From Thermococcus sp. 18S1 (GTDB lineage: Archaea; Methanobacteriota_B; Thermococci; Thermococcales; Thermococcaceae): DNA of 64,000 nucleotides. The stretch lies in contig NZ_SNUU01000001.1 of the NCBI RefSeq assembly GCF_012027645.1, forward strand, positions 682,001-746,000, in the 5' to 3' direction. The position numbers and the translations under genes were made by a program. Under the pieces are notes generated by a model. That model was not told the DNA's origin. It ran no database searches and saw only the letters and a list, made by a program, of their open reading frames with translations. Below, one piece after another: positions 1 to 64,000 of this stretch (positions within the stretch are counted from its first letter, which is position 1; each line of letters starts with the position of its first letter).

Positions 1-221
1 TACCTGCGGCGGTCTCCAACACTGCAGGAACGTACGTCTGCAATACAGCTATGTTCACGGCGCTCCACACGATAGCCGTTGCGGGGATGGAAACTAAAGC
101 TGGCTTTATCCACGTGCCCTTTATCCACGAGCAGGCCCTGGAAAAGCCGAGGCCCTCTATGGCCCTGGAAACCATAACGCGGGCATTTGAGGTCGCCGTT
201 AGGACCTCGCTTGGGGTCTGA
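1..221 (+). CDS. pcp: Pyroglutamyl-peptidase I, C-terminal part (5' end outside window)
   Basis: This is the last 72 codons of a gene whose start lies upstream of the window; the frame runs from base 3 to the TGA at 219-221. The visible protein has the SNTAGTYVCN block, whose Cys (codon at 39-41) is the family's catalytic nucleophile, and the GFIHVPF block with the catalytic His. The enzyme is a cytoplasmic cysteine peptidase (family C15) that removes N-terminal pyroglutamate from peptides. The ending at ...TSLGV is consistent with the family C-terminus. The call rests on these two motifs; the N-terminal half cannot be examined. Confidence 0.93.
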   Translation, partial: PAAVSNTAGTYVCNTAMFTALHTIAVAGMETKAGFIHVPFIHEQALEKPRPSMALETITRAFEVAVRTSLGV

Positions 222-260
222 AACCTTTTTAAATCCTCTTTCCTACCCCATACAAAGCCC

Positions 261-2270
261 ATGAGGGTGAGGCCTATTCTAATCCTCGGCATTGATGTGA
301 TAAGTGAGAACCCGAAGAAGTTCGCGGTGGTGAGCTGGTTCAACGGCAGGCTGGAGAGAAAGGGTGAGTTCACACTCTACCGGCTGATTCGGTTCATCCA
401 GTCGAAGCGGCCGGAGATGGTCGCCGTTGACAGCGTCACCGAGCTGGGCGAGGACCTGAGGAAGTTTCTCCGCGCCCTTCCATCCGGAACGAAGCTCGTT
501 CAGGTGACCGGAAGGCCGGGAGAGCAGCGCTCTCTCCAGAGCCTCGCGAAGGAGCACGGCATAAGGGCCGGCGACCGCTTCGACCCCTACGAGGAGGCCA
601 GGCTCTCCGCACTCCTCGCGAGCAGAGGGGTTGGCTACGAGGTTCTCGCCTTCGAGGACGAGGTTATAATCAAAGTCACCCGGGGAAGGAGCCATGGCAA
701 AGGTGGATGGAGCCAGGACCGCTACAGAAAGCGCGTTCACAACCTCGTCAGGGATAAGGTTAGGGAGATAGAGGAGAGGCTCAGAAGGGCGGATATACCC
801 TTCGACCTCGAAACGGAGGAGCGGGACTACGGCCTGGCCAGGGGGGAATTCAGGGTCTACGCGGCCAGGGAGGAGCTGGCTGGACTGATAAGGCCCGCGC
901 GCGGCGGGGACGTTGAGGTGAGGATTCAGCCGGTTGAGAGGGCTGAGCTCGGCTTCGCCCCCCTGAAGGGGGAGGAGGCGATACGGGAGAGGAGGAGCAT
1001 CATAGTCGGTATAGACCCGGGAATAACGGTCGGCATAGCTGCCATAGACCTGAACGGGAGGATAGTGGCCCTCCACAGCCAGAGAAACATGCCCATCGGT
1101 GAGGTATTCCGCTTCATTAGCGACGTTGGCCACCCGGTCATCGTGGCCACCGACGTCTCCCCCGCCCCGGGCTTCGTGGAGAAGATAGCACGCTCCTTCA
1201 AGGCCAACCTGTTCGTTCCCAGGGAGAGCCTCCGCGTTCAGGACAAGAACGAACTGCTGAGGGATCTCGGGATAACCGTTGAGGATGACCACCAGCGCGA
1301 TGCCCTTGCAGCCGCCTACAAGGCCTACCTCCGGCTGAAGCCGAAGCTGGAACACGTGGATGCCAGACTGCGTGAGGCCGGCCTGATAAAGAAATCCGAC
1401 GAGGTGAAGGCCCTCGTTATACAGGGCTACAACCTCGGGGAAGCCATGCAGAAGGTAGCGCTCCGCGAGAGGCCGAGGGCGGAGGAGAAGACGGAGGAGA
1501 CCAGGAGGCAGGGCCCGGACGTTGAGCAGTACCTCAGGAGAATCCGCGAGCTTGAGAGGAGGATCGAGTTCCTGGAGAGGGAGAACCAGGAGCTGAAGGG
1601 AATTATCCGCGAGCAGAGGAAGACTATAGGCAGACTCGAGCGGAAGCTCGTCGATTACGATGAAGAAATCAGGCGGAAGGTTCTCAGGGAGCGCGAGCTG
1701 GAGGCTAAGGTTAAGCGCATAGAGATGCTTGAGAAACAACTGAGGGAGGCCAAATCCGTCATAGAGCGTCTGAGCAGGGACCTGGTGCAGGTAAAGCGCA
1801 TGAACGTTGTGGAGATACGGGGGAGCGCGGTCCCCCTCAAGGTCATGGAGGTTCTGAGCTGGCGCGAGCTTGAGAGGATAGAGCGCGAGGTCGGGATCAG
1901 GCGCGGGGATATACTCTTCGTGGTGAACCCGGCTGGGGCGGGAAAGGCGATCGCCGAGGAGCTGGTCGAGAAGGGCGTCAGGGCCCTCATAACGGAGAAA
2001 CCGGTTCCGGAGCCGGTGGCGGAGGTGCTCCGCGAGGCCCACGTGCCCTTCTTCACCTCTGAGGAGCTTGACGTCAAGCGCGTCGATGAGTTCGCGGTTG
2101 TGGAGAGGGAAACGCTGGAGAGGGCCATTTATGAACTCCTGGAGAAGTGGCGGCTGGAGGACGAGGAGAGGGAGGTCGAGCGGATGCTCCGCCTGGTTGA
2201 GGAGTACCGCCTCGAGCGGAAGAAGGAGCTGAAAAGGAAGGCCGAAGAGGAGGGTCACCGAAAGGTTTAA
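261..2270 (+). CDS. DUF460 / COG2433 protein, RuvC/YqgF-like RNase H-fold nuclease with coiled coil
   Basis: A 669-residue conserved archaeal protein of unknown role. Around residues 245-360 it has an RNase H-like module: IVGIDPGITVG as first acidic strand, VATDV in the middle, and DDHQRDALAAAYKAY as the last acidic helix, the arrangement of RuvC/YqgF resolvases. Residues about 7-120 look like a second, more degenerate copy (ILGIDV, MVAVDS, DPYEEARLSALLA). A long Arg/Glu-rich coiled coil follows (about 405-515), then a C-terminal region of mixed alpha/beta character and a charged tail. A TATA-like CTTTTTAAAT lies just upstream (223-232), so the ATG at 261 has a very short leader. Nuclease activity is inferred from fold only; substrate unknown. 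Confidence 0.85.
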   Translation: MRVRPILILGIDVISENPKKFAVVSWFNGRLERKGEFTLYRLIRFIQSKRPEMVAVDSVTELGEDLRKFLRALPSGTKLVQVTGRPGEQRSLQSLAKEHGIRAGDRFDPYEEARLSALLASRGVGYEVLAFEDEVIIKVTRGRSHGKGGWSQDRYRKRVHNLVRDKVREIEERLRRADIPFDLETEERDYGLARGEFRVYAAREELAGLIRPARGGDVEVRIQPVERAELGFAPLKGEEAIRERRSIIVGIDPGITVGIAAIDLNGRIVALHSQRNMPIGEVFRFISDVGHPVIVATDVSPAPGFVEKIARSFKANLFVPRESLRVQDKNELLRDLGITVEDDHQRDALAAAYKAYLRLKPKLEHVDARLREAGLIKKSDEVKALVIQGYNLGEAMQKVALRERPRAEEKTEETRRQGPDVEQYLRRIRELERRIEFLERENQELKGIIREQRKTIGRLERKLVDYDEEIRRKVLRERELEAKVKRIEMLEKQLREAKSVIERLSRDLVQVKRMNVVEIRGSAVPLKVMEVLSWRELERIEREVGIRRGDILFVVNPAGAGKAIAEELVEKGVRALITEKPVPEPVAEVLREAHVPFFTSEELDVKRVDEFAVVERETLERAIYELLEKWRLEDEEREVERMLRLVEEYRLERKKELKRKAEEEGHRKV

Positions 2271-2291
2271 CTGCTTGAAACCGGCTGGAGG

Positions 2292-2909
2292 GTGGTGGTC
2301 AGGATAAACCCCGAAAGAAAAATCGTAATCGGCGCCGTCATGCTCATCTTCACGGGCTTCCTCACCGGAGTGTACTATCGCAGGGTGGACCACATACTCA
2401 GAACCCTCTGGACCATGACGTTCCTGGTGTTCCTGCTGTGGCTTCCCGGAAAGTATCCGAGGCCCTCAGGCAGGCTCGGCGACATTCTCGCTCCCTTCTA
2501 CAACGAGGGAATAATTGCCGTGCTCGCGATCTTCCTCGCCACCCACGTTTCCCTCGTCAACGTCCCCTTCACCAACGTTGACCTCTTCAACGTGGCCTTC
2601 CGGGACGTTGACATGATAAGCCACTCTCTGGGAGGTCTGACGGTCTGGCTGATGTTCACCCAGGCGCTTGTGGCACTGAGGCCGGATTTCCCCAGGAGGA
2701 GGGTTCTCCTGTATTCCTTCGCCGCCCTTCTGATTATGGGCGTCTCGTGGGAGCTGGCGGAATGGGTGGGTATGAGGTACACGGAGGTCATCCTCCAGGA
2801 GACTCCACTGAATAAGCTCAGGGACATCATTATGGAGTTTGTGGGAGCTTCCTTCGGGCTCTGGATGGTTACGAAGAAGGGCTATCCGTTCAGTCTTCCG
2901 CGGGAATGA
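2292..2909 (+). CDS. Multi-pass membrane protein, possibly DUF2238/YjdF-like
   Basis: A 205-residue hydrophobic protein with about six membrane segments. The loop-helix pair DMISHSLGG ... WELAEW resembles the conserved D-x-x-x-H and E-x-x-E-W positions of the YjdF/DUF2238 family, but this is a weak match by eye. It starts 21 bases after the DUF460 stop. Two adjacent GTG codons (2292, 2295) could be the start; GGAGGG just upstream sits better for 2295. The 3' end overlaps the convergent regulator gene by 20 bases. No function is known to me. Confidence 0.7.
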   Translation: MVVRINPERKIVIGAVMLIFTGFLTGVYYRRVDHILRTLWTMTFLVFLLWLPGKYPRPSGRLGDILAPFYNEGIIAVLAIFLATHVSLVNVPFTNVDLFNVAFRDVDMISHSLGGLTVWLMFTQALVALRPDFPRRRVLLYSFAALLIMGVSWELAEWVGMRYTEVILQETPLNKLRDIIMEFVGASFGLWMVTKKGYPFSLPRE

Positions 2910-3198
2910 GTGATAGCGCTTCCTTCAGGGCCCTCAGATACTCCCCTGTTTCCTTCGCTCCCTTCTCCGTTATCCTCACGGCCGTCCTCGGTCTGTCGGC
3001 TATAACCTTGTAAATCTCGATGTAGCCTGCTTTTTCGAGGGCCTTAAGGTGCGAGTTCAAGTTGCCTGGCGTTACCTCCAGAACCTCCAGGAGGTCCCGG
3101 AAGAGCACCCTTCCCCGGGGAAGCAGGTAGAGCATCACACCTAACCTAACCGGGTTTCCGAGCGTGTGGTTCCTGCTCAGCTCCCGCAGGGCCTCCAT
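2890..3198 (-). CDS. Winged-helix (ArsR-like) transcriptional regulator
   Basis: A 102-residue single-domain DNA-binding protein. It reads as a winged helix: a helix with NHTLGNPVRLGVMLYLL, the helix-turn-helix VLFRDLLEVLEVTPGNLNSHLKALEKAGYI, then a beta wing around IADRPRTAVRITEKG. This is the pattern of archaeal HTH regulators that respond to growth or stress signals; the ligand is unknown. Its start (ATG at 3198) follows GGTGAT, and that ribosome binding site contains the stop codon of the upstream membrane protein, so the two are translationally coupled. The pair probably forms a sensor/effector unit, but that is inference. Confidence 0.85.
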   Translation of the reverse strand: MEALRELSRNHTLGNPVRLGVMLYLLPRGRVLFRDLLEVLEVTPGNLNSHLKALEKAGYIEIYKVIADRPRTAVRITEKGAKETGEYLRALKEALSLIPAED

Positions 3199-3202
3199 GG
3201 TA

Positions 3203-3787
3203 TCACCGCTCTATTGCCCTGAATGCCGAGTGGAGGTACCAGAGAGTTGTGAGGCTGAAGCCCAGGGCGATTCCAAAGGCCGCCAGCACGGTTGCGTTGG
3301 AGAGGGTGCTGTAGGCGAAGGGTATGAGGATGGCCGGTATCCCAAAGGCAGGGATCATTTCCCTCTCCCTCGTAAGTGCGAACATACCCCCCACGGAGAA
3401 CGAGATGAACGTGAGCAGGGCAACACCGATTTCGGTGTCGACCGGCTTGTTTAGAGCCAGGGGTACCGCGACCCATCCGAGGAGCAGACCTGCGACCCAG
3501 ACCCCCATTATCGCTATCCCCTCCTTCCAGGAATTCCCCGCTATCCCGGCCAATCTTACGTACCTCTTCCACACGCTGCCCGTGAACTTCATCGCGACTA
3601 TAAACGCCACCGGCCAGTAGACCAGGTTGAACTGCCACGGCAGGTCCAGTATGCCCATTATGACGTAGTAGAGGCTCATGATAACGAGCCACACCGCGAA
3701 GTTCATCGCCCCGTACATCTTCCCGGCCGCTATCAGCTTGCCTTCGACTTTCTCCAGAACCGTCTTCAACTCTTTGACTTCCTCCAT
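3203..3787 (-). CDS. Membrane protein, about six TM segments, coupled to HTH regulator
   Basis: A 194-residue membrane protein read from ATG 3787, which has GGTGAT four bases upstream; the longer reading from GTG 3796 would put the start inside that ribosome binding site. After a short charged helix (EEVKELKTVLEKVEGKL) there are about six hydrophobic segments, including AMNFAVWLVIMSLYYVI and ATVLAAFGIALGF. I recognise no catalytic or transport motif. It is transcribed first in a two-gene unit with the winged-helix regulator at 2890-3198. A TATA box (3821-3830) and a 15-base palindrome lie upstream. Confidence 0.75.
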   Translation of the reverse strand: MEEVKELKTVLEKVEGKLIAAGKMYGAMNFAVWLVIMSLYYVIMGILDLPWQFNLVYWPVAFIVAMKFTGSVWKRYVRLAGIAGNSWKEGIAIMGVWVAGLLLGWVAVPLALNKPVDTEIGVALLTFISFSVGGMFALTREREMIPAFGIPAILIPFAYSTLSNATVLAAFGIALGFSLTTLWYLHSAFRAIER

Positions 3788-3820
3788 ACATATCACCAGT
3801 TGAGAATAGGGCGTTCTGCT

Positions 3821-3853
3821 ATTTATATCCGGGTCTTTCTCTGAATTTCAGAG
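3821..3853 (-). promoter_or_regulatory. Promoter and 15-bp palindrome upstream of membrane protein/HTH pair
   Basis: On the minus strand a TATA-like GGATATAAAT (3821-3830) lies about 35 bases before the ATG at 3787. Directly upstream of its BRE position is the palindrome CTCTGAATTTCAGAG (3839-3853). A palindrome touching the BRE is a typical place for an archaeal operator, so it could be bound by the downstream winged-helix protein. It also abuts the stop codon of the 64-residue gene and could act as an RNA hairpin. Confidence 0.5.
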
Positions 3854-4048
3854 CTAGCCCCCTGCCCTCGCTAGGCGGAGCCTCTCCATGAAGAGCTCGA
3901 TTTCCCTTTCGTTTCCTTCTATCAGAACCCTGCTGAGGGGTATGCCGTTTCTCTCGATTTTCCCGAGAACCGTGAGCTTAACCTCTGCCCCGCTCTTCCT
4001 TCGTATCTCCTCAAGCTCCTCCGGTGGAATTGCGGTCTCGATGATCAA
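3854..4048 (-). CDS. Small conserved-type hypothetical protein, 64 aa
   Basis: A 64-residue soluble protein with a predicted beta-alpha pattern (MIIETAIPPEELEEIRRKSGAEVKLTVLG...), no cysteines and no membrane segment. The start is a TTG at 4048, supported by GGAGGT seven bases upstream; no ATG or GTG gives a comparable frame. Two TATA-like boxes lie upstream (4067-4114), so it seems to be transcribed alone. Codon use is like its neighbours. Function unknown; the amphipathic pattern suggests a small oligomer or partner of another protein, which is only a guess. Confidence 0.6.
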   Translation of the reverse strand: MIIETAIPPEELEEIRRKSGAEVKLTVLGKIERNGIPLSRVLIEGNEREIELFMERLRLARAGG

Positions 4049-4066
4049 GGAGGAACCTCCGGTCTG

Positions 4067-4114
4067 TTTATAAGGTTGTTCGATATACTGAACGGCCCTT
4101 TATAAATGGTTGTT
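4067..4114 (-). promoter_or_regulatory. Duplicated TATA promoter element
   Basis: The plus-strand blocks TTTATAAGGTTGTTC (4067-4081) and TTTATAAATGGTTGTTC (4099-4115) are near-copies. Read on the minus strand they give GAACAACC followed by TTATAAA twice, each a BRE/TATA-like unit facing the 64-residue gene. Tandem promoters, or a duplicated regulator site overlapping the BRE, would both explain this. Confidence 0.45.
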
Positions 4115-4118
4115 CAGC

Positions 4119-5090
4119 TCACTCAACTCTGAAGGTCAGCCCCTTCTCCCTGGCCTTTTTCTCCACCTGCAGGTGGAACTGGCAGGCCTTGCATACCTCT
4201 CCCGTCGTCGGCTGGCCGCATATCTTACAGCGGTTCAGCTCGCTCGTCCGTTTGGTGTAGGTCCTCGCTATGAGTGGGAACAGCTTGTCGTAGCTCCTCA
4301 GTATCTGGTACTTCGTTCCGGGATGCATTTCTTCCATCTCGTTGATCCAGTCCCGAATTTCGGCCCTGAAGGCCTCAACGGCGTATGGGCACTCGCTGAA
4401 ATCAACCTCTATGTTGTTGAGGACCGCGTAAAGAACTATCTCCTTCTCGGGGATCTCACGGAGCGGTTTTATCCTGGGGACAAGCTCTGGGTGTATCTCC
4501 TCGTAGTAGGGACCGGTTCTTCCGAGGCGCGCCACATCGCCGCGCAGTATGTTCATGATGAACATCTGAACCTCGTCGTCGAGGTTGTGGCCGACCGCCA
4601 GTCTGTCGGCGCCAACATCCTTCGCCGCGTAGTTTAGGAGCCAGCGCCTCCAGACGCCGCAGTAGGAGCAGGCACCGACTCTCTCCCCCTTTTCAAAGCT
4701 CCCCATAATCTCAACGGTCTCGTCCAGGCTGAAGCCCATGTACTCCTTGAATGAATAGACCCTGTGCTCTATGTCCAGCTTCTCGGCGTTCCTTCTGGCT
4801 ATCTCGACGCTGGGGGGCCGGTATCCGGCTATCCCCTCGTCAATCGTTATCGCGACCAGCTCGAACGGGAACCTCTCGCGTAGCTTCGCCAGAAGGTGCA
4901 TGAGAACGACGCTGTCCTTCCCGCCGCTCACACCAACGGCTATCCGCTCACCCTTCTCTATGAGGCGGTACTTTTTGACGGTCTCCTTGAACTTCTTCTC
5001 TACCATCTCGTTGAAGTGCTTTCTGCAGTAGTACCGCCCGGTGTATCTCGCATGATAGACTGCATCACGGCCGCACTTTGAACACTTCAT
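4119..5090 (-). CDS. ncsA: tRNA 2-thiolation enzyme of the Ncs6/CTU1 (NcsA) type
   Basis: A 323-residue PP-loop ATPase that adenylates and thiolates a tRNA uridine. Seen: N-terminal zinc site (CSKC...C-x-x-H, residues 3-25), PP-loop SGGKDS at 55-60, three cysteines C141, C144 (ACSYCGVWRRW) and C234 (SECPYA) that in this family hold a [4Fe-4S] cluster, and a C-terminal zinc knuckle (CKICGQPTTGEVCKAC). The stretch MNILRGDVARLGR and the CPYAVEAFR block resemble eukaryotic CTU1 more than TtuA, so wobble U34 is the likely target. A second paralog at 30796 is the TtuA-like one. The U34/U54 assignment is from motif resemblance. Confidence 0.85.
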   Translation of the reverse strand: MKCSKCGRDAVYHARYTGRYYCRKHFNEMVEKKFKETVKKYRLIEKGERIAVGVSGGKDSVVLMHLLAKLRERFPFELVAITIDEGIAGYRPPSVEIARRNAEKLDIEHRVYSFKEYMGFSLDETVEIMGSFEKGERVGACSYCGVWRRWLLNYAAKDVGADRLAVGHNLDDEVQMFIMNILRGDVARLGRTGPYYEEIHPELVPRIKPLREIPEKEIVLYAVLNNIEVDFSECPYAVEAFRAEIRDWINEMEEMHPGTKYQILRSYDKLFPLIARTYTKRTSELNRCKICGQPTTGEVCKACQFHLQVEKKAREKGLTFRVE

Positions 5091-5162
5091 CCTCCCACCG
5101 GAGGGGGGTGGGAAAGCCTCTTAAAAAGGTTGGCTTCAAGCCGCCGGAAAAAGATGGGGGCG

Positions 5163-6296
5163 CTACCCCGCGAGGTTCATTATCGCCGGGAGGATGTTGA
5201 GCGCCAGCAGGAAGAGGCCCACCCCTATGGTGAAGTACCTGACCGGCTTCACAATGCTCTCCGGCAGGTAGCGTTTGAACACGTCGTCGAGCATCCTTCC
5301 GCCGTCCAGCGGGACGAGCGGGAAGAGGTTCATAAGTCCGATGCCTATGTTGAGCACGTATATCCAGTAGAAGGTGAAGAACAGCGGCAGCACCAGCCAG
5401 TCGGCTCCGACCTTTGAGACCACGTTCTGCGCGGGATAGATTCCTATGTAGCCCTTCTCCGGATTATCCGGATGCGCCCCGAGCTTCAGCTGGAGGTTCA
5501 GCTCCTGGCCTTCCCTGAGGACCGTGAGCGTGACCATCTGGCCCGGCTTCGTCCCGTTCATGAAGTTTATGAAGTTCTCCATGTCCCTTATCTGAACCCC
5601 GTTCATGGCGACTATAACGTCTCCCTTCTGAAGGATACCGTAGGCAGGACCGTCCTCCAGCACGCCGGACACGAGGATTCCCGATGGCTGAAGAACGGGT
5701 GAGATGGCGAAGTTGAGGATCAAAACAGCCAGGAACGCCGTTGTAACGTTGGCGAGTGAACCGGCCCCGTAAACCCTCAGCCTGGTGCGCAGGGAGGCCC
5801 TCTCAAGCTCCTCCTCGTCCGGCTCGACGAAGGCGCCGGGTATGACTGCGAGGAGAACCAGACCCACTGACTTGAGCGGTAATCCCTCGGCCCTCGCCAC
5901 TATTCCGTGGCTCAGCTCGTGGACTACCATGACGACGGCGAGGGCTATCAGGCCGTACCAGAGGGGTATGGTTATTCCGGGGATAACGAGCTGTACACCT
6001 CCGCCCGCCCCTCCGCTCTGGATGGTCCTCAGTGCAGTTCTCAGGAGTGCATAGAAGACGTAAACCATGCCCATAAAGCCGAGGGCGATTCCGACATCCG
6101 CGTAGACCTTCCAGAAGCGTCTGTTCCTGCGCGCGAGACTGTCGATGAACCCGAGCAGTCTCTTCGTTCTCCACATGGCGATGAAAAGATCGACCGTTAA
6201 GCCCTCCTCCCTCTCTTCCCTTCTGCCGAAGAGGGCGTAGAGGATAACCCAGAAGGCAGCGATTCCAACGATGACTGCAATGAGGGTGGTGTTCAT
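5163..6296 (-). CDS. Site-2-protease-type zinc metalloprotease (M50) with PDZ domain
   Basis: A 377-residue intramembrane protease. The zinc motif HELSH is at about residues 126-130 within a membrane segment, followed by a PDZ domain (about 200-285, with the ILQKGDVIVAMNG block) and the second metal-ligand motif LMNLFPLVPLDGGRML near 335. These are the S2P/RseP hallmarks; the enzyme cleaves membrane-embedded substrates and often releases regulators. ATG 6296 is chosen over GTG 6305 because the GTG lies inside the ribosome binding site AGGTGA. It stands alone between ncsA and the glycan operon. The substrate is unknown. Confidence 0.92.
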   Translation of the reverse strand: MNTTLIAVIVGIAAFWVILYALFGRREEREEGLTVDLFIAMWRTKRLLGFIDSLARRNRRFWKVYADVGIALGFMGMVYVFYALLRTALRTIQSGGAGGGVQLVIPGITIPLWYGLIALAVVMVVHELSHGIVARAEGLPLKSVGLVLLAVIPGAFVEPDEEELERASLRTRLRVYGAGSLANVTTAFLAVLILNFAISPVLQPSGILVSGVLEDGPAYGILQKGDVIVAMNGVQIRDMENFINFMNGTKPGQMVTLTVLREGQELNLQLKLGAHPDNPEKGYIGIYPAQNVVSKVGADWLVLPLFFTFYWIYVLNIGIGLMNLFPLVPLDGGRMLDDVFKRYLPESIVKPVRYFTIGVGLFLLALNILPAIMNLAG

Positions 6297-6346
6297 TTGG
6301 GTCACCTAACCGATTTTTGGGAGGGTGGTTTAAAAATGTAGTGCGT

Positions 6347-7249
6347 TCACCTGTTGAAGTGGAGTATCTTCTTTATGTACTCAATGGAGCGAGAGTCCAT
6401 CGCAAGCTCCATGAGCTTCAGGTAGTTCTCCAGATTGAATGGGGACATCGCGATGGAACGTCCCACGTACTTTAGCCCTTTCTCTGGATCCCCACCTAGA
6501 ATCAATAGCATCCCCATCTGGCTCAGGTGAAGACTCATTATCTTCGGATCCTTGCTGATGTCTTTGTGTTTGCTGATGAATCTTTCCCGTCCAGGAATGT
6601 ACTTCTTCATATTGAACGATATCTGCCGACCGTGCACGTAGTACTTGGCCACTATCTCGTTGACGTAGTCGAACTTGTAATAACGGGCTATCCTGAGCCA
6701 CATGTCCCAGTCCTGGGAGCTGGTGAGGGTTGGATCAAAGAGACCTGCCCTCTTGAAGCATTCTCGTCTTATGAGAAGGGTTGGGCTCCCTATGAAGTTC
6801 TCTTTCAGGAGGTGATGGTACACGTCCCCTTTAAATTTGGGACGCCTCTTTCCGAGGATCTTTCCATCCTGTTGAGACACGTAATAGAAGCCTCCATACA
6901 CAACCCCAAATTCTCTCCCGAGTTCTTCGAACTTTTTGATCTGAACTTCCAATCTATAGGAACGCCACTCATCATCATCGTCGAGAAGGGCAATGAACTT
7001 TCCCCTGGCCTTTTTGATACCCGTGTTCCTTGCCACGGGACCCCCGGAATTCTTTTTGAGACGTACGTACCTGATCCTGCCATCGTCTATGCTCTCGACG
7101 ATTTCCGGCGTGTTGTCCGGGGACGCGTCATCTACCACTATCAGCTCGAAATCGTCAAAGCTCTGTCTGAGAACGCTCCCTATGGCCCTTTTTAGCAGAT
7201 GGGCCCGATTGTACGTCGGGATTATCACCGAGACCCTCGGCCTACTCAT
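6347..7249 (-). CDS. Family 2 glycosyltransferase
   Basis: A 300-residue GT-A fold glycosyltransferase. The N-terminus PRVSVIIPTYNRAHLLKRAI with LIVVDDASPDNT is the nucleotide-sugar binding start of GT2 enzymes, and ALLDDDDEW is the metal-binding DxD. An acceptor region with SSQDWDMWLRIARYY follows. No membrane segment is evident. It overlaps the galU stop by eight bases, so ugd, galU and this gene form one operon feeding UDP-glucose and UDP-glucuronate into a surface glycan. Its GC is a little lower than the surrounding housekeeping genes, common for glycan genes. Donor and acceptor are unknown. Confidence 0.88.
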   Translation of the reverse strand: MSRPRVSVIIPTYNRAHLLKRAIGSVLRQSFDDFELIVVDDASPDNTPEIVESIDDGRIRYVRLKKNSGGPVARNTGIKKARGKFIALLDDDDEWRSYRLEVQIKKFEELGREFGVVYGGFYYVSQQDGKILGKRRPKFKGDVYHHLLKENFIGSPTLLIRRECFKRAGLFDPTLTSSQDWDMWLRIARYYKFDYVNEIVAKYYVHGRQISFNMKKYIPGRERFISKHKDISKDPKIMSLHLSQMGMLLILGGDPEKGLKYVGRSIAMSPFNLENYLKLMELAMDSRSIEYIKKILHFNR

Positions 7250-8120
7250 TCTGAACCTCCCTAATAACTCTTTCCATGAGGTTTATTACCTCTTCCCTCA
7301 AGTCCTCCCTAGACAGGCTGATTTCAAGATTTGCCCTAATAAAGCCCACATGGCTTCCGACGTCATACCTCCTGCCGGAGACTACCTTCGCGAACATATC
7401 CTGCTCCTTTAGCAGTTCCCGGAGGGCATCGGTGAGCTGTATCTCGCCCCCCTTCCCCGGCGGCGTTCTCTTGAGGAACTCAAAAATCTCGGGTGGGAGA
7501 ACGTACCTGCCTATTATGGCGATGTTGCTGGGGGCCTCAGATGGAGAGGGTTTTTCCACCATGTCTCTTATACGGTACAGGTTGCGACTGACGGGCTCTC
7601 CTTCCACTATCCCGTACCGGCTGACGAACTTCCACGGCACTTCCTCAACTCCGACAACGGGCGCATCCTTCCTCTCCGCGACCTCTATGAGTTGCTTGAT
7701 TCCGGGTTTCTCACTCATGATGATGTCATCACCCAAGAGGACTGCGAGAGGTTCCCCATTAACGTGCTTCTCCGCGTGGAGAATAGCATCGCCCAAACCG
7801 AGGGGCTTCTTTTGCCGCACGTAGTAAATGTCCACCATTTCCCCGATTTCCTCTACCTGCTTTAGTTCTCCAAGTTTCCCCCTCTCCCTCAGGTAATACT
7901 CCAGCTCAAAACTCCTGTCGAAGTAATCCTCTATAGCACGCTTGCCCTTTCCGGTGATGATCAGAATATCCTCGATACCAGCCTTAATGGCCTCCTCCAC
8001 AACGTAATGAATAACCGGCCTGTCCACGATTGGAAGCATTTCCTTGGGCATTGATTTGGTTATGGGGAGCATTCTGGTACCCAGACCAGCCGCGGGGATG
8101 ACCGCCTTTCTTACCTTCAC
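7242..8120 (-). CDS. galU: UTP-glucose-1-phosphate uridylyltransferase
   Basis: About 292 residues. It makes UDP-glucose from UTP and glucose-1-phosphate. The nucleotidyltransferase signature AVIPAAGLGTRMLPITKSMPKEMLP at the N-terminus, the LLGDDIIM metal site and VVGVEEVP are those of bacterial-type GalU. The start chosen is GTG 8120, which overlaps the ugd stop as GTGA and is spaced properly from GGGGGTG; the reading from GTG 8126 would lie inside that site. Product UDP-glucose is the substrate of the upstream ugd, giving UDP-glucuronic acid. Confidence 0.92.
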   Translation of the reverse strand: MKVRKAVIPAAGLGTRMLPITKSMPKEMLPIVDRPVIHYVVEEAIKAGIEDILIITGKGKRAIEDYFDRSFELEYYLRERGKLGELKQVEEIGEMVDIYYVRQKKPLGLGDAILHAEKHVNGEPLAVLLGDDIIMSEKPGIKQLIEVAERKDAPVVGVEEVPWKFVSRYGIVEGEPVSRNLYRIRDMVEKPSPSEAPSNIAIIGRYVLPPEIFEFLKRTPPGKGGEIQLTDALRELLKEQDMFAKVVSGRRYDVGSHVGFIRANLEISLSREDLREEVINLMERVIREVQNE

Positions 8121-9400
8121 CAGCACACCCCCTCGTAAATTCTGGCGGTCCTTTCCGCGGCCCTCACACGTCTCCCGTCAACCACAATCTTGCCAGAGTA
8201 ATCCAACTCCTCGAACTGTTGCCACTCTGTCACTATGAGAATAACATCCGTCGAATTCAAAACCTCCTCTGGAGTGGACGCGTAGGTGATGTGTCCTCCA
8301 ACGTCAGGGTAAGAACGCTTGAAATTCTCCATTGCCTGAGGGTCGTGGACGATAACCTTAGCCCCCCCCTCAAGGAGTTTTTTAACGACGAGATAAGCCC
8401 TCGTTTCTCTCACATCGTCAGTATTCGGCTTGAAAGCCAGGCCGAGAACTCCAACCTTCTTCCCATTCAGGTCCGGCACGTGCTTCTTTAACAGTTCGAT
8501 GAGTTTCAATGGTTGCCTCTCGTTAACCTCTATTGCAGCCTTGATGATTATCGGGTCTTCTCCAAGTTCTTCTGCTTTCCTGACGAGCGCTTTGGTGTCC
8601 TTCGGGAAGCAGGAACCGCCCCAGCCGATCCCGGTCCTGAAGAAGTGTGGGCTGATCCTGTGGTCTAAGCCTACTCCTTCAAAGACTTTCCAGGAGTCTA
8701 TGCCGAGCTTTTTGCAGATGTTCCCAATCTCGTTGGCAAAGCTTATTTTGGTCGCGAGGAAAGCGTTTGAAGCGTATTTTATCATCTCGGCGGTTTTAAT
8801 GTCGGTGAAGAGCTTTGGCGCGTTAATTGGGGCGTAAAGCCCTTCCAGAACCTGCCTCGTTCTCTCGTCCTGGACTCCGATTACGATCCTGTCCGGGTTG
8901 AGGAAATCCTTTAAAGCCACTCCCTCGCGGAGGAATTCCGGGTTCATCGCCAGGCCAAAATCCTCAAAGGCTTTTTTGCCCGAGTGTTCTTCGAGAATGG
9001 GTTTTACGATCTCCTCTGTGGTGCCCGGGAGTACGGTGCTCTTAACGACAACAACGTGATAGTCACTCTTCTCCTTAAGGGCTTCTCCAATTGACCTGCT
9101 CGCGGTTTCAACGTACTTAAGGTCGATTGAACTGTCTTCCCTTGAGGGGGTTCCAACGGCTATGAACGTAACGTCCGAGTTCAGGATTGCCTCGCGGTAG
9201 TTTTTAGTGGCGTGATACTTCCCTTTGAATTCTTTCATGAGTTCTTCCAGTCCCTCCTCGTAAATCGGGGGTTGAGCGTTGTTTATCATTTCAATCTTGT
9301 TGTCATCGACGTCAACGAAGATGACTTCGTTGCCGAGTTTGACGAAGCCCATTCCCGTGACGAGCCCCACGTAACCGGAGCCTATGATTGAGATTCGCAT
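8117..9400 (-). CDS. ugd: UDP-glucose 6-dehydrogenase
   Basis: 427 residues, a usual length for the UDP-glucose/GDP-mannose dehydrogenase family. It has the NAD-binding GSGYVGLVTG at 7-16, the central domain, and the catalytic cysteine block GIGWGGSCFPKDT near residue 260, followed by the C-terminal nucleotide-sugar domain (LGLAFKPNTDDVRETRA). It oxidises UDP-glucose to UDP-glucuronate, although UDP-ManNAc or GDP-mannose cannot be excluded from sequence alone. First gene of the ugd-galU-GT2 operon; GGGTGAG precedes the ATG, and a TATA (9443-9449) is shared with the divergent glycosyltransferase. Confidence 0.9.
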   Translation of the reverse strand: MRISIIGSGYVGLVTGMGFVKLGNEVIFVDVDDNKIEMINNAQPPIYEEGLEELMKEFKGKYHATKNYREAILNSDVTFIAVGTPSREDSSIDLKYVETASRSIGEALKEKSDYHVVVVKSTVLPGTTEEIVKPILEEHSGKKAFEDFGLAMNPEFLREGVALKDFLNPDRIVIGVQDERTRQVLEGLYAPINAPKLFTDIKTAEMIKYASNAFLATKISFANEIGNICKKLGIDSWKVFEGVGLDHRISPHFFRTGIGWGGSCFPKDTKALVRKAEELGEDPIIIKAAIEVNERQPLKLIELLKKHVPDLNGKKVGVLGLAFKPNTDDVRETRAYLVVKKLLEGGAKVIVHDPQAMENFKRSYPDVGGHITYASTPEEVLNSTDVILIVTEWQQFEELDYSGKIVVDGRRVRAAERTARIYEGVCW

Positions 9401-9442
9401 AGATACTCACCCTAAGTCCTTTACTCTAGTCGCTTATTAAAG

Positions 9443-9450
9443 TTTATATG
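9443..9450. promoter_or_regulatory. Shared bidirectional TATA box between ugd and glycosyltransferase
   Basis: The block AGTTTATATG (9441-9450) reads TTTATAT on the plus strand and CATATAAA on the minus strand. It lies about 42 bases before each start codon (ATG 9485 plus, ATG 9400 minus). No other good TATA is seen for either gene, so one TBP site may serve both directions. Confidence 0.55.
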
Positions 9451-9484
9451 GGGTTGCCGTATTAGACTGTGGTGAGGTACATCC

Positions 9485-10528
9485 ATGAGAATCATTGCCC
9501 TCCCTGCCTTTCGAAATAGGGAAATAAATCCCTATAATTCGCTGTTATATAAAAATCTGATAGCGCTTGGGGTTAGAGTTGAGGAGTTTTCTGTCTGGAA
9601 ACTTGTTCAAGAGAGATATGATATATGGCACATTCATTGGCCGGAACTAGTGCTCAATACCCCCTCTTATTTAGCGGCAAGCCTTAGGGCCAAGGTCTTT
9701 CTTTCCTTAATAGAGATTGCACGAAAGCGAGGCATTAAAATAGTCTGGACAGTACATAACCTCAGATCGCATGAAGGGTTTCATCCGGAACTTGAGGAAA
9801 GATTTTGGGAGCGCTTCTTGGGCATGGTGGACGGTCATATAAGTTTAACTTCGACAGGTCAAGAGGAACTTTTTAGGACGTATCCACAGCTGAGACGTGT
9901 CCCTGGCTTTGTAATTCCCCACGGTCACTATCGAGATGTATATCTCAATAATATCTCCCGTGAGCAGGCAAGGGCGCTCCTTGGACTTCCGATGGACTCT
10001 AAGGTTATCCTCTTTATCGGGCAGATTAGGCGGTACAAAAACCTGCCCTCGCTAATCAGGGCGTTCAATTCACTTCCTGAAAAAGACGTTAGACTTATTA
10101 TCGCCGGGAAGCCCGTTGACCGGGAACTCACTAACCAATTGTTCAAGCTAACGAAGAATAATAGCAGGATAATGTTTCACTCGAGGTTCATACCTTCGGA
10201 AGAGATTCAGGTGTACCTTAACTCTGCTGACCTCGTGGCACTGCCGTACTCTGAAATCCTAAATTCTGGTGCAGCTCTGCTGGCACTCTCTTTTGACCGT
10301 CCTGTTCTCGCTCCCGCTAGGGGAAGTATGGTTGAATTAAGGGACTCTGTGGGGAAGGAATGGGTGATGTTGTATAAGGGTGAGTTGACGGGCAATATCT
10401 TACACAATGCCCTTGACTGGGCTATTTTAGAGAAAAGACCTGCAAAGGCTCCACTGGACCGGTTTGGATGGGATAACATAGCTAGGGAAACACTCAAAGC
10501 TTACAAAAAGGTTCTTGAGAGGGGATGA
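9485..10528 (+). CDS. Glycosyltransferase, GT-B fold (GT4-like)
   Basis: A 347-residue glycosyltransferase. The C-terminal half has the GT-B donor-binding features: VILFIGQIRRYKNLPSLIRAF, then SADLVALPYSEILNSGAALLALSFDRPVLAP, where Glu and Gly contact the nucleotide sugar in GT4-type enzymes. The N-terminal half (DIWHIHWPE) resembles enzymes that use nucleotide-activated uronic acids or glucose, fitting its divergent neighbour ugd. Base composition is lower in GC (about 40-45% in sampled lines) and codon choice differs from neighbours, which suggests transfer. GGTGAGG lies just upstream of the ATG. Specific linkage unknown. Confidence 0.85.
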   Translation: MRIIALPAFRNREINPYNSLLYKNLIALGVRVEEFSVWKLVQERYDIWHIHWPELVLNTPSYLAASLRAKVFLSLIEIARKRGIKIVWTVHNLRSHEGFHPELEERFWERFLGMVDGHISLTSTGQEELFRTYPQLRRVPGFVIPHGHYRDVYLNNISREQARALLGLPMDSKVILFIGQIRRYKNLPSLIRAFNSLPEKDVRLIIAGKPVDRELTNQLFKLTKNNSRIMFHSRFIPSEEIQVYLNSADLVALPYSEILNSGAALLALSFDRPVLAPARGSMVELRDSVGKEWVMLYKGELTGNILHNALDWAILEKRPAKAPLDRFGWDNIARETLKAYKKVLERG

Positions 10529-10535
10529 TTCGTTG

Positions 10536-11408
10536 TTATTTCACCGAACGCCCGGATTTTTGAACCACAATTTCAAAAAGCTCCTGTGGCCTGCTTATGA
10601 CCTCCCCAGTGTTGCTGCTGAAGAAGCCATGGTCTGAGTGGTCGCCGCCCCTCAGGTCTCCGGGTATGGGCTCCATCCCGTGGTCGGAGATTATGTACAG
10701 CACGTCGTCTTCGTCGAGCTTCTCGGAGACGTTCTTCACGAGTTTGTTGAGGTCGAAGTAGACGTTCATCAGCTTGAGCTTCTTCCGTATCAGAAAGTGG
10801 GATATCTCGTCGAGGAATGGGGTGTACCAGAATATCAGCTCGTAGTCCCCGTTGAGTGCTTCAAAAAGTGCCTTCCTGTCCCTCTCGTACGTCCTGAACG
10901 CGTACTCCAGGAGGGGCTTCAGATTGCCTTTGACGGCCTCGTACATGGCGTCCTTGACGTCCTGGTTCGAGACGTTCCGGCCATAGGAGGGGACGCCGTT
11001 GGTCCAGGTCTTCTCAAAGTAGTCGAACATGGTCCTGTACTTATTCGTCCTGAGGAGGTAGTCGTATGTCTCCTTGAACGGGTCGGGGGTCATAGCGTCG
11101 CCGATCCTCTTCCTTATTGAGAGGGGGAGTATCTTCGCCCCGAGCTTGACGTACCAGGGGGTTTTAACCTTCGTTATGTTGCCCTTGTTGGCTATGAACT
11201 TCTGCCTCTTTATGAACGGCTCCTCTATCTCCGGAATCTTCCTTCCCGTCAGCATCGACGCCCATATGGGAGGGGTTACTATGACCTCGAAGTCCGAGAG
11301 GTCGGTTTTGGAGTGAGCTTTCTGCTTGATGTATTCCAGGTTCCACTCCTCAACGAGGTTGTATTCCAGCCCGTCTATGCCCAGGATCACTATTCTTCCG
11401 GTTCCCAT
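10536..11408 (-). CDS. Alkaline-phosphatase-superfamily hydrolase/transferase, short form
   Basis: 290 residues from ATG 11408 (GAGGTG six bases upstream; the GTG at 11417 is part of that site). It has the metal-binding start ILGIDGLEYNLV, the nucleophile region VTPPIWASMLTGR, and the late metal motifs YIISDHGMEP and DHSDHG. These define type I phosphodiesterase/nucleotide pyrophosphatase relatives, which also include sulfatases and phosphoglycerol transferases. It is a shorter paralog of the gene at 15365. It sits beside a sulfotransferase and the sulfate-activation genes, so it may act on phosphate or sulfate esters of surface glycans; that is inference. Confidence 0.8.
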   Translation of the reverse strand: MGTGRIVILGIDGLEYNLVEEWNLEYIKQKAHSKTDLSDFEVIVTPPIWASMLTGRKIPEIEEPFIKRQKFIANKGNITKVKTPWYVKLGAKILPLSIRKRIGDAMTPDPFKETYDYLLRTNKYRTMFDYFEKTWTNGVPSYGRNVSNQDVKDAMYEAVKGNLKPLLEYAFRTYERDRKALFEALNGDYELIFWYTPFLDEISHFLIRKKLKLMNVYFDLNKLVKNVSEKLDEDDVLYIISDHGMEPIPGDLRGGDHSDHGFFSSNTGEVISRPQELFEIVVQKSGRSVK

Positions 11409-11470
11409 CGGGTACACCTCTTATCCGCGCCTTCAGGCTCACGCGGCCAATGGAATCTAAACCCAGTAAG

Positions 11471-11479
11471 GTTTATAAC
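11471..11479 (+). promoter_or_regulatory. TATA box of sulfotransferase gene
   Basis: GTTTATAAC lies about 25-30 bases upstream of the ATG at 11502. Transcription would begin close to the start codon, which excludes the longer reading frame from 11313 and supports 11502 as the start. Confidence 0.6.
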
Positions 11480-11501
11480 TCCTACCCGCCACAATGGGCT
11501 G

Positions 11502-12467
11502 ATGAGGCCCCTGCTGCTTAAAACACTGGCAAAATTCAACATGCTCGTTGACATCGCCGCGTCGAGGATTCACAATTACTCCCCAAAGGATACTATCGCC
11601 GTTTTTGGTTCCCGCCGCTCCGGCTCCACATGGTTCATGGAGCTCATGGAGTCTCTACCAGGGTACCGATCCGTTTTCGAGCCGTTTCATCCGAGGTACT
11701 ATCCAGAGTTTGGCAGGGTAGGTTTTCCATACGATCCTTACGTTCCCCTCCCGGGTGAATACGACCGCATAAGGGAGTACCTGGAAAGGAGCTTCTCAGG
11801 AAAGGTCTACATCCAGTTCCCCTACAGGATGGGTGTCGTTAAGAGGCTGAAGGGCTCAAAGCTCGTCGTCAAGTTCGTCCGGGGAAACACAATCCTGCCA
11901 TGGGTGGCGAGAACCTTTGAGATAAGGGGCTACTACTTCATAATCCGCCATCCGTGTGCCACGATAGCATCCCAGCTGGCAACCGGTTTTCACTCCAGAC
12001 TGCCCCTGGAGGGGCTTCTGAAAGAGGTTCAGAAGGTCCCCGGACTCGGAGAACAGAGAGATCTCCTCAAAAAGCTTGAGGGTATAAACTCGGAAATAGG
12101 GCGCCTCGCCGCAGTTTGGGCCCTTGAGAACTACATACCCCTTGCCTCGGAGAAGCCGTACCCCTGGTACACGGTGGTTTATGAGAGGCTGATAAGGGAG
12201 CCTGAGGAGGAGTTCCGGAGGGTCTTTGGCCACATCGGTGAGGAGGTTCCTGAGGAGGCCTGGAAGAAGATGAGAAAGCCGAGCATGGTGACGAAGAAGA
12301 GCTACGGCAGGGAGTACATCGGTACACCCAAACAGCTCATCAAGTGGAGGGATCAGCTGAGCGAGAGGCAGGTTAGGGAGATACTCGAGGTCGTCTCCTG
12401 GTTCGGCCTGGATTTCTACGATGAGAGGCCTGAGCCGGATTACGACGCGCTGGCCTCTTGGGGATGA
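11502..12467 (+). CDS. PAPS-dependent sulfotransferase
   Basis: 321 residues from ATG 11502. The P-loop-like block IAVFGSRRSGSTWFMELM (about residues 32-49) binds the 5'-phosphosulfate of PAPS, and FIIRHPCATIASQL is the 3'-phosphate binding motif (Arg and Ser). Together they mark a carbohydrate/lipid-type sulfotransferase. It has no clear membrane anchor, so it would act in the cytoplasm on a lipid-linked or nucleotide-linked acceptor. ATP sulfurylase and APS kinase are encoded a few kilobases away, which supplies its donor. It converges with the flippase gene with a three-base gap. The acceptor is unknown. Confidence 0.88.
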   Translation: MRPLLLKTLAKFNMLVDIAASRIHNYSPKDTIAVFGSRRSGSTWFMELMESLPGYRSVFEPFHPRYYPEFGRVGFPYDPYVPLPGEYDRIREYLERSFSGKVYIQFPYRMGVVKRLKGSKLVVKFVRGNTILPWVARTFEIRGYYFIIRHPCATIASQLATGFHSRLPLEGLLKEVQKVPGLGEQRDLLKKLEGINSEIGRLAAVWALENYIPLASEKPYPWYTVVYERLIREPEEEFRRVFGHIGEEVPEEAWKKMRKPSMVTKKSYGREYIGTPKQLIKWRDQLSERQVREILEVVSWFGLDFYDERPEPDYDALASWG

Positions 12468-12470
12468 CGT

Positions 12471-14018
12471 TCAGCCCGTCCCGGATATGAAGCGGGAGAG
12501 GAGTCTCTTAACAGGCCCGAGGTTTGTCCCTGTCCTGGCCTCAACGGCCTCTATAAGCTCGATGTCCTCCTTTTCGGCCGTCCTAAGCAGGAGTATTAGG
12601 ATGACATAGCCAGCATAAACTGCGATTGTCACCGCAGCTGCGATAATCAGGCCCCCGTCAATCCCCAGGAGTGCGGTTCCTCCTACCAATCCAAGGCCTG
12701 GAAGGAGTGTTTTGAGGTAATTCCATCCAAACGGATGTATCCCCGTCTTCCTGTGAAGCCACCAGGTTCTGTACAGGTTGGCGGTGACGTAGGACACCGC
12801 GGTGGCCACGGCCGCCCCCTCTATGCCATAGATAGGTATGAGGACGATGTTCAGGGCCACGTTGGCGGCCGCCGCGAAGAGGTTGCCTGTCAGGTTTGCG
12901 GAGGGTTCGCCGACGGCTATGAGGCTCATCCCGTTGAGGCCCATCATCACGTGGAACATGAAGCCGGCTGAGAGTATCCTCAGGGCCGTGGCGGCGTCGG
13001 TGTACTTGGGGCCGAAGAAGAGGTTGATGGCGCTCTCCGGGAAGACGAAGACGAAGAGGAACACCGGGAACGTGAGAATGAAGACCCACCTCGTGGTCGT
13101 GCGGTAGAGCTTCCTGAGTCCGTCTATGTCTCCGCTCGTGAAGAAGGCCGTTGCTATGGGCATGTAGAGGAAGCCCATCGAGTTGAGGAAGAGCGGTAAA
13201 AGCCTCGCTATCGGCGCCGCGCCGTTGTAGAGGCCGACCGTGTCCGGGTCGAAGTAGTAGCCGAGCATCAGCGAGTCCGTCCAGCCCATCACGTAGTCGA
13301 GGATTCCGGTGAGCATCAGGGGCAATGAGAAGAGGAATAGCTCCCTTACCAGTTTCCAGTCCATAACCGGCTTCTTGGGCAGGAAGCCGAGGCGAAAAGA
13401 CTCGCGGACGAGCAGCAGGGAGGACAGCACCTGGGAGATGACGTAGGCCACGAAAACGAAGGTGTAGCCTGCTCCGGCAACGAGGCCGGCCACCAGAATG
13501 GCAAGAAACAGCAGGGGAGGCAGGAGGTTTCTGTAGTAGAGGTTCTCCCTCACCCTGCCGTGGCCCCTCGAAACTGCGACGAGGAGCATCGTGAGCACCA
13601 TGAAGGGTATCGCCGGTGATGTCAGGGGAAGGGTCTCGTCTAGGTACCTGTCGTTGAGGAGCGGTGCCAGGCTGGGGGCGAGGAGGACCGTCAGAACCAC
13701 CATCACGAGGGATGCGGTGAGGGCCATCGCTATGCCCGTCGAGACGAGCGCCGGAACCTTCTCCCTCCTGTCCCGCAGGTAACGGGATATCTCCCTGGGC
13801 AGGCCGCTCTGGAGGCCGAGGAGTGCTACCGTCATCGCTATGCTGAGTATAGTCATGGTCAGCGTGAATGAACCGTACTGGTACCTGTCAAAGTACCGCG
13901 CTATTATCGCCCTGCTGAGGAAGGTGAGGAACATTGAAAGTACAGTCCCTACGAGAACTATCCCCATGCCTCTGGCGACCCTTTGGAGTGCCCTCTCAGT
14001 CTCGCCCAATCCATTCAC
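12471..14018 (-). CDS. Polysaccharide flippase (MOP/Wzx-like)
   Basis: A 515-residue protein with about 14 hydrophobic segments and the N-terminal pattern of Wzx-type exporters (MGIVLVGTVLSMFLTFLSRAIIARYFDRYQYGSFTLTMTI, residues 19-57). It would move a lipid-linked oligosaccharide across the membrane. The GTG start at 14018 overlaps the TauE-like stop codon (GTGA), so translation is coupled and this is the last gene of the sulfate-activation operon. The position implies that the exported glycan or lipid may be sulfated, but the cargo is not known. Confidence 0.9.
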   Translation of the reverse strand: MNGLGETERALQRVARGMGIVLVGTVLSMFLTFLSRAIIARYFDRYQYGSFTLTMTILSIAMTVALLGLQSGLPREISRYLRDRREKVPALVSTGIAMALTASLVMVVLTVLLAPSLAPLLNDRYLDETLPLTSPAIPFMVLTMLLVAVSRGHGRVRENLYYRNLLPPLLFLAILVAGLVAGAGYTFVFVAYVISQVLSSLLLVRESFRLGFLPKKPVMDWKLVRELFLFSLPLMLTGILDYVMGWTDSLMLGYYFDPDTVGLYNGAAPIARLLPLFLNSMGFLYMPIATAFFTSGDIDGLRKLYRTTTRWVFILTFPVFLFVFVFPESAINLFFGPKYTDAATALRILSAGFMFHVMMGLNGMSLIAVGEPSANLTGNLFAAAANVALNIVLIPIYGIEGAAVATAVSYVTANLYRTWWLHRKTGIHPFGWNYLKTLLPGLGLVGGTALLGIDGGLIIAAAVTIAVYAGYVILILLLRTAEKEDIELIEAVEARTGTNLGPVKRLLSRFISGTG

Positions 14019-14755
14019 CCGCCCAGCAGTGTGAACAGCCCGATCAGCAGGATTATCACGTTCATAACCCTTTTAAGCTTCTCCCTGTCCGCCCTCCGGT
14101 TGACGTGGGTACCAAGATACACCCCCGGGATTGCCCCAAGGATAAGGGCCCCCGCCAGCTGGTAGTCCACACTGCCCATGCCCGCGTAGTTTATGAAGCT
14201 GAACGCCGACAGAGCCAGGCCGTAGGTTATCGTCACTCCAACGACGTCCTTCGGATCGAGTCTGGCGACGTTCATGAGGGCGAAGCTGACGATGACTCCA
14301 GCACCAACTGAGGTGAACTGAACGGTCAGCCCGACTATGAAGCCGAGGATGTAGACGTAGGCCCACCTTGGACTCACTGGAACGCGAAATTCTCCCTTGA
14401 TGAGGCTTAGAATCGCGCTGACAACGAGTATTGCCCCCAGGAGCACGGTAAGATTGTCGTTGAGGGTGTTCCGGTCCACCTCTCTGAGGATTATCCCGCC
14501 AAGAACTATTGCAGGAACGCTACCGGCGAAGAGCCTCGTTGCTATATCGTACCTAATCCTGCCCTTCCTTCCGTGGAAGAAAACGCCGAAGACCCTAGTG
14601 ACGGTGGCGTAGAGCAAATCGGTTCCGACGGCAGTTAGGGGTTCCACCCCGAGGAATATGAGGGAGGGGGTCATCAAAGCCCCGCCGCCGACCCCGGTTA
14701 GCCCCACGAGAAATCCAACGAAGAGGCCCAGTCCTACGAAGGTCGGCGGAGTCAA
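14015..14755 (-). CDS. TauE/SafE-type (TSUP) permease
   Basis: 246 residues with about seven or eight membrane segments. The N-terminal GLFVGFLVGLTGVGGGALMTPSLI is the diagnostic TSUP repeat motif, and a second related block occurs in the C-terminal half (QFTSVGAGVIVSFAL). TSUP proteins carry sulfite, sulfonates, sulfate or other organosulfur anions. The apparent start is TTG 14755 with GGGGGGT six bases upstream; I see no better start. It lies between cysC and the flippase, so uptake of sulfate for PAPS synthesis is a reasonable role, though the direction and substrate are inferred. Confidence 0.85.
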   Translation of the reverse strand: MTPPTFVGLGLFVGFLVGLTGVGGGALMTPSLIFLGVEPLTAVGTDLLYATVTRVFGVFFHGRKGRIRYDIATRLFAGSVPAIVLGGIILREVDRNTLNDNLTVLLGAILVVSAILSLIKGEFRVPVSPRWAYVYILGFIVGLTVQFTSVGAGVIVSFALMNVARLDPKDVVGVTITYGLALSAFSFINYAGMGSVDYQLAGALILGAIPGVYLGTHVNRRADREKLKRVMNVIILLIGLFTLLGG

Positions 14756-14770
14756 GGCTTTACCCCCCGT

Positions 14771-15316
14771 TCAAGGCAGATAACCGAGCTCCCGGGCCTT
14801 TTCTATTACAGCCGCGACTTCTTCCTCGGGCGTCATCTTTGAGCTGTCCACCCTCACCTCCGGGTTCTCCGGCTCTTCATAGACACCGTCGTAGCCGGTG
14901 AGGCCCTTTATCTCTCCCTTCAGGGCTTTGGCGTACAGGCCCTTCGGGTCGCGCTGAATCCTGACCTCCAGCGGGGCGTAGACGTAGACCTCGATGAAGT
15001 TTCCTATCTCATTCCTAGCGTACTCCCTGACCGCTTTGTAGGGCGAAATGAGCGAGACAATCGCAATGACCCCGTTCCTGCTGAGGAGCTTGGCCATGTG
15101 GATTACAACCCTGTTGTGCATCTCCCTCGCTTCCTTTGAGAAGCCCAGCTCCGGGTAGAGGGTCTTCCTTATCGTGTCCCCGTCGAGTATCTCCACGCGG
15201 TAACCCATCTCCCTGAGCTTCCTCGCGAGCTTTACAGCCAGAGTTGTCTTTCCGGCACCGCTCGGCCCGGTGAGCCAGATTGTAAAGCCCTTTTCGAGGT
15301 TCTTCAGCCCGTCCAT
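14771..15316 (-). CDS. cysC: Adenylylsulfate kinase
   Basis: 181 residues, a usual size for APS kinase. It phosphorylates adenosine 5'-phosphosulfate to PAPS. The P-loop LTGPSGAGKTT is near residue 15, then LDGDTIRKTLYPELGFSKEAREMHNR with the APS-contacting Asp and Arg, and a lid region with DPKGLYAKA. ATG 15316 follows GAGGTGA by five bases; GTG 15325 lies within that site. The enzyme works after the ATP sulfurylase at 17768 in the same operon, and its product is the donor for the sulfotransferase at 11502. Confidence 0.94.
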   Translation of the reverse strand: MDGLKNLEKGFTIWLTGPSGAGKTTLAVKLARKLREMGYRVEILDGDTIRKTLYPELGFSKEAREMHNRVVIHMAKLLSRNGVIAIVSLISPYKAVREYARNEIGNFIEVYVYAPLEVRIQRDPKGLYAKALKGEIKGLTGYDGVYEEPENPEVRVDSSKMTPEEEVAAVIEKARELGYLP

Positions 15317-15364
15317 TACACTCACCTCGCTTCAGCCGTTGATTGGAATGTGAAAGATTGAAGG

Positions 15365-16795
15365 TCAGAGAATGCTCCTCCCGTGCATGCCGGCGAGAGG
15401 CTCCTCAATTCCAAAGAGTCTGAGCATGGTCGGGGCAAAGTCGTAGATGGTGAGCTGTGTCGCCTTGCTCTCGTCGAAGCCGGGCAGATACATCGAGAAC
15501 ACTCCGAACTCGGAGTGGTTGGCGTCGTCCGGCCCGGTGTCGTTCTCGGGCAGGTAGTTGCTCGGGTGGCCGACGGTTCCGGCGGCGCGCCAGTTGAGGT
15601 TATCGAAGTAGACCATTATGTCCGGTTTGCTTCCCTTTGCCACCGGATAGATGTCCTCCGGGTAGAACACCTTCGTGTCCCACTTATCGCCGTTCGGGCC
15701 GCGTATTGACTTTATCTGCTCGGCAACCTCGTCCCTCACCTTCTCGAACCTGGACAGCGGTATCTTGCCCTCCTTCTCCCTGCCGAGGACGTTGAGGAAG
15801 ACGCGCGAGTAGTAGCCGCCCCAGCCCCAGGCAGTCGTTTCTTTCCAGTTCACGTCGAGGCTCTCGAAGCGCTTGACCTTTCCGTCGTGGAGCACTTCGG
15901 GGTTCCTGACCTTCAGCAGGCCCTCCTCGGCCAGCCACTGGTTCACCGCGAAGTTGCCGTGCATGGCCTTTATCCCGTGGTCGGAGACTATGAATACTGC
16001 CGTCTCGTCGAGGTCTATGAGCTTGAGAGTCTCTCCTATCTCCTTGTCAAGGAGCTTGTAGTAGTCCGGGATGACGTTCTCGTACATGTTCCCCTTGCCT
16101 GGGTAGAGGTGGTGGTTCGGGTCGAAGTAGCGCCAGAAGGCGTGGTGGAGTCTATCCAGGCCTATCTCGACGAAGTGGAAGTAGTCCCACTCCTTCTCCT
16201 GAATGAGGTAGCGTATGACCTCGAACCGCTTTTCTGTCATCTCCCAGATGCCGTCCCTGACCTCGTCCTTTGCTTCCCTCCTGAAGGGGACGTCGAAGAT
16301 GTACTCGCCGACCAGCCTTTCAATCTCGCCCTTGAGCTCCTTCGGGTAGGTGTAATCGACGCTTGCATCGGGCGTTATGAAGCAGCTCACGAGGTGGCCG
16401 TTGATGGGCTTCGGGGGATAAGTCGGAGGAACTCCCACTATTATCGACTTCTTTCCCCTTTCGCCGAGATAGTCCCAGAGCGTCTTTTCTCTTACCTTCC
16501 TGCTGTGGGCTATCCAGTAATCGGTGTAGGAATAGCCGGTCCTGTGCCTGAAGCCGTAGAGACCGAGCTCTCCCGGCGTCTTTCCGGTGACCATCACCAT
16601 CCACATCGGGATGGTTATAGCCGGGATTCCCGTCTGCATCGGGCCGTAGACGGACTTTTCTAGGAGCTTCTTCACGTTGGGCATGTCGTCGATGAAGCGG
16701 TTGAACAGGAGCTCCGGCGGGGCCGAATCCAGCCCTATGACGAGGACCTTCTTCGTCCCCTCCATACCTTCCTTAACCTTCCCTTCAAACTCCAT
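15365..16795 (-). CDS. Alkaline-phosphatase-superfamily phosphodiesterase
   Basis: 476 residues from ATG 16795 (GAGGTGAGGGG upstream; GTG 16804 is inside it). Metal and nucleophile motifs in order: VLVIGLDSAPPEL, the nucleophile block GIPAITIPMWMVMVTGK, FIVSDHGIKAMHG, and DDANHSEFG. This is the type I phosphodiesterase/nucleotide pyrophosphatase architecture. No signal peptide is visible, so it is likely cytoplasmic. Lying between cysC and the DHH phosphoesterase, it might degrade nucleotide by-products of sulfation or act on sulfate/phosphate esters. It has a shorter paralog at 10536. Specific substrate unknown. Confidence 0.85.
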   Translation of the reverse strand: MEFEGKVKEGMEGTKKVLVIGLDSAPPELLFNRFIDDMPNVKKLLEKSVYGPMQTGIPAITIPMWMVMVTGKTPGELGLYGFRHRTGYSYTDYWIAHSRKVREKTLWDYLGERGKKSIIVGVPPTYPPKPINGHLVSCFITPDASVDYTYPKELKGEIERLVGEYIFDVPFRREAKDEVRDGIWEMTEKRFEVIRYLIQEKEWDYFHFVEIGLDRLHHAFWRYFDPNHHLYPGKGNMYENVIPDYYKLLDKEIGETLKLIDLDETAVFIVSDHGIKAMHGNFAVNQWLAEEGLLKVRNPEVLHDGKVKRFESLDVNWKETTAWGWGGYYSRVFLNVLGREKEGKIPLSRFEKVRDEVAEQIKSIRGPNGDKWDTKVFYPEDIYPVAKGSKPDIMVYFDNLNWRAAGTVGHPSNYLPENDTGPDDANHSEFGVFSMYLPGFDESKATQLTIYDFAPTMLRLFGIEEPLAGMHGRSIL

Positions 16796-16800
16796 TCCCC

Positions 16801-17736
16801 TCACCTCAGGTATTCCTCGATGATTGCGAGCACATCCTCGATTTTATCCCTCTCGCAGACGCAGCCGAGGACTTCCCTCTTGCCGCCCGCGTTCGCTCCG
16901 AGGGCCTTAACGCGTTCTATGACCTCGGCCATGTTTATCCTCTCCGCCTCCTTCCCGGAGATTCTGAAGTACACCTGCGCCTTTCCATGGAAGTTTCCGT
17001 TGACCACGACCGCGCCCCTGTAGTTCATCTCCCAGACGAGCTTCCTCGCGACCTTGGAGATTATGTTGAAGGGGCTTTCGAAGTGAACGATGGCAAAGCC
17101 GTTCCTCTCCCCGGCGTTTGAAACCGCTCCCTCGATGGCATCCCTTATGGCCTCTGCCCTCTTCACCCACGGCTCGTACTCAAGGAGCTCTTTCACATCT
17201 TTGTTCAGGAGCACTCCGACGGCCCCCTCGACGGCCTCCCGATCCATGGCGATGTAGTTGGAGTCTATGAGCTCGACGATTCTCAGGGCCTCTTCCCGCG
17301 AGATTCCCTCCCTATCGAGGAGCGCTCTGACCTTCTCCAGCTCAAAGGCCTTCTCACCTACATCTCCGACGACACCGAGGGCGCTCCAAGCGTTCCATAT
17401 CCCAAAGTGCTCCGAGACGACGAGGGAGTTGGCCGGCCAGTACTCCCCCTCCAGCGAGGGGTTCACCTGCTCCACGAGCGGATTCTTGATACGCGGCTGG
17501 GTGTGGTGGTCGATGAAGAGCGTCGGAACCCTGACCTTCTCGACCTCCTCCGGAACGTTGAAGTCCAGCACGTAGAGCCTCTCGGCCTTCTCAATGGCCC
17601 TCCATATTCTCTCGTCGAAGCTGAACTCGCCTATCTGGGCTGTCATGTTGGTGAACTCCTCCAGAGAGAGTGCTCTGGTCAGCAGGGCCGCCGACGTTAT
17701 CCCATCCGTGTCCCAGTGGTGGACGATTAGATTCAC
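16801..17736 (-). CDS. DHH-family phosphoesterase, candidate PAP phosphatase
   Basis: 311 residues. N-terminal HHWDTDGITSAALL is the first metal motif and TLFIDHHTQP carries the DHH signature; the C-terminal RVKALGANAGGKREVLGCVC is a DHHA1-like substrate domain with the GG motif. Bacterial relatives (NrnA) hydrolyse pAp and short oligonucleotides. Sulfotransfer releases 3'-phosphoadenosine 5'-phosphate, and this gene is located between sat and cysC, so PAP removal is a sensible role; this is inference. GTG 17736 is the start, after GGGGTGAG. Confidence 0.85.
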   Translation of the reverse strand: MNLIVHHWDTDGITSAALLTRALSLEEFTNMTAQIGEFSFDERIWRAIEKAERLYVLDFNVPEEVEKVRVPTLFIDHHTQPRIKNPLVEQVNPSLEGEYWPANSLVVSEHFGIWNAWSALGVVGDVGEKAFELEKVRALLDREGISREEALRIVELIDSNYIAMDREAVEGAVGVLLNKDVKELLEYEPWVKRAEAIRDAIEGAVSNAGERNGFAIVHFESPFNIISKVARKLVWEMNYRGAVVVNGNFHGKAQVYFRISGKEAERINMAEVIERVKALGANAGGKREVLGCVCERDKIEDVLAIIEEYLR

Positions 17737-17767
17737 CTAACTCACCCCGGAAAAAAATATGTGGAGG

Positions 17768-18907
17768 TCATTCAACGAACGGGTTCTCGAAGCTCCTCAC
17801 GACCTCAAAGACCTCCGGCCTCATCATGTACTCCGGCGGCTGCTCGCCGGCCATTATCATATTCCTGAGCTTGGTGCCGCTTATGTGGATGTGGAACTCC
17901 CTGTCGTGGGGGCATATCTTAGCGTTGACCATGCCGCCGCACTTCCTGCAGTAGAAGGACTCGCGGATGAACATCGGGGTTATTCCCAGGTCCGGGAAGT
18001 TGCTGAACATATCCCATGCCTCGTAGGGCCCGTAGTAGTCGCCAACGCCTGCGTGGTCCCTTCCCACTATGAAGTGCGTCGCACCGAAGTTCTTCCTCAT
18101 TATCGCGTGGTGAATGGCTTCCCTGGGCCCAGCATAGCGCATCTCGTAGCGGACGGTTGCCAAAGTTGCCGCATCCTTGGGATAGTAGTGCTCGAAGAGA
18201 GTCTCATAGGCCTTGATTATGACTTCGTCCCTGTAGTCGCCCTTCTTCTTCCTTCCGAGAACCGGGTTGATGAAGAGGCCATCGACGAATGTGAGGGCAG
18301 CTTTCTGCACGTACTCGTGACCCAGATGGGGAACGTTCCTCGTCTGGAACGCAACTATCGTCTTCCAGCCGCGCTCCTTGAAGAGAACCCTAGTCTCTAC
18401 CGGCCGGAGGGTGTACTTGGCGAAGGGGTTCGGGAGCTCGTTGAGGAGTTCGATCTCGCCGCCGACGAGGTAGTTGCCCATGTTCATAACGCGGGCCACG
18501 CCCGGATGATTGAGGTCATCTGTCTTGAAGACCTTGACCGCGAATTCCCTCTTGTCGTAGGTGTAAATCTCCTCGACGTGCATTCTGGCTATCGGCAGGT
18601 CGTCATAATACAGGAGTATCGCGTCGCCCTCGTCGAAGGCCCTCTCCTTCACGTCGAGCACTATCGGGATCGTCCAGGGCGTGTCGTCGCTCAGGCGCAT
18701 GTGATCGAGGACGCTCTCGAAGTCGTCGCTTGTGAGGAATCCTTTGAGGGGGGAGTAAACGCCGTGGGCGATGTTCTCAAGGTCTATAGCTCTCCCGTGC
18801 TCAATCTGAACACGGGGGTATTCTTTCTGCTCACTTAGAATCCTCTCGCGAGTTCTCTCAGCAACGAGCCTTCTGACGAGCCTGCCTCCATGGGGCTTTG
18901 AGACCAT
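17768..18907 (-). CDS. sat: Sulfate adenylyltransferase (ATP sulfurylase)
   Basis: 379 residues, the normal size of the archaeal/bacterial monofunctional enzyme. It forms APS and pyrophosphate from ATP and sulfate. The active-site motif QTRNVPHLGHEYVQK is present, followed by RYEMRYAGPREAIHHAIMRKN and GRDHAGVGDYYGPYEA. A late CRKCGG...C-x-x-H set (MVNAKICPH) suggests a zinc site. Start ATG 18907 follows GAGGTGATACC. No APS reductase is seen in the window, so the pathway points to PAPS rather than sulfide. Confidence 0.95.
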   Translation of the reverse strand: MVSKPHGGRLVRRLVAERTRERILSEQKEYPRVQIEHGRAIDLENIAHGVYSPLKGFLTSDDFESVLDHMRLSDDTPWTIPIVLDVKERAFDEGDAILLYYDDLPIARMHVEEIYTYDKREFAVKVFKTDDLNHPGVARVMNMGNYLVGGEIELLNELPNPFAKYTLRPVETRVLFKERGWKTIVAFQTRNVPHLGHEYVQKAALTFVDGLFINPVLGRKKKGDYRDEVIIKAYETLFEHYYPKDAATLATVRYEMRYAGPREAIHHAIMRKNFGATHFIVGRDHAGVGDYYGPYEAWDMFSNFPDLGITPMFIRESFYCRKCGGMVNAKICPHDREFHIHISGTKLRNMIMAGEQPPEYMMRPEVFEVVRSFENPFVE

Positions 18908-18932
18908 GGTATCACCTCAAAAGGAAGAGAGC

Positions 18933-19160
18933 TCAGTCGAGGTAGCCGAGGGCGCGAAGCCTCTCCTTGACCTTCTCTTCCTCCTCCTCGGTGAAGACCT
19001 CTTCCTTCTCCTCCTCTTCGAGGCTCGCCAGAACCTCGCGGAGGACGTAGGTAACGTAGTCTGAAACCGAAGTGAACCCGGTGCCCTCTATTCTTGCTTT
19101 GATCTTGTCGTAGAGGGGCTTGGGTATGGAAACGGTCGTGTACTTCTTCTCCTCAGCCAT
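18933..19160 (-). CDS. Ribbon-helix-helix (CopG/Arc-like) regulator
   Basis: 75 residues from ATG 19160 (GGAGGTG six bases upstream; GTG 19169 falls inside it). KYTTVSIPKPLYDKIKARI is the beta-strand and first helix of an RHH dimer, and TSVSDYVTYVLREVLASLEEE the second helix, followed by a very acidic tail. RHH proteins bind tandem short repeats; three 10-bp direct repeats lie just upstream at 19178-19207. It is the first gene before sat on the same strand, so it may control the sulfate-activation operon and itself. Confidence 0.85.
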   Translation of the reverse strand: MAEEKKYTTVSIPKPLYDKIKARIEGTGFTSVSDYVTYVLREVLASLEEEEKEEVFTEEEEEKVKERLRALGYLD

Positions 19161-19177
19161 AGCCGGCACCTCCGTCG

Positions 19178-19207
19178 TTAATGATATTTAATGACATTTA
19201 ATTAAAA
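19178..19207 (-). promoter_or_regulatory. Three 10-bp direct repeats, probable RHH operator
   Basis: The units TTAATGATAT, TTAATGACAT and TTAATTAAAA follow one another with exact 10-bp spacing, so they lie on one face of the helix. On the minus strand a TATA-like CTTTAAATAT (about 19218-19227) sits upstream, which places the repeats over the transcription start of the RHH gene. This is the classic geometry for cooperative RHH repressors. Confidence 0.55.
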
Positions 19208-19301
19208 TGGCCTCGAATATTTAAAGATTTCTATTTCTTGTGGGAATGTTCGTAGGGTTTCTCGATGACAATCGTTTTAAGGCTCTTCAACAATTTCACA
19301 A

Positions 19302-19358
19302 CGCGATGATGAGTGATGGGCGAACCGATTGATGAGGATGGAAAGGTGATCTCTGAGC
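19302..19358 (+). ncRNA. C/D box sRNA candidate (first of tandem pair)
   Basis: C box ATGATGA (19306-19312), a 12-base spacer (19313-19324), a D'-like CCGA (19325-19328), C' box TGATGA (19330-19335), and D box CTGA (19353-19356) preceded by 17 bases. The C to D' spacing is exactly the archaeal norm, but D' is a variant, the D'-C' gap is short and the C'-D spacing is long. A TTTTAA promoter element (19275-19280) lies 26 bases before the C box, followed by the same GG...TTCAAC context as the next sRNA. I recognise no rRNA target for either guide. Confidence 0.5.
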
Positions 19359-19389
19359 AACCCTTTTAAGGCCCATCTTCAACCTTTTC

Positions 19390-19447
19390 TGGGATGATGA
19401 TTTCAGCCTTGTCTGAGGCTCGTGATGAGGGAGTGACGGACTGACCG
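19390..19447 (+). ncRNA. C/D box sRNA guiding 2'-O-methylation, probable 16S rRNA targets
   Basis: Textbook archaeal geometry: C box ATGATGA (19394-19400), 12-base guide (19401-19412), D' CTGA (19413-19416), six-base loop, C' TGATGA (19423-19428), 12-base guide (19429-19440), D box CTGA (19441-19444). Promoter-like CTTTTAA ends 25 bases upstream, and T-rich sequence follows. From memory of Thermococcus 16S rRNA, the D' guide TTTCAGCCTTGT complements the conserved GCAAGGCTGAAA (near E. coli 898-909) and the D guide GGAGTGACGG complements CCGTCACTCC (near 1403-1412, decoding region). By the D+5 rule the targets would be G902 and U1406 (E. coli numbering). Confidence 0.85.
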
Positions 19448-19472
19448 TCGGCTTATTTTTATTGTCCTTTTA

Positions 19473-19507
19473 TTAGGTTAGTCTAACAAAATTGGAAAAC
19501 CTAATAA
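19473..19507 (+). promoter_or_regulatory. DtxR-like metal box and inverted repeat before CDF transporter
   Basis: TTAGGTTAGTCTAACAAAA (19473-19491) matches most of the DtxR/IdeR consensus TTAGGTTAGSCTAACCTAA. In addition TTATTAGGTT (19470-19479) and AACCTAATAA (19498-19507) form a perfect 10-bp inverted repeat. Both lie upstream of a TATA (about 19538-19546) for the CDF gene. A DtxR/SirR-type metal sensor is a likely binder; the inverted repeat could alternatively end the sRNA transcript. Confidence 0.5.
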
Positions 19508-19577
19508 AGTTAAATATCCGAATGGAGGACGGCAAGGTTTAAATATTGTGTGCATATGCACAAAATGTGGTGATACC

Positions 19578-20438
19578 GTGGAAGAGGTTTACAGGCCCAT
19601 CTGGGTCAGTATCATTGGCAACGTTCTCCTTTCCCTGCTCAAGCTAGTCGTGGGCTTCATGTATTCCAGCATTGCTCTAATATCCGACGGTGTGCACTCA
19701 TTAAGCGACGTTATCACGAGCGTCATCGGCTACGCGGGCATTAGGATATCTTCAAAGCCGCCCGATAAAAGCCACCCCTTTGGCCATTCTCGTTTTGAGC
19801 CCCTGGTGGCCTTCCTTATTGGAGAAGCGCTTATAATAGTGGCCTACGAGATCGGCAGAGATGCTGTATACAGAATCATTGAGGGCGGAACGATAGAGGT
19901 CAACTCAATAATGCTCGGCGTCACGGTTCTGTCCATTCTCTCAAAGGAAGCCATGTTCCGCTATTCAGTCCACGTTGGCAGGAAGCTCAACAGTCAGATA
20001 CTCGTTGCCGATGCCTACCACCACAGGAGCGATGCACTGAGCAGCGTTGCGGTTCTAATCGGTCTCGGTGCCCAGGAACTTGGTTTCATGTACGGAGACT
20101 CCATTGCGGGCCTCGTCGTCGCGGTCTTCCTCCTGAAGGTCTCACTGGACATAATCCTTGAGAACGTCCGCTATCTGACGGGGCAGGCCCCGCCCTTTGA
20201 GGTCTGCGAGGAAATAAAGGAGCGCGCCATGGCTGTTCCGAACGTTCTCGGCGTCCACGATTTGAGGGCCCACTACGTCGGCAGCAAACTTCACGTCGAG
20301 CTCCACATAGAGGTGCCCCCCGAGCTGAGCCTCAAAGAGGCCCACGACGTCAGCGAGGAGGTTAAACGGGTTATAGAGAGCCTCCCCGAGGTTGAGGTCG
20401 CCTTCGTTCACGTGGATATAAAAGGAGTTACGGAATAA
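19578..20438 (+). CDS. Cation diffusion facilitator (CDF) metal transporter
   Basis: 286 residues from GTG 19578. It has six predicted membrane segments, with the metal-binding SDGVHSLSDVITS (TM2) and DAYHHRSDALSSVAVLIG (TM5) motifs, and a C-terminal cytoplasmic domain ending in HVELHIEV and FVHVDI. CDF proteins export Zn, Mn, Fe or Co in exchange for protons. The GTG at 19578 is preferred because GGTGAT lies just upstream, while the longer frame from 19548 starts directly on the TATA box. A DtxR-like box upstream suggests metal-dependent control, perhaps manganese or iron. Confidence 0.92.
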   Translation: MEEVYRPIWVSIIGNVLLSLLKLVVGFMYSSIALISDGVHSLSDVITSVIGYAGIRISSKPPDKSHPFGHSRFEPLVAFLIGEALIIVAYEIGRDAVYRIIEGGTIEVNSIMLGVTVLSILSKEAMFRYSVHVGRKLNSQILVADAYHHRSDALSSVAVLIGLGAQELGFMYGDSIAGLVVAVFLLKVSLDIILENVRYLTGQAPPFEVCEEIKERAMAVPNVLGVHDLRAHYVGSKLHVELHIEVPPELSLKEAHDVSEEVKRVIESLPEVEVAFVHVDIKGVTE

Positions 20439-20488
20439 CCGGCCGGAGCGGGGTGGATTCCGTCGCCTGGGTTTAGTATCACAACTTA

Positions 20489-21640
20489 TTAACCTCGCAC
20501 GACTTCCCGCAAATCCCCCAGGAACTCCTCCAGATGCTCCCTCCTAACGTGGGGCATCATGACGATCCTGATGTATCCCCTGTGAGCGCTCACACCCCAG
20601 CCGCGCTTTTTGAGCTCTTCCTCAACCTCTTCCAGGTTCTTTGCCCCGAAGGAAACGATGTTGAGAACCGGCTCGCGGATGAGGTGGATTCCTGGGATCC
20701 TCTTGAGCTCGCCCGCGAACCACCTGCTCAGCTCCATGGCCCGCTTGACGATTTCGGCGTAGCCCTCGAATCCGAGGTGCTTTATCATCGCCCACACTGC
20801 CAGTGCCTGTGCCCCGGGTCTAGTACCAGTTATCGTAGCCTGCCAGACCTTGCCGCCGGCGAGGTACGGTGCGGGAACGCTTATCGCCTCCAGAAACCGC
20901 TTCTCGCGGAATATTATCCCTCCCGCAGGGATTGGAACCATCCCCATCTTGTGGGGGTCTATGGTTACGCTCTTGACGCCCCTCAGCCTGAAATCGAAGT
21001 CCGGGATATCGTATCCCAGGGCCTTGGCGAAGGGAATGACGAAGCCCCCGAAGGCCGCATCCACATGGAGGGGAAGCCCGTAGTCCAGGGCCAGATCGCT
21101 CAGGGCTGGAATATCGTCCACAACTCCCAGGCCGGTGGTTCCGGCGATTCCAACGATGCCTATCGTGTTGGAGGTTATCTTTTCCTCGACATCCCTCACG
21201 TCAACGGAGTAGTCCTCCCGCAGGTCTGCCCAGACGAGCCGGACCTTCAGCATCTCGCTTGCCTTTAGGAAGGAGAAGTGGGCGCTTCTTGGAAGTATGA
21301 GCTCGGGGTTCTCCACATCCGCCAGGTTGCGGAACGCCCTCACGGCGAGGATGTTGGCCTCGGTTCCCCCTGAGACTATGTTCCCGTAGCCCCTTTTGAG
21401 ACCGAGAAGGCTGGACAGCATTGCTATTGCCTCTTCCTCCACCCTCTGGCTTCCAACATGCAGTCCGGGGTCGCCCAGGTTCCTGTCGATGTAACGCCGC
21501 ACCACCTCGGCGGCGAAGGGGTGGGGATTTGTGCACATCGAGCCGAGAATTCTGCCTGAATCAAAGGTCAGGTCCTCCGACGTCTTCTCCTCCAGCTCTG
21601 CCAGAACTTCCTCTTCGCTTGCTCCTTTCTTCGGGAACAT
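20489..21640 (-). CDS. mfnA: PLP-dependent L-aspartate/L-tyrosine decarboxylase
   Basis: 383 residues. Group II decarboxylase features: SGGTEANILAVRAFRN (90-105), H121 in RSAHFSF stacking on PLP, D194 in LHVDAAFGG, and the PLP lysine K231 in TIDPHKMGM. In Thermococcales this family makes beta-alanine from aspartate for coenzyme A; in methanogens it makes tyramine for methanofuran. Beta-alanine synthesis is the more likely role here, since methanofuran is not expected. Start ATG 21640 follows GGTGAGACC. It stands alone between divergent or convergent neighbours. Confidence 0.9.
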   Translation of the reverse strand: MFPKKGASEEEVLAELEEKTSEDLTFDSGRILGSMCTNPHPFAAEVVRRYIDRNLGDPGLHVGSQRVEEEAIAMLSSLLGLKRGYGNIVSGGTEANILAVRAFRNLADVENPELILPRSAHFSFLKASEMLKVRLVWADLREDYSVDVRDVEEKITSNTIGIVGIAGTTGLGVVDDIPALSDLALDYGLPLHVDAAFGGFVIPFAKALGYDIPDFDFRLRGVKSVTIDPHKMGMVPIPAGGIIFREKRFLEAISVPAPYLAGGKVWQATITGTRPGAQALAVWAMIKHLGFEGYAEIVKRAMELSRWFAGELKRIPGIHLIREPVLNIVSFGAKNLEEVEEELKKRGWGVSAHRGYIRIVMMPHVRREHLEEFLGDLREVVRG

Positions 21641-21677
21641 GGTCTCACCAGCCTGTGCCTAGTTTTATCCCCCGAAT

Positions 21678-22853
21678 TTAAGCCTTTGCCCTCTTCAGGT
21701 AGCCCTTGAAGAACACTGGTGTTGTCAGTGCGGTGAGCATGGAGACCGCTATGACGCTCGCGAAGAGAACCTGGTCTATGAGGCCCGCCGAGAGGCCGAA
21801 CGTGAGTATGGCCAGCTCTAGGCTTCCCCTGCCGCCCATTCCGATACCTATCGTTATCGAGTCCCTCCAGTTCAGACCAAAGAGCCTCGCACCGAGACCG
21901 CAGCCGATGAGCTTGCCCATCACCGCCGCGAGGTAGAGCGCCGCTATGAGGATCAGGCTTATATCGGCAAGGGGCGGGTTGAACATCAGCCCGACGTAGA
22001 TGAAGAACAGGGGTATGAAGAACTCGGTGAGAACGACCTGGAGGTCGTTTATGAGTTCGTTGAGCTTTATCCTCGTCACGACGAGCGGGTCCTTCCTCTC
22101 GCGGAGGCGGCTTATGGTGAGTCCCGCGAGGTAGGCGCCGATTATCTGGTTGAGGCCCGCCCACTGGGCTATTATAGCCAGGGTGAAGGTCAGGATGAGC
22201 GTGAAGGTGAAGAACACGTTGAGGTTCTTGACGATGGAGTAGAACCACCGGGACCTCTTGAAGATGTATTCAGATACCAGAAGCGTCGCGGCTATGAATG
22301 CGAATATCTTGACAGTCAGTATTCCGAAGGAAGCCGCGTCGAGCCCCCCTCCAGCCAGGGCGGTGATTATGCCGATGAGGTAAACCGCCATTATGTCGTC
22401 GGCAAATGCCGCCCCCATGAGTATCGAGGAGACCTCCCTCCTCACACGTTCCTTCACGAGTACGCCGCTGGTTACCTCTATCGCGGTGTTTCCGAGGGTT
22501 ACTCCAATGAATATTGCCGCCGTGGTTCCTTTCCCGGCCACCTCGACGGTGAGGAAGCCCAGGGCGAAGGAGAACGCCACTCCAAGGGCCGCAACGACCA
22601 CCGCCTTCTTGGTGTTCTGGGCTATGGCGGAGAAGTTGCTGGTGAGCCCCATGTAGAGCATCATCATTATAAGCCCGAACTCGGCCAGGACTCCCAGGTC
22701 CTCCGTCGGTTCTATCAATCCGAGGACGAATGGTCCCAGGAGTATTCCCGTGAGGACGTGGGCTATTATTGGGTGTACCTCCACCCTCTCAAAGAGCCAC
22801 TCTATGCTCTTTGCCGTGACGAGAAGAATCGCGAGCGCCGCCAGGAAGTCCAC
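21678..22853 (-). CDS. Cation:proton antiporter, CPA2/KefB-NapA type
   Basis: 391 residues with about 12-13 membrane segments. HPIIAHVLTGILLGPFVLG near the N-terminus and MGAAFADDIMAVYLIGII (paired acidic residues in the ion site) are CPA2 hallmarks; MGGRGSLELAI is in the C-terminal bundle. It likely exchanges Na+ or K+ for H+. GTG 22853 is the start, one base from the stop of the small DUF131 gene, with GGGGGG as binding site. A more compact paralog is encoded at 34546. No cytoplasmic TrkA domain is fused. Confidence 0.9.
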   Translation of the reverse strand: MDFLAALAILLVTAKSIEWLFERVEVHPIIAHVLTGILLGPFVLGLIEPTEDLGVLAEFGLIMMMLYMGLTSNFSAIAQNTKKAVVVAALGVAFSFALGFLTVEVAGKGTTAAIFIGVTLGNTAIEVTSGVLVKERVRREVSSILMGAAFADDIMAVYLIGIITALAGGGLDAASFGILTVKIFAFIAATLLVSEYIFKRSRWFYSIVKNLNVFFTFTLILTFTLAIIAQWAGLNQIIGAYLAGLTISRLRERKDPLVVTRIKLNELINDLQVVLTEFFIPLFFIYVGLMFNPPLADISLILIAALYLAAVMGKLIGCGLGARLFGLNWRDSITIGIGMGGRGSLELAILTFGLSAGLIDQVLFASVIAVSMLTALTTPVFFKGYLKRAKA

Positions 22854-22854
22854 G

Positions 22855-23103
22855 TCAGTCCCCCCTCATCAGCAGGGCCGCAATTAGCCAGAGCGCCATG
22901 AGTATTACCGCCAGTACTGCCGCGAGCCCAGCGGCCCCCTTACTTGTTCCGAATATTATCGGAATGGGGCCTATCATTATCACCCCGCCGCCCTCAACGT
23001 CCGCCTCTCCGCCGAGGGCAGAAACGAGGGTCCCAATGAAAACTAACAGGAAGCCGATGAATATAAGCGCCATCCCGCTAAGTATCAGCGTTTTCCCGTC
23101 CAT
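22855..23103 (-). CDS. DUF131 (TIGR00304) small membrane protein
   Basis: 82 residues with two or three hydrophobic segments. The block GGVIMIGPIPIIFGTSKG is the recognisable signature of the archaeal DUF131 family, whose function is unknown. It precedes the antiporter with a one-base gap and is therefore almost certainly co-transcribed with it; a role as an accessory subunit is possible but unproven. The ATG at 23103 is the first in-frame start. Confidence 0.85.
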   Translation of the reverse strand: MDGKTLILSGMALIFIGFLLVFIGTLVSALGGEADVEGGGVIMIGPIPIIFGTSKGAAGLAAVLAVILMALWLIAALLMRGD

Positions 23104-23183
23104 ACGGTATGGGCTTCCCTTTCACCTTTTAAAACTTAGCGTCAGACCCAAAGGGTTAAAACGACCCGGGGGGATTCTTTAAC

Positions 23184-23879
23184 ATGCTTGTGCTCGTTGA
23201 CCTTGACGACACTCTCTGCAACACCTGGGAGGCCGGTAGGTACAGTGTTCTCCGCCTGATACCCTATCTGCTCAGACGGAGGAAGTTCAGGGCGTTCTTC
23301 TACATTCTCACGGCCCGTTACAGGGAGCTGGAACAGTCGAGGGAATTTCACACCCTCGACTTCGATAAGCTCGTCGAGAGGGTGATGAGCAAGGTCTACT
23401 CCAAAATCAGCTCGGACGAGCTGGATGAGATAACGGAACTGGTTGATAGGGTGTTCTTCTCAAACCTGAAGCTCTACCCGGACGCCGTCCCGTTCCTGAA
23501 GGGTCTCAAAGCTATGGGTGCGAGGCTCGTTCTCATTACGGATTCCTCCACCAAGTGGCAGAGGAAAAAGCTGGAGTACCTTGGGATAAAGGACTATTTC
23601 GACGCACTGATAATAAGCGGTGAAACCGGCCACAGCAAGCTTGAACCCCACAACTTCCGCCTTGCCCGCAGACTCTTCCCCGATGACGAGGTCTATATGG
23701 TCGGGGACAGGGACGACACCGACATGCGTGGGGGCAGGGAGATTGGGGCGACGACGATACTGATTCAGAGGGGATACTTCCGCGGAAGGCTCGCCAAGCA
23801 CGCAGACTACGTGGTTAAAGACCTCATCGAAGCCCTGGAGGTGATAAAGCGTGAGCATGAAAAGCGAGCTGAAGCGTAA
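23184..23879 (+). CDS. HAD-superfamily hydrolase
   Basis: 231 residues. The four HAD motifs are visible: VLVDLDDTLCNT (motif I, nucleophile Asp near residue 6), LVLITDSSTKWQRKKL (II), GHSKLEPHNFRLA (III Lys) and VYMVGDRDDTDMRGG (IV). The cap is helical. Such enzymes dephosphorylate small metabolites; the substrate cannot be told. A TATA-like GGTTAAAAC lies upstream of the ATG. The last 29 bases overlap the next gene, so the pair is coupled. The neighbour is a lipid kinase-like protein, which hints at isoprenoid phosphate metabolism. Confidence 0.9.
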   Translation: MLVLVDLDDTLCNTWEAGRYSVLRLIPYLLRRRKFRAFFYILTARYRELEQSREFHTLDFDKLVERVMSKVYSKISSDELDEITELVDRVFFSNLKLYPDAVPFLKGLKAMGARLVLITDSSTKWQRKKLEYLGIKDYFDALIISGETGHSKLEPHNFRLARRLFPDDEVYMVGDRDDTDMRGGREIGATTILIQRGYFRGRLAKHADYVVKDLIEALEVIKREHEKRAEA

Positions 23880-24477
23880 ATCCCTTCACATGACTGGCCT
23901 GCTCGTTCCGCTCTCCTACCACCTGTTCGGCAGGGAGCTTACCCTCACTCTCATAGGCATCTCGTTCTTCCTCTTCGTCGTCCTCGAGCCCTTCAGGATA
24001 ATCGAGGAGCTGAGGGACAACATAAAGAAAAGGCTCAGGATATACGTCGATGAGGACGTTATAGGCAGGGTGGAGGTTCTGGAGAAGCACATAAACGAGA
24101 TAACCCGCTCCCACGAGCGCTACCGCGTTGCGGCCCACATCTACTTCGCCGCGGCTTCGTTCATAGTGGTGTACTTCTTCCCGATGGAGGTGGCGGTCGG
24201 TGCAATCACCGTCGCGACCGTTGGCGATGCCCTGGCGGCCATAGTGGGCAAGTCCCTCGGAAGGCACCGCTTCTCCAACGGCAAGAGCATGGAGGGCAGC
24301 CTGGCCTACTTCCTCGCAGGGGTTGCCATACTCTGGCCCCTCGTTGGCTTTCCCCTGGCTCTGATAGGTTCGGTCGCTGGAACCGTGGCGGAGTTCTACA
24401 ACCTTCCGCCCGACGACAACTTCTCAAACCAGCTGGCGGTGGCACTGGCCGTTTACCTGGCGGGGTTTGTCATCTGA
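23851..24477 (+). CDS. Diacylglycerol/polyprenol kinase-like CTP-dependent membrane kinase
   Basis: 208 residues with about six hydrophobic segments. GVATVGDALAAIVGKSLGRHRF (in this copy TVATVGDALAAIVGKSLGRHRF) and NGKSMEGSLAYFLAG are the conserved catalytic and CTP-binding blocks of the dolichol kinase/phytol kinase/SEC59 family. It probably phosphorylates dolichol or another polyprenol, which would feed lipid-linked glycan synthesis. The start GTG 23851 follows GGAGGTGAT by five bases and overlaps the HAD gene. Confidence 0.85.
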   Translation: MSMKSELKRKSLHMTGLLVPLSYHLFGRELTLTLIGISFFLFVVLEPFRIIEELRDNIKKRLRIYVDEDVIGRVEVLEKHINEITRSHERYRVAAHIYFAAASFIVVYFFPMEVAVGAITVATVGDALAAIVGKSLGRHRFSNGKSMEGSLAYFLAGVAILWPLVGFPLALIGSVAGTVAEFYNLPPDDNFSNQLAVALAVYLAGFVI

Positions 24478-24512
24478 AGGATAAAATCCAGAAAAGGGGG
24501 AGAAACGGACGG

Positions 24513-27500
24513 TCACTCTATGTTGACCGTCGCAAACTGGGTGAAGGTGTCCTCGTCGCCCCACTCCTGGCCGGGGTCGGTGTCCTTGACCGCGTCCTGG
24601 AGCGGCACTGAATCGACGGCCGAGTCGCCGGCACCCTGGCCGGTGACGTAGGCGACGATGTTTATTTCTCCAGGCTTGATGCCGAGGGCCTTCCACGGGA
24701 TCGCTATCTCAAGCGTCTGCAGTCCGTTCTCGGCCCCTCCGGTGTAGGCGTAGAAGCCCACCCACTTGAGCTCCTCGTACCTCCAGCTTCCGTCGTTCCA
24801 GAGCATGAACTGGGCGCTAGTTATGTTGCTGGTTCCCTTGTCGCCGAAGAACTCGCCGTTCCAGAAGAAGTAGAGCTGTGCATCGACGCCCCTGCTGAAG
24901 CTCACCTTCCTGGCCCAGCTGTCCTGGCCGGTGGTGTAGCCGCCGTCCTTGTAGTCGAGGGCTATGCCGTAGGCGACCCTCCAGGAGGCCTTGTTCTCGG
25001 TGGTTATCGCTATGTAGAGGAACTGGTCGTCGTAATCGACGTAGAGGGCCTTGAGGTTTGCTCCGTCCTGGCCGTAGCCGGTCTCATCGACTGCTACGGG
25101 CTGGACGTCCCAGTCGTCGAGGTTGCCGTCTATGGTCTTGGTGAGGTTCTTGGCGAGTTCCTCCATGTACTTCTCCCTCTCCAGCTCGCCGCTCTGGGCC
25201 TTCTCAAGCATCGCCTCCATCTCGCTGACGAGCCTCTTGAGGCCGGTGTAGGCGCGGTATATCTTGAGCGAGGCGCCGAAGGCGTAGTTCGGGCTGTCTA
25301 TGAGTTCCTTACCCTCGTTGTAGAGCTTGAGGAGGTCCATGACCTCGTTCTCTATCTCGTTGAGCCTGGCCTTCATGTCCTCGGGCAGGGGCATGCCCCT
25401 GAGCTGGTTGTCCAGCTCGGTGTACCTGGCGTAGTCCTTCTCGAAGTGCCTGACGCCGTAGTACCTGTTGTGAACCACGAAGGCGTTCTGGAAGGCCATG
25501 AGCCTCTGGAGCTTGACGGAGACGACGCTTCCGCCCTCGATGATGTTGTCCATTCTTATGCGGACGTAGTAGTCGGGCACGTTGTCGGCCAGCTCCTTGA
25601 CGGTGGAGTCGGTGCTTATGGTATCGACGATGTCGCTTATTCCGTCGTCGGCGAAGTCGTTTCCGAAGTTCCAGACTCCCTCACCGTAGCTGAAGCCCGT
25701 GGCGACCTGGAAGTTGAACTCCCTTGCGCCCTCGAAGACGCTGACCGGGACCCTCACCTCGACGGTGTTCTTCTCGAGATCTATTCCGACCATCGCACCG
25801 TCGACCTTCACGATCTTTCCGCTCGGGTCGATGAAGTAGAGCAGTGAGGTCAGGCTGTCGCCGGCGGCCGCGGTGGCCTTGGTCTGGCCGACGTACTGCT
25901 TTCCTGCGAGGTTGATGGCCATCTGAATGTCCCAGGCTATGACGGTCCTAGTGTCCATTCTGCCGGCGAAGGTCTCACCCCCGCCCTTCTTGTAGTCTAT
26001 CGGCACCGCTATGAAGGTAGCCCCGTTGTCGCCTATCTTGATGTTGCTCATGTCCCTGAACTTGAAGAGGAAGTAGACATAGCGGTCGTCCTTGGTGACG
26101 CCCACCTCGGTGAGGTCGGCGTGGGCTGAGCTTTTGCCCGGAAGGTACGGGTCCTTGTCGGTCCTCTGGTCGTTCTCGACGTCCCGCCAGATGAAGTATC
26201 CGTTCTGGACGGTGTAGGAGTTCGGGGCTATCTCGGGGCTTATCCAGTCGTCCGGGTTGCCGTCCACGTCTATGTTGCCCACCCAGACGACCTGTACGTT
26301 CATGGTGAACTCGTTGTTGCTCTCGCTGGCCTCGGGTATAGCGTTCTCCCCGTCCACAACGGCTCTTATTGTGTAAATGCCGGTAGCGTTGGGTGTCCAG
26401 TTGAATGTGAACCACCTGCTCTCGCCGGCCCCGAGGCTTACCGTCCAGTTGACGAGGAGGGTGTCGTTCACGTAGACCTCAACGCTGGCGTTCTCGGCCG
26501 GTAGGGAACCTTCGTTCCTGACGGTGACGTTGTAGACGGCGTTCCTGTTGAGGCCGACCACTCCAGGCCCGCTCACGCCAACGGTCAGGTCGGCCATGAG
26601 GAACCACTCGCCGACGAGCATGTTGGTGAAGGTGTCGGTGTCTCCCCACTCGCCGCCTATGTTGCCGTAGTCTATCGCCGGATCCACAGGAAGGCTATCA
26701 ACGGCAGAGCCGCCGCTTCCGGTTATCCAGGACATGACCGCGAACTTCGAGCGCTTGCCGCCGAGGGCGCTCCACGGAATGGCTATCTCGAGGGTCTGAA
26801 GTCCGGTTGAGGTGTCGCCGGTGTAGGCGAACTTGGCCCCGACGTCGGCCAGGCTTCCGTAGTTCCAGCCGCTTCCGGTGTAGGTGTTGAAGTTGTCGGT
26901 ACCCATTCCGCTATCCCAGCCCCACCAGAAGTAGAGTTCGTAATCGACCGCGAATCCGTTGGCGAACTCGACACTCCTTCCCCATGAATCGCCGCCGGAT
27001 ACGTAACCGTTTCCGGTTCCGGGGTCGACGTCTATTCCTATTCCATAAGCGACGTCCCAGCTTCCTGTGTTGTTGGTCTTGATTGCTATGTAGAGGTACT
27101 GGTCGTCCCAGGCGACGTACATCCTGTCCATGTTGGCCCCGGCAAGTCCATTGTCCCTTCCGGCCACCATGAGGTCGGCGTCGCTCCAGTCACTCAGGTT
27201 GCCGTCTATGGTCTTCGGGGCGACGTAGATGACGGCCATGCTGGTGAAGGTATCGGTGTCCCCCCATTCGCCGCTTATGTTGCTATAGTCTATCGCCGGA
27301 TCCACAGGAAGGCTATCAACAGCGGAACCACCGCTACCGGTGACCCACGCCATCACGGCTATTTTCTCCGGCTTTCCGCCGAGGGCACTCCACGGTATCT
27401 TTATCTCGACCGTCTGCAGTCCGGTTGAGGTGTCGCCGGTGTAGGAGAAGCTCCCGCCGACGCCGGAGATGCTGTTGTAGTTCCAGCCGCTTCCGGTGTA

Positions 27501-27926
27501 GGTGTTGAAGTTGTCCGTGCCCATTCCGCTGTCCCAGCCCCACCAGAAGTAAATCTCGTAGTCCGGGGCAAAGCCGTTCGAGAATTCAACGCTCCTTCCC
27601 CAGGAGTCTCCACCGGATACGTAACCGTTTCCGGTTCCGGGGTCGACGTCTATTCCTATTCCATAAGCGACGTCCCAGCTTCCTGTGTTGTTGGTCTTGA
27701 TTGCTATGTAGAGGTACTGGTCATCCCACGCCACGTAGAGCCTGTCGAGGTTTGCTCCGGCCTGTCCGTTGTCCTGGCCAGTTGAGATAATGTCTGCGGA
27801 GGTCCAGTCACTTAGGTCGCCGTCTATGATTTTAGTGCCGTACATCGCGCTGACGAGGCCGCTAAACGTGGGCACTAAACCAAGCAACAGAACGAAGGTT
27901 AACATAACTGCCGCCGTTTTCTTCAC
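24513..27926 (-). CDS. Large secreted CBM9/DOMON-like multidomain surface protein
   Basis: 1137 residues from GTG 27926 (GGAGGT upstream; GTG 27935 overlaps that site). A signal peptide (KKTAAVMLTFVLLLGLVP) is followed by two nearly identical CBM9-like modules each opening with DG(D/N)LSDW (about 35-235 and 240-440), a CARDB-type adhesion domain (about 445-545), a DOMON/glucodextranase-like module opening with DGNPDDW (about 550-790), a helical linker with coiled-coil character (about 825-940) and a third CBM9-like module to the end. No C-terminal anchor is seen. It may bind alpha-glucans at the cell surface. It is divergent from 4-alpha-glucanotransferase and shares its TATA. Confidence 0.85.
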   Translation of the reverse strand: MKKTAAVMLTFVLLLGLVPTFSGLVSAMYGTKIIDGDLSDWTSADIISTGQDNGQAGANLDRLYVAWDDQYLYIAIKTNNTGSWDVAYGIGIDVDPGTGNGYVSGGDSWGRSVEFSNGFAPDYEIYFWWGWDSGMGTDNFNTYTGSGWNYNSISGVGGSFSYTGDTSTGLQTVEIKIPWSALGGKPEKIAVMAWVTGSGGSAVDSLPVDPAIDYSNISGEWGDTDTFTSMAVIYVAPKTIDGNLSDWSDADLMVAGRDNGLAGANMDRMYVAWDDQYLYIAIKTNNTGSWDVAYGIGIDVDPGTGNGYVSGGDSWGRSVEFANGFAVDYELYFWWGWDSGMGTDNFNTYTGSGWNYGSLADVGAKFAYTGDTSTGLQTLEIAIPWSALGGKRSKFAVMSWITGSGGSAVDSLPVDPAIDYGNIGGEWGDTDTFTNMLVGEWFLMADLTVGVSGPGVVGLNRNAVYNVTVRNEGSLPAENASVEVYVNDTLLVNWTVSLGAGESRWFTFNWTPNATGIYTIRAVVDGENAIPEASESNNEFTMNVQVVWVGNIDVDGNPDDWISPEIAPNSYTVQNGYFIWRDVENDQRTDKDPYLPGKSSAHADLTEVGVTKDDRYVYFLFKFRDMSNIKIGDNGATFIAVPIDYKKGGGETFAGRMDTRTVIAWDIQMAINLAGKQYVGQTKATAAAGDSLTSLLYFIDPSGKIVKVDGAMVGIDLEKNTVEVRVPVSVFEGAREFNFQVATGFSYGEGVWNFGNDFADDGISDIVDTISTDSTVKELADNVPDYYVRIRMDNIIEGGSVVSVKLQRLMAFQNAFVVHNRYYGVRHFEKDYARYTELDNQLRGMPLPEDMKARLNEIENEVMDLLKLYNEGKELIDSPNYAFGASLKIYRAYTGLKRLVSEMEAMLEKAQSGELEREKYMEELAKNLTKTIDGNLDDWDVQPVAVDETGYGQDGANLKALYVDYDDQFLYIAITTENKASWRVAYGIALDYKDGGYTTGQDSWARKVSFSRGVDAQLYFFWNGEFFGDKGTSNITSAQFMLWNDGSWRYEELKWVGFYAYTGGAENGLQTLEIAIPWKALGIKPGEINIVAYVTGQGAGDSAVDSVPLQDAVKDTDPGQEWGDEDTFTQFATVNIE
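26995..27104 (-). repeat. Near-identical internal DNA repeat, copy 2
   Basis: About 110 bases here read the same as 27613-27722, at an offset of 618 bases (206 codons), within the CBM9-like modules. The flanking module sequence differs more, so this stretch looks recently duplicated or homogenised by gene conversion. Confidence 0.8.
27613..27722 (-). repeat. Near-identical internal DNA repeat, copy 1
   Basis: The partner of 26995-27104. A further matching stretch of about 30 bases occurs at 26675 and 27293 with the same 618-base offset, confirming a module-sized tandem duplication. Confidence 0.8.
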
Positions 27927-27970
27927 ATCATCCACCTCCAGTGGGGGTAAATCCCCAGGGGTGTACGGTA

Positions 27971-28038
27971 GTCACCCGTAGTGAGTATTAGGAGAAAAAG
28001 GTTTATATGCCTTTCTTCCCATATCACCGCTAGTGATA
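27971..28038. promoter_or_regulatory. Divergent promoter with shared TATA and TrmBL1-type operators (TGM)
   Basis: TATCAC-CGCTA-GTGATA (28022-28038) is a perfect Thermococcales glycolytic motif, the known TrmBL1 site. It is downstream of the TATA TTTATAT (28002-28008), near the plus-strand transcription start, the position associated with repression of sugar-use genes. The same TATA reads ATATAAA on the minus strand. At 27973-27983 a degenerate motif, CAC-CCGTA-GTG, lies at the matching place for the minus-strand gene. TrmBL1 would repress both genes without maltodextrins. Confidence 0.8.
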
Positions 28039-28061
28039 ACACATTTGGTGGGTGGTTGGCA

Positions 28062-30020
28062 ATGGTGAACTTTATCTTTGGCATTCATAACCATCAGCCC
28101 CTCGGAAACTTTGGATGGGTTTTGGAGAGCGCCTACGAGAGATCCTACCGGCCGTTCATGGAGATTCTGGAGGAATACCCGAACATGAAGGCCGCGGTTC
28201 ACATAAGCGGCCCCCTCCTTGAATGGCTCGATGCCAACAGGCCCGAGTACATCGAGCTAATCCGCTCCCTGGTGAAGAAAGGACAGCTGGAGATAGTCGT
28301 GGCAGGCTTCTACGAGCCAGTTCTCGCCGCCATTCCGAAGGAGGACAGGATTGAGCAGATATCCCTCCTGAAGGACTTCGCGAAGAAGCTCGGCTACGAC
28401 GCCAGGGGCGTCTGGCTCACCGAGCGCGTCTGGCAGCCCGAACTCGTCAAGAGCCTCCGAGAGGCTGGAATAGAGTACGTCATCGTCGATGACTACCACT
28501 TCATGAGTGCCGGCCTGAGCAAGGAGGAGCTTTACTGGCCGTACTACACCGAGGACGGCGGGGAGGTAATAGCTGTCTTCCCGATAGACGAGAAGCTCCG
28601 CTACCTCATCCCGTTCCGCCCCGTTGAGAAGACCGTCGAGTACCTCCACAGCCTTGACAACGGTGACGAGAGCAGGGTCGCTGTTTTCCACGACGACGGT
28701 GAGAAGTTCGGTGTCTGGCCGGGGACGTACGAGTGGGTTTACGAGAAGGACTGGCTCAGGGAGTTCTTTGACAGGATTTCGAGTGATGAGAGGATAAATC
28801 TAACGCTTTACTCCGAATACCTTGCGAGGTTCAAGCCCCGCGGGCTGGTTTACCTCCCAATTGCCTCCTACTTCGAGATGAGCGAGTGGTCCCTCCCGGC
28901 AAAGCAGGCGAAGCTCTTCGTGGAGTTCGTTGAAAAGCTCAAGGGGCACGGCCAGTTCGAGAAGTACCGCGTCTTCGTCAGGGGAGGAATCTGGAAGAAC
29001 TTCTTCTTCAAGTACCCCGAGAGCAACTACATGCACAAGAGGATGCTGATGGTGAGCAAGCTGGTGAGGGACAACCCTGAGGCGAGGCGGTTCATCCTCA
29101 AGGCCCAGTGCAACGACGCCTACTGGCACGGCGTCTTCGGAGGGGTTTACCTCCCGCACCTCCGCAGGGCGGTCTGGGAGAACATAATACGGGCCAATGG
29201 CTTCGCCTCCACCGGAAACTTCGTCCGCGACATAGACTTTGACGGCCGCGATGAGGTATTCATCGAGGACGAGAACTTCTACGCCGTCTTTAAGCCGGCC
29301 TACGGTGGGGCGCTCTTCGAGTTTAGCTCAAAGAGGAAGGCAGTGAACTACAACGACGTGCTCGCGAGGCGCTGGGAGCACTACCACGAAGTTCCCGAGT
29401 CCGCCACCCCGGAGGAGGAAGGCGAGGAGGGTGTGGCGAGCATACACGAGGTCGGCAGGAAGATTCCGGACGAGATACGGCGCGAGCTCGCCTACGATGA
29501 CCACCTGAGGGCCATCCTGCAGGACCACTTCCTTGACCCTGAGACGGCACTCGAGGAGTACCGCCTCAACAGGCACATCGAGCTTGGGGACTTCGTGACG
29601 GGTGCCTACGACTACAGCCTTTTTGAAGGTGGCGTCACCCTCGAGAGGGACGGAACAGTCTCCGGAAGGCCGGCGAGGGTGGAGAAGACCTTCCACCTGA
29701 CTGAGGATGGCTTCGTGGTGGACTACACTGTTAGGAGTGACTCAAAGGCCCTCTTCGGCGTCGAGCTTAACCTTGCCGTCCACAGCGTCATGGAGGAGCC
29801 GGCTGAGTTCGAGGCTGAGAAGTTCGAGGTGAACGACCCCTACGGCATCGGAAGGGTGGCGGTTGAGCTCGACAAAAAGGCGAGGGTGTGGAAGTATCCT
29901 ATAAAGACCCTCAGTCAGAGCGAAGCCGGCTGGGACTTCGTGCAGCAGGGCGTCAGCTACACTGTCCTCCTGCCGGTTGATGGGGAACTGAGGTTCAGGC
30001 TGAGATTCAGGGAGCTTTGA
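28062..30020 (+). CDS. 4-alpha-glucanotransferase, GH57
   Basis: 652 residues from ATG 28062, very close in sequence to the well-studied Thermococcus litoralis enzyme. It transfers alpha-1,4-glucan chains, making longer maltodextrins and cycloamyloses in the cytoplasm. Catalytic nucleophile E121 lies in VWLTERVWQPE and the acid/base Asp in FHDDGEKFG near residue 212. The GH57 barrel is followed by DUF1925 and DUF1926-type beta domains. No signal peptide. The longer frame from 27981 would start upstream of the TATA box. Regulation by TrmBL1 is expected from the motif at 28022-28038. Confidence 0.96.
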   Translation: MVNFIFGIHNHQPLGNFGWVLESAYERSYRPFMEILEEYPNMKAAVHISGPLLEWLDANRPEYIELIRSLVKKGQLEIVVAGFYEPVLAAIPKEDRIEQISLLKDFAKKLGYDARGVWLTERVWQPELVKSLREAGIEYVIVDDYHFMSAGLSKEELYWPYYTEDGGEVIAVFPIDEKLRYLIPFRPVEKTVEYLHSLDNGDESRVAVFHDDGEKFGVWPGTYEWVYEKDWLREFFDRISSDERINLTLYSEYLARFKPRGLVYLPIASYFEMSEWSLPAKQAKLFVEFVEKLKGHGQFEKYRVFVRGGIWKNFFFKYPESNYMHKRMLMVSKLVRDNPEARRFILKAQCNDAYWHGVFGGVYLPHLRRAVWENIIRANGFASTGNFVRDIDFDGRDEVFIEDENFYAVFKPAYGGALFEFSSKRKAVNYNDVLARRWEHYHEVPESATPEEEGEEGVASIHEVGRKIPDEIRRELAYDDHLRAILQDHFLDPETALEEYRLNRHIELGDFVTGAYDYSLFEGGVTLERDGTVSGRPARVEKTFHLTEDGFVVDYTVRSDSKALFGVELNLAVHSVMEEPAEFEAEKFEVNDPYGIGRVAVELDKKARVWKYPIKTLSQSEAGWDFVQQGVSYTVLLPVDGELRFRLRFREL

Positions 30021-30023
30021 TTT

Positions 30024-30680
30024 TCACATTTTTATTGTCATTCCCTCGAGTTTCGGATCCACCGATTTCAGCACCCTGAACTCAGTCGCCCTGTCCTTTC
30101 TCGATATCTGGATTACGGTGGTTGCGAGGTCCTCCAGGAGCTTGACAACCGGCTGCCTCATGCTGTCTATGACGTTGGCCTTCAGGAACTGGACGGACAG
30201 CCTCCTCTCGTCGCCAACGTATTTGGATATGGCACTGATTATGACCTGGACGTTCTTCGGCGAGAACTCCGATGCCACGAAGAGCTTCTCAAGGCCCACC
30301 ACCGCGGTGAGGGTTGGGTCTCCTGATTCTAGGAGTGTAGTGTAGGCTTCCATGAATTTCTTTGCCAGAATCACCGGCTCGGAGATGTCCCTTATCCACC
30401 CGACGACTTTCCCTGTTTCTATTGTGCCACCTATCTTGATGACCTTCACGTTGTCCAGAATTCCGTCATCCAGGCCCGCTAGCCGCGCCTTGGCCTTCAG
30501 GATGTGGAGCGAGTCCAGAATGTCGATGACCACAACCTTGTACCCCCGGCTCCTGCCCCAGCTCACAACCTGGTAGAAGCCGAAGTACTGATCCCCGCTA
30601 TCCGTCCTCTCCATGAGGACTATCTCGCCCATCCTCAGTGATTCCCAGAGGTTCATCATGAGGCCGTCAGGTACGCTCAT
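30024..30680 (-). CDS. DUF257 family protein
   Basis: 218 residues from ATG 30680 (GGGGTGAT upstream; GTG 30689 lies in that site). It belongs, by resemblance, to DUF257, a Thermococcales-restricted family of unknown function. Alternating beta strands and helices (GYKVVVIDILDSL, TLTAVVGLEKLF, ATTVIQISRKD) resemble a RecA/KaiC-like fold, but no Walker A motif is present, so it would be a non-catalytic relative if that is right. TATA-like CTATTTAAATCC lies upstream. It is convergent with the glucanotransferase, three bases apart. Confidence 0.75.
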   Translation of the reverse strand: MSVPDGLMMNLWESLRMGEIVLMERTDSGDQYFGFYQVVSWGRSRGYKVVVIDILDSLHILKAKARLAGLDDGILDNVKVIKIGGTIETGKVVGWIRDISEPVILAKKFMEAYTTLLESGDPTLTAVVGLEKLFVASEFSPKNVQVIISAISKYVGDERRLSVQFLKANVIDSMRQPVVKLLEDLATTVIQISRKDRATEFRVLKSVDPKLEGMTIKM

Positions 30681-30795
30681 TTTTATCACCCCAATACTTG
30701 TGGTGTCGAGGATGTAAGAAAATATTCCGGCTGGATTTAAATAGTCTTCCGTCTTACTTCTTTCTCTCGAAAACTGTCATTCGAAGGGGGAGGAG

Positions 30796-31710
30796 TCAGA
30801 GTTTGAAGTTTACTGGCTCCTCCCTGCGCCAGAACCTGCAGAAAGAACAGACCTCGCCGCTGGAGGGCATGCCGCAGACCCCGCACTCCCTGAGGTCGGC
30901 CTCCTGGAGTTCCTTCTCGAAGAGGGCCTTCTTTCTGAGGTAGCCCTTCACGAAGTTTATCTTCGTTCCCGGCCGCCTCTCCTCCATCTCGTTGAGTATG
31001 CCCTTGACCTCTATCGTCGTGGCCCCGACGGCGTGGGGGCATTCCTCGATGTGGTACTCTATGCCGTTTGCCAGGGCGTAGGCGACTACCTCCCTCTCGG
31101 TCACCTCGTAGAGGGGTTTTATCTTCTTCACGAGCTTTCCGTTGAACTGCGCCGGTGTTATCGGTCCCTGCTTTGCCAGGTACTGCGTGTTCCAGTTCAT
31201 CAGGTTGGCGAAGATGAAGCTCGCCTCGTCGTCGAGGTTGTGGCCGGTCGCCACCGCGTCGAAGCCGTTGTCGTAGGCGAACTTGTTGAAGATGTACCTC
31301 TTCGTTAGCCCGCAGTAGGAGCAGGTCGGTCTTCTAGTTCTAACCTCTCCGATGCCCTTTCCGAGCAGCTCCTTAACGCGGACGATGTGGAGGGGAACCC
31401 CCAGAGCCTCGCACTGTTTCTTGGCGTACTCCTCGCTCTTCTCCGAGTACTCGCCTATTCCCAGGTTGATGTGGAGGCACTCGATGTCGTAGCCGAGCTT
31501 CTTGAGGACGTAAGCGGTAACGGCTGAATCTTTTCCCCCGCTCACAACAACCAGAATCCTCTCGCCCGGTTTTATCAGCTTGTAGCGCTCTATCGTCCTC
31601 TTCACCTTCCTCTCGAAGTACTCGGTGAAGTGTTCGGGGCACAGGTACATCCTTGGGTAGTGGAGTTTTATGAACGCCGGCCTCTCGCAGAACTTGCACC
31701 TCATGGGCAT
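30796..31710 (-). CDS. ttuA: tRNA-5-methyluridine(54) 2-sulfurtransferase, TtuA
   Basis: 304 residues from ATG 31710 (GGTGAG four bases upstream). It closely resembles bacterial/archaeal TtuA: N-terminal zinc site (CKFC...CPEH), PP-loop SGGKDS at 57-62, GIGEYS, cluster cysteines C130 and C133 (TCSYCGLTKRY) and C224 (EECPHA), GHNLDDEA, and a C-terminal zinc knuckle (CGVCGMPSSGEVCSFC). It makes 2-thioribothymidine at position 54 of tRNA, which stabilises tRNA at high temperature. The distant paralog at 4119 is the U34-type enzyme. Confidence 0.92.
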   Translation of the reverse strand: MPMRCKFCERPAFIKLHYPRMYLCPEHFTEYFERKVKRTIERYKLIKPGERILVVVSGGKDSAVTAYVLKKLGYDIECLHINLGIGEYSEKSEEYAKKQCEALGVPLHIVRVKELLGKGIGEVRTRRPTCSYCGLTKRYIFNKFAYDNGFDAVATGHNLDDEASFIFANLMNWNTQYLAKQGPITPAQFNGKLVKKIKPLYEVTEREVVAYALANGIEYHIEECPHAVGATTIEVKGILNEMEERRPGTKINFVKGYLRKKALFEKELQEADLRECGVCGMPSSGEVCSFCRFWRREEPVNFKL

Positions 31711-31751
31711 TTCTCTCACCGAAAATTAGAAGAGATTGGGGGCTTTTAACG

Positions 31752-32279
31752 TTAACCTCTCTTTATCTTAAACGGATACGTGCCCTTCTTTTTCGCCACG
31801 ATGGCGGCGTAGTAGAACTTATCCTTTCTCCACTCGTTTGCCACGTGCTCGGTGCTCTTCATGAGCTTGATGTACACCTCCTGGATGTCGTCGTACTCCC
31901 TCACGACCGGCCGTCCCTGCTTTGCCGTTCGTACCTTGATCTTCGGGACATCTCTCTTGAGGATCAGGCCCCGTCTTTCATATTCGATTCCCCCGAACTT
32001 GCCCGCGTAGGCCCTCCCTGCGCTGTCCACGATAATCAGTGTCGCACTCTTTGGCATGCCATCCAGAAGGGCGCGTTTGTTTATCTTTACTGCGTGTTTG
32101 ACCGCAACCTTGGTATTCTGCCGGTTCTTGGGGGTTATATTGTATTCCGGGTCCTTGAACATTCTGACGATGTTGAGGCCCCTGCTGAGATCGAGCTCCT
32201 CCTCCCATTCCCTTTCCTTCCTTCCGGATAGAACCAGATACGCAACAGCCGAGCCTATCACCATGGCGAGCGCTTCCAC
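31752..32279 (-). CDS. Hypothetical protein with N-terminal membrane segment
   Basis: 175 residues starting at GTG 32279 (GGGTGG upstream). A short hydrophobic stretch (LAMVIGSAVAYLVLSG) at the N-terminus is followed by a basic soluble domain with strands such as ATLIIVDSAGRAYAGKFGG and LILKRDVPKIKVRT. I do not recognise a family. It may be a membrane-tethered protein facing the cytoplasm given the Lys/Arg-rich domain just after the segment. It follows the FAD oxidoreductase region and precedes ttuA on the same strand, with a gap of about 40 bases. Confidence 0.65.
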   Translation of the reverse strand: MEALAMVIGSAVAYLVLSGRKEREWEEELDLSRGLNIVRMFKDPEYNITPKNRQNTKVAVKHAVKINKRALLDGMPKSATLIIVDSAGRAYAGKFGGIEYERRGLILKRDVPKIKVRTAKQGRPVVREYDDIQEVYIKLMKSTEHVANEWRKDKFYYAAIVAKKKGTYPFKIKRG

Positions 32280-32340
32280 ACAACCACCCAGAAAATAAAT
32301 ATGAATTGAGGTTTAGAAACTTTACTGGATTATGTTGGAA

Positions 32341-33807
32341 CTATCCGTCGAGGGTCTCTATCGAGTGCCTCCAGTTCCCGGGTTTCCTGAAGTCCTTCTC
32401 CGTGAAAATGCCCTCCTTTTTGAGTATCCCTCTTGCGGCGAGCAATCCTGTGGCTGCCGCGTTCACTATGTCCCTGCTCAGGCCGGCACCGTCGCCGGCG
32501 GCGAAGATCCCCTCTATGCTCGTCTCAAGGTTCTCGTCCACCTCGACCTTCATGGCGTAGTATTTGATCTCAGGCGCGTAGAGCAGGGTGTGGTCGTTCG
32601 CAACTCCCGGCAGAACGCGGTCGAGCTTCTCAAGGCCTTCTATGATGTTGGTCACGACGCGGTGCGGCAGGGCCATCGCTATGTCTCCCGGCGTGACGTG
32701 CCTCAGGGTCGGCTCAACGTCGCTCCTCTTTATGCGCGCCCACGTGCTCCTCCTGCCCCTCCGGAGGTCGCCGAGGCGCTGAAGGAGTGGTTTGCCGCCG
32801 CCAATCGTCGTTGCAAGCTGTGCTATGCTCCTCCCGTAGGCAGTAGTGTCCTCAACCGGCTCGGTCAGCTCTATCCTCGTCAGGAAGGCGAAGTTGGTGT
32901 TGTTGCTCTTCTTCTCGTGCATCGAGTGCCCGTTGACGCCGACGTAGGAGTCGTACTTCTCCTCGACGACGAAGCCGTGGGGGTTGGTGCAGAAGGTTCT
33001 CACGAAGTCGTCGTAGGTGTCGGTGTATATATGGAACTTGGGGTCGTGGTTTATGCTCGTTATCGGCTCCATCACTATCGCGGGAACCTCAACCCTGACT
33101 CCAACGTCGATCGGCCCGTGCCTCGCCTCAAGCCCTATCCTCTGGGCCACGTCGTGGAACCAGTCCGCTCCGCCCCTCCCCGGGGCGACGATTATGTAGC
33201 GGGCGTTGATCGTGAAGATACTCTTCCTCCGCTTCACCTTCACCCAGCCTTTCCCGAACTCAAGGGCCTTGGTCCAGAGGAGAAACTCGACGCCTCTACC
33301 CTCGAGGTGCCTCTTTATGTCGGCTATGACCTCGGGCGTCCGGTCCGAACCTATGTGGCGCTGGATTATGGGGATGAACTTCACACCCGCCTGCGCGGCC
33401 CTCTGCTCCCAGTAGCGAATCTCCTCAGGGTCCCCCCTGAACAGGTTTCTGGGCGACCTGTGGCGCAGGAGAATCCTGTCAACCTCCCAGACGAGCTGCC
33501 AGGCGTAGTTCTCATCGTCGGTCAGCTCACTCAGATCGCCGCCTATGTCCGGCCTGAGGTTTATCGTGCCGTCGCTTAGACCGCCGGCACCGCCCACGCC
33601 GCTCATTATGTGGCAGGGCTGGCACCCGATGCAGTAGCCAAGCTCGTACATTGGACATATCCTCTGCTCGACGTTGCCGCCTTCCTCTATCACCAAAACC
33701 CTAAAATCGCTCTTCTCCGCCAGCTCGTAGGCCGCAAAAAGGCCAGCGGGGCCGGCACCTATAATCACGACATCGTAGGTCTTTCCGTTTCCTGCTTCAG
33801 AAACCAT
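32341..33807 (-). CDS. FAD-dependent oxidoreductase (COG2509-like)
   Basis: 488 residues. N-terminal Rossmann motif VVIIGAGPAGLFAAYELAEKS binds FAD, and the C-terminal GIFAAGDGAGLSRDIVNAAATGLLAARGI is the second FAD contact. A cysteine cluster CPMYELGYCIGCQPC near residues 50-65 is characteristic of this uncharacterised dehydrogenase family and could bind metal or take part in redox. The substrate is unknown. A TATA-like AACTTTTTAAGG lies upstream on the minus strand. It appears monocistronic. Confidence 0.85.
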   Translation of the reverse strand: MVSEAGNGKTYDVVIIGAGPAGLFAAYELAEKSDFRVLVIEEGGNVEQRICPMYELGYCIGCQPCHIMSGVGGAGGLSDGTINLRPDIGGDLSELTDDENYAWQLVWEVDRILLRHRSPRNLFRGDPEEIRYWEQRAAQAGVKFIPIIQRHIGSDRTPEVIADIKRHLEGRGVEFLLWTKALEFGKGWVKVKRRKSIFTINARYIIVAPGRGGADWFHDVAQRIGLEARHGPIDVGVRVEVPAIVMEPITSINHDPKFHIYTDTYDDFVRTFCTNPHGFVVEEKYDSYVGVNGHSMHEKKSNNTNFAFLTRIELTEPVEDTTAYGRSIAQLATTIGGGKPLLQRLGDLRRGRRSTWARIKRSDVEPTLRHVTPGDIAMALPHRVVTNIIEGLEKLDRVLPGVANDHTLLYAPEIKYYAMKVEVDENLETSIEGIFAAGDGAGLSRDIVNAAATGLLAARGILKKEGIFTEKDFRKPGNWRHSIETLDG

Positions 33808-33878
33808 ATTTCCCTTGCCGATGTCTCTGAGTAGTCCCTTAAAAAGTTTTTGGCAAGTTTTTGGTTAACCTATCCTGG

Positions 33879-33945
33879 ATGTGCGATACTTTTTGACACT
33901 TGGCACTCAAAGAACTCCCCGAAATCTTTAAACACTTTCGCACAT
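33879..33945. promoter_or_regulatory. Inverted repeat flanking the CBS gene promoter
   Basis: ATGTGCGA (33879-33886) and TCGCACAT (33938-33945) are perfect 8-bp inverted arms on either side of the TATA-like TTTAAA (33927-33932) of the CBS gene. The second arm sits near the expected transcription start. The 51-base separation makes a DNA-looping or two-site operator more likely than a hairpin, but chance is possible. Confidence 0.3.
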
Positions 33946-33966
33946 TAGTGTTTAAGCGTGGGGCGT

Positions 33967-34524
33967 ATGGACACTCTGAATGCAGGAGGAAAATCCCATG
34001 AGGCCAAGGCGAAGAAGATACGGATAATCCACAGCAAGAGGCGGCTCCTTCAACTCCAGCGCAAGGAAGAGCTCAGCCACAACATAAGGTACGTCTCCAA
34101 GGTTCCCGTGAGGCTGGTCATGGATCGCGACTACCTCGTCGTTCACCCTCACGACTCCCTGGCGACCCTCATAGAGAGCATGGGCGAGGAGGAAAGCTCC
34201 GCCATCGTCGTTGATTCCGAGGGAAAGCTCGTCGGATTCGTCACGATGAAGGACATCCTCCACCTCTTCGACGTCCCCAGGAGGCACTCCATAGTGGGCT
34301 TCGGCCTGCTGAAGAGGTACTCCGTCACGAGGGCGACGCGGGTGGAAGACATAATGGTCACCAAGCCGGTAACCGTGAACATAAACGACGACCTGGGGCA
34401 CGCGATAAGAATAATGCTCGAAACCGGAAAACACCACCTTCCGGTGGTGGACGACGATGGTAAAGCCCACGGCCTGCTGGAGGTTAAGGACATAATACGC
34501 CTCATACGCCTCGTCTCGCTCTGA
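33967..34524 (+). CDS. Protein with two CBS domains
   Basis: 185 residues from ATG 33967; GTG 33958 is an alternative, and the TATA at 33927-33932 puts the transcript start near 33955, so the leader is very short either way. After a basic N-terminal helix (SKRRLLQLQRKEEL), two CBS repeats follow (PVRLVMDRDYLVVHPHDSLATL... and VEDIMVTKPVTVNINDDLGHAI...). CBS pairs bind adenosine nucleotides and regulate attached or partner proteins. The next gene, an antiporter, starts 21 bases downstream and is probably co-transcribed, so control of ion transport by nucleotide level is a possibility. Confidence 0.85.
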   Translation: MDTLNAGGKSHEAKAKKIRIIHSKRRLLQLQRKEELSHNIRYVSKVPVRLVMDRDYLVVHPHDSLATLIESMGEEESSAIVVDSEGKLVGFVTMKDILHLFDVPRRHSIVGFGLLKRYSVTRATRVEDIMVTKPVTVNINDDLGHAIRIMLETGKHHLPVVDDDGKAHGLLEVKDIIRLIRLVSL

Positions 34525-34545
34525 CCACTAAAATCGGGTGTTACC

Positions 34546-35688
34546 ATGGACGTCTTCCTGGAGCTGGCGGTTATACTGATTACGGCCAAGCTGATGGGCT
34601 ACCTGAGCTCGAGGCTTGGCTTCCCCGCGGCTTTGGGTCAGATAATCGGCGGAATACTCCTCGGTCCGTCCCTTCTGAACTTCGTCACCTACGGCGAGGG
34701 GGTCAGGCTCATCTCCGAGCTGGGCGTCATAATGCTCCTCTTCCTGGCCGGCCTGGAGACTGACATGGAGGAGTTCAAGCGCGTCGGTCTTCCTGCCTTT
34801 CTCATAGCCTCCCTGGGCGTTGCTGTTCCCTTCATCTTCGGCTACGCCGTGGCCCTCAGGTGGGGTTACCCGGGAATGGAGGCCCTCTTCCTCGGTGGCG
34901 TCATGACGGCGACGAGCGTCAGTTTGACCGCGAGCGTTCTCATGGAGATGAAGCGCCTCAGAACGAGGGTCGGGGCTGCTATCCTGGCCGCGGCCGTGGT
35001 GGACGACGTCCTGGGCATAATAATCTTGACCATTCTGGTCGCCATGAACACTAAGGGCACGGTTTACGTGGGGGATATAGCGGTACTCCTCGTTGAAATC
35101 GCCGCTTTCTTCCTCTTCAGTTACCTCGTGGGCAGGGGAATCGTTAAGAAGGTTCTCAAAGGCTCCCACAGGATTAACCTCCCCGAGACGGTGACCACGG
35201 TCTCGATAGTGGTGATGCTCATCTTTGCCTACTTCGCCGAGTACTTCCAGATAGCGGCCATAACCGGCGCCTACCTGGCGGGAATACTCGTGGCCGGGAG
35301 CGACGACGCGAGGAAGATAACCGACAAGATAATTACCCTCGGCTACGCCTTCTTCATTCCGGTCTTTCTGGTCGGGGTCGGCGCCGAGACAGATGCCCAC
35401 GTGGTCTTCGCGGCCGGGGCCTTCGCGCTGGTTTACTCCCTCCTCGCCATCGTCGGCAAGGTCATCGGCTGTGGAATCGGCGGAATCCTCTCGAAGTTCA
35501 GCCCGATGGAGTCCCTTCAGATAGGCGTTGGAATGATTCCGAGAATGGAGGTCGGCCTGATAATGGCCAACATAGGCCTCGCCGAGGGAATCCTGACGAA
35601 CGAGAGCTTCTCCATAGCCATCGCGATGGTCATGGCGACGACGCTGGTCACGCCGCCGCTCCTCAAGCTGGTCTTCTCCAAGCGTTAG
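34546..35688 (+). CDS. Cation:proton antiporter, CPA2 type (second copy)
   Basis: 380 residues, about 12 membrane segments. LGFPAALGQIIGGILLGPSLLNF and AAAVVDDVLGIIILTILVAM (paired Asp of the ion site) identify a NapA/KefB-like exchanger; ITGAYLAGILVAGSD and GMIPRMEVGLIMANIGLAEG are further family blocks. It probably moves Na+ out in exchange for H+. It follows the CBS protein with a 21-base gap. It is only distantly similar to the antiporter at 21678. Confidence 0.9.
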   Translation: MDVFLELAVILITAKLMGYLSSRLGFPAALGQIIGGILLGPSLLNFVTYGEGVRLISELGVIMLLFLAGLETDMEEFKRVGLPAFLIASLGVAVPFIFGYAVALRWGYPGMEALFLGGVMTATSVSLTASVLMEMKRLRTRVGAAILAAAVVDDVLGIIILTILVAMNTKGTVYVGDIAVLLVEIAAFFLFSYLVGRGIVKKVLKGSHRINLPETVTTVSIVVMLIFAYFAEYFQIAAITGAYLAGILVAGSDDARKITDKIITLGYAFFIPVFLVGVGAETDAHVVFAAGAFALVYSLLAIVGKVIGCGIGGILSKFSPMESLQIGVGMIPRMEVGLIMANIGLAEGILTNESFSIAIAMVMATTLVTPPLLKLVFSKR

Positions 35689-35743
35689 CTCGGCCAACCG
35701 AGTGCTCATCACGCCTCAGCCAGTGCCGGTATCGTCATCGCCA
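35688..35743 (-). ncRNA. C/D box sRNA candidate antisense to antiporter 3' flank
   Basis: On the minus strand: C-like box GCGATGA (35735-35741), 15-base spacer, D' CTGA (35716-35719), four-base loop GGCG, C' TGATGA (35706-35711), exactly 12 bases (35694-35705), then a D-like CCGA (35690-35693). C and D each carry one substitution. A TATA TTTTATAAAG (35764-35773, minus) ends 23 bases upstream of the C box, matching the spacing of the other sRNAs here. I could not assign a target; an 8-base match to the CCGAGTGC of 16S is too short to rely on. Confidence 0.4.
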
Positions 35744-35763
35744 AGGTACACTTCCGGGCATAG

Positions 35764-35773
35764 CTTTATAAAA
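35764..35773. promoter_or_regulatory. Palindromic TATA shared by marC-like gene and sRNA candidate
   Basis: CTTTATAAAA reads as TATA in both directions. On the plus strand it is about 25 bases before ATG 35794; on the minus strand it is placed to drive the sRNA candidate at 35688-35743. Confidence 0.5.
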
Positions 35774-35793
35774 CCCTCACCGCAGTGGCGAAC

Positions 35794-36408
35794 ATGAGCG
35801 AGTGGCTTTCAATACTGAGTTCCGCACTATTCATGCTCATCATGATAGACCCCAGCGACAAGATACTCCTGGTCAGCCTCCTGAGGGAGGACTTCCACAT
35901 AGAGGACATTAGAACGCTTATCGTCCGAGCGAACCTGATAGGCTTCCTCCTCCTCTTCCTGTTCGCGGTATCGGGCCAGATTATCCTCCAGCAGATATTC
36001 CACATAGACATAAACGCCCTCCGCGTTGCCGGTGGTTTCGTGCTCTTCAAGATAGGCCTTGAGGCCCTCGAGAGCGGTGGTATGATGACCCTCAAGAAGG
36101 AGAAGAACATCTTGGCTTTGGCCGCAGTCCCGGTCGCGACGCCCCTCATAGCCGGTCCCGCCGCGATAACCACCGCGATAACCCTGACTGCCGAGAAGGG
36201 CCTCTACCACGCCACCGCGGCGGTGTTCCTTGCCATCATGATGACTGCCCTCGTCATGTTCGTGACGCTGTACCTGATCAAGAACGTCAGCAAAACGACC
36301 CTGGGGGTCTTCATAAGGATAATCGGTATGTTCACGATGGCTATTGGTGCCCAGATGATGGTTCAGGGCGTCGTCGGGATATATCTCCTGATGACGTCCG
36401 CTGCATGA
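35794..36408 (+). CDS. MarC-family integral membrane protein
   Basis: 204 residues from ATG 35794; GTG 35785 is an alternative, but the TATA 25 bases before the ATG suggests a leaderless message. Six membrane segments; [16 protein letters not shown] at the start, [17 protein letters not shown] in the middle and [25 protein letters not shown] at the end are MarC/SNatA family features. Some archaeal members move small neutral amino acids, most have no known role. Confidence 0.88.
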
Positions 36409-36504
36409 CGGCCCTTCGGCCCTCTGTCCTGTGAACGGGCAGGGCCAAAACTCCTGGGCTAACCTTTTAACCCCTTGAGCTTTTCCAGGAAAGGAGGGTT
36501 GAGA

Positions 36505-37818
36505 ATGAAGGTAAGGCTTGAAAAAGTTAAGGGAACGCGAGACCTGCTTCCGGAGGAGATGGCGAAGAGGAGATGGGTTTTCGAGAGAATCCGCGAGGTC
36601 TTCGAGCGGTATAACTTTCACGAGGTTCTCACGCCCACCTTTGAGTACACCGAGCTCTTCAAACTGAGGAGCGGTGAGGAGGTTGTCGAGCAGCTCTACG
36701 CCTTCGACGACAAGGGCGGACGGAACCTCTCGCTCAGACCAGATATGACGTCCAGCGTCGCGAGGCTCTACGTCAACGGCTTCCAGAACGCCCCGAAGCC
36801 CGTTAAATGGTACTACATGGCCAACATGTTCCGCTATGAGGAGCCCCAGAGCGGCCGTTACCGCGAGTTCTGGCAGGCGGGGGTGGAGCTCCTCGGAAGC
36901 GATAAAGTTGAGGCGGACGCGGAGGTTATAGCGCTCTTCGTTGAGAGCTACCTCGCCACCGGCCTTGAGGACTTCACCGTGAACATAGGCGACCGCGTTC
37001 TCCTCGACGAGTTCGCAAAGATGCTCGGCGTTGAGGACGACGTGGGCCTGATGAGGCTCATAGACAAGAAGGACAAGATGAGCAGGGAGGACTTCGCCGG
37101 CGCCCTGAGGGAGTTCGGGCTGGACGAGGAGGGCGTCGAGAAAGTCCTGGCTCTGGTGGAGATAAAGGGCCTCCCCGAAGAGGTTCTTCCGAAGGCGGAG
37201 GAGCTGTTCACGGGCGAGGCGGCGAGGGCCGAGATTGACCGTCTCTACGAGCTGGTCGATTTGCTCGACGCCTACGGCGTCTCGAAGTGGATAAGGATAG
37301 ACCTCGGCATAGCGAGGGGCTTCGACTACTACACGAGCATAGTCTTTGAAGCAATCGCCCCCAACGACCTCGGCATAGGCTCGATAGGCGGCGGCGGCCG
37401 CTACGACAACCTCATCTCCGTCTTCGGCGGAAAGCCGACCCCGGCGACGGGCTTTGCCATCGGAATCGAGCGCCTCATTCCGATACTCGAGTGGAAGGGG
37501 CTCATCCCGGAGCCGAAGCTCAGGCCCGACGTCTACGTCGTGCCCATAGGGAAGGACGCCGAGCTGAGGAGGGCCGCCGTTGAGGTAACGAGCGCCCTGA
37601 GGGCCGCGGGCGTCAAAACCGACTGCGAGCTAACCGGAAGAAAGCTCAGGAAGGCACTCGATTACGCTGGAAAGCTCGGGGTTCCGTACGTCGTCCTCGT
37701 TGGGAAGAAGGATCTGGCGGAAGGAAAGGTCACGGTAAGGGACATGGGGAGTGGAGAGCAGAGAACGGTGGAAAAGGAGAAGGTTGTGGGGGAGGTTCTG
37801 GGCCTTTTGGGCCTTTGA
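36505..37818 (+). CDS. hisS: Histidyl-tRNA synthetase
   Basis: 437 residues from ATG 36505 (GGAGGG upstream). Class II synthetase: motif 2 region WYYMANMFRYEEPQSGRYREFWQAGVELLG, histidine-specific blocks GIARGFDYYTSIVFEA and GGGGRYDNL, motif 3 ATGFAIGIERLI, and a C-terminal anticodon-binding domain (PDVYVVPIGKDAEL...). It charges tRNA-His. The frame could extend to 36475 but no good start exists there. It is convergent with a 40-residue ORF. Confidence 0.96.
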   Translation: MKVRLEKVKGTRDLLPEEMAKRRWVFERIREVFERYNFHEVLTPTFEYTELFKLRSGEEVVEQLYAFDDKGGRNLSLRPDMTSSVARLYVNGFQNAPKPVKWYYMANMFRYEEPQSGRYREFWQAGVELLGSDKVEADAEVIALFVESYLATGLEDFTVNIGDRVLLDEFAKMLGVEDDVGLMRLIDKKDKMSREDFAGALREFGLDEEGVEKVLALVEIKGLPEEVLPKAEELFTGEAARAEIDRLYELVDLLDAYGVSKWIRIDLGIARGFDYYTSIVFEAIAPNDLGIGSIGGGGRYDNLISVFGGKPTPATGFAIGIERLIPILEWKGLIPEPKLRPDVYVVPIGKDAELRRAAVEVTSALRAAGVKTDCELTGRKLRKALDYAGKLGVPYVVLVGKKDLAEGKVTVRDMGSGEQRTVEKEKVVGEVLGLLGL

Positions 37819-37820
37819 AC

Positions 37821-37943
37821 TCACTTCTTCACCTCCACCCTGAACTCCCGCGCCTTTCTCTTCATCCTCCACTCCTCGAGCTTCCTCACGAACGGGCAGC
37901 GGGAGCGCCAGCGCCAGTAGGCTCTCTTCAGTCCATCCAGCAT
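37821..37943 (-). CDS. Very small basic protein, 40 aa, Trp/Arg rich
   Basis: A short minus-strand ORF between hisS and the PLD-like gene. From ATG 37943 (GGTGAT four bases upstream, overlapping the PLD-like stop codon) it begins MLDGLKRAYWRWRSRCPF and ends EVKK; ATG 37949 is an alternative two codons earlier. It is strongly basic, with three tryptophans, suggesting RNA or membrane binding. The good ribosome site and coupling to the upstream stop argue that it is translated. No family recognised. Confidence 0.55.
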   Translation of the reverse strand: MLDGLKRAYWRWRSRCPFVRKLEEWRMKRKAREFRVEVKK

Positions 37944-37948
37944 TTTCA

Positions 37949-38734
37949 TCACCCGATGCTCTTTTTGATCTCCTTAAAGTACTCCAAGAGTGCCTCCGCA
38001 ATCTCCTGGGACTCGATTCTAACGCTCACCTCGTGATTCCAGTCCAGCGCGGCCTCGCTCCAGTTGTGACTTCCGAGGTAAACCACCCTGCCGTCTATCA
38101 CCACCATCTTTGTGTGGAGGGTTACCGAGGGGGAATCAAAGACCACATCGACCCCGTTGGAGCGGAGGTAGTCGTAGGTGGCCCTGTTGTCCTCGATGCC
38201 GTTTTCGAGTATCACGTGGACGCTCACGCCCCTCTTCTTGGCCTCCACCAGCGCCCTTATCAGGTCGTTGGCATGGTCGTAGCTGTCGGTGGGGTCGTAC
38301 TTCATGAGAAACATGGTGACGTAAACGCTCTCCCGCGCACCGCGTATGTCCTCGATGAGGCTCCAGTAATACGCGTCATCCACCAGCAGTTTCGCAGGGG
38401 GAACGTTCTCCCCCTTTTTTGACCCCTCCAGCAGGCAGTCGCGGTACTTCGCGCTGAGCTCCTCAAGGCTCTCACTCGTCCTGGTTAATGTCGAGTTCAG
38501 GAGCCGGAGGTTCTCGATGCAGGCAGTGAGGTTCTTTCTGAGCTCCGTTTCAACGCTGCGGTTCTCGATGTACCTGGTTTCTGTCACGGTGAGGGTTTCG
38601 GTGACCGTTCTGGTTTTTTCCAGGGTGGCGGTTTTCTCCGCGGTGGCTTCCAGGGTTGACGTGCTTCCGAGGCAGCCAGAAGTTACGAGCATCGCTGCCA
38701 CCAGTATTGCCATGAGGTACACTTTTGACCGCAT
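37949..38734 (-). CDS. Phospholipase D-like lipoprotein
   Basis: 261 residues. Signal peptide with lipobox VTSGCLGS (Cys near residue 22), a Thr/Ser-rich and coiled-coil stalk (about 25-105), and a single PLD domain with the HKD motif HTKMVVIDGRVVYLGSHNWS in the C-terminal third. Single-HKD enzymes such as Nuc act as dimers and cleave phosphodiesters in DNA or lipids. The protein would sit on the outer face of the membrane. Its own stop overlaps the start of the 40-residue ORF. Confidence 0.88.
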   Translation of the reverse strand: MRSKVYLMAILVAAMLVTSGCLGSTSTLEATAEKTATLEKTRTVTETLTVTETRYIENRSVETELRKNLTACIENLRLLNSTLTRTSESLEELSAKYRDCLLEGSKKGENVPPAKLLVDDAYYWSLIEDIRGARESVYVTMFLMKYDPTDSYDHANDLIRALVEAKKRGVSVHVILENGIEDNRATYDYLRSNGVDVVFDSPSVTLHTKMVVIDGRVVYLGSHNWSEAALDWNHEVSVRIESQEIAEALLEYFKEIKKSIG

Positions 38735-38810
38735 GATGGTCGTAGGAGAATACGCCTTAAAGCTTTAGCGGGTGAAACCTTTTAACGTCCTCCGCCTACC
38801 CCGGGTGATT

Positions 38811-38866
38811 GGGATGATGAATCTGGAGCCCCCTGAGCGGTGAGGAGGTTTCGCGGGGCTGACCGA
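38811..38866 (+). ncRNA. C/D box sRNA, in the leader of the coiled-coil gene
   Basis: C box ATGATGA (38814-38820), 12-base guide (38821-38832), D' CTGA (38833-38836), four-base loop GCGG, C' TGAGGA (38841-38846, one mismatch), 12-base guide (38847-38858), D box CTGA (38859-38862). Both guide spacings are exactly 12. A TTTTAA element (38780-38785) ends 29 bases before the C box. The D guide GGTTTCGCGGGG shares nine bases of complementarity with CGCGAAACC of archaeal 16S rRNA (from memory), with mismatches next to the D box; the D' guide target is unknown. The next ORF starts six bases after the D box. Confidence 0.75.
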
Positions 38867-38867
38867 G

Positions 38868-39164
38868 ATGATAAGGGAACGCCTCTGTCGGGAGTACCTG
38901 GAGGAAATCGACCGGCTGGAGCGTTCGCTCCGGGAGCTGGAGGATGAGCTCGTAGAGCTGAGAATGCAGCTGAACCTCAAGGTGGATGAGGCCAACAGGC
39001 TCGCCATAGAGAACGCAAGCCTGAGGCACAGGATTGAGATGATGGAGCGGCGCGAGAAACGGCTGGTGGAGTTTCTCCGGAAGCTTAAGATTCCCATAAT
39101 ATACATCGACGAGGAGCAGTTCGAGGACGTGGATGTGGACATCGGGCCCGATTCGAAGGACTGA
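38868..39164 (+). CDS. Coiled-coil hypothetical protein, 98 aa
   Basis: Nearly the whole protein up to residue 75 is a heptad-rich coiled coil (EYLEEIDRLERSLRELEDELVEL...), followed by a short strand IPIIYIDEEQ and an acidic tail EDVDVDIGPDSKD. An in-frame TGA at 38841 limits the start to ATG 38868 or later; no good ribosome site precedes it, and the start lies directly behind a C/D box sRNA. The message may be processed from, or compete with, the sRNA. Family not recognised. Confidence 0.65.
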   Translation: MIRERLCREYLEEIDRLERSLRELEDELVELRMQLNLKVDEANRLAIENASLRHRIEMMERREKRLVEFLRKLKIPIIYIDEEQFEDVDVDIGPDSKD

Positions 39165-39219
39165 GGAAAACCTTAATAGCCCAACTTCCTTTTCTACTTC
39201 AGCTTAAGAGGTGAGGCTA

Positions 39220-41964
39220 ATGAGCATGGATATGACCACGAGGATGTTTAAGGAAGAGGGGTGGATGAGGAAGCAGTGCCCCAAGTGCGGTAAATTCTTC
39301 TGGACGCTCGACCCGGACAGGAAAACCTGCGGTGACCCGCCGTGTGACGAGTACTCGTTCATCGGAAAGCCGGGGATACCGAAGAAGTACACCCTCGAGG
39401 AGATGCGCGAGAAGTTCCTGAGCTTCTTCGAAAAGCACGGGCACGGGAGGGTGAAGCGCTTCCCGGTCCTTCCGCGCTGGAGAGACGACGTTCTCCTCGT
39501 CGGGGCTTCGATCATGGACTTCCAGCCGTGGGTCATAAGCGGCGAAGCCGACCCGCCGGCCAACCCGCTCACCATAAGCCAGCCCTCGATAAGGTTCACC
39601 GACATAGACAACGTTGGAATAACCGGCAGGCACTTCACGATCTTCGAGATGATGGCGCACCACGCCTTCAACTACCCCGACAAGCCGATTTACTGGATGG
39701 ACGAGACGGTTGAGCTGGCCTTCGAGTTCTTCACCAAGGAGCTCGGGATGAAGGGTGAGGACATCACCTTCAAGGAGAACCCGTGGGCCGGCGGTGGAAA
39801 CGCTGGTCCAGCATTCGAGGTTCTCTACCGCGGTCTTGAGGTGGCAACGCTGGTTTTCATGCAGTACAAGAAGGCGCCAAAGGACGCCGACCCGGCTCAG
39901 GTTGTGGAGATCAAGGGCGACTACTACGTCCCCATGGAGACCCGCGTTGTTGACACCGGATACGGCCTCGAGAGGCTCGTCTGGATGAGCCACGGGACGC
40001 CCACCGCCTACGACGCCGTCCTTGGCTACGTCGTCGAGCCGCTCAAGAGGATGGCGGGTGTGGAGAAGATAGATGAGCGCATCCTCATGGAGAACTCCCG
40101 CCTCGCTGGAATGTTTGACATCGAGGACATGGGCGACCTGAGGTACCTCCGCGAGCAAGTCGCTAAACGCGTCGGAATCAGCGTCGAGGAGCTTACAAAG
40201 GCTGTGAGGCCCTACGAGCTGATATATGCTGTAGCGGACCATACCAAGGCCCTAACCTTCATGCTGGCAGATGGCGTTATCCCGTCCAACGTCAAGGCCG
40301 GCTACCTCGCGAGGCTCCTGATAAGGAAGAGCATAAGGCACCTCCGCGAGCTCGGCCTCGAGGTCCCGCTGGCGGAGATAGTGGCCATGCACATAAAGGA
40401 GCTCTCCCCAACCTACCCCGAGTTCAAGGAGATGGAAGACGTTATCCTGGACATAATCAACGTCGAGGAGAGGCGCTACCAGGAGACCCTCAGGCGCGGA
40501 AGCGACCTCGTGAAGCGCGAGGTGGCCAAGCTCAAGAAGGCCGGCAAGGACGAGATTCCGCTCGAAAGGCTCCTCCTGTTCTACGAGAGCCACGGCTTAA
40601 CCCCCGAGATCGTCGCGGAGGTGGCGCAGAGGGAGGGCATAAAGGTCGAGATACCCGACAACTTCTACACGCTGGTCGCCAAGGAGGCGGAGAAGGCGGA
40701 GAAGAAGACCGCCGCTGAATACGCCGTTGACTTCGAGCTGGTCAAAGATTTGCCAGACACGAGGACGCTCTACTACGAGGATCCGTTCATGAAGGAGTTC
40801 GACGCCGAGGTTCTCAAGGTCATAGACGACTGGGTGGTTCTCAACCAGACCGCCTTCTATCCGGAGGGCGGCGGTCAGCCGTGCGACCTCGGTGAGCTCG
40901 AGGTTGAGGGGGAGAAGGTGGAGGTCAGGGACGTTCAGAAGATAGGTAAGGTCATCCTCCACAGGGTCGAGAGGTCCGAGCTATTCAAGCCCGGCGCGAA
41001 GGTTCACGGAAGGATCGACTGGGACAGGAGAATACAGCACATGCGCCACCACACCGGAACCCACGTCCTCATGGGTGCCCTCGTGAGGGTTCTCGGCAAG
41101 CACGTCTGGCAGGCCGGTTCACAGCTCCACACCGACTGGGCCAGGCTGGACATAAGCCACTACAAGCGCATAAGTGAGGATGAGCTCAGGGAGATAGAGC
41201 GCCTCGCCAACCGCGTTGTCATGGAGAACAGGAAGGTCACCTGGGAGTGGCTCCCGAGGACGGAGGCCGAGATGAAGTACGGCTTCAGGCTCTACCAGGG
41301 TGGAGTCGTCCCCGGAAGGGTCATCAGGGTGCTCAAGATCGAGGACTGGGACGTCCAGGCCTGCGGTGGAACGCACCTGCCCAACACTGGCCTTATAGGT
41401 CCGATCAAGATTCTGAGAACCGAGCGCATACAGGACGGCGTTGAGAGAATAATCTTCGCCGCCGGAGAGGCCGCTGTTGACTGGATGCAGGAGACCGAGA
41501 GGCTCCTCAAGAGAACCGCCGAGACCTTCCGCGTCCCGCCCGAGAAGGTGCCGGAGACTGCCGAGAGGTTCTTCAACGAGTGGAAGGAGGCGAGAAAGGA
41601 GGTCGAGAAGCTCAGGAAGGAGCTGGCCAAGCTCCTCGTCTACGAGCTCGAGGGGAAGGTCGAGAAGGTTGGGGAGGTTGAGTTCATCGGAGCCGTCGTT
41701 GAGGGCGCGATGGACGACCTCCGCGAGGCGGCAAACAAGCTCAGGAAGGAGAAGAGGGTTATAGTCCTCATCAGCAGGGAGGGCCACTTCGTTGTGGCGG
41801 TCGGTGATGGCCTCGAGCTCAAAGCTGGGGAGCTGGCGAAGATAATAACCTCCGTCGCCGGCGGCGGTGGCGGAAGGAAGGAGCTCGCCCAGGGCAGAAT
41901 CAAGAACCCGCTGAAGGCGGAGGAGGCTATAGCGCAGACAAAAGAGAAAATTAAAATGCATTAG
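39220..41964 (+). CDS. alaS: Alanyl-tRNA synthetase
   Basis: 914 residues from ATG 39220 (GAGGTGA upstream). The archaeal form: N-terminal zinc-ribbon extension (CPKCGKFF...CGDPPC), class II catalytic core with [15 protein letters not shown], the tRNA-recognition helices, the editing domain with HHTGTHVL and [10 protein letters not shown] zinc/catalytic motifs, and the C-Ala dimerisation domain ending [13 protein letters not shown]. It charges tRNA-Ala and clears mischarged Ser/Gly. A separate editing factor, AlaX, is encoded at 63236. Confidence 0.97.
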
Positions 41965-41965
41965 T

Positions 41966-42376
41966 TTATATTAGCTCATAATAGTACACCACTTTGTCAT
42001 AAAGTGGATCTTCCTTGCAGATTTTTATCTTTTTAATGCTACCTTTTGGTTTTACTTTGACATCTTTGCTGGATCCTCTTATCCATTCTTTGCATTCATT
42101 ATCACTTGGAGCTAGTACTTCACCTACCTCATTCTCATCTTCACTACAATAATACACAATAAAACATCTATCATCCTCTTTGCATATTATGAAACACCAT
42201 ACGCCAAAGTCAACAATTCTGCATGGTTTGTCTGCTACTGTTACTTTTGAACTATTGCAGTCTATAGTGTATCCAAATTTATTACCAGTGCATGCTCCCA
42301 TGTTCTTACACCTCTGCATGATTATGTTACTGGTTTTTGTGTAGTTATCCTTAAGAACCTTAGCTATTGAAGTCAT
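41966..42376 (-). CDS. AT-rich orphan ORF, cysteine-rich protein
   Basis: 136 residues with ten cysteines, many in aromatic-rich strands (FGVWCFIICKEDDRCFIVYYCSEDE), and a Lys-rich C-terminal part. No signal peptide or membrane segment is clear. The ORF is about 30-35% GC in sampled lines against the mid-fifties around it, and uses A/T-ending codons unlike its neighbours. It ends one base after alaS and its ATG is only six bases from the divergent GTG at 42383, with no ribosome site seen. It is likely a recent foreign insertion; function unknown. Confidence 0.55.
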   Translation of the reverse strand: MTSIAKVLKDNYTKTSNIIMQRCKNMGACTGNKFGYTIDCNSSKVTVADKPCRIVDFGVWCFIICKEDDRCFIVYYCSEDENEVGEVLAPSDNECKEWIRGSSKDVKVKPKGSIKKIKICKEDPLYDKVVYYYELI

Positions 42377-42382
42377 ATGTAG

Positions 42383-42748
42383 GTGTCCCCAATCAAGGTC
42401 AAAACCCTAACCCGGGAAATCATCGCGCTCGCCGATGGGCTCGGCTTGAATGCGGTTCCAGAATACCGAACGCCCGACGGGACAAGGATAGACATAGCGA
42501 TTCTCAACGGCGAGCGAAAGCTCCTCGCGATAGAGCTCGAGGCATCATTCAAGTGGTTTCCCCAGAGGCTTCTCTACGACGTTGTTAAGGCCCACCGGGC
42601 GGGTTTCCCGGAGCTTTGGGTCGTCTCGAACTTCAATTCGAAGCCCGGTTGGATTCTGAGCTACGCCGCGGAGACCGGAATCACCCTGAGAATTCTGAAG
42701 GAAAAAGAGGTCTTGGAGAAGCTCAGAGCCCGGTTGGCTCGTCTATGA
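42383..42748 (+). CDS. Small PD-(D/E)xK-like nuclease-fold hypothetical protein
   Basis: 121 residues from GTG 42383. The order of elements, an N-terminal helix, EYRTPDGTRIDIAIL with an acidic residue after the turn, LLAIELEAS with paired Glu, then a helix and LWVVSNF, resembles the restriction-endonuclease fold core, with an ELE variant in place of the usual (D/E)xK. That is fold recognition by eye and unproven. The 3' end overlaps the convergent Nif3-like gene by 26 bases. Its promoter would lie inside the AT-rich ORF. Confidence 0.65.
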   Translation: MSPIKVKTLTREIIALADGLGLNAVPEYRTPDGTRIDIAILNGERKLLAIELEASFKWFPQRLLYDVVKAHRAGFPELWVVSNFNSKPGWILSYAAETGITLRILKEKEVLEKLRARLARL

Positions 42749-43475
42749 AGAAAACGTCCAGCCCGAGCTTTGTCCTCACGACCTCCATGAGCGCTTTAAC
42801 CCCGAGCGTCTCGGTCTTGTAGTGGCCGGCAACGAGGACGCTCTGGGGCAGGTCGATGGCCGTTAGGTAATCCGCGTGGGTGAATTCGCCCGTTACGAGC
42901 AGGTCGATTCCCTTTCTGTGCGCCTCCTCAAGTGCGAAGGCACCTGCCCCGCTCACGGCGCCGACGGTTTTTATCTCCCTCACCCCGAACTCGTAGGTTT
43001 TGACTGTGGTGTCGAGCCTCTCGGCGATGATCTGCGCCACCTTCTCGATGGGCTGCGGCTCGGAGAACTCCCCATAGAAGCCCACGCTCAGCCCCCTGTA
43101 CTCGCCGAAGGGTCCCCGGGGCTCAATGCCCAGGAGGCGGAGCAGCTCGACGTTGTTGCCGACCTCTGGGTGGGCGTCGAGGGGCAGGTGGGCGGCGTAG
43201 AGGTTTATTCCGCTCTCCATGAGGGCCTTCAGGCGTCTGTAGTGTATCCCGGTGATGTAGCCGAGGCCGCCCCATATCATTCCGTGGTGGACGATGAGCA
43301 TGTCGGCCCCGGCCTTTGCGGCCCTCCCGATGGTTCTTAGCGTTGTATCAACTGCAAACGCTACCCTCTCGACCTCCGCCTTCCCCTCCACCTGGAGGCC
43401 GTTGCTCGATTTGTCCGGGTAGGTCGAAATCTGGAGGTAATCGTCAAGGAAGGCAACGAGCTCGTCGCGGTTCAT
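42723..43475 (-). CDS. Nif3-like dinuclear metal-centre protein
   Basis: 250 residues, the short YbgI/Nif3 form. Metal-ligand motifs: MLIVHHGMIWGG and the C-terminal TGEFTHADYLTAIDLPQSVLVAGHYKTE. The family forms toroidal hexamers with two metals per subunit; some members have weak GTP cyclohydrolase-like or other hydrolase activity, but the physiological role is not settled. It is divergent from elp3 with two palindromes in the gap. Confidence 0.9.
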   Translation of the reverse strand: MNRDELVAFLDDYLQISTYPDKSSNGLQVEGKAEVERVAFAVDTTLRTIGRAAKAGADMLIVHHGMIWGGLGYITGIHYRRLKALMESGINLYAAHLPLDAHPEVGNNVELLRLLGIEPRGPFGEYRGLSVGFYGEFSEPQPIEKVAQIIAERLDTTVKTYEFGVREIKTVGAVSGAGAFALEEAHRKGIDLLVTGEFTHADYLTAIDLPQSVLVAGHYKTETLGVKALMEVVRTKLGLDVFFIDEPTGL

Positions 43476-43488
43476 TCTCCCACCTCGT

Positions 43489-43520
43489 ATTCACTTGGTG
43501 AATTATTCACTAACTGAATA
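43489..43520. promoter_or_regulatory. Two adjacent palindromes between Nif3-like gene and elp3
   Basis: ATTCACTTGGTGAAT (43489-43503) and TATTCACTAACTGAATA (43504-43520) are back-to-back palindromes sharing the half-site ATTCAC. They lie just upstream of the Nif3-like start and about 15 bases before the elp3 TATA (CTTTTAAAA near 43533), so a dimeric regulator could control both genes. Confidence 0.45.
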
Positions 43521-43574
43521 TGTTCGGCAAACCCTTTTAAAACCGAGCCTCAACTCCAGCCGAGAGGTGTTGAG

Positions 43575-45347
43575 ATGGGTGAGAAGTTCCGAAAGGCCGT
43601 CGAGGAGCTCGCGAGAGCCGTTATGAAAGGCGAGATAAAGAGCCGTGAGGAGCTCAACAGGTACAAGATAGCCGTATCCAGGAAGTATCATCTCTCAAAG
43701 ATTCCCGGTAACTCGGACATCCTCAAGGCCATCCCGGAGGACAGGCGGGAGGAGTTCAGGGACCTTCTCAGGAGAAAGCCGACGAGAACGATAAGCGGCG
43801 TCGCCGTGGTTGCCATGATGACCAAGCCCTTCCCCTGTCCGCATGGGCGCTGCATCTACTGTCCAGGGGGACCGAGCGTTGGCTCTCCCCAGAGCTACAC
43901 CGGAAAGGAGCCCTCCGCCCTGAGGGCCGTTCAGAGCGCCTATCATCCATACATCATCATGATGCGTAGGTTAAAGCAGCTCACCGACATAGGGCACGAC
44001 GTGGACAAGGTGGAGGTCATAATCCAGGGCGGCACCTTCCCGGCCGTTGATCTGGACTACCAGGAGTGGTTCGTCAAGTGCGCCTTCAAGGCGATGAACG
44101 ACTTCCCGCACTTCAGGGAGGTAGAGAACCTTGAGGAGAAGCTCGTCAGGCTGATAGTCCACAACGATGAGTCCGTCTTTGAAGAGGACCCGAAGTTCAA
44201 GGAGGCATGGGAGAAAACTCACTCAAGGCCCTACTACTACCTCGAAGACGAGCAGAGGAAGAACGAGAAGGCGAAGGTGAGGATGGTAGGCCTTACCATC
44301 GAAACCCGCCCTGACTGGGCCTTCGAGAGGCACATAGACAGGATGCTGAAGCTCGGAACCACGAGGGTTGAGCTTGGAGTGCAGACCATATTCAACTTCA
44401 TCCACGAGAGAACCAGAAGGGGGCACGGCGTCGAGGAGATAGTTAAAGCTACCCAGCTTCTCCGCGACGCGGGACTGAAAATCAACTACCACATAATGCC
44501 CGGTCTGCCCGGAAGCAACTTTGAGCGCGACCTCTACACCTTCCGCGCCATCTTCGAGGATCCCCGTTTCAGACCGGACATGCTGAAGGTGTACCCCACC
44601 CTGGTTACCGCAGATGCTCCCCTCTACGCGTGGTACAAGGCCGGTAAATACCGCCCCTATCGCACTGAGGAGGCGGTGGAGCTTCTGGTTGAGGCCTACA
44701 AGTTCTTCCCGAAGTGGGTCAGGGTGATGAGAATCCAGCGCGATATACCCGTTCAGCTCATCGTTGATGGGGTCAAGCACTCCAATCTGGGCCAGCTCGT
44801 CTTCAACGAACTCGTGAAGAGGGGTATAAGGCCGAGGGAGATCCGCTTTAGGGAAGTCGGCCACATGATGGAGAAGTTCGGGGTCGAGCCGGAGATAGAG
44901 CACATAAAGCTCCTCCGCGAGGACTACGATGCCGCCGGAGGAAAGGAGATTTTCCTCAGCTTTGAGGACGTTAAGAACGACATTCTGATAGGCTTCATCC
45001 GCCTCAGGATTCCGAGCGAAAAGGCCCACAGGAAGGAGATAAATTGCTGTCCCTCCGCGATAGTCAGGGAGCTCCACATTTACGGCCCGCTCGTGCCGAT
45101 AGGCGGAAAACCGAAGTACGAGTGGCAGCACCGCGGTTATGGAAGGGAACTCCTCGCCGAGGCCGAGAGAATAGCGAGGGAGGAGTTTGATGTCAGGAAG
45201 ATGCTCGTCATAAGCGGTGTCGGTGTCAGGAACTACTACCGGAAGTTCGGCTACCGGAAGAACGGGCCGTACGTGGCGAAGAGGCTGGATAAGGGCTACG
45301 CTGACTTCGAAATCCGCGGGCACTTCGACGGACACCTGAATACATGA
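43575..45347 (+). CDS. elp3: Elp3, tRNA U34 carboxymethyl-modification enzyme
   Basis: 590 residues. Radical SAM cysteines C88, C93 and C96 in FPCPHGRCIYCPGG hold the [4Fe-4S] cluster, followed by VIIQGGTFPA and ETRPDW. The C-terminal GNAT acetyltransferase domain has YGRELLAEAERIAREEF and a late ISGVGVRNYYRKFGYR. It makes the cm5U modification at tRNA wobble uridines from acetyl-CoA. ATG 43575 follows GAGGTG. In the same window NcsA would add the 2-thio group at the same base. Confidence 0.95.
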   Translation: MGEKFRKAVEELARAVMKGEIKSREELNRYKIAVSRKYHLSKIPGNSDILKAIPEDRREEFRDLLRRKPTRTISGVAVVAMMTKPFPCPHGRCIYCPGGPSVGSPQSYTGKEPSALRAVQSAYHPYIIMMRRLKQLTDIGHDVDKVEVIIQGGTFPAVDLDYQEWFVKCAFKAMNDFPHFREVENLEEKLVRLIVHNDESVFEEDPKFKEAWEKTHSRPYYYLEDEQRKNEKAKVRMVGLTIETRPDWAFERHIDRMLKLGTTRVELGVQTIFNFIHERTRRGHGVEEIVKATQLLRDAGLKINYHIMPGLPGSNFERDLYTFRAIFEDPRFRPDMLKVYPTLVTADAPLYAWYKAGKYRPYRTEEAVELLVEAYKFFPKWVRVMRIQRDIPVQLIVDGVKHSNLGQLVFNELVKRGIRPREIRFREVGHMMEKFGVEPEIEHIKLLREDYDAAGGKEIFLSFEDVKNDILIGFIRLRIPSEKAHRKEINCCPSAIVRELHIYGPLVPIGGKPKYEWQHRGYGRELLAEAERIAREEFDVRKMLVISGVGVRNYYRKFGYRKNGPYVAKRLDKGYADFEIRGHFDGHLNT

Positions 45348-45468
45348 AAGATGGTTTATACCTATCCGGCCTCAATTTATTTCTATCCGGTGGTTCTGAA
45401 GAAAAACCTTTTCTCTTCAGTAAAACTTTTAAGCACCACTGAACAAGTATAGGCTGGGGTGTGTCTAA

Positions 45469-46044
45469 ATGGGTAAGGGTGGTAAACCCCGGATGTCGTA
45501 TGAGACTGCCTTCAGGGTAAAGGTTATCATCCTGGCCCTCATTTTTGGAATCGCTATATTCATGATAGTATACTACCCCATCCTCTCCCACCAGGTTGAT
45601 CCGTTTAAAGTGGAGTCCCCTAAGGGCCAGATACTGCTCATCCAGAACTTCTCCATTGATGGGGTCAACTACACTAACGCCGTTCCTTTCACGGCTGAGA
45701 ACAACGCCCTCGTCCTCGGGGGAAGTGATGAGCTGGACGATACCCTAACGATTACCGTGTCCACACCGCAGTGGTGCGTTGACCTGTGGGTCTGGGGAGG
45801 CTCGGCCAACGGCTGGGTGAGGAAGTACGATTGTGCGAGGGAGCTTCACCTGAGTAAGTACGCCTTTAACAGGGTTCCTACCCACGAGGCGAAGGAGATA
45901 GCCAGCTGGAGCCTGGAGCCGGGATACGTCCTCGTTTTCCACAAGAACGGCCCGGTTCAGAGGTATGAGCTCGTCAACTTCACCGTGACCTACGGGGGAG
46001 AGACGGATTGGGGGGCTTTCAAAGTGTCTGTTAAAAACTCGTGA
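45469..46044 (+). CDS. Membrane-anchored extracytoplasmic protein, tandem paralog 1
   Basis: 191 residues. After SYETAFRVKV a single membrane segment (IILALIFGIAIFMIVYYPILS) anchors a beta-rich outer domain with two cysteines (WCVDLWVWGG...YDCARELHLSKY), likely a disulfide, and a closing block YELVNFTVTYGGETDWGAFK. The neighbour at 46057 has the same plan. Not recognised as a known family. A TATA-like ACTTTTAAGC (near 45425) and GGGGTGTG precede the ATG. Confidence 0.75.
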   Translation: MGKGGKPRMSYETAFRVKVIILALIFGIAIFMIVYYPILSHQVDPFKVESPKGQILLIQNFSIDGVNYTNAVPFTAENNALVLGGSDELDDTLTITVSTPQWCVDLWVWGGSANGWVRKYDCARELHLSKYAFNRVPTHEAKEIASWSLEPGYVLVFHKNGPVQRYELVNFTVTYGGETDWGAFKVSVKNS

Positions 46045-46056
46045 GGTGGTTTTTTT

Positions 46057-46584
46057 ATGAAACTCTCCTACGAAACCTCTTTTCGCCTTAAAGTTCTTCT
46101 CATAGCATCGCTCTTCGGACTGGTGATATTCTACATAGTGTATTATCCGATAATATCATACAACCCGGTGCCGTACGGCGTTGCCTCTCCCAAGGGACAG
46201 CTACTGATCATGAAGAACATAACGTTCGGCAGTATGGAATGGGAGAACGCCGTCGACCTGTACAACAACCTGGTTCTGAAGGGCGACGAGAACTACGGGG
46301 ACTACGTTGTTCTTGACCTCAAGACCCCCGGCTGGTGCATGGACGTGGTCGTGTGGAGCGGAACTGCGTACATTAAGAAGGCGGAATGCGTTAGGCAGGT
46401 CACTATATCCAAGTACACCTTCCGCATACCCCCGGGCTCCTACTGGTACCTCGACGGCTCCTATCACCTAATACTCTACAAGCCGGACGATGTTCCACGG
46501 AACTACGAGCTGGTTAACTTCACCGTCACCTACGGCCCGAAGTCCGACTGGGGGGCCTTTAAGGCCGCGTATCCAAAGGACTGA
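46057..46584 (+). CDS. Membrane-anchored extracytoplasmic protein, tandem paralog 2
   Basis: 175 residues, a clear paralog of the preceding gene: SYETSFRLKV, a membrane segment (LIASLFGLVIFYIVYYPIIS), WCMDVVVWSG...AECVRQVTISKY with the same cysteine pair, and YELVNFTVTYGPKSDWGAFK. It begins 12 bases after the first paralog, so they are co-transcribed. The duplication is old, since only blocks are conserved. Function unknown; a surface complex of the two is possible. Confidence 0.75.
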   Translation: MKLSYETSFRLKVLLIASLFGLVIFYIVYYPIISYNPVPYGVASPKGQLLIMKNITFGSMEWENAVDLYNNLVLKGDENYGDYVVLDLKTPGWCMDVVVWSGTAYIKKAECVRQVTISKYTFRIPPGSYWYLDGSYHLILYKPDDVPRNYELVNFTVTYGPKSDWGAFKAAYPKD

Positions 46585-46641
46585 TGTTAAAAGAGGGAAA
46601 AAGAGAACGTTTTGTTTTTTCGCTTCTTTCGCTTTCCTGGC

Positions 46642-47274
46642 TCATGCCTGGGCTTCGGGCTTGTTCTTCATAGACCTTGCCCCAAGAGACAGTGCTATGA
46701 AGCTCGCACCTGCGACTATAAGCTCAATCGCCACGAAGAGGCCTATGACCCACGGACTCCACTCGGGCCAGTTGGCGAGTATCATGACTCCTATGAAAAA
46801 GTCGATGACACCCGAGAAGATTACCACGCCCCCACCTTCGGTCTTGAAGCCCATGAGCACCTTGACGATACCGAAGATGAAGTATGCGCCGCCCAGTATG
46901 AACGTCAGGATCTGAGCCGATAGGAGGGGTTCCTCCAGCATTGCAGCTCCGGCTATTATGTAGAGTACCGCCAGCAGGAGCTGGAATATCCGCGTTCCCC
47001 CGCTCTCACCGCTGGTGAACAGTGCAACGGCTATCAGAATGACACCGCCGATTATGAGGAACACTCCAAAGACCGCGATGCTGGCGAGGGTCACGAACGG
47101 CAGTATGCCGAGACCGACGATACCGAGAACGAGCAGGACGATTCCCAGAACCAGATACCACTGCCAGTGCGCCATCAGGCTGGCCACCTGCTTCTTGGCC
47201 ATTTCCTCCCTGTACTCCTCCGGGGTCATTGGCTTCTTCTCCTCATCCCCGGCGGGTTCTTTAATCTCATCCAT
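46642..47274 (-). CDS. HdeD-family (DUF308) membrane protein
   Basis: 210 residues from ATG 47274 (GGAGGT upstream; the frame upstream of this is not supported). A charged N-terminal tail is followed by six membrane segments in three hairpins, with the repeated G-rich pattern of DUF308/HdeD (LGIVLLVLGIVGLG, FLIIGGVILIAVALF, FILGGAYFIFGIVKVLMGF). In E. coli HdeD is linked to acid resistance; the archaeal role is unknown. It is divergent from the YkgJ-like gene. Confidence 0.85.
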   Translation of the reverse strand: MDEIKEPAGDEEKKPMTPEEYREEMAKKQVASLMAHWQWYLVLGIVLLVLGIVGLGILPFVTLASIAVFGVFLIIGGVILIAVALFTSGESGGTRIFQLLLAVLYIIAGAAMLEEPLLSAQILTFILGGAYFIFGIVKVLMGFKTEGGGVVIFSGVIDFFIGVMILANWPEWSPWVIGLFVAIELIVAGASFIALSLGARSMKNKPEAQA

Positions 47275-47308
47275 GGGTATTACCTCCAAAACTCTTTTTT
47301 GCAAATGT

Positions 47309-47318
47309 AGTGTACACT
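47309..47318. promoter_or_regulatory. Palindrome AGTGTACACT near HdeD promoter
   Basis: A perfect 10-bp palindrome 35 bases upstream of the HdeD-like ATG, close to the expected minus-strand transcription start. It is a possible operator; short palindromes also occur by chance. Confidence 0.25.
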
Positions 47319-47398
47319 TCAAACTCATAAAAACATTTCGTCGAATAGTTTTCGGAAGCATCCGGTGCATTTTTAACCGGTTTTTTGAAGGTAGTTCT

Positions 47399-47914
47399 AT
47401 GAGATTCAAACCCAGACCCTTCAGGGAACCGGTGCCCTTCAGGTGTCTCTACTGCCTCGACTGCTGCAGGGGGAGGCACATCTATCTAACTTTGAATGAT
47501 ATAGAGAGAATAGCGAAGACCGGTCACGACCCCCAGGACTTCGTGACGTTCTCAGTTGAGGGGGATAAGATACGCTTCGTCCTCGCGGTGAGGGAGTGGG
47601 ACCTGGGCTGCGTCTTCCACGACCCTGAGACCGGAAAGTGCAGTGTTCACGACGCGAACCCGATAATCTGCCGCATCTATCCCTTTATGGTCTCCCGTAA
47701 ACCCCTCGGCGTTGAGGGGGAGATGTCCTTTGATTATGGGGGCCAGAGGCTGTGGCTCTACTACGACGAGAGTTGCCCGGGAATAAACGCGGAGGAGCCG
47801 GAGACGACGATAACCCCGGAGGAGATAGCGGAGCTCGGTCTTCGGTTCGAGAGGGAGTTCGAGAGAACTGACATGGCGGGGTTCGCCGAGCTGCTCGATA
47901 AACTCGAGGGCTAA
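47399..47914 (+). CDS. YkgJ-family cysteine-cluster protein
   Basis: 171 residues from ATG 47399; a TATA-like ATTTTTAAC about 30 bases upstream supports this start over longer frames. It has the YkgJ (CxxCxxCC) signature: FRCLYCLDCCRG, then GCVFHDPETGKCSVHDANPIICRIYPF. These cysteines probably bind zinc or an iron-sulfur cluster. The family is widespread and uncharacterised. It is followed by an unrelated membrane protein gene. Confidence 0.88.
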   Translation: MRFKPRPFREPVPFRCLYCLDCCRGRHIYLTLNDIERIAKTGHDPQDFVTFSVEGDKIRFVLAVREWDLGCVFHDPETGKCSVHDANPIICRIYPFMVSRKPLGVEGEMSFDYGGQRLWLYYDESCPGINAEEPETTITPEEIAELGLRFEREFERTDMAGFAELLDKLEG

Positions 47915-47985
47915 CCTTCCCGTGGTCATGATGGGGGCGGCTTCGGGAGGAAAAGTAAATATACATTCGGGAACAACCATCCACC

Positions 47986-48546
47986 ATGGCCGACTGGAAG
48001 CCCTACCTGCTGCCCGTCCTCTTTCTCATTCAGGCGGTGATTAACCTGATGTTCCATGGTTTTCCAGCGGTCATGTTCTCGGCGGTCATTCCTGAGAGCC
48101 TATACGGAAAGCTGGCCTGGGCCCTGCCATTCCTTATCTTCGGCTACTTTTCCCTCGGGATACTGTCCCTCTACTACCTCTCCGCTTCCAACGTCCGCAG
48201 GGGAAGGCTCTTTGGGCTTTTGTATTTCGGTACTGGAGCGCTGGGTTCGGTCCCGGTTCTCTCGGAGTCCATTTACGAGACACCCATGCTTCCGGCCATT
48301 TTTGCCCTCTGGCTGGTGCTGTCCCTCCTCGGGATGCTCCTTCTCTTCCGCGGAATCGAAGTTTCGTGGACGCTTTCGCTCGTGGCGATGCTTCTCCTCG
48401 GTATATCCGCCATCGTCAGCGCCTCTACCGCACAGTGGGTCGTTGAGGACTACTACGCTCATGTTCATGTAGGAGAAATCCCAGAGAATGCCACCGTTAT
48501 CGTGGCCTACCCCGAAAACGTCAGCCCCCCAAACGCGACGGGCTAA
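47986..48546 (+). CDS. Hypothetical membrane protein, about five TM
   Basis: 186 residues with about five hydrophobic segments (YLLPVLFLIQAVINLMF, FLIFGYFSLGILSLYYL, LFGLLYFGTGALGSV, PAIFALWLVLSLLGMLLLF, TLSLVAMLLLGISAIV) and a short outer tail carrying ENATVIVAYPENVSPPNATG, with possible N-glycosylation sequons. No family recognised. The ATG follows a TATA-like AAATATAC at about 47961. Confidence 0.65.
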   Translation: MADWKPYLLPVLFLIQAVINLMFHGFPAVMFSAVIPESLYGKLAWALPFLIFGYFSLGILSLYYLSASNVRRGRLFGLLYFGTGALGSVPVLSESIYETPMLPAIFALWLVLSLLGMLLLFRGIEVSWTLSLVAMLLLGISAIVSASTAQWVVEDYYAHVHVGEIPENATVIVAYPENVSPPNATG

Positions 48547-48576
48547 GCTTTTAAGCTCGGTATCGAGGCTGGAACC

Positions 48577-49083
48577 ATGGAGAGGGAACTCAGGTACAGA
48601 CGCGCCTCATCCTGGGAATACGATTTAATCCTCCGCGAGGCTGAGAAGTATGGGGAGCTCAGGCATCACTCCTTCGCCGTGGTTGAGGGTAAATTCAGAG
48701 ACGTCTACGCGGTAAACGAAACTGTCTGGGCAGAGATTGAAGGGATGCCCCTCAAGCCCTACGCCTACGGAACCTTCGTGGGCACGATAAAGGTGGACAA
48801 AAACCTGGTCGAGAAGTTCTACCCCAACGTCGAGTTCTTCTACTTCGTTGACGTTGCGAAGAACTACGCCGTTCTAACCCCCAAGGCGGGATTCCTCTTC
48901 ACGACCGGTAAGGACGTGCCCAGGAGCGGCGTGAGGCGGTACGACTGGAAGGGGACGAAGAAGCTGGTGATTTACGACGATAACGGCGTTATTCTGGGTA
49001 TCGGCAGGATAAACCCTGAAAGCAGGAGGAAGTTCATCCTGAACGTTACCGACATCGGTGAGTTCATAAGGCGGAACCGCTGA
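48577..49083 (+). CDS. Nip7-like pre-PUA/PUA RNA-binding protein
   Basis: 168 residues, the length of archaeal Nip7. The N-terminal alpha/beta domain ([19 protein letters not shown]...[19 protein letters not shown]) is followed by a PUA domain: [44 protein letters not shown] and DIGEFIRR at the end, all of which align by eye with Nip7. Nip7 binds pre-rRNA and takes part in ribosome assembly. Another PUA-containing RNA-modification factor remains possible. TATA-like GCTTTTAAGC lies 25-30 bases upstream. Confidence 0.75.
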
Positions 49084-49169
49084 TTTTTTCTTACATGCCG
49101 TAACTTTTTTAAGGTCTTGCCACCATGAACTAATTGATAACAAAAAGTAACTAAAGGGGGTGATGCCCG

Positions 49170-49916
49170 ATGGTTGGGAGGGTGAGAACGGGCATCCCCG
49201 GGATGGACGAGGTTCTCCACGGCGGAATCCCCGAGAGGAACGTCGTTCTCCTGAGCGGCGGCCCTGGAACTGGTAAGACGATATTCTCACAGCAGTTTCT
49301 GTGGAGCGGCATTCAGAACGGCGAGCCCGGCATATACGTGGCACTGGAGGAGCACCCCCTCCAGGTCCGGGGGAACATGGCGGGCTTCGGCTGGGACGTC
49401 AGGAAGTATGAGGAGGAAGGCCTGTTCGCGATGGTGGACGCGTTCACCGCTGGTGTGGGAAAGAGCAGGGAGTACGAGAGGTACATCGTCCACGACCTGA
49501 CGGATATCAGGGAGTTCATAGACGTCCTGAGGACGGCTATCAAGGACATCGGCGCCAGGAGGGTGGTGATAGACTCCGTTACTACCCTCTACATCAACAA
49601 GCCCGCGATGGCGAGGAGCGTTGTCATGCAGCTCAAGCGCGTTTTAGCTGGCCTTGGTGTTACTGGCATACTCGTGAGCCAGATAAGCGTCGGTGAGCGC
49701 GGTTTTGGCGGGCCGGGCGTTGAACACGGTGTTGATGGCATAATAAGGCTCGACCTCGACGAGATAGACGGCGAGCTCAAGAGAAGCCTGATAGTCTGGA
49801 AGATGCGCGGGACGAGCCACAGCATGAGGAGGCATCCGTTTGAGATAACCGACAACGGAATAGTGGTTTATCCCGACAAGGTGCTGAGGAGGAAGGCCAT
49901 AGTTGAGCTTGAGTGA
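49170..49916 (+). CDS. KaiC-like RecA-superfamily ATPase (UPF0273)
   Basis: 248 residues, a single KaiC domain. Walker [10 protein letters not shown] ends at residues 36-37 (K36, T37) and Walker B is RRVVIDSVT near 131-139; [13 protein letters not shown] carries the catalytic glutamates. Relatives in Pyrococcus form hexamers; their cellular role is unclear. GGGGGTGATG precedes the ATG. The gene for an HTH coiled-coil protein follows 23 bases later and is probably a partner. Confidence 0.9.
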
Positions 49917-49939
49917 AAAACTGAAAGGGGGTGAGAGGT

Positions 49940-50443
49940 ATGGAGGTTCCGCTGAACCCCCTGGGGAGGGAAGAGATACACAGGCTTGAGAGCATACTGC
50001 TCTTCGCGACGCTCTTCAGGCCGGAGGTCATAGAGCTGATCAAGGACCCGGCCGAGAGGCTGACCTGGGTGGACAGCCTTGCTGTGGCGGCTGGAGCGAT
50101 AGCGAGGGAGAAGGCGGGGATGACGGTTGGGGAAATCGCCGAGGAACTCGGCAGGACGGAGGCAACGATAAGAAAGCACCTCAAAGGGGAAACCAAGGCA
50201 GGTCAGCTCGTCAGGGAGACCTACGAGCTCATAAAGAGGGGCCAGCTCGACGATCTGGTCAGAAACATCGAGGTCCTTGCCGAAGGCCGCAGGCCGGCTG
50301 GGCTTGAGGAGTGTGAGGAGCTCAGGGAGCGGGTCAAGGAGCTCGAGGAAAAGAACCGCGAGCTGGTTGCGAAGCTCGAGAACGTCAAGAAGATACTGGA
50401 CGACGCGCTGGACAGGGTAAAAGAGATAGAAAAGCTTCTGTGA
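49940..50443 (+). CDS. HTH protein with C-terminal coiled coil
   Basis: 167 residues from ATG 49940 (GGGGGTGAG upstream; GTG 49931 lies inside it). A helical N-terminal part (HRLESILLFATLFRPEVIELI) is followed by a helix-turn-helix, MTVGEIAEELGRTEATIRKHLKGETKAG, and a strong coiled coil (about 105-167, CEELRERVKELEEKNRELVAKLENVK). It likely binds DNA as a dimer. Being next to the KaiC-like ATPase, it may be regulated by it. No named family recognised. Confidence 0.75.
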   Translation: MEVPLNPLGREEIHRLESILLFATLFRPEVIELIKDPAERLTWVDSLAVAAGAIAREKAGMTVGEIAEELGRTEATIRKHLKGETKAGQLVRETYELIKRGQLDDLVRNIEVLAEGRRPAGLEECEELRERVKELEEKNRELVAKLENVKKILDDALDRVKEIEKLL

Positions 50444-50450
50444 GGCCCTC

Positions 50451-50876
50451 TTATTCCTTCCCGTTCTTTCTGAGGGCCTCTTCCCAAGTCATTATCATGT
50501 GGGTGTAGGTGTCGTCGTCCTCCTCTATTCCGCGCTTTATCTCGGAGACATGGGCGTATTTGGCCTTGAACTGCTCGAGTATGTAGTCGACGGCCTTCTC
50601 CGGGTCGGCCTTGGTGCCGCAGGTGTAGACGTCCAGAGCGGCGTAGCCCCTCTCGGGCCAGGTGTGAACTGAGATGTGGCTTTCGGCGACTATGACGACG
50701 CCGCTGACACCGGTTGGAGAGAACTTGAAGAAATAGCTTGACTTGACCTCCATATTGCTGACTTTCGCCGCGTCGAGGAATATCTGCCTTATCCTGTCAG
50801 CGTCACCCAGAACCTCAGGATCGCAACCGGCGGCCTCAACAACGTAGTGGAACCCGATGGTCTCTATCTCGCTCAT
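50451..50876 (-). CDS. speH: S-adenosylmethionine decarboxylase proenzyme
   Basis: 141 residues. The self-cleavage site is at Glu65-Ser66 in VAESHISVHTWPERGYAALDVYTCG; Ser66 becomes the pyruvoyl group, with H71 and C86 as expected catalytic residues. The enzyme makes decarboxylated AdoMet, the aminopropyl donor for polyamines, which are essential in hyperthermophiles. Some archaeal relatives are arginine decarboxylases, but in Thermococcales this form acts on AdoMet. A TATA-like CTTTAAAAAG (50911-50920, minus) lies upstream. Confidence 0.93.
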   Translation of the reverse strand: MSEIETIGFHYVVEAAGCDPEVLGDADRIRQIFLDAAKVSNMEVKSSYFFKFSPTGVSGVVIVAESHISVHTWPERGYAALDVYTCGTKADPEKAVDYILEQFKAKYAHVSEIKRGIEEDDDTYTHMIMTWEEALRKNGKE

Positions 50877-51209
50877 GGTCTCTCACCTCTTGTTGCTCCT
50901 ATTACGTACCCTTTTTAAAGTTAAGCCCTCGATAGGGGAACTATGGACGGACCGTTCTGCCGTTGAACTGCTCTGAATTGGCCTGGAATGCATTGAACTG
51001 TTAAATTCTGGCTGTTATCGAAATTTTCCGAAAGCTCCTGGGGGATTGAGCTTAGTTCCGATTTGAAGGCTATTTCATGAATTAAGTCCCCTCTCCGCCC
51101 CCATTTGGTCTGCTCATTGCTGGCCATTTCCAGGCATGAACCACTAATTTTAAAACTCATGCTTCCAACTAACGACAAGTTTTGCAAAAACTAACGACGG
51201 GGTGAAGGT
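50877..51209. other. Intergenic region between speH and secF, two promoters
   Basis: This 333-base gap holds the minus-strand speH promoter (TATA near 50911-50920) and the plus-strand secF promoter (ATTTTAAAAC, 51147-51156). Near secF the word ACTAACGAC occurs twice (near 51169 and 51191). An 88-codon minus-strand frame exists at 50921-51187 but has no ribosome site and no coding feel. I see no C/D boxes. Confidence 0.6.
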
Positions 51210-52124
51210 ATGTCGAAGCCTAAAACTAAGGCAAAGCCCACGGCCGGTGATGCCGTGAGGGCAAGGAAACGAAAAACACTTGGCTTTTTGGCTGAGATGG
51301 AATATCAAAGAATGATCCTGTACCCGTTGGTGGTATTCCTCGTGGCTCTGATTCTGCTCGCGGTTAACTTCCCCACGCTTGGAATAGACCTCCAGGGTGG
51401 TGTGGTCGTCACCGCCTATGGAATCGATGCGAACCCCGATGAGCTCGCCAAGACCCTGAGCGCCCAGCTGGGCGTGGACGTGAGGGTCGAGAGCTTCACC
51501 AGCGTCGATACCAGCGGCATCAGGGTTTACGCTCCCGTCGGTACCGACCCCACGGAGATAATAAATGCGCTGAAGCACGACTATCCCAACGCTGAGTACA
51601 CCCACAGCGAGGTTCAGCCCACCTTCGGTAAAATCGCCCAGCAGCAGGGCATCAGGGCCCTCGTCTTCGCGTTCCTCGCAATGGCGGTGGTGGTCTTCCT
51701 GTTCTTCAGGAACCTCGTGCCGTCGATGACGATAATTTTCTCGGCCCTTTCAGATATGACAATAGCCGTCGCCCTCATGGGACTCTTCGGCATCGAGCTG
51801 ACAACGGCCACGATAGCGGCTCTGCTCATGCTCATAGGTTACACCGTTGACAGCAACATCCTCCTGACCACCAAGCTCCTCAGAAGGAAGGAGGACACGC
51901 TGGACGAGGCATACCTGACCGCGGTCTCCACGGGATTCACGATGAGCACCACAACCCTCGGCGCCCTGCTCGTGCTCTGGATCATATCCACCAGCCAGAC
52001 CATCGACAACATAGCCATCGTCCTCATCTTCGGTCTGCTCGCCGACTTCATGAACACATGGATTCTTAACGCCGGCGTGCTGAAGTGGTACCTCTCAAAC
52101 CCTGCAAGGGGTGGTAGCAAATGA
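51210..52124 (+). CDS. secF: Protein-export membrane protein SecF
   Basis: 304 residues with six membrane segments and one outer P1-like loop after TM1 (GIDLQGGVVVTAYGIDANP...). The C-terminal RND-like block with ALSDMTIAVALMGLFGIEL and LLMLIGYTVDSNILLTTKLLRR is the SecF signature. It works with SecD to drive translocation through SecYE using the ion gradient. GGGGTGAAGGT precedes the ATG. As usual in archaea, secF precedes secD; their stop/start overlap by four bases (ATGA). Confidence 0.93.
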   Translation: MSKPKTKAKPTAGDAVRARKRKTLGFLAEMEYQRMILYPLVVFLVALILLAVNFPTLGIDLQGGVVVTAYGIDANPDELAKTLSAQLGVDVRVESFTSVDTSGIRVYAPVGTDPTEIINALKHDYPNAEYTHSEVQPTFGKIAQQQGIRALVFAFLAMAVVVFLFFRNLVPSMTIIFSALSDMTIAVALMGLFGIELTTATIAALLMLIGYTVDSNILLTTKLLRRKEDTLDEAYLTAVSTGFTMSTTTLGALLVLWIISTSQTIDNIAIVLIFGLLADFMNTWILNAGVLKWYLSNPARGGSK

Positions 52125-53644
52125 AGAGAAGAACCAGGAACCTTCTTCTCAACTGGAGGATAATCCTGCTCATCCTGTTCCTCGTGGGCTCGGTGGCCAC
52201 CCTGGCCTTCAAGCCCCTGACGTATGGAATCGACATATCCGGTGGTGTCGCCCTCGTCGCCCAGACGGAGCACCCCGTTGACAGCGATACGATGCAGCTC
52301 GTTGTCAGCTCGCTCCAGAAGAGGCTTAACACCCTCGGACTGAGGGACATCACCGTCGAGGCGCAGGGAGACCAGATAGTGCTTATCAAGGTCGCTAACG
52401 TGAGCACCGCGGAGGAGGCCAACCAGATAAAGTCCGTCATCGAGAGTCAGGGTGTATTCTACATGGAGTTCACCGGAACCGTGTTCGGAACCGGCGAGGA
52501 TGTTGAGTACGTTGGAATATATCAAATAAAGCCCGACAACAGCTGGGCCGTTCCGTTCAGGATTTCGAAATCCGCCGCCGAGAAATTTGCCGAGCTCGCC
52601 TACGGTAAGAAGGGCTGGCCCGTTGACATGTTCCTTGATCCCCCGGTCAACTCCCTGATGGTGGTGCCGGACTCTGTTTACAGGCTCATGAACAGCACGG
52701 ACTTCAACGCAGAGGCCCCGAACGCCCCGACCCTCATGGAGAGGATCGGCAAGGCCTTCAACGTAACCGTCGTCGCCTACGCCAACCAGAGTGCCGACGA
52801 GATAGCTAAACTCGCGGAGGGCAAGGATAAGATAGTTCTCGTCGATGTCCCGCAGGACCTGCAGACCCAGCTCGAGGGAATGAACATCACTGTCCGCTAC
52901 GTTCCGAGGGCCCAGGGTGAGAGTGATCACGCGCTCATAGTGAGGGTTCTCGGGCTTTACGGTCCCTACTCCCTCGGTGAGGGTCTCACGGTCGGTGAAC
53001 CCCAGCAGGACGTTCAGATCACCGGAGCCGCCCCGGACAGGCTCACCGCCGAGCAGGAGGCCAGCACGATCTACACCGTTCTCAAGAGCGGTTCGCTCCC
53101 GGTCAAGCTCAACGTCGTCGGCATGGAGTTCATATCCCCGCGCCTCGGGGAGAACTTCAGGACCCAGGCCCTCTACGCGGGTCTCGCCGCCCTGATAGCG
53201 GTGCTCCTCATAGTGTACTTCCACTACAGGAACTGGAGAATCGCTATACCCGTCGCGAGCACCAGCCTCTTTGAGGTCATAATAATCCTCGGCTTCGCCG
53301 CGCTCATAAACTGGAACCTCGACCTCCCGAGCATCGCGGGTATCATCGCGGCGATCGGTACCGGCGTTGATCAGCAGATAGTCATAACCGACGAGCTGCT
53401 CAGCGGCGAGAAGACCACGAGGATAACCAGGCGCGCCAGCGTTCTCAGGAGGATGGGAAGGGCGTTCTTCGTCATCTTCGCATCAGCGGCGACGACCATA
53501 GCGGCCATGAGCTTCCTGCTGGTTTACTTCGTCGGAACTCTCAAGGGATTCGCCTTCACCACGATACTCGGCGTCCTCATTGGAATCCTCGTCACCAGGC
53601 CGGCCTACGCTGAAATAGCCAAATACCTGCTCGGTGAGGACTGA
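52121..53644 (+). CDS. secD: Protein-export membrane protein SecD
   Basis: 507 residues. TM1 is followed by GIDISGGVALVAQTEHP, a large outer domain (about 40-345) and five further membrane segments with ALIAVLLIVYFHYRNWRIAIPV and IAAIGTGVDQQIVITDELL, the SecD motif. It is the partner of SecF. Its stop overlaps the start of the TrkA-like gene (TGATG), so the three form one transcript. Confidence 0.94.
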   Translation: MKRRTRNLLLNWRIILLILFLVGSVATLAFKPLTYGIDISGGVALVAQTEHPVDSDTMQLVVSSLQKRLNTLGLRDITVEAQGDQIVLIKVANVSTAEEANQIKSVIESQGVFYMEFTGTVFGTGEDVEYVGIYQIKPDNSWAVPFRISKSAAEKFAELAYGKKGWPVDMFLDPPVNSLMVVPDSVYRLMNSTDFNAEAPNAPTLMERIGKAFNVTVVAYANQSADEIAKLAEGKDKIVLVDVPQDLQTQLEGMNITVRYVPRAQGESDHALIVRVLGLYGPYSLGEGLTVGEPQQDVQITGAAPDRLTAEQEASTIYTVLKSGSLPVKLNVVGMEFISPRLGENFRTQALYAGLAALIAVLLIVYFHYRNWRIAIPVASTSLFEVIIILGFAALINWNLDLPSIAGIIAAIGTGVDQQIVITDELLSGEKTTRITRRASVLRRMGRAFFVIFASAATTIAAMSFLLVYFVGTLKGFAFTTILGVLIGILVTRPAYAEIAKYLLGED

Positions 53645-54336
53645 TGTTCGTCGTGATAATGGGTGCCGGAAGGGTCGGCTACCTCGTGGCCAAAATGCTG
53701 GAGGAGGAGGGGCACGACGTCACCATAATCGAGATGGACAAGGCGAGGGCCAAGGAGCTCTCCCTCCTCATCAACGGCCTGGTTATTGAGGGAGACGCGA
53801 CCGACCCGAAGACCCTCGAGGAGGCCAACATCAAGCAGGCGGACGCCTTCGCGGCTCTGACCGGCAAGGACGACGCCAACCTGCTGGCCTGCATACTGGC
53901 GAAGCACCTGAATCCCAAGGTGAAAACCTCCCTCAGACTGGGAAACCCCAAGAACAGGCGCATATTCGAGGAGGTAACCGACCTCAAGCGCTACTTCGAC
54001 TTCGTCATCAGTCCTGAGGAGATAGCGGCTGAGTACATAAGCAGGAACATAGTCACTCCGGGCTTCGACCGCGTCCTCTTCCCGAAGGAGGGCGCCGAGA
54101 TAGTACGCTTTACCATCGACGAAAACAGCGAGATAGCGGGCAAGTACGTTCGCGACCTCAAACTGCCCAGGGACGCCCTCATGATAGCCGTTTACGACGA
54201 GAAGGGCAACCTGATAATCCCGTCCGGCGACACGAAGCTCCCTGAGAAGGGTCAGGTCATAGTCTTCGCCAAGAACAACATACTGGACAACGTGAAGGGT
54301 CTCCTCGAGAGAAGAAAACCCAACAATGAAAGTTAA
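53644..54336 (+). CDS. trkA: TrkA-family K+ transport regulatory protein (RCK)
   Basis: 230 residues: an N-terminal NAD(H)-binding RCK_N domain (MFVVIMGAGRVGYLVAKMLEEEGHDVTIIEMD, residues 1-32) and a C-terminal RCK_C domain (EIVRFTIDENSEIAGKYVRDLKL...). It gates K+ uptake channels in response to NADH/ATP; no TrkH partner is seen in the window. Coupling to secFD is probably a matter of genome layout. Confidence 0.9.
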   Translation: MFVVIMGAGRVGYLVAKMLEEEGHDVTIIEMDKARAKELSLLINGLVIEGDATDPKTLEEANIKQADAFAALTGKDDANLLACILAKHLNPKVKTSLRLGNPKNRRIFEEVTDLKRYFDFVISPEEIAAEYISRNIVTPGFDRVLFPKEGAEIVRFTIDENSEIAGKYVRDLKLPRDALMIAVYDEKGNLIIPSGDTKLPEKGQVIVFAKNNILDNVKGLLERRKPNNES

Positions 54337-54360
54337 TATGACATTTTTTTCAACTTTCAT
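54326..54360 (+). terminator. Inverted repeat with T-tract after trkA
   Basis: ATGAAAGTT (54326-54334) and AACTTTCAT (54352-54360) form a perfect 9-bp stem with a T7 run in the loop. It begins on the trkA stop codon. T-tracts alone can end archaeal transcription, so this is a likely terminator for the secF-secD-trkA transcript, before the separate ATP synthase promoter. Confidence 0.5.
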
Positions 54361-54410
54361 GTCCATTTCTGTTCTTTCCTCGTCATATCTTTGGTGCAGG
54401 GGCCAAAAAC

Positions 54411-54418
54411 TATTTAAA
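54411..54418 (+). promoter_or_regulatory. ATP synthase operon promoter
   Basis: TATTTAAA with a purine-rich BRE (CCAAAAAC) just upstream. Transcription would begin near 54442, leaving a leader of about 40 bases before ATG 54484. Confidence 0.65.
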
Positions 54419-54483
54419 CCGGTTAGGGAAGCCAAAAGCGACGTGTGAGGAAACCTGTTTTCAGGGTCATTGGGGGGCTAATC

Positions 54484-54795
54484 ATGGAGGACGTCATCAA
54501 GCAGATTGTTGATGCAGAGAAGCAGGCCGAGGCACGCATTGAAAAGGCCAAAGAGGACGCCAGGGAGATAGTGCTTAAGGCCCGCGAGGAGGCCAAGCTT
54601 CTCGAGAGGGAGATAATACAGAACGCTGAGGCTCAGGCGGAAGCCCTCGTCGAGAAGGCCCGTGCCGAAGGCGAGGAGGAGGCCAAAAAGGTCCTTGAGG
54701 AGGGCAACGCTGAGATTGAGGAGCTCAAGGTGAAGGCTACCAACAACTTTGAGAGGGCCATCTCGGCTGGTATAGCACTCGTGAGAGGGAGCTGA
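54484..54795 (+). CDS. atpH: A/V-type ATP synthase subunit H
   Basis: 103 residues from ATG 54484 (GGGGGG upstream; the upstream extension to 54445 is not supported). Nearly all coiled coil (IVDAEKQAEARIEKAKEDAREIVLKAREEAK...), the peripheral stalk partner of subunit E. It links the A3B3 head to subunit I in the membrane. First gene of the nine-gene operon. Confidence 0.9.
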   Translation: MEDVIKQIVDAEKQAEARIEKAKEDAREIVLKAREEAKLLEREIIQNAEAQAEALVEKARAEGEEEAKKVLEEGNAEIEELKVKATNNFERAISAGIALVRGS

Positions 54796-54797
54796 CG

Positions 54798-56777
54798 ATG
54801 TTCAAGCCTGAAGAGATGGTCAAAATAGAGGTTATCACGCTCAACCGCTACAAGGATAGTCTTCTCACGTACCTCCACGAGAACGGCGTGATCGAGATAA
54901 GGGAGCTTGACGTCAAGGTCGCCCAGAAGGACTCGCCGAACGAGTACCACAGGAAGGCCGCCTCGTACAGCATAACCATATCCAGGCTCGTTGATTTTCT
55001 CAAGGCGTATAAGAAGCAGAGCGGTGGGGGCATAAAGGAGTTCATCTTCCCGAGTGAGAGGGCGAAGAAGAAGTACAGGTACGAGGGCATAGAGAAGCTC
55101 ATCAAGGACGTTGAGGCGTTCCTGGCCACCGTAGAGCCGGAGATAAAGGCCGTCGAGGGCAAGATAACCTCCACCCAGACCGAGATTGAGAGGATAAAGA
55201 ACGACATCGCGATTCTTGAGCTGCTCTCCGCGCTCAACCTCGACGTCTCATACCTCAAATCGACCGGCATGCTCGAGATAATCGTTGGAACCGTTGACAG
55301 GAACAAGTTCAGGCCCCTCGTCGAGGAGGTCGAGAAGGCCACGGAGGGAAGGGCCGTCGTCGTCTCCAAGGAGTTCAAGGACAAGATTCTGGCGGTCTTC
55401 GCTTTCCTCAAGCGCGACTACGAGAAGGCCAACCCGATACTCGCCAAGTACTCCCTCGAGAGGCTCGAGGTTCCAGAGGGTGAGGGAACGCCGAGGGAGC
55501 TCATATCGGTTTACGAGGAGAAGCTCAGGAAGAAGGAGGGAGAGCTTGAGAGCGCCAAGAAGGACGCCGAGATGCTGGCAGAGAAGTACTACGACGACGT
55601 CGTCTTCTACCAGGAGCTGATGGAGAACGAGCGCGACAAGTCAACCGTGCTTCCGATGCTCGCCAGAACCAATATGACCTTCGCTTTAACCGGATGGCTC
55701 CCCAGGGCCGACGTGCCGAAGGTTCTCGAGGGGATAAAGAAGGTCACCGAGAACAAGGCCTACATAAACGTCCGCGAGCCGAGTGCGGAGGAGCTCGACG
55801 AGATTCCGATAAAGCTCAGGAACCCCGGATGGGCCAGGCCCTTCGAGATGCTCACCGAGATGTACGGCGTTCCCAAGTACGACGAGATAGACCCGACTCC
55901 GATAATAACCTTCACGTACTCGTTCTTCTTCGGATTCATGCTCACAGACTTCATGTACGGTCTCATAATAGCCATAATAGCGGCGCTCCTCGTCAAGGGG
56001 CACAAGAAGTTCAACGACGGCACATACAAGTTCTCATACACCCTGCTCATCAGTTCGTTCTTCACCATGATAATGGGCGCCATCTTCGGTAGCTACTTCG
56101 GCAACGCCCTTGACCTCGCTGGATTTACCGTTCCGCGCGTCTGGGACACCTTCCAGGACGCCCTCGTTGTGCTCCAGCTCGCCCTCGCGATAGGAATAGC
56201 CCACCTGTTCCTGGGTTACACCCTCGGCTTCGTGGTCAAGTTCAAGAACGGCGACAGGAAGGGGGCTGTGCTCGACCAGCTGTCCTGGATGCTCATAATA
56301 CTCGGAATAGTGACCCTCGTCCTTGGAACCAACAGCCCGAGCGCCGGAACCGTCGGCAAGGCCCTCTTTGGAATCGGCCTGGTGCTCTTCGCGATAGGGG
56401 AGATAGTCAACAACGGTGGGCTGGCGGTACTGCTGATAATCTCGGACTTCTTCGGCTTCGTGGGAAGCTGGCTCAGCTACGCCAGGCTGATGGCGCTGGC
56501 CCTGGCGACGGCAGGAATAGCGATGGTCATCAACATCCTCGTGCAGATGGTCTGGGGCGTGAGCATAGGCCCCGTTCCGATAGGCATAATCATAGGTCTC
56601 ATACTCTTTGCCGGCGGCCAGCTGTTTTCGGTCGCCATCAACGCCCTCGGAGCGTTCGTCCACTCGCTCCGTCTCCAGTACGTTGAGTTTTTCGGTACGT
56701 TCTATTCAGGTGAAGGTAAACCCTTCGAGCCCTTCAGGGCAAAAAGAGAAGTGTCTGAGTTGGAGTTTGAAGCTTAA
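54798..56777 (+). CDS. atpI: A/V-type ATP synthase subunit I (a subunit)
   Basis: 659 residues. The N-terminal half (to about 330) is a soluble, coiled-coil rich domain that holds the peripheral stalks; the C-terminal half has about seven or eight membrane segments. The essential arginine is R563 in SWLSYARLMALALA, which contacts the ring carboxylate. It forms the ion path with subunit K. It begins two bases after the atpH stop. Confidence 0.95.
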   Translation: MFKPEEMVKIEVITLNRYKDSLLTYLHENGVIEIRELDVKVAQKDSPNEYHRKAASYSITISRLVDFLKAYKKQSGGGIKEFIFPSERAKKKYRYEGIEKLIKDVEAFLATVEPEIKAVEGKITSTQTEIERIKNDIAILELLSALNLDVSYLKSTGMLEIIVGTVDRNKFRPLVEEVEKATEGRAVVVSKEFKDKILAVFAFLKRDYEKANPILAKYSLERLEVPEGEGTPRELISVYEEKLRKKEGELESAKKDAEMLAEKYYDDVVFYQELMENERDKSTVLPMLARTNMTFALTGWLPRADVPKVLEGIKKVTENKAYINVREPSAEELDEIPIKLRNPGWARPFEMLTEMYGVPKYDEIDPTPIITFTYSFFFGFMLTDFMYGLIIAIIAALLVKGHKKFNDGTYKFSYTLLISSFFTMIMGAIFGSYFGNALDLAGFTVPRVWDTFQDALVVLQLALAIGIAHLFLGYTLGFVVKFKNGDRKGAVLDQLSWMLIILGIVTLVLGTNSPSAGTVGKALFGIGLVLFAIGEIVNNGGLAVLLIISDFFGFVGSWLSYARLMALALATAGIAMVINILVQMVWGVSIGPVPIGIIIGLILFAGGQLFSVAINALGAFVHSLRLQYVEFFGTFYSGEGKPFEPFRAKREVSELEFEA

Positions 56778-56789
56778 GGAGGTGCATGA

Positions 56790-57281
<492 letters not shown>

Positions 57282-57323
57282 CTCCGTCCAAAACTTTCTT
57301 TATAGCAGCGAGGAGGAAGGAGG

Positions 57324-57935
57324 ATGGATGGAGCAGAGCTGATCATTCAGGAGATAAACAGGGAAGCGGAGCAGAAGATACAGTACATCCTCAGTGAGGC
57401 CCAGAAGGAAGCGGAGCAGATCAAGGAGGAAGCGAGGAAGAGGGCCGAGGCCAGGGCCGAGTGGATAATGAGGAAGGCCCAGACCCAGGCAGAGATAGAG
57501 AAGCAGAGGATAGTAGCCAACGCCCGCCTCGAGGTCAGGAAGAAGAGGCTCGCCGTTCAGGAGGAGCTCATCCAGGAGGTCATCACCGCGCTTCGTGAGA
57601 GGCTTGCGGAGCTTCCCGACGAGGAGTACTTCCCGATGCTCGTTGACCTTGCGGTTCAGGCTGTTGGGGAGCTCGGTTCCGAGAGCGTCGTCGTTCGCTC
57701 CAACGAGAGGACTCTGAAGCTCCTCTCGGAGAGGGCCGATGAGTTCAGAAAAGCCCTCGGCGAGAGGCTCGGCAGGGAGATCGAGGTAAGCCTCGGGGAG
57801 CCTGTCGGCACCATAGGCGGCCTCGTCGTTGAGACCCCCGACGGCGCGGTTAGGGTTGACAACACCTTCGAGGCCAGGATAGAGAGGTTTGAAGGCGAGC
57901 TCAGGGCGGAAATAGCCAAGGCTCTCTTCGGGTGA
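57324..57935 (+). CDS. atpE: A/V-type ATP synthase subunit E
   Basis: 203 residues. The N-terminal half is a long charged coiled coil (ELIIQEINREAEQKIQYILSEAQKEAEQIKEEARKR...) that pairs with subunit H in the peripheral stalk, and the C-terminal half is a globular domain (LGEPVGTIGGLVVETPDGAVRVDNTFEARIERF) that binds the head. GGAGGAAGGAGG precedes the ATG. Confidence 0.93.
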   Translation: MDGAELIIQEINREAEQKIQYILSEAQKEAEQIKEEARKRAEARAEWIMRKAQTQAEIEKQRIVANARLEVRKKRLAVQEELIQEVITALRERLAELPDEEYFPMLVDLAVQAVGELGSESVVVRSNERTLKLLSERADEFRKALGERLGREIEVSLGEPVGTIGGLVVETPDGAVRVDNTFEARIERFEGELRAEIAKALFG

Positions 57936-57940
57936 GGGCG

Positions 57941-59041
57941 ATGGAACCAGGAGCGGTGAGCGGAATACTGGACACTACCCTCGCAGTGGTGTTCACGTGG
58001 GTGGGATACAAAACGGCCAGGATAATCTGGAAATACACCCCCTACTCATACCCCAACGCCAGGATAAGGGCGATGGAGGCAAAGCTCCTCACCGAGCAGA
58101 GATTCAACGAGCTGGCGGAGAGCAGGACGCTCCAGAACTTCGTCGTCGGTCTTGAGGACACGGAATACAGGGATTACTTCGCCGATCTCTCCAGCTACGA
58201 CGTTGAATCGATAGAGAGGGCCCTGGAGAGAGCCCTGGCCGGAACATACGAGCTGATGATTAAAATCCTCCCGAAGAGGTCCGCCCCCTTCTTCAGGCTC
58301 ATGCTTGAGGAGTGGGACGTCAGGAACGTGGCGAGCGTCGTCAAGGCCAAGCTGGCGGGGGAGCCGGCGGCCGACTACGTCATAGAAATCGGAACCATGC
58401 TCCCGAAGATCAAGGCCATCGCAGGGGCCAAGACCATGGAGGAGATACTCGTCGTGCTCGAGGGCACCCCCTACGAGGAGCCCTACCAGAAGCTCATCCT
58501 CGGGGAGATAACCCCCAGGGAGTTCGAGACCGAACTCTACAGGATGCACTACGGCAAGCTGCTCAGCTATGCCCTCTCCAGAAAGGAGGATGAACGCGTC
58601 ATCCTCGAGGAGTTCGTCAGGCTGAAGATAGACAAGCTGAACATCCTCACCGTCCTCAGGGCCAAGGCCGCTGGAATGTCCGCCGAGGATATCAGGCCCA
58701 TGCTCATACCCGGCGGAAGCGTCAGGCTCGACCCGCTCCTGCACGTGGACGACCTCAGCATGGCACTGGCCGAGCTTGACTCCACCAAGTACGGCCCGGT
58801 CATCAGGGACGTCAGGGAGGAGGTCGAGAGGGACCTGAGCGTCCTCGAGAGGGCCCTTGAGAGGCACATCCTAACTCGGGTGAACGAGCTCAACAGGTTC
58901 TACCCGCTCAGCGTGGCCGCGCCGCTCGGCTACGTCATTCAGAAGGAGCGCGAGGTCAGGAAGCTCAGGGCCATAGCCAAGCTCATCAGCGACGGCCTCG
59001 AGCCAGAGAGGATAAAGGAGATGGCGGGTGATGCCGCATGA
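57941..59041 (+). CDS. atpC: A/V-type ATP synthase subunit C (d-type)
   Basis: 366 residues from ATG 57941 (GGGTGAGGG upstream; GTG 57932 is inside it and overlaps atpE). An all-helical, funnel-shaped protein that joins the central stalk to the K ring; three internal repeats typical of the family are suggested by the recurring Y-x-x-x-L/LL-x-x-W pattern. No catalytic residues expected. Its stop overlaps the atpF start (ATGA). Confidence 0.92.
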
Positions 59042-59346
59042 AGATAGCCGTGCTCGGGGACAAGGATACGGCGCTGGGGTTCAGGCTCGCCGGCGCCCAT
59101 GAGGTTTATTCCTTTGAGGACACGCCTCTGGAGATTGAGAGGCTCAGGAACAAGCTCAGGGAGCTTATCGAGAGGGGCGACGTGGGAATAATACTCATAA
59201 CCGAGAGGTTCGCCCAGAGGGTTGAGATACCCGAGGTTACGCTTCCGATCATCCTTCAGGTGCCGGACAAGTCCGGCTCTAGGTTCGGCGAAGAGGCGAT
59301 TAAGGAGATAGTTAGGAGGGCAATTGGTGTTGAGCTGAAGAGGTGA
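59038..59346 (+). CDS. atpF: A/V-type ATP synthase subunit F
   Basis: 102 residues. A small Rossmann-like regulator of the central stalk: [24 protein letters not shown] at the start and [13 protein letters not shown] in the middle are family blocks. It binds subunit D and modulates coupling. ATG 59038 overlaps the atpC stop. Its own stop codon (TGA, 59344-59346) lies in the AGGTGA that precedes atpA. Confidence 0.93.
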
Positions 59347-59352
59347 AAGGAA

Positions 59353-61110
59353 ATAGGAAGGATAATTCGTGTTACGGGTCCCCTGGTCGTCGCCGACGAG
59401 ATGAAGGGCTCCAAGATGTACGAGGTCGTTCGCGTCGGCGAAATGGGTCTCATAGGAGAAATCATTCGCCTTGAGGGTGACAGGGCTGTTATCCAGGTCT
59501 ACGAGGAGACCGCAGGTATAAGGCCGGGTGAGCCGGTCGAGGGAACCGGTGCCTCCCTGAGTGTTGAGCTCGGTCCCGGACTGCTCACCGCAATGTACGA
59601 CGGAATTCAGAGGCCGCTCGAGGCCCTCAGGGACCTCAGCGGAGACTTCATAGCCAGGGGTCTCACCGCCCCGGCCCTTCCGAGGGACAAGAAGTGGCAC
59701 TTCACGCCCAGGGTCAAGGTCGGTGACAAAGTCGTTGGCGGCGACGTGCTCGGTGTCGTTCCGGAGACGAGCATCATCGAGCACAAGATACTCGTTCCCC
59801 CGTGGGTCGAGGGAGAGATCGTTGAGATAGCCGAGGAGGGCGACTACACCGTCGAGGAGGTCATAGCCAAGGTCAAGAAGCCGGACGGGAGCATCGAGGA
59901 GCTCAAGATGTACCACCGCTGGCCCGTCCGTGTTAAGAGGCCCTACAAGAACAAGCTCCCGCCGGAGGTTCCGCTCATCACCGGACAGAGGACCATAGAC
60001 ACCTTCTTCAGCCAGGCCAAGGGTGGAACCGCCGCCATTCCCGGCCCGTTCGGAAGTGGAAAGACCGTTACCCAGCACCAGCTCGCCAAGTGGAGTGACG
60101 CCCAGATAGTTGTTTACATAGGCTGCGGTGAGCGCGGAAACGAGATGACCGACGTTCTTGAGGAGTTCCCCAAGCTCAAGGACCCGAAGACCGGAAAGCC
60201 GCTCATGGAGAGGACGGTTCTCATAGCCAACACCTCGAACATGCCGGTCGCGGCCAGGGAGGCTTCAATCTACACCGGAATCACCATCGCCGAGTACTTC
60301 CGCGACCAGGGCTACGATGTGGCTCTCATGGCCGACTCGACGAGCAGGTGGGCCGAGGCGCTCCGTGAGATTTCGGGCCGTCTCGAGGAGATGCCCGGTG
60401 AGGAGGGTTATCCAGCTTATCTCGCGAGCAAGATAGCGGAGTTCTACGAGAGGGCTGGACGTGTCGTGACCCTCGGAAGCGAGGAGAGGGTAGGAAGCGT
60501 TTCGGTCATAGGTGCCGTTTCACCGCCCGGTGGAGACTTCAGTGAGCCGGTCGTCCAGAACACCCTCCGTGTCGTCAAGGTCTTCTGGGCGCTCGACGCC
60601 GACTTGGCGAGGAGGAGGCACTTCCCGGCCATCAACTGGCTCAGGAGCTACTCGCTCTACGTGGACTCCATCAAGGACTGGTGGCACCAGAACGTTGATC
60701 CGGAATGGAAAGCCATGCGCGACAGGGCCATGGAGCTCCTCCAGAAGGAGGCCGAGCTCCAGGAGATAGTCAGAATCGTCGGTCCGGACGCCCTCCCGGA
60801 CAGGGAGAAAGCTGTGCTCATCGTCACCAGGATGATACGTGAGGATTACCTCCAGCAGGACGCCTTCGACGAGGTTGACACCTACTGCCCGCCGAAGAAG
60901 CAGGTCACTATGCTCAGGGTTATCCTCAACTTCTACGACAGGACCATGGAGGCCGTGGACAGGGGCGTTCCGGTTGACGAGATAGCCAAGCTCCCGGTCA
61001 GGGAGAAGATAGGCCGTATGAAATACGAACCCGAGATTGAGAACGTCAGGGCCCTCATTGATGAGACGAACGCTCAGTTTGAGGAGCTCTTCAAGAGGTA
61101 CGGGGCGTGA
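59353..61110 (+). CDS. atpA: A/V-type ATP synthase catalytic subunit A, apparent ATA start
   Basis: 585 residues if read from ATA 59353. It hydrolyses or makes ATP: P-loop GPFGSGKT is near 235-242, followed by [13 protein letters not shown] and [20 protein letters not shown]. The first ATG in frame (59401) would remove [15 protein letters not shown], the first strand of the conserved N-terminal beta barrel. Between the atpF stop and that ATG there is no ATG, GTG or TTG in frame. ATA 59353 sits seven bases after AGGTGA and gives the normal length of about 585. Either AUA initiates or the sequence carries an error. Confidence 0.93.
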
Positions 61111-61115
61111 TGTCG

Positions 61116-62507
61116 ATGCCGGGAATGGAGTACTCAACCGTTAGCAAGATTTACGGACCGCTCATGATAGTCCAGGGCGTCAAGGGCGTCGCCTACGGTG
61201 AGGTCGTTGAGATAGAAACCGATAGGGGCGAGAAGAGGAAGGGTCAGGTCCTCGAGGCCAGACAGGACATGGCCATCGTTCAGGTCTTCGAGGGAACGCG
61301 CGACCTCGACGTCAAGACGACCCGCGTCCGCTTCACCGGAGAGACCCTCAAGGTCCCGGTCAGCATGGACATGCTCGGAAGGATATTCAACGGTATCGGA
61401 AAGCCCATCGACGGCGGACCTGAGATCATTCCGGAGGACAGGAGAGACGTCCACGGTGCACCGCTCAACCCGGTCGCCCGTGCCTACCCGAGGGACTTCA
61501 TCCAGACTGGTGTCTCTGCCATAGACGGAATGAACACCCTCATCCGCGGTCAGAAGCTGCCCATCTTCAGCGGTTCCGGATTGCCGCACAACATGCTCGC
61601 GGCCCAGATAGCCAGGCAGGCCAAGGTCCTCGGTGAGGAGGAGCAGTTCGCCGTCGTCTTCGCGGCCATGGGTATCACCTACGAGGAAGCCAATTTCTTC
61701 AAGAAGAGCTTCGAGGAGACCGGTGCTATCGAGAGAGCCGTGCTCTTCCTCAACCTCGCCGACGACCCGGCCATCGAGCGTATCATCACCCCGCGTATGG
61801 CGCTGACGGTTGCCGAGTACCTCGCCTTCGACTACGACATGCAGGTGCTCGTCATCCTCACGGACATGACCAACTACGCGGAAGCTCTGCGTGAGATTTC
61901 AGCGGCACGTGAGGAGGTTCCGGGCAGGCGTGGTTATCCGGGTTACATGTACACCGACCTCGCCACCATCTACGAGCGTGCCGGCCGTGTCAGGGGCAGG
62001 AAGGGTTCCATCACCCAGGTGCCCATCCTGACGATGCCGGACGACGACATAACCCACCCGATTCCGGACCTGACCGGATACATCACCGAGGGCCAGATAG
62101 TCCTCAGCAGGGACCTTCACAGGAAGGGTATCTACCCGCCCATTGACGTCCTTCCGTCGCTCAGCCGTCTGATGAAGGACGGTATCGGTAAGGGCATGAC
62201 CCGTGACGACCACCCGCAGCTCAGCCAGCAGCTCTACGCGGCCTACGCAGAGGGACGCTCCCTGAGAGACCTCGTCGCCGTCGTTGGTGAAGAGGCTTTA
62301 AGCGAGACCGACAGGAAGTACCTCAAGTTCGCCGAGCGCTTCGAGAAGGAGTTCGTCGCCCAGCGCTACGACGAGGACAGGAGCATCGAGGAGACCCTCG
62401 ACCTCGGCTGGGAGCTCCTTGCCGAGCTTCCGGAGAGCGAGCTCAAGCGTGTCAGGAAGGAGTACATCCTCAAGTACCACCCCAAGTACAGGAAGAGGGA
62501 GGGCTGA
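61116..62507 (+). CDS. atpB: A/V-type ATP synthase regulatory subunit B
   Basis: 463 residues from ATG 61116, which gives the family-typical [17 protein letters not shown] and has GTGAT four bases upstream; ATG 61110 and GTG 61107 are alternatives that overlap the atpA stop. It is the non-catalytic nucleotide-binding subunit alternating with [22 protein letters not shown] replaces the P-loop. The contact Arg region [20 protein letters not shown] is intact. Confidence 0.95.
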
Positions 62508-62534
62508 CCTCCCCTCAATCTTTAGGTGGTCGAG

Positions 62535-63188
62535 ATGGCAGAGCTGCTCAACGTCAAGCCCACCCGTATGGAGCTCCTGAACCTCAAGAGGCGCATTAAG
62601 CTGGCCAAGAAGGGCCACAAGCTCCTCAAGGACAAGCAGGACGCGCTCATCATGGAGTTCTTCACGATATACGATGAGGCGCTCCAGCTCAGGGAGGAGC
62701 TTGGGAGGAAAATGGACGAGGCTTTCAGGGCCCTTCAGGCGGCGGAGATAGACGTGGGAATGCTCCGCCTCAAGGAGATAAGCCTCAGCGTCGAGCCCAA
62801 TAGGGAGGTCGAGATAAAGAGGAGGAACGTCATGGGCGTCCCGGTTCCGCTCATCGAGGCGGAGTCCTTCAGAAGGGGCACGAACGAGCGCGGCTACGCC
62901 TTCGTCTCCAGCTCCGCGAAGGTCGACCTTGCCGCCGGGAAGTTCGAGGAGGTTCTCGACCTTGCCGTTCGCCTCGCCGAGGTTGAGGAGACGCTCAAGA
63001 GGCTCGCGAGGGAGATAGAGGTCACCAAGAGGCGCGTCAATGCCCTCGAGTACATCATAATCCCGCGCATGGAAGCTACCGTCAAGTTCATCAAGCAGCG
63101 CCTCGACGAGATGGAGCGCGAGAACTTCTTCAGGCTCAAGAGGGTTAAGGCGTTAATCGAGGCCAGAAACCAGGCCGAGGGCTCCTGA
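62535..63188 (+). CDS. atpD: A/V-type ATP synthase subunit D (central stalk)
   Basis: 217 residues from ATG 62535 (AGGTGGT upstream). Long N- and C-terminal helices ([36 protein letters not shown] and [42 protein letters not shown]) form the rotor coiled coil, the archaeal counterpart of the gamma subunit. Last gene of the operon; the gap to atpB is 27 bases. Confidence 0.94.
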
Positions 63189-63235
63189 GGCAACAACCTT
63201 TTATTTCCAGTTCCCCTTTTCTCTTCGGTGATGAC

Positions 63236-64000
63236 ATGACTGAGAAGCTGTTCTATGCCGACGCTTACCGCAGAGAGGCCGAGGCGATAATCAGAAACGT
63301 TGAAGAGAACGACGGAACCGTTAGGGTTCTTCTCGACAGGACGATATTCTACCCCGAGGGCGGCGGCCAGCCCTCCGATAGGGGAAGTATAATCGGCGAC
63401 GGTTTCAGGATAACCGTCGAGAGGGTCGAGGGAAAGGACGAGGTGTGGCACGAGGGAAGACTCGAGGGACGTCTCCCGGAGCCGGGTGAGAGGGTGAAAC
63501 TGCTCCTTGACTGGGGATGGAGATACGAAAACATGCGCCAGCACACCGGTCAGCACATACTCTCCGCGGTTCTCAAGGACCTCTACGACGCCAACACCAC
63601 CGGCTTCCAGATTTTTGAGACCCACAACAAGATAGAGATTGATTACCCCGGGGAGCTGACGTGGGAGATGGTTCTTGAGGCCGAGAAGCGGGCCAACGAA
63701 GTGGTGTGGAGGAACCTGCCGGTTGAGATCGAGGTCTATGACGAGCTTCCCGATAACCTGAGAAGGGAGCTGAGGAAGGAGCTTTCCGACAAGGTGAGAC
63801 CCCCGATTAGGATAGTCTCCATTCCCGGCGTCGATGTCATACCCTGCGGCGGGACGCACGTGCGGAACACCGGCGAGGTGGGCCTCATCAAGGTCGGCAG
63901 GTTCTACCGCAAGAGCCGGAAGCTATGGAGGGTGGAGTTCGTCTGCGGGAACCGGGCGCTCGAGTACCTCGACGACCTCCTGGGCGACTACTGGCTGAGC
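63236..64000 (+). CDS. alaX: Alanyl-tRNA editing protein AlaX, large form (3' end outside window)
   Basis: The visible 255 codons run open to the window edge. ATG 63236 follows GGTGATGAC, and a TATA-like CCTTTTATTT (63197-63206) lies upstream. It resembles the editing half of Ala[13 protein letters not shown], zinc motif H103-x3-H107 in RQHTGQHILS and C204/H208 in IPCGGTHVRN. AlaX removes serine from mischarged tRNA-Ala in trans. The length already exceeds AlaX-S and AlaX-M, so this is the long type with an extra C-terminal domain. A full alaS is also present at 39220. Confidence 0.93.
   Translation, partial: MTEKLFYADAYRREAEAIIRNVEENDGTVRVLLDRTIFYPEGGGQPSDRGSIIGDGFRITVERVEGKDEVWHEGRLEGRLPEPGERVKLLLDWGWRYENMRQHTGQHILSAVLKDLYDANTTGFQIFETHNKIEIDYPGELTWEMVLEAEKRANEVVWRNLPVEIEVYDELPDNLRRELRKELSDKVRPPIRIVSIPGVDVIPCGGTHVRNTGEVGLIKVGRFYRKSRKLWRVEFVCGNRALEYLDDLLGDYWLS

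Follow-up and report, generated by a model that had tools for sequence, protein, structure and literature searches.

The C/D box sRNA sR23 as a probable mRNA leader of a small coiled-coil protein gene in Thermococcales

In Thermococcus sp. 18S1 the guide RNA sR23 ends directly before the gene of a 98-amino-acid coiled-coil protein, and we estimate a probability of about two in three that a single transcript yields two products in series, the sR23 guide and the mRNA of this protein. Both lie within the window, that is the whole stretch of 64,000 nucleotides analysed here. Their features and those of the neighbouring genes are as follows.

37949-38734, opposite direction to sR23 and the ORF: PLD-family gene (ORF list, profile match)
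38774..38785, + strand: BRE/TATA-like GAAACC-TTTTAA, sole promoter-like element of both sRNA and ORF (A+T peaks, match score)
38807..38812, + strand: predicted TSS at the sRNA 5' end (TATA-TSS distance rule)
38812..38864, + strand: sR23 (RF01138), putative leader of the ORF mRNA (cmscan; found in 90 of 94 Thermococcales genomes)
38814..38820, + strand: C box AUGAUGA (sequence)
38821..38832, + strand: D' guide AUCUGGAGCCCC, 12 nt (sequence)
38833..38836, + strand: D' box CUGA (sequence)
38840..38846, + strand: C' box GUGAGGA, containing the in-frame UGA 38841-38843 (sequence)
38847..38858, + strand: D guide GGUUUCGCGGGG, 12 nt, whose last GGGG is a weak SD-like tract (sequence, pairing energy)
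38859..38862, + strand: D box CUGA (sequence)
38863..38864, + strand: 3' arm CC of the terminal stem, pairing with GG 38811-38812; base 38813 forms the k-turn bulge (covariation)
38868..39164, + strand: gene of the 98-aa coiled-coil protein, start codon 5 nt past the D box (orthologues, dN/dS, start spacing)
39220..41964, + strand: alaS, the downstream neighbour (TIGR03683, 1348.7 bits)

A preliminary description of this DNA had recognised a two-guide C/D box sRNA with C, D', C' and D boxes ending at 38862. The positions agree with ours, and cmscan assigns 38812-38864 to sR23 (Rfam RF01138) with 75.1 bits and E=2.3e-16; the match spans model positions 1-54 of 54, and the curated cut-off is 45. 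At this score and E-value over the full length of the model chance is excluded. The four boxes follow each other in the order known for the C/D class, with guides of about 10-12 nt. The terminal stem was counted by the k-turn convention, in which the single base before the C box is bulged. Its two pairs form in 87 and 83 of the 88 sR23 loci that we read, five changes from G-C to A-U affect both sides, and any extension beyond the two pairs is weak. The stem bases after the D box, and mostly also the third base (G), are retained in loci without the ORF and are therefore part of the sRNA. Only about two free bases are left between the functional sRNA and the start codon. Within the D' guide the eleven 3' bases are identical in 85 of 88 genomes. 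Folding of the leader RNA was considered as further support and set aside, as the z value of 0.86 is not above that of shuffled sequences; k-turn RNAs are not expected to score in this comparison.

The targets of the two guides were searched for in the 16S and 23S rRNA and 44 tRNAs of the same genome and in the rRNAs of nine further genomes. No convincing target at N+5 was found in the 16S rRNA, the 23S rRNA or the 44 tRNAs of the own genome. The best joint site (16S 1418-1431, with N+5 at C1422 and G1426) was equalled by 21 of 60 shuffled guide pairs and is not claimed here, and tRNA-Trp as a target was dropped after a pattern test. Exact complements of the guides occur elsewhere in the genome in three regions in which no tRNA was detected.

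Orthologues of the ORF downstream of sR23 are present in 85 of 94 Thermococcales genomes and are under purifying selection, with a median dN/dS of 0.23 over 244 pairs and values of 0.06-0.14 against the nearest relatives, which argues that the 98 codons represent a real gene. The reading frame is closed upstream by the UGA at 38841-38843 within the C' box and no other start precedes 38868, which therefore is the sole usable start near the sRNA, just as the preliminary description had it. The protein matches consist only of weak similarities to YabA-like coiled-coil proteins, and we attribute them to the shared coiled-coil.

Among the 88 sR23 loci the ORF follows directly in 76, and in 74 of these coupled loci its frame could be traced. 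An in-frame start codon lies 2-6 nt past the D box in 73 of the 74, in all six genera; as the coupled genomes share ancestry, these are not 73 independent observations. In total 56 genomes have an ATG and three a GTG at +5, four have an ATG at +4, and one start each is found at +6 and +2. The remaining eight genomes have a conserved ATG at +12, and all of them have an in-frame GTG at +3. The sole exception is G016 with a one-base frame change. By contrast, the gap between the ORF and alaS ranges from 33 to 378 nt. Judged by these comparisons, the layout of sR23 and ORF is ancient and conserved in Thermococcales. The preliminary description had proposed to look for conservation of the boxes and of the ORF start in relatives, and both are seen in six genera; the start has not moved to a later conserved Met, the case named there as speaking against the arrangement. 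The frame change of G016 (L038 / L191), a genome in which an island has also integrated at sR23 (see below), is a deletion of one base in codons 3-4, either a sequencing error or a recent gene loss.

A double peak of A+T content, located at -38..-35 and -31..-27 relative to the C box, is common to the 88 loci. When the distance of about 27 nt between TATA and TSS (PMC5316973) is applied to these peaks, they fall on the places of BRE and TATA for a TSS that coincides with the sRNA 5' end. In the window the best promoter match reaches a score of 10.0 at 38774-38785, compared with 4.0 within the sRNA, which agrees with the earlier assignment of a single TATA near 38780 to both sRNA and ORF. Over the 88 loci no promoter-like signal is seen inside sR23, and therefore the conserved sRNA offers no promoter for a separate leaderless mRNA, whose 5' end would have to lie at most 8 nt upstream of the start codon. 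Because the promoter-like signal is confined to the 5' end of the sRNA, sR23 is the putative leader of the mRNA. A terminator-like stretch between sR23 and ORF is absent in the coupled loci; T-rich stretches do follow sR60 in the window and the sR23 of four uncoupled genomes (see below), but not coupled sR23. With one promoter and no terminator-like stretch the whole guide RNA would be the leader of every sense transcript from that promoter, and from these two observations we infer that sR23 and the ORF are co-transcribed. The window contains a further pair of C/D sRNAs, sR1 (19302-19358) and sR60 (19390-19446), which lie in tandem in intergenic DNA (19302-19446) and have an ordinary stand-alone layout; the 3' end of sR60 is T-rich.

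The one-transcript model can be put together as follows. RNA synthesis would start from the single promoter at the 5' end of sR23, and L7Ae, Nop5 and fibrillarin would assemble on the two k-turns of the sR23 leader. The RNA outside the k-turns would be cut or trimmed, leaving mature sR23, with an expected length of about 55 nt, as a trans-acting guide, and the remaining transcript would be translated from the start codon 2-6 nt past the D box. Initiation might use the weak GGGG/GGAG tract, or the transcript might be read as a nearly leaderless mRNA once sR23 is released. On a given molecule sRNP assembly and initiation would be mutually exclusive, which is expected because D box, D guide and start codon lie within about 20 nt, and the level of the protein would be low and tied to sR23 synthesis. 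The processing is postulated and the exclusion is derived from geometry; we do not claim the exclusion as a regulated switch, although a translational switch is possible. Against the one-transcript model it counts that the mRNA could start further upstream, that about 21% of random positions equal the weak SD-like tract, and that C/D sRNAs may mature by trimming of their ends, in which case the mRNA body would be lost and not set free.

The preliminary description stated that the ORF has no ribosome site of its own, and this stands insofar as the SD consensus GGDGRD, which is carried by about half of the T. kodakarensis mRNAs (PMC4247193), was found between -20 and -3 in none of the 74 coupled loci. 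It has to be amended with respect to a weak SD-like tract, the GGGG (GGAG in Pyrococcus-like genomes) ending the D guide 8-9 nt upstream of the start codon. The pairing of this tract with the 16S tail amounts to about -6.3 kcal/mol versus a median of -10.9 for alaS, and -6.3 is reached by about 21% of random positions, a slightly longer 16S tail being used in this last comparison. The downstream alaS has its own strong SD, GAGGTGAGG, at 39208-39216. A stretch in the C' box, GAGGAGGU, resembles a strong SD but was rejected as ribosome site of the ORF because of its distance of 18 nt from the ATG and its variation in relatives (GUGACGACG, GUGAUGAAG).

It is conceivable, if somewhat doubtful, that the transcript is cut just past the terminal stem, so that sR23 is set free and the ORF, with a remaining leader of 0-5 nt, is translated as a leaderless mRNA. 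The starts cluster 2-6 nt past the D box, though the sRNA constrains only D+1 to D+3, and about 14% of the T. kodakarensis mRNAs are leaderless (PMC4247193). The orthologues in G007 and G009, where ORF and sRNA are separated, lack an SD, and about 25-30 nt upstream of their ATG stands a TATA-like box, as in leaderless genes. However, the four other uncoupled genes carry leaders with purine-rich SD-like tracts, and the published maturation model that is favoured is trimming (PMC7994747). We rank this release slightly above a regulated switch, because the start tracks the end of the sRNA and not an SD, and because the two separated orthologues look leaderless.

In such a regulated switch L7Ae, Nop5 and fibrillarin on the leader would act as an off-switch, and the protein would be made only when the core sRNP proteins are scarce. 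There is precedent in the repression by L7Ae through a leader k-turn (PMC5539422; PMC6298567). The holding of the start codon 2-6 nt from the D box over six genera would suit this idea, as would the location of both the SD-like tract and the D box inside the expected sRNP footprint. We regard it as rather unlikely nonetheless. The protein matches gave no hint that the protein is connected with sRNP biology, and the remaining counter-evidence comes from species in which sR23 and the ORF have been naturally uncoupled.

In G030, G042, G067 and G069 an insertion splits sR23 from the ORF. There, sR23 is followed by a T-rich, terminator-like stretch, and the ORF is preceded by promoter-like sequence and a purine-rich tract, which is the consensus GGGGAG in two of them. 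In G007, G009 and G011 the ORF is located elsewhere than sR23, and a search of G010 did not find a full sR23. In G058, G063, G078 and G087 sR23 has been kept and the ORF at the locus is missing or decayed. Separation requires six changes on the ORF tree, at least three of which are forced by well-supported branches, the support being rough because the alignment has few columns. Thus at least three, and probably about six, lineages uncoupled sR23 and the ORF while retaining both. The AlaS tree was poorly resolved and alaS is missing near 20 loci; the ORF tree was used in its place. That uncoupled genes always gain an SD does not hold, since the consensus is present in two of four and two others look leaderless; we keep it as a tendency. 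Finally, G076 has a separated copy of the ORF (contig C5 116635, L116), preceded by the transposon-end-like sequence GCCTCGTCCCTTCAGGGCGGGGAGGAGG; its reading frame leaves that of the family past about 62 residues, and the copy looks rearranged.

The D' guide is identical in 12 of 12 separated loci as compared with 73 of 76 coupled ones. Therefore sR23 works in trans, and nothing about control in cis can be read from its conservation; the conservation of the boxes is fully explained by the function of the guide RNA itself. For the regulated switch this means that the equal conservation of boxes and guides without the ORF provides no evidence for cis control, and since uncoupling occurred repeatedly with both parts kept, the switch cannot be essential. 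The coupling, though ancient, is dispensable. The same loci speak against a still different reading, in which no guide RNA exists and the boxes serve the mRNA solely as a k-turn that regulates it in cis. This was raised for some snoRNAs in 5'-UTRs of T. kodakarensis (PMC4247193), but 12 loci have sR23 with an identical D' guide where the ORF is remote or missing, and the sR23 terminal stem covaries, so that we consider this reading extremely improbable here.

Chance could also account for the arrangement, if the gene landed behind the sR23 promoter in an ancestor, insertions that separate the two are rare, and no functional coupling exists. The uncoupled lineages are viable, and the literature treats such arrangements as rare and notes a lowered downstream expression (PMC7994747). 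Against it stands that the start spacing is kept at 2-6 nt through changes of frame (GTG at +3, starts at +4, +5 and +6), whereas neighbouring spacings vary widely. We see such hitch-hiking as a plausible minority view. The regulated switch, the release of a leaderless mRNA and hitch-hiking are all compatible with the one-transcript model, and the confidences attached to them are not meant to sum to one.

Leaders containing C/D box sRNAs are known, and published counts served as our base rate for them. In 5'-UTRs of T. kodakarensis 11 potential snoRNAs were reported, presumed to be released by processing or to have a possible role as cis-regulatory k-turns (PMC4247193). Box motifs suffice for the maturation of C/D sRNAs, and where such an sRNA overlaps its 5' end, the downstream gene is expressed less (Tripp 2017, cited from PMC7994747). 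L7Ae represses the translation of l7ae through a k-turn in the leader (Daume 2017, PMC5539422). As both 5'-UTR C/D sRNAs and leader control by L7Ae have been published, the novelty which the preliminary description attached to an sRNP acting as translational switch cannot be upheld.

The sRNA itself does not differ from the sR23 family RF01138, having the same boxes and guides and a full-length match. Like the C/D sRNAs which overlap or abut ORFs (PMC4247193; PMC7994747), it lies before a co-oriented gene without a separate promoter. Compared with the overlapping sRNA genes, sR23 abuts its gene, and the layout is conserved in six genera with the start 2-6 nt past the D box. The l7ae leader (PMC5539422) likewise has a k-turn beside the start codon of the mRNA, but its k-turn is single and simple and an SD precedes the start by 7-10 nt, whereas the sR23 leader comprises a complete two-guide sRNA and no consensus SD. 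A k-turn that masks an SD, as in l7ae, is not seen in the sR23 leader, where GGDGRD is lacking in 74 of 74 loci and only the weak GGGG/GGAG occurs. Regulation through the leader is demonstrated for l7ae and hypothetical for sR23. With the leaderless mRNAs of Thermococcales the ORF shares the lack of an SD and a start near a possible RNA 5' end, but this end would result from processing and that of leaderless mRNAs results from a promoter.

Therefore the fusion of sR23 and ORF is a well-conserved case of an already known type. What is new is the order-wide map of the fusion of sR23 to the start of one gene, the clamp on the start position and the separated controls. They provide an order-wide comparative set for the question, left open in the archaeal literature, of what becomes of an mRNA that has a guide RNA as its leader. 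Since nature offers species with and without the coupling, some of them probably from genera open to genetics, the effect of sRNP assembly on translation is testable with evolutionary controls. One might speculate further that the two-guide C/D sRNP is a switch between alternative fates, guide RNA or protein template, decided by sRNP assembly at the D box and maintained in Thermococcales either for tying the level of the protein to the free pool of L7Ae, Nop5 and fibrillarin or because the release of sR23 makes a translatable leaderless mRNA; we think that this is improbable.

The comparison of the loci also showed that defence islands integrate at sR23. In G016 (L191, 3077-19973) and G001 (L192, 3059-19969) a 16.9-kb integrative element lies inside the sR23 gene, flanked by direct repeats of 14 nt, GGGATGATGAGTCT, which correspond to the C box and the start of the D' guide. 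The element is 99% identical between these genomes of different genera and was therefore recently transferred. The native sR23 promoter has stayed with the left repeat, and the right repeat belongs to a whole sR23; when the flanks in G016 are joined, 88 of 89 bases match the uninterrupted locus of G040. The first gene of the element encodes a tyrosine recombinase of 728 aa, its frame running through the left repeat, and the element also carries an MCM helicase, a type I restriction-modification system, GmrSD and a small ORF reading into sR23. At the same place of sR23, G070 (L188) has a different, unrelated island of 19.3 kb with a partial copy of 23 nt, a 333-aa integrase and the BREX genes BrxP, BrxC, PglZ and BrxL. 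Thus two different integrases have chosen the gene of a C/D box sRNA as attB. A word search of a review of archaeal tyrosine recombinases gave no mention of snoRNA or sRNA integration sites, and judged on that review alone the 5' end of sR23 is likely a novel integration site.

In both islands the integrase reading frame contains, within its 5' end, a copy of the att site. After integration sR23 and the ORF are located behind the end of the element, and the promoter that once served sR23 is directed into the integrase gene. In G026 (L189), G073 (L190) and G076 (L193) remnants of the right end of the first element, 86-92% identical, are found just upstream of sR23, and the sR23 promoter of these three genomes is probably derived from the element.
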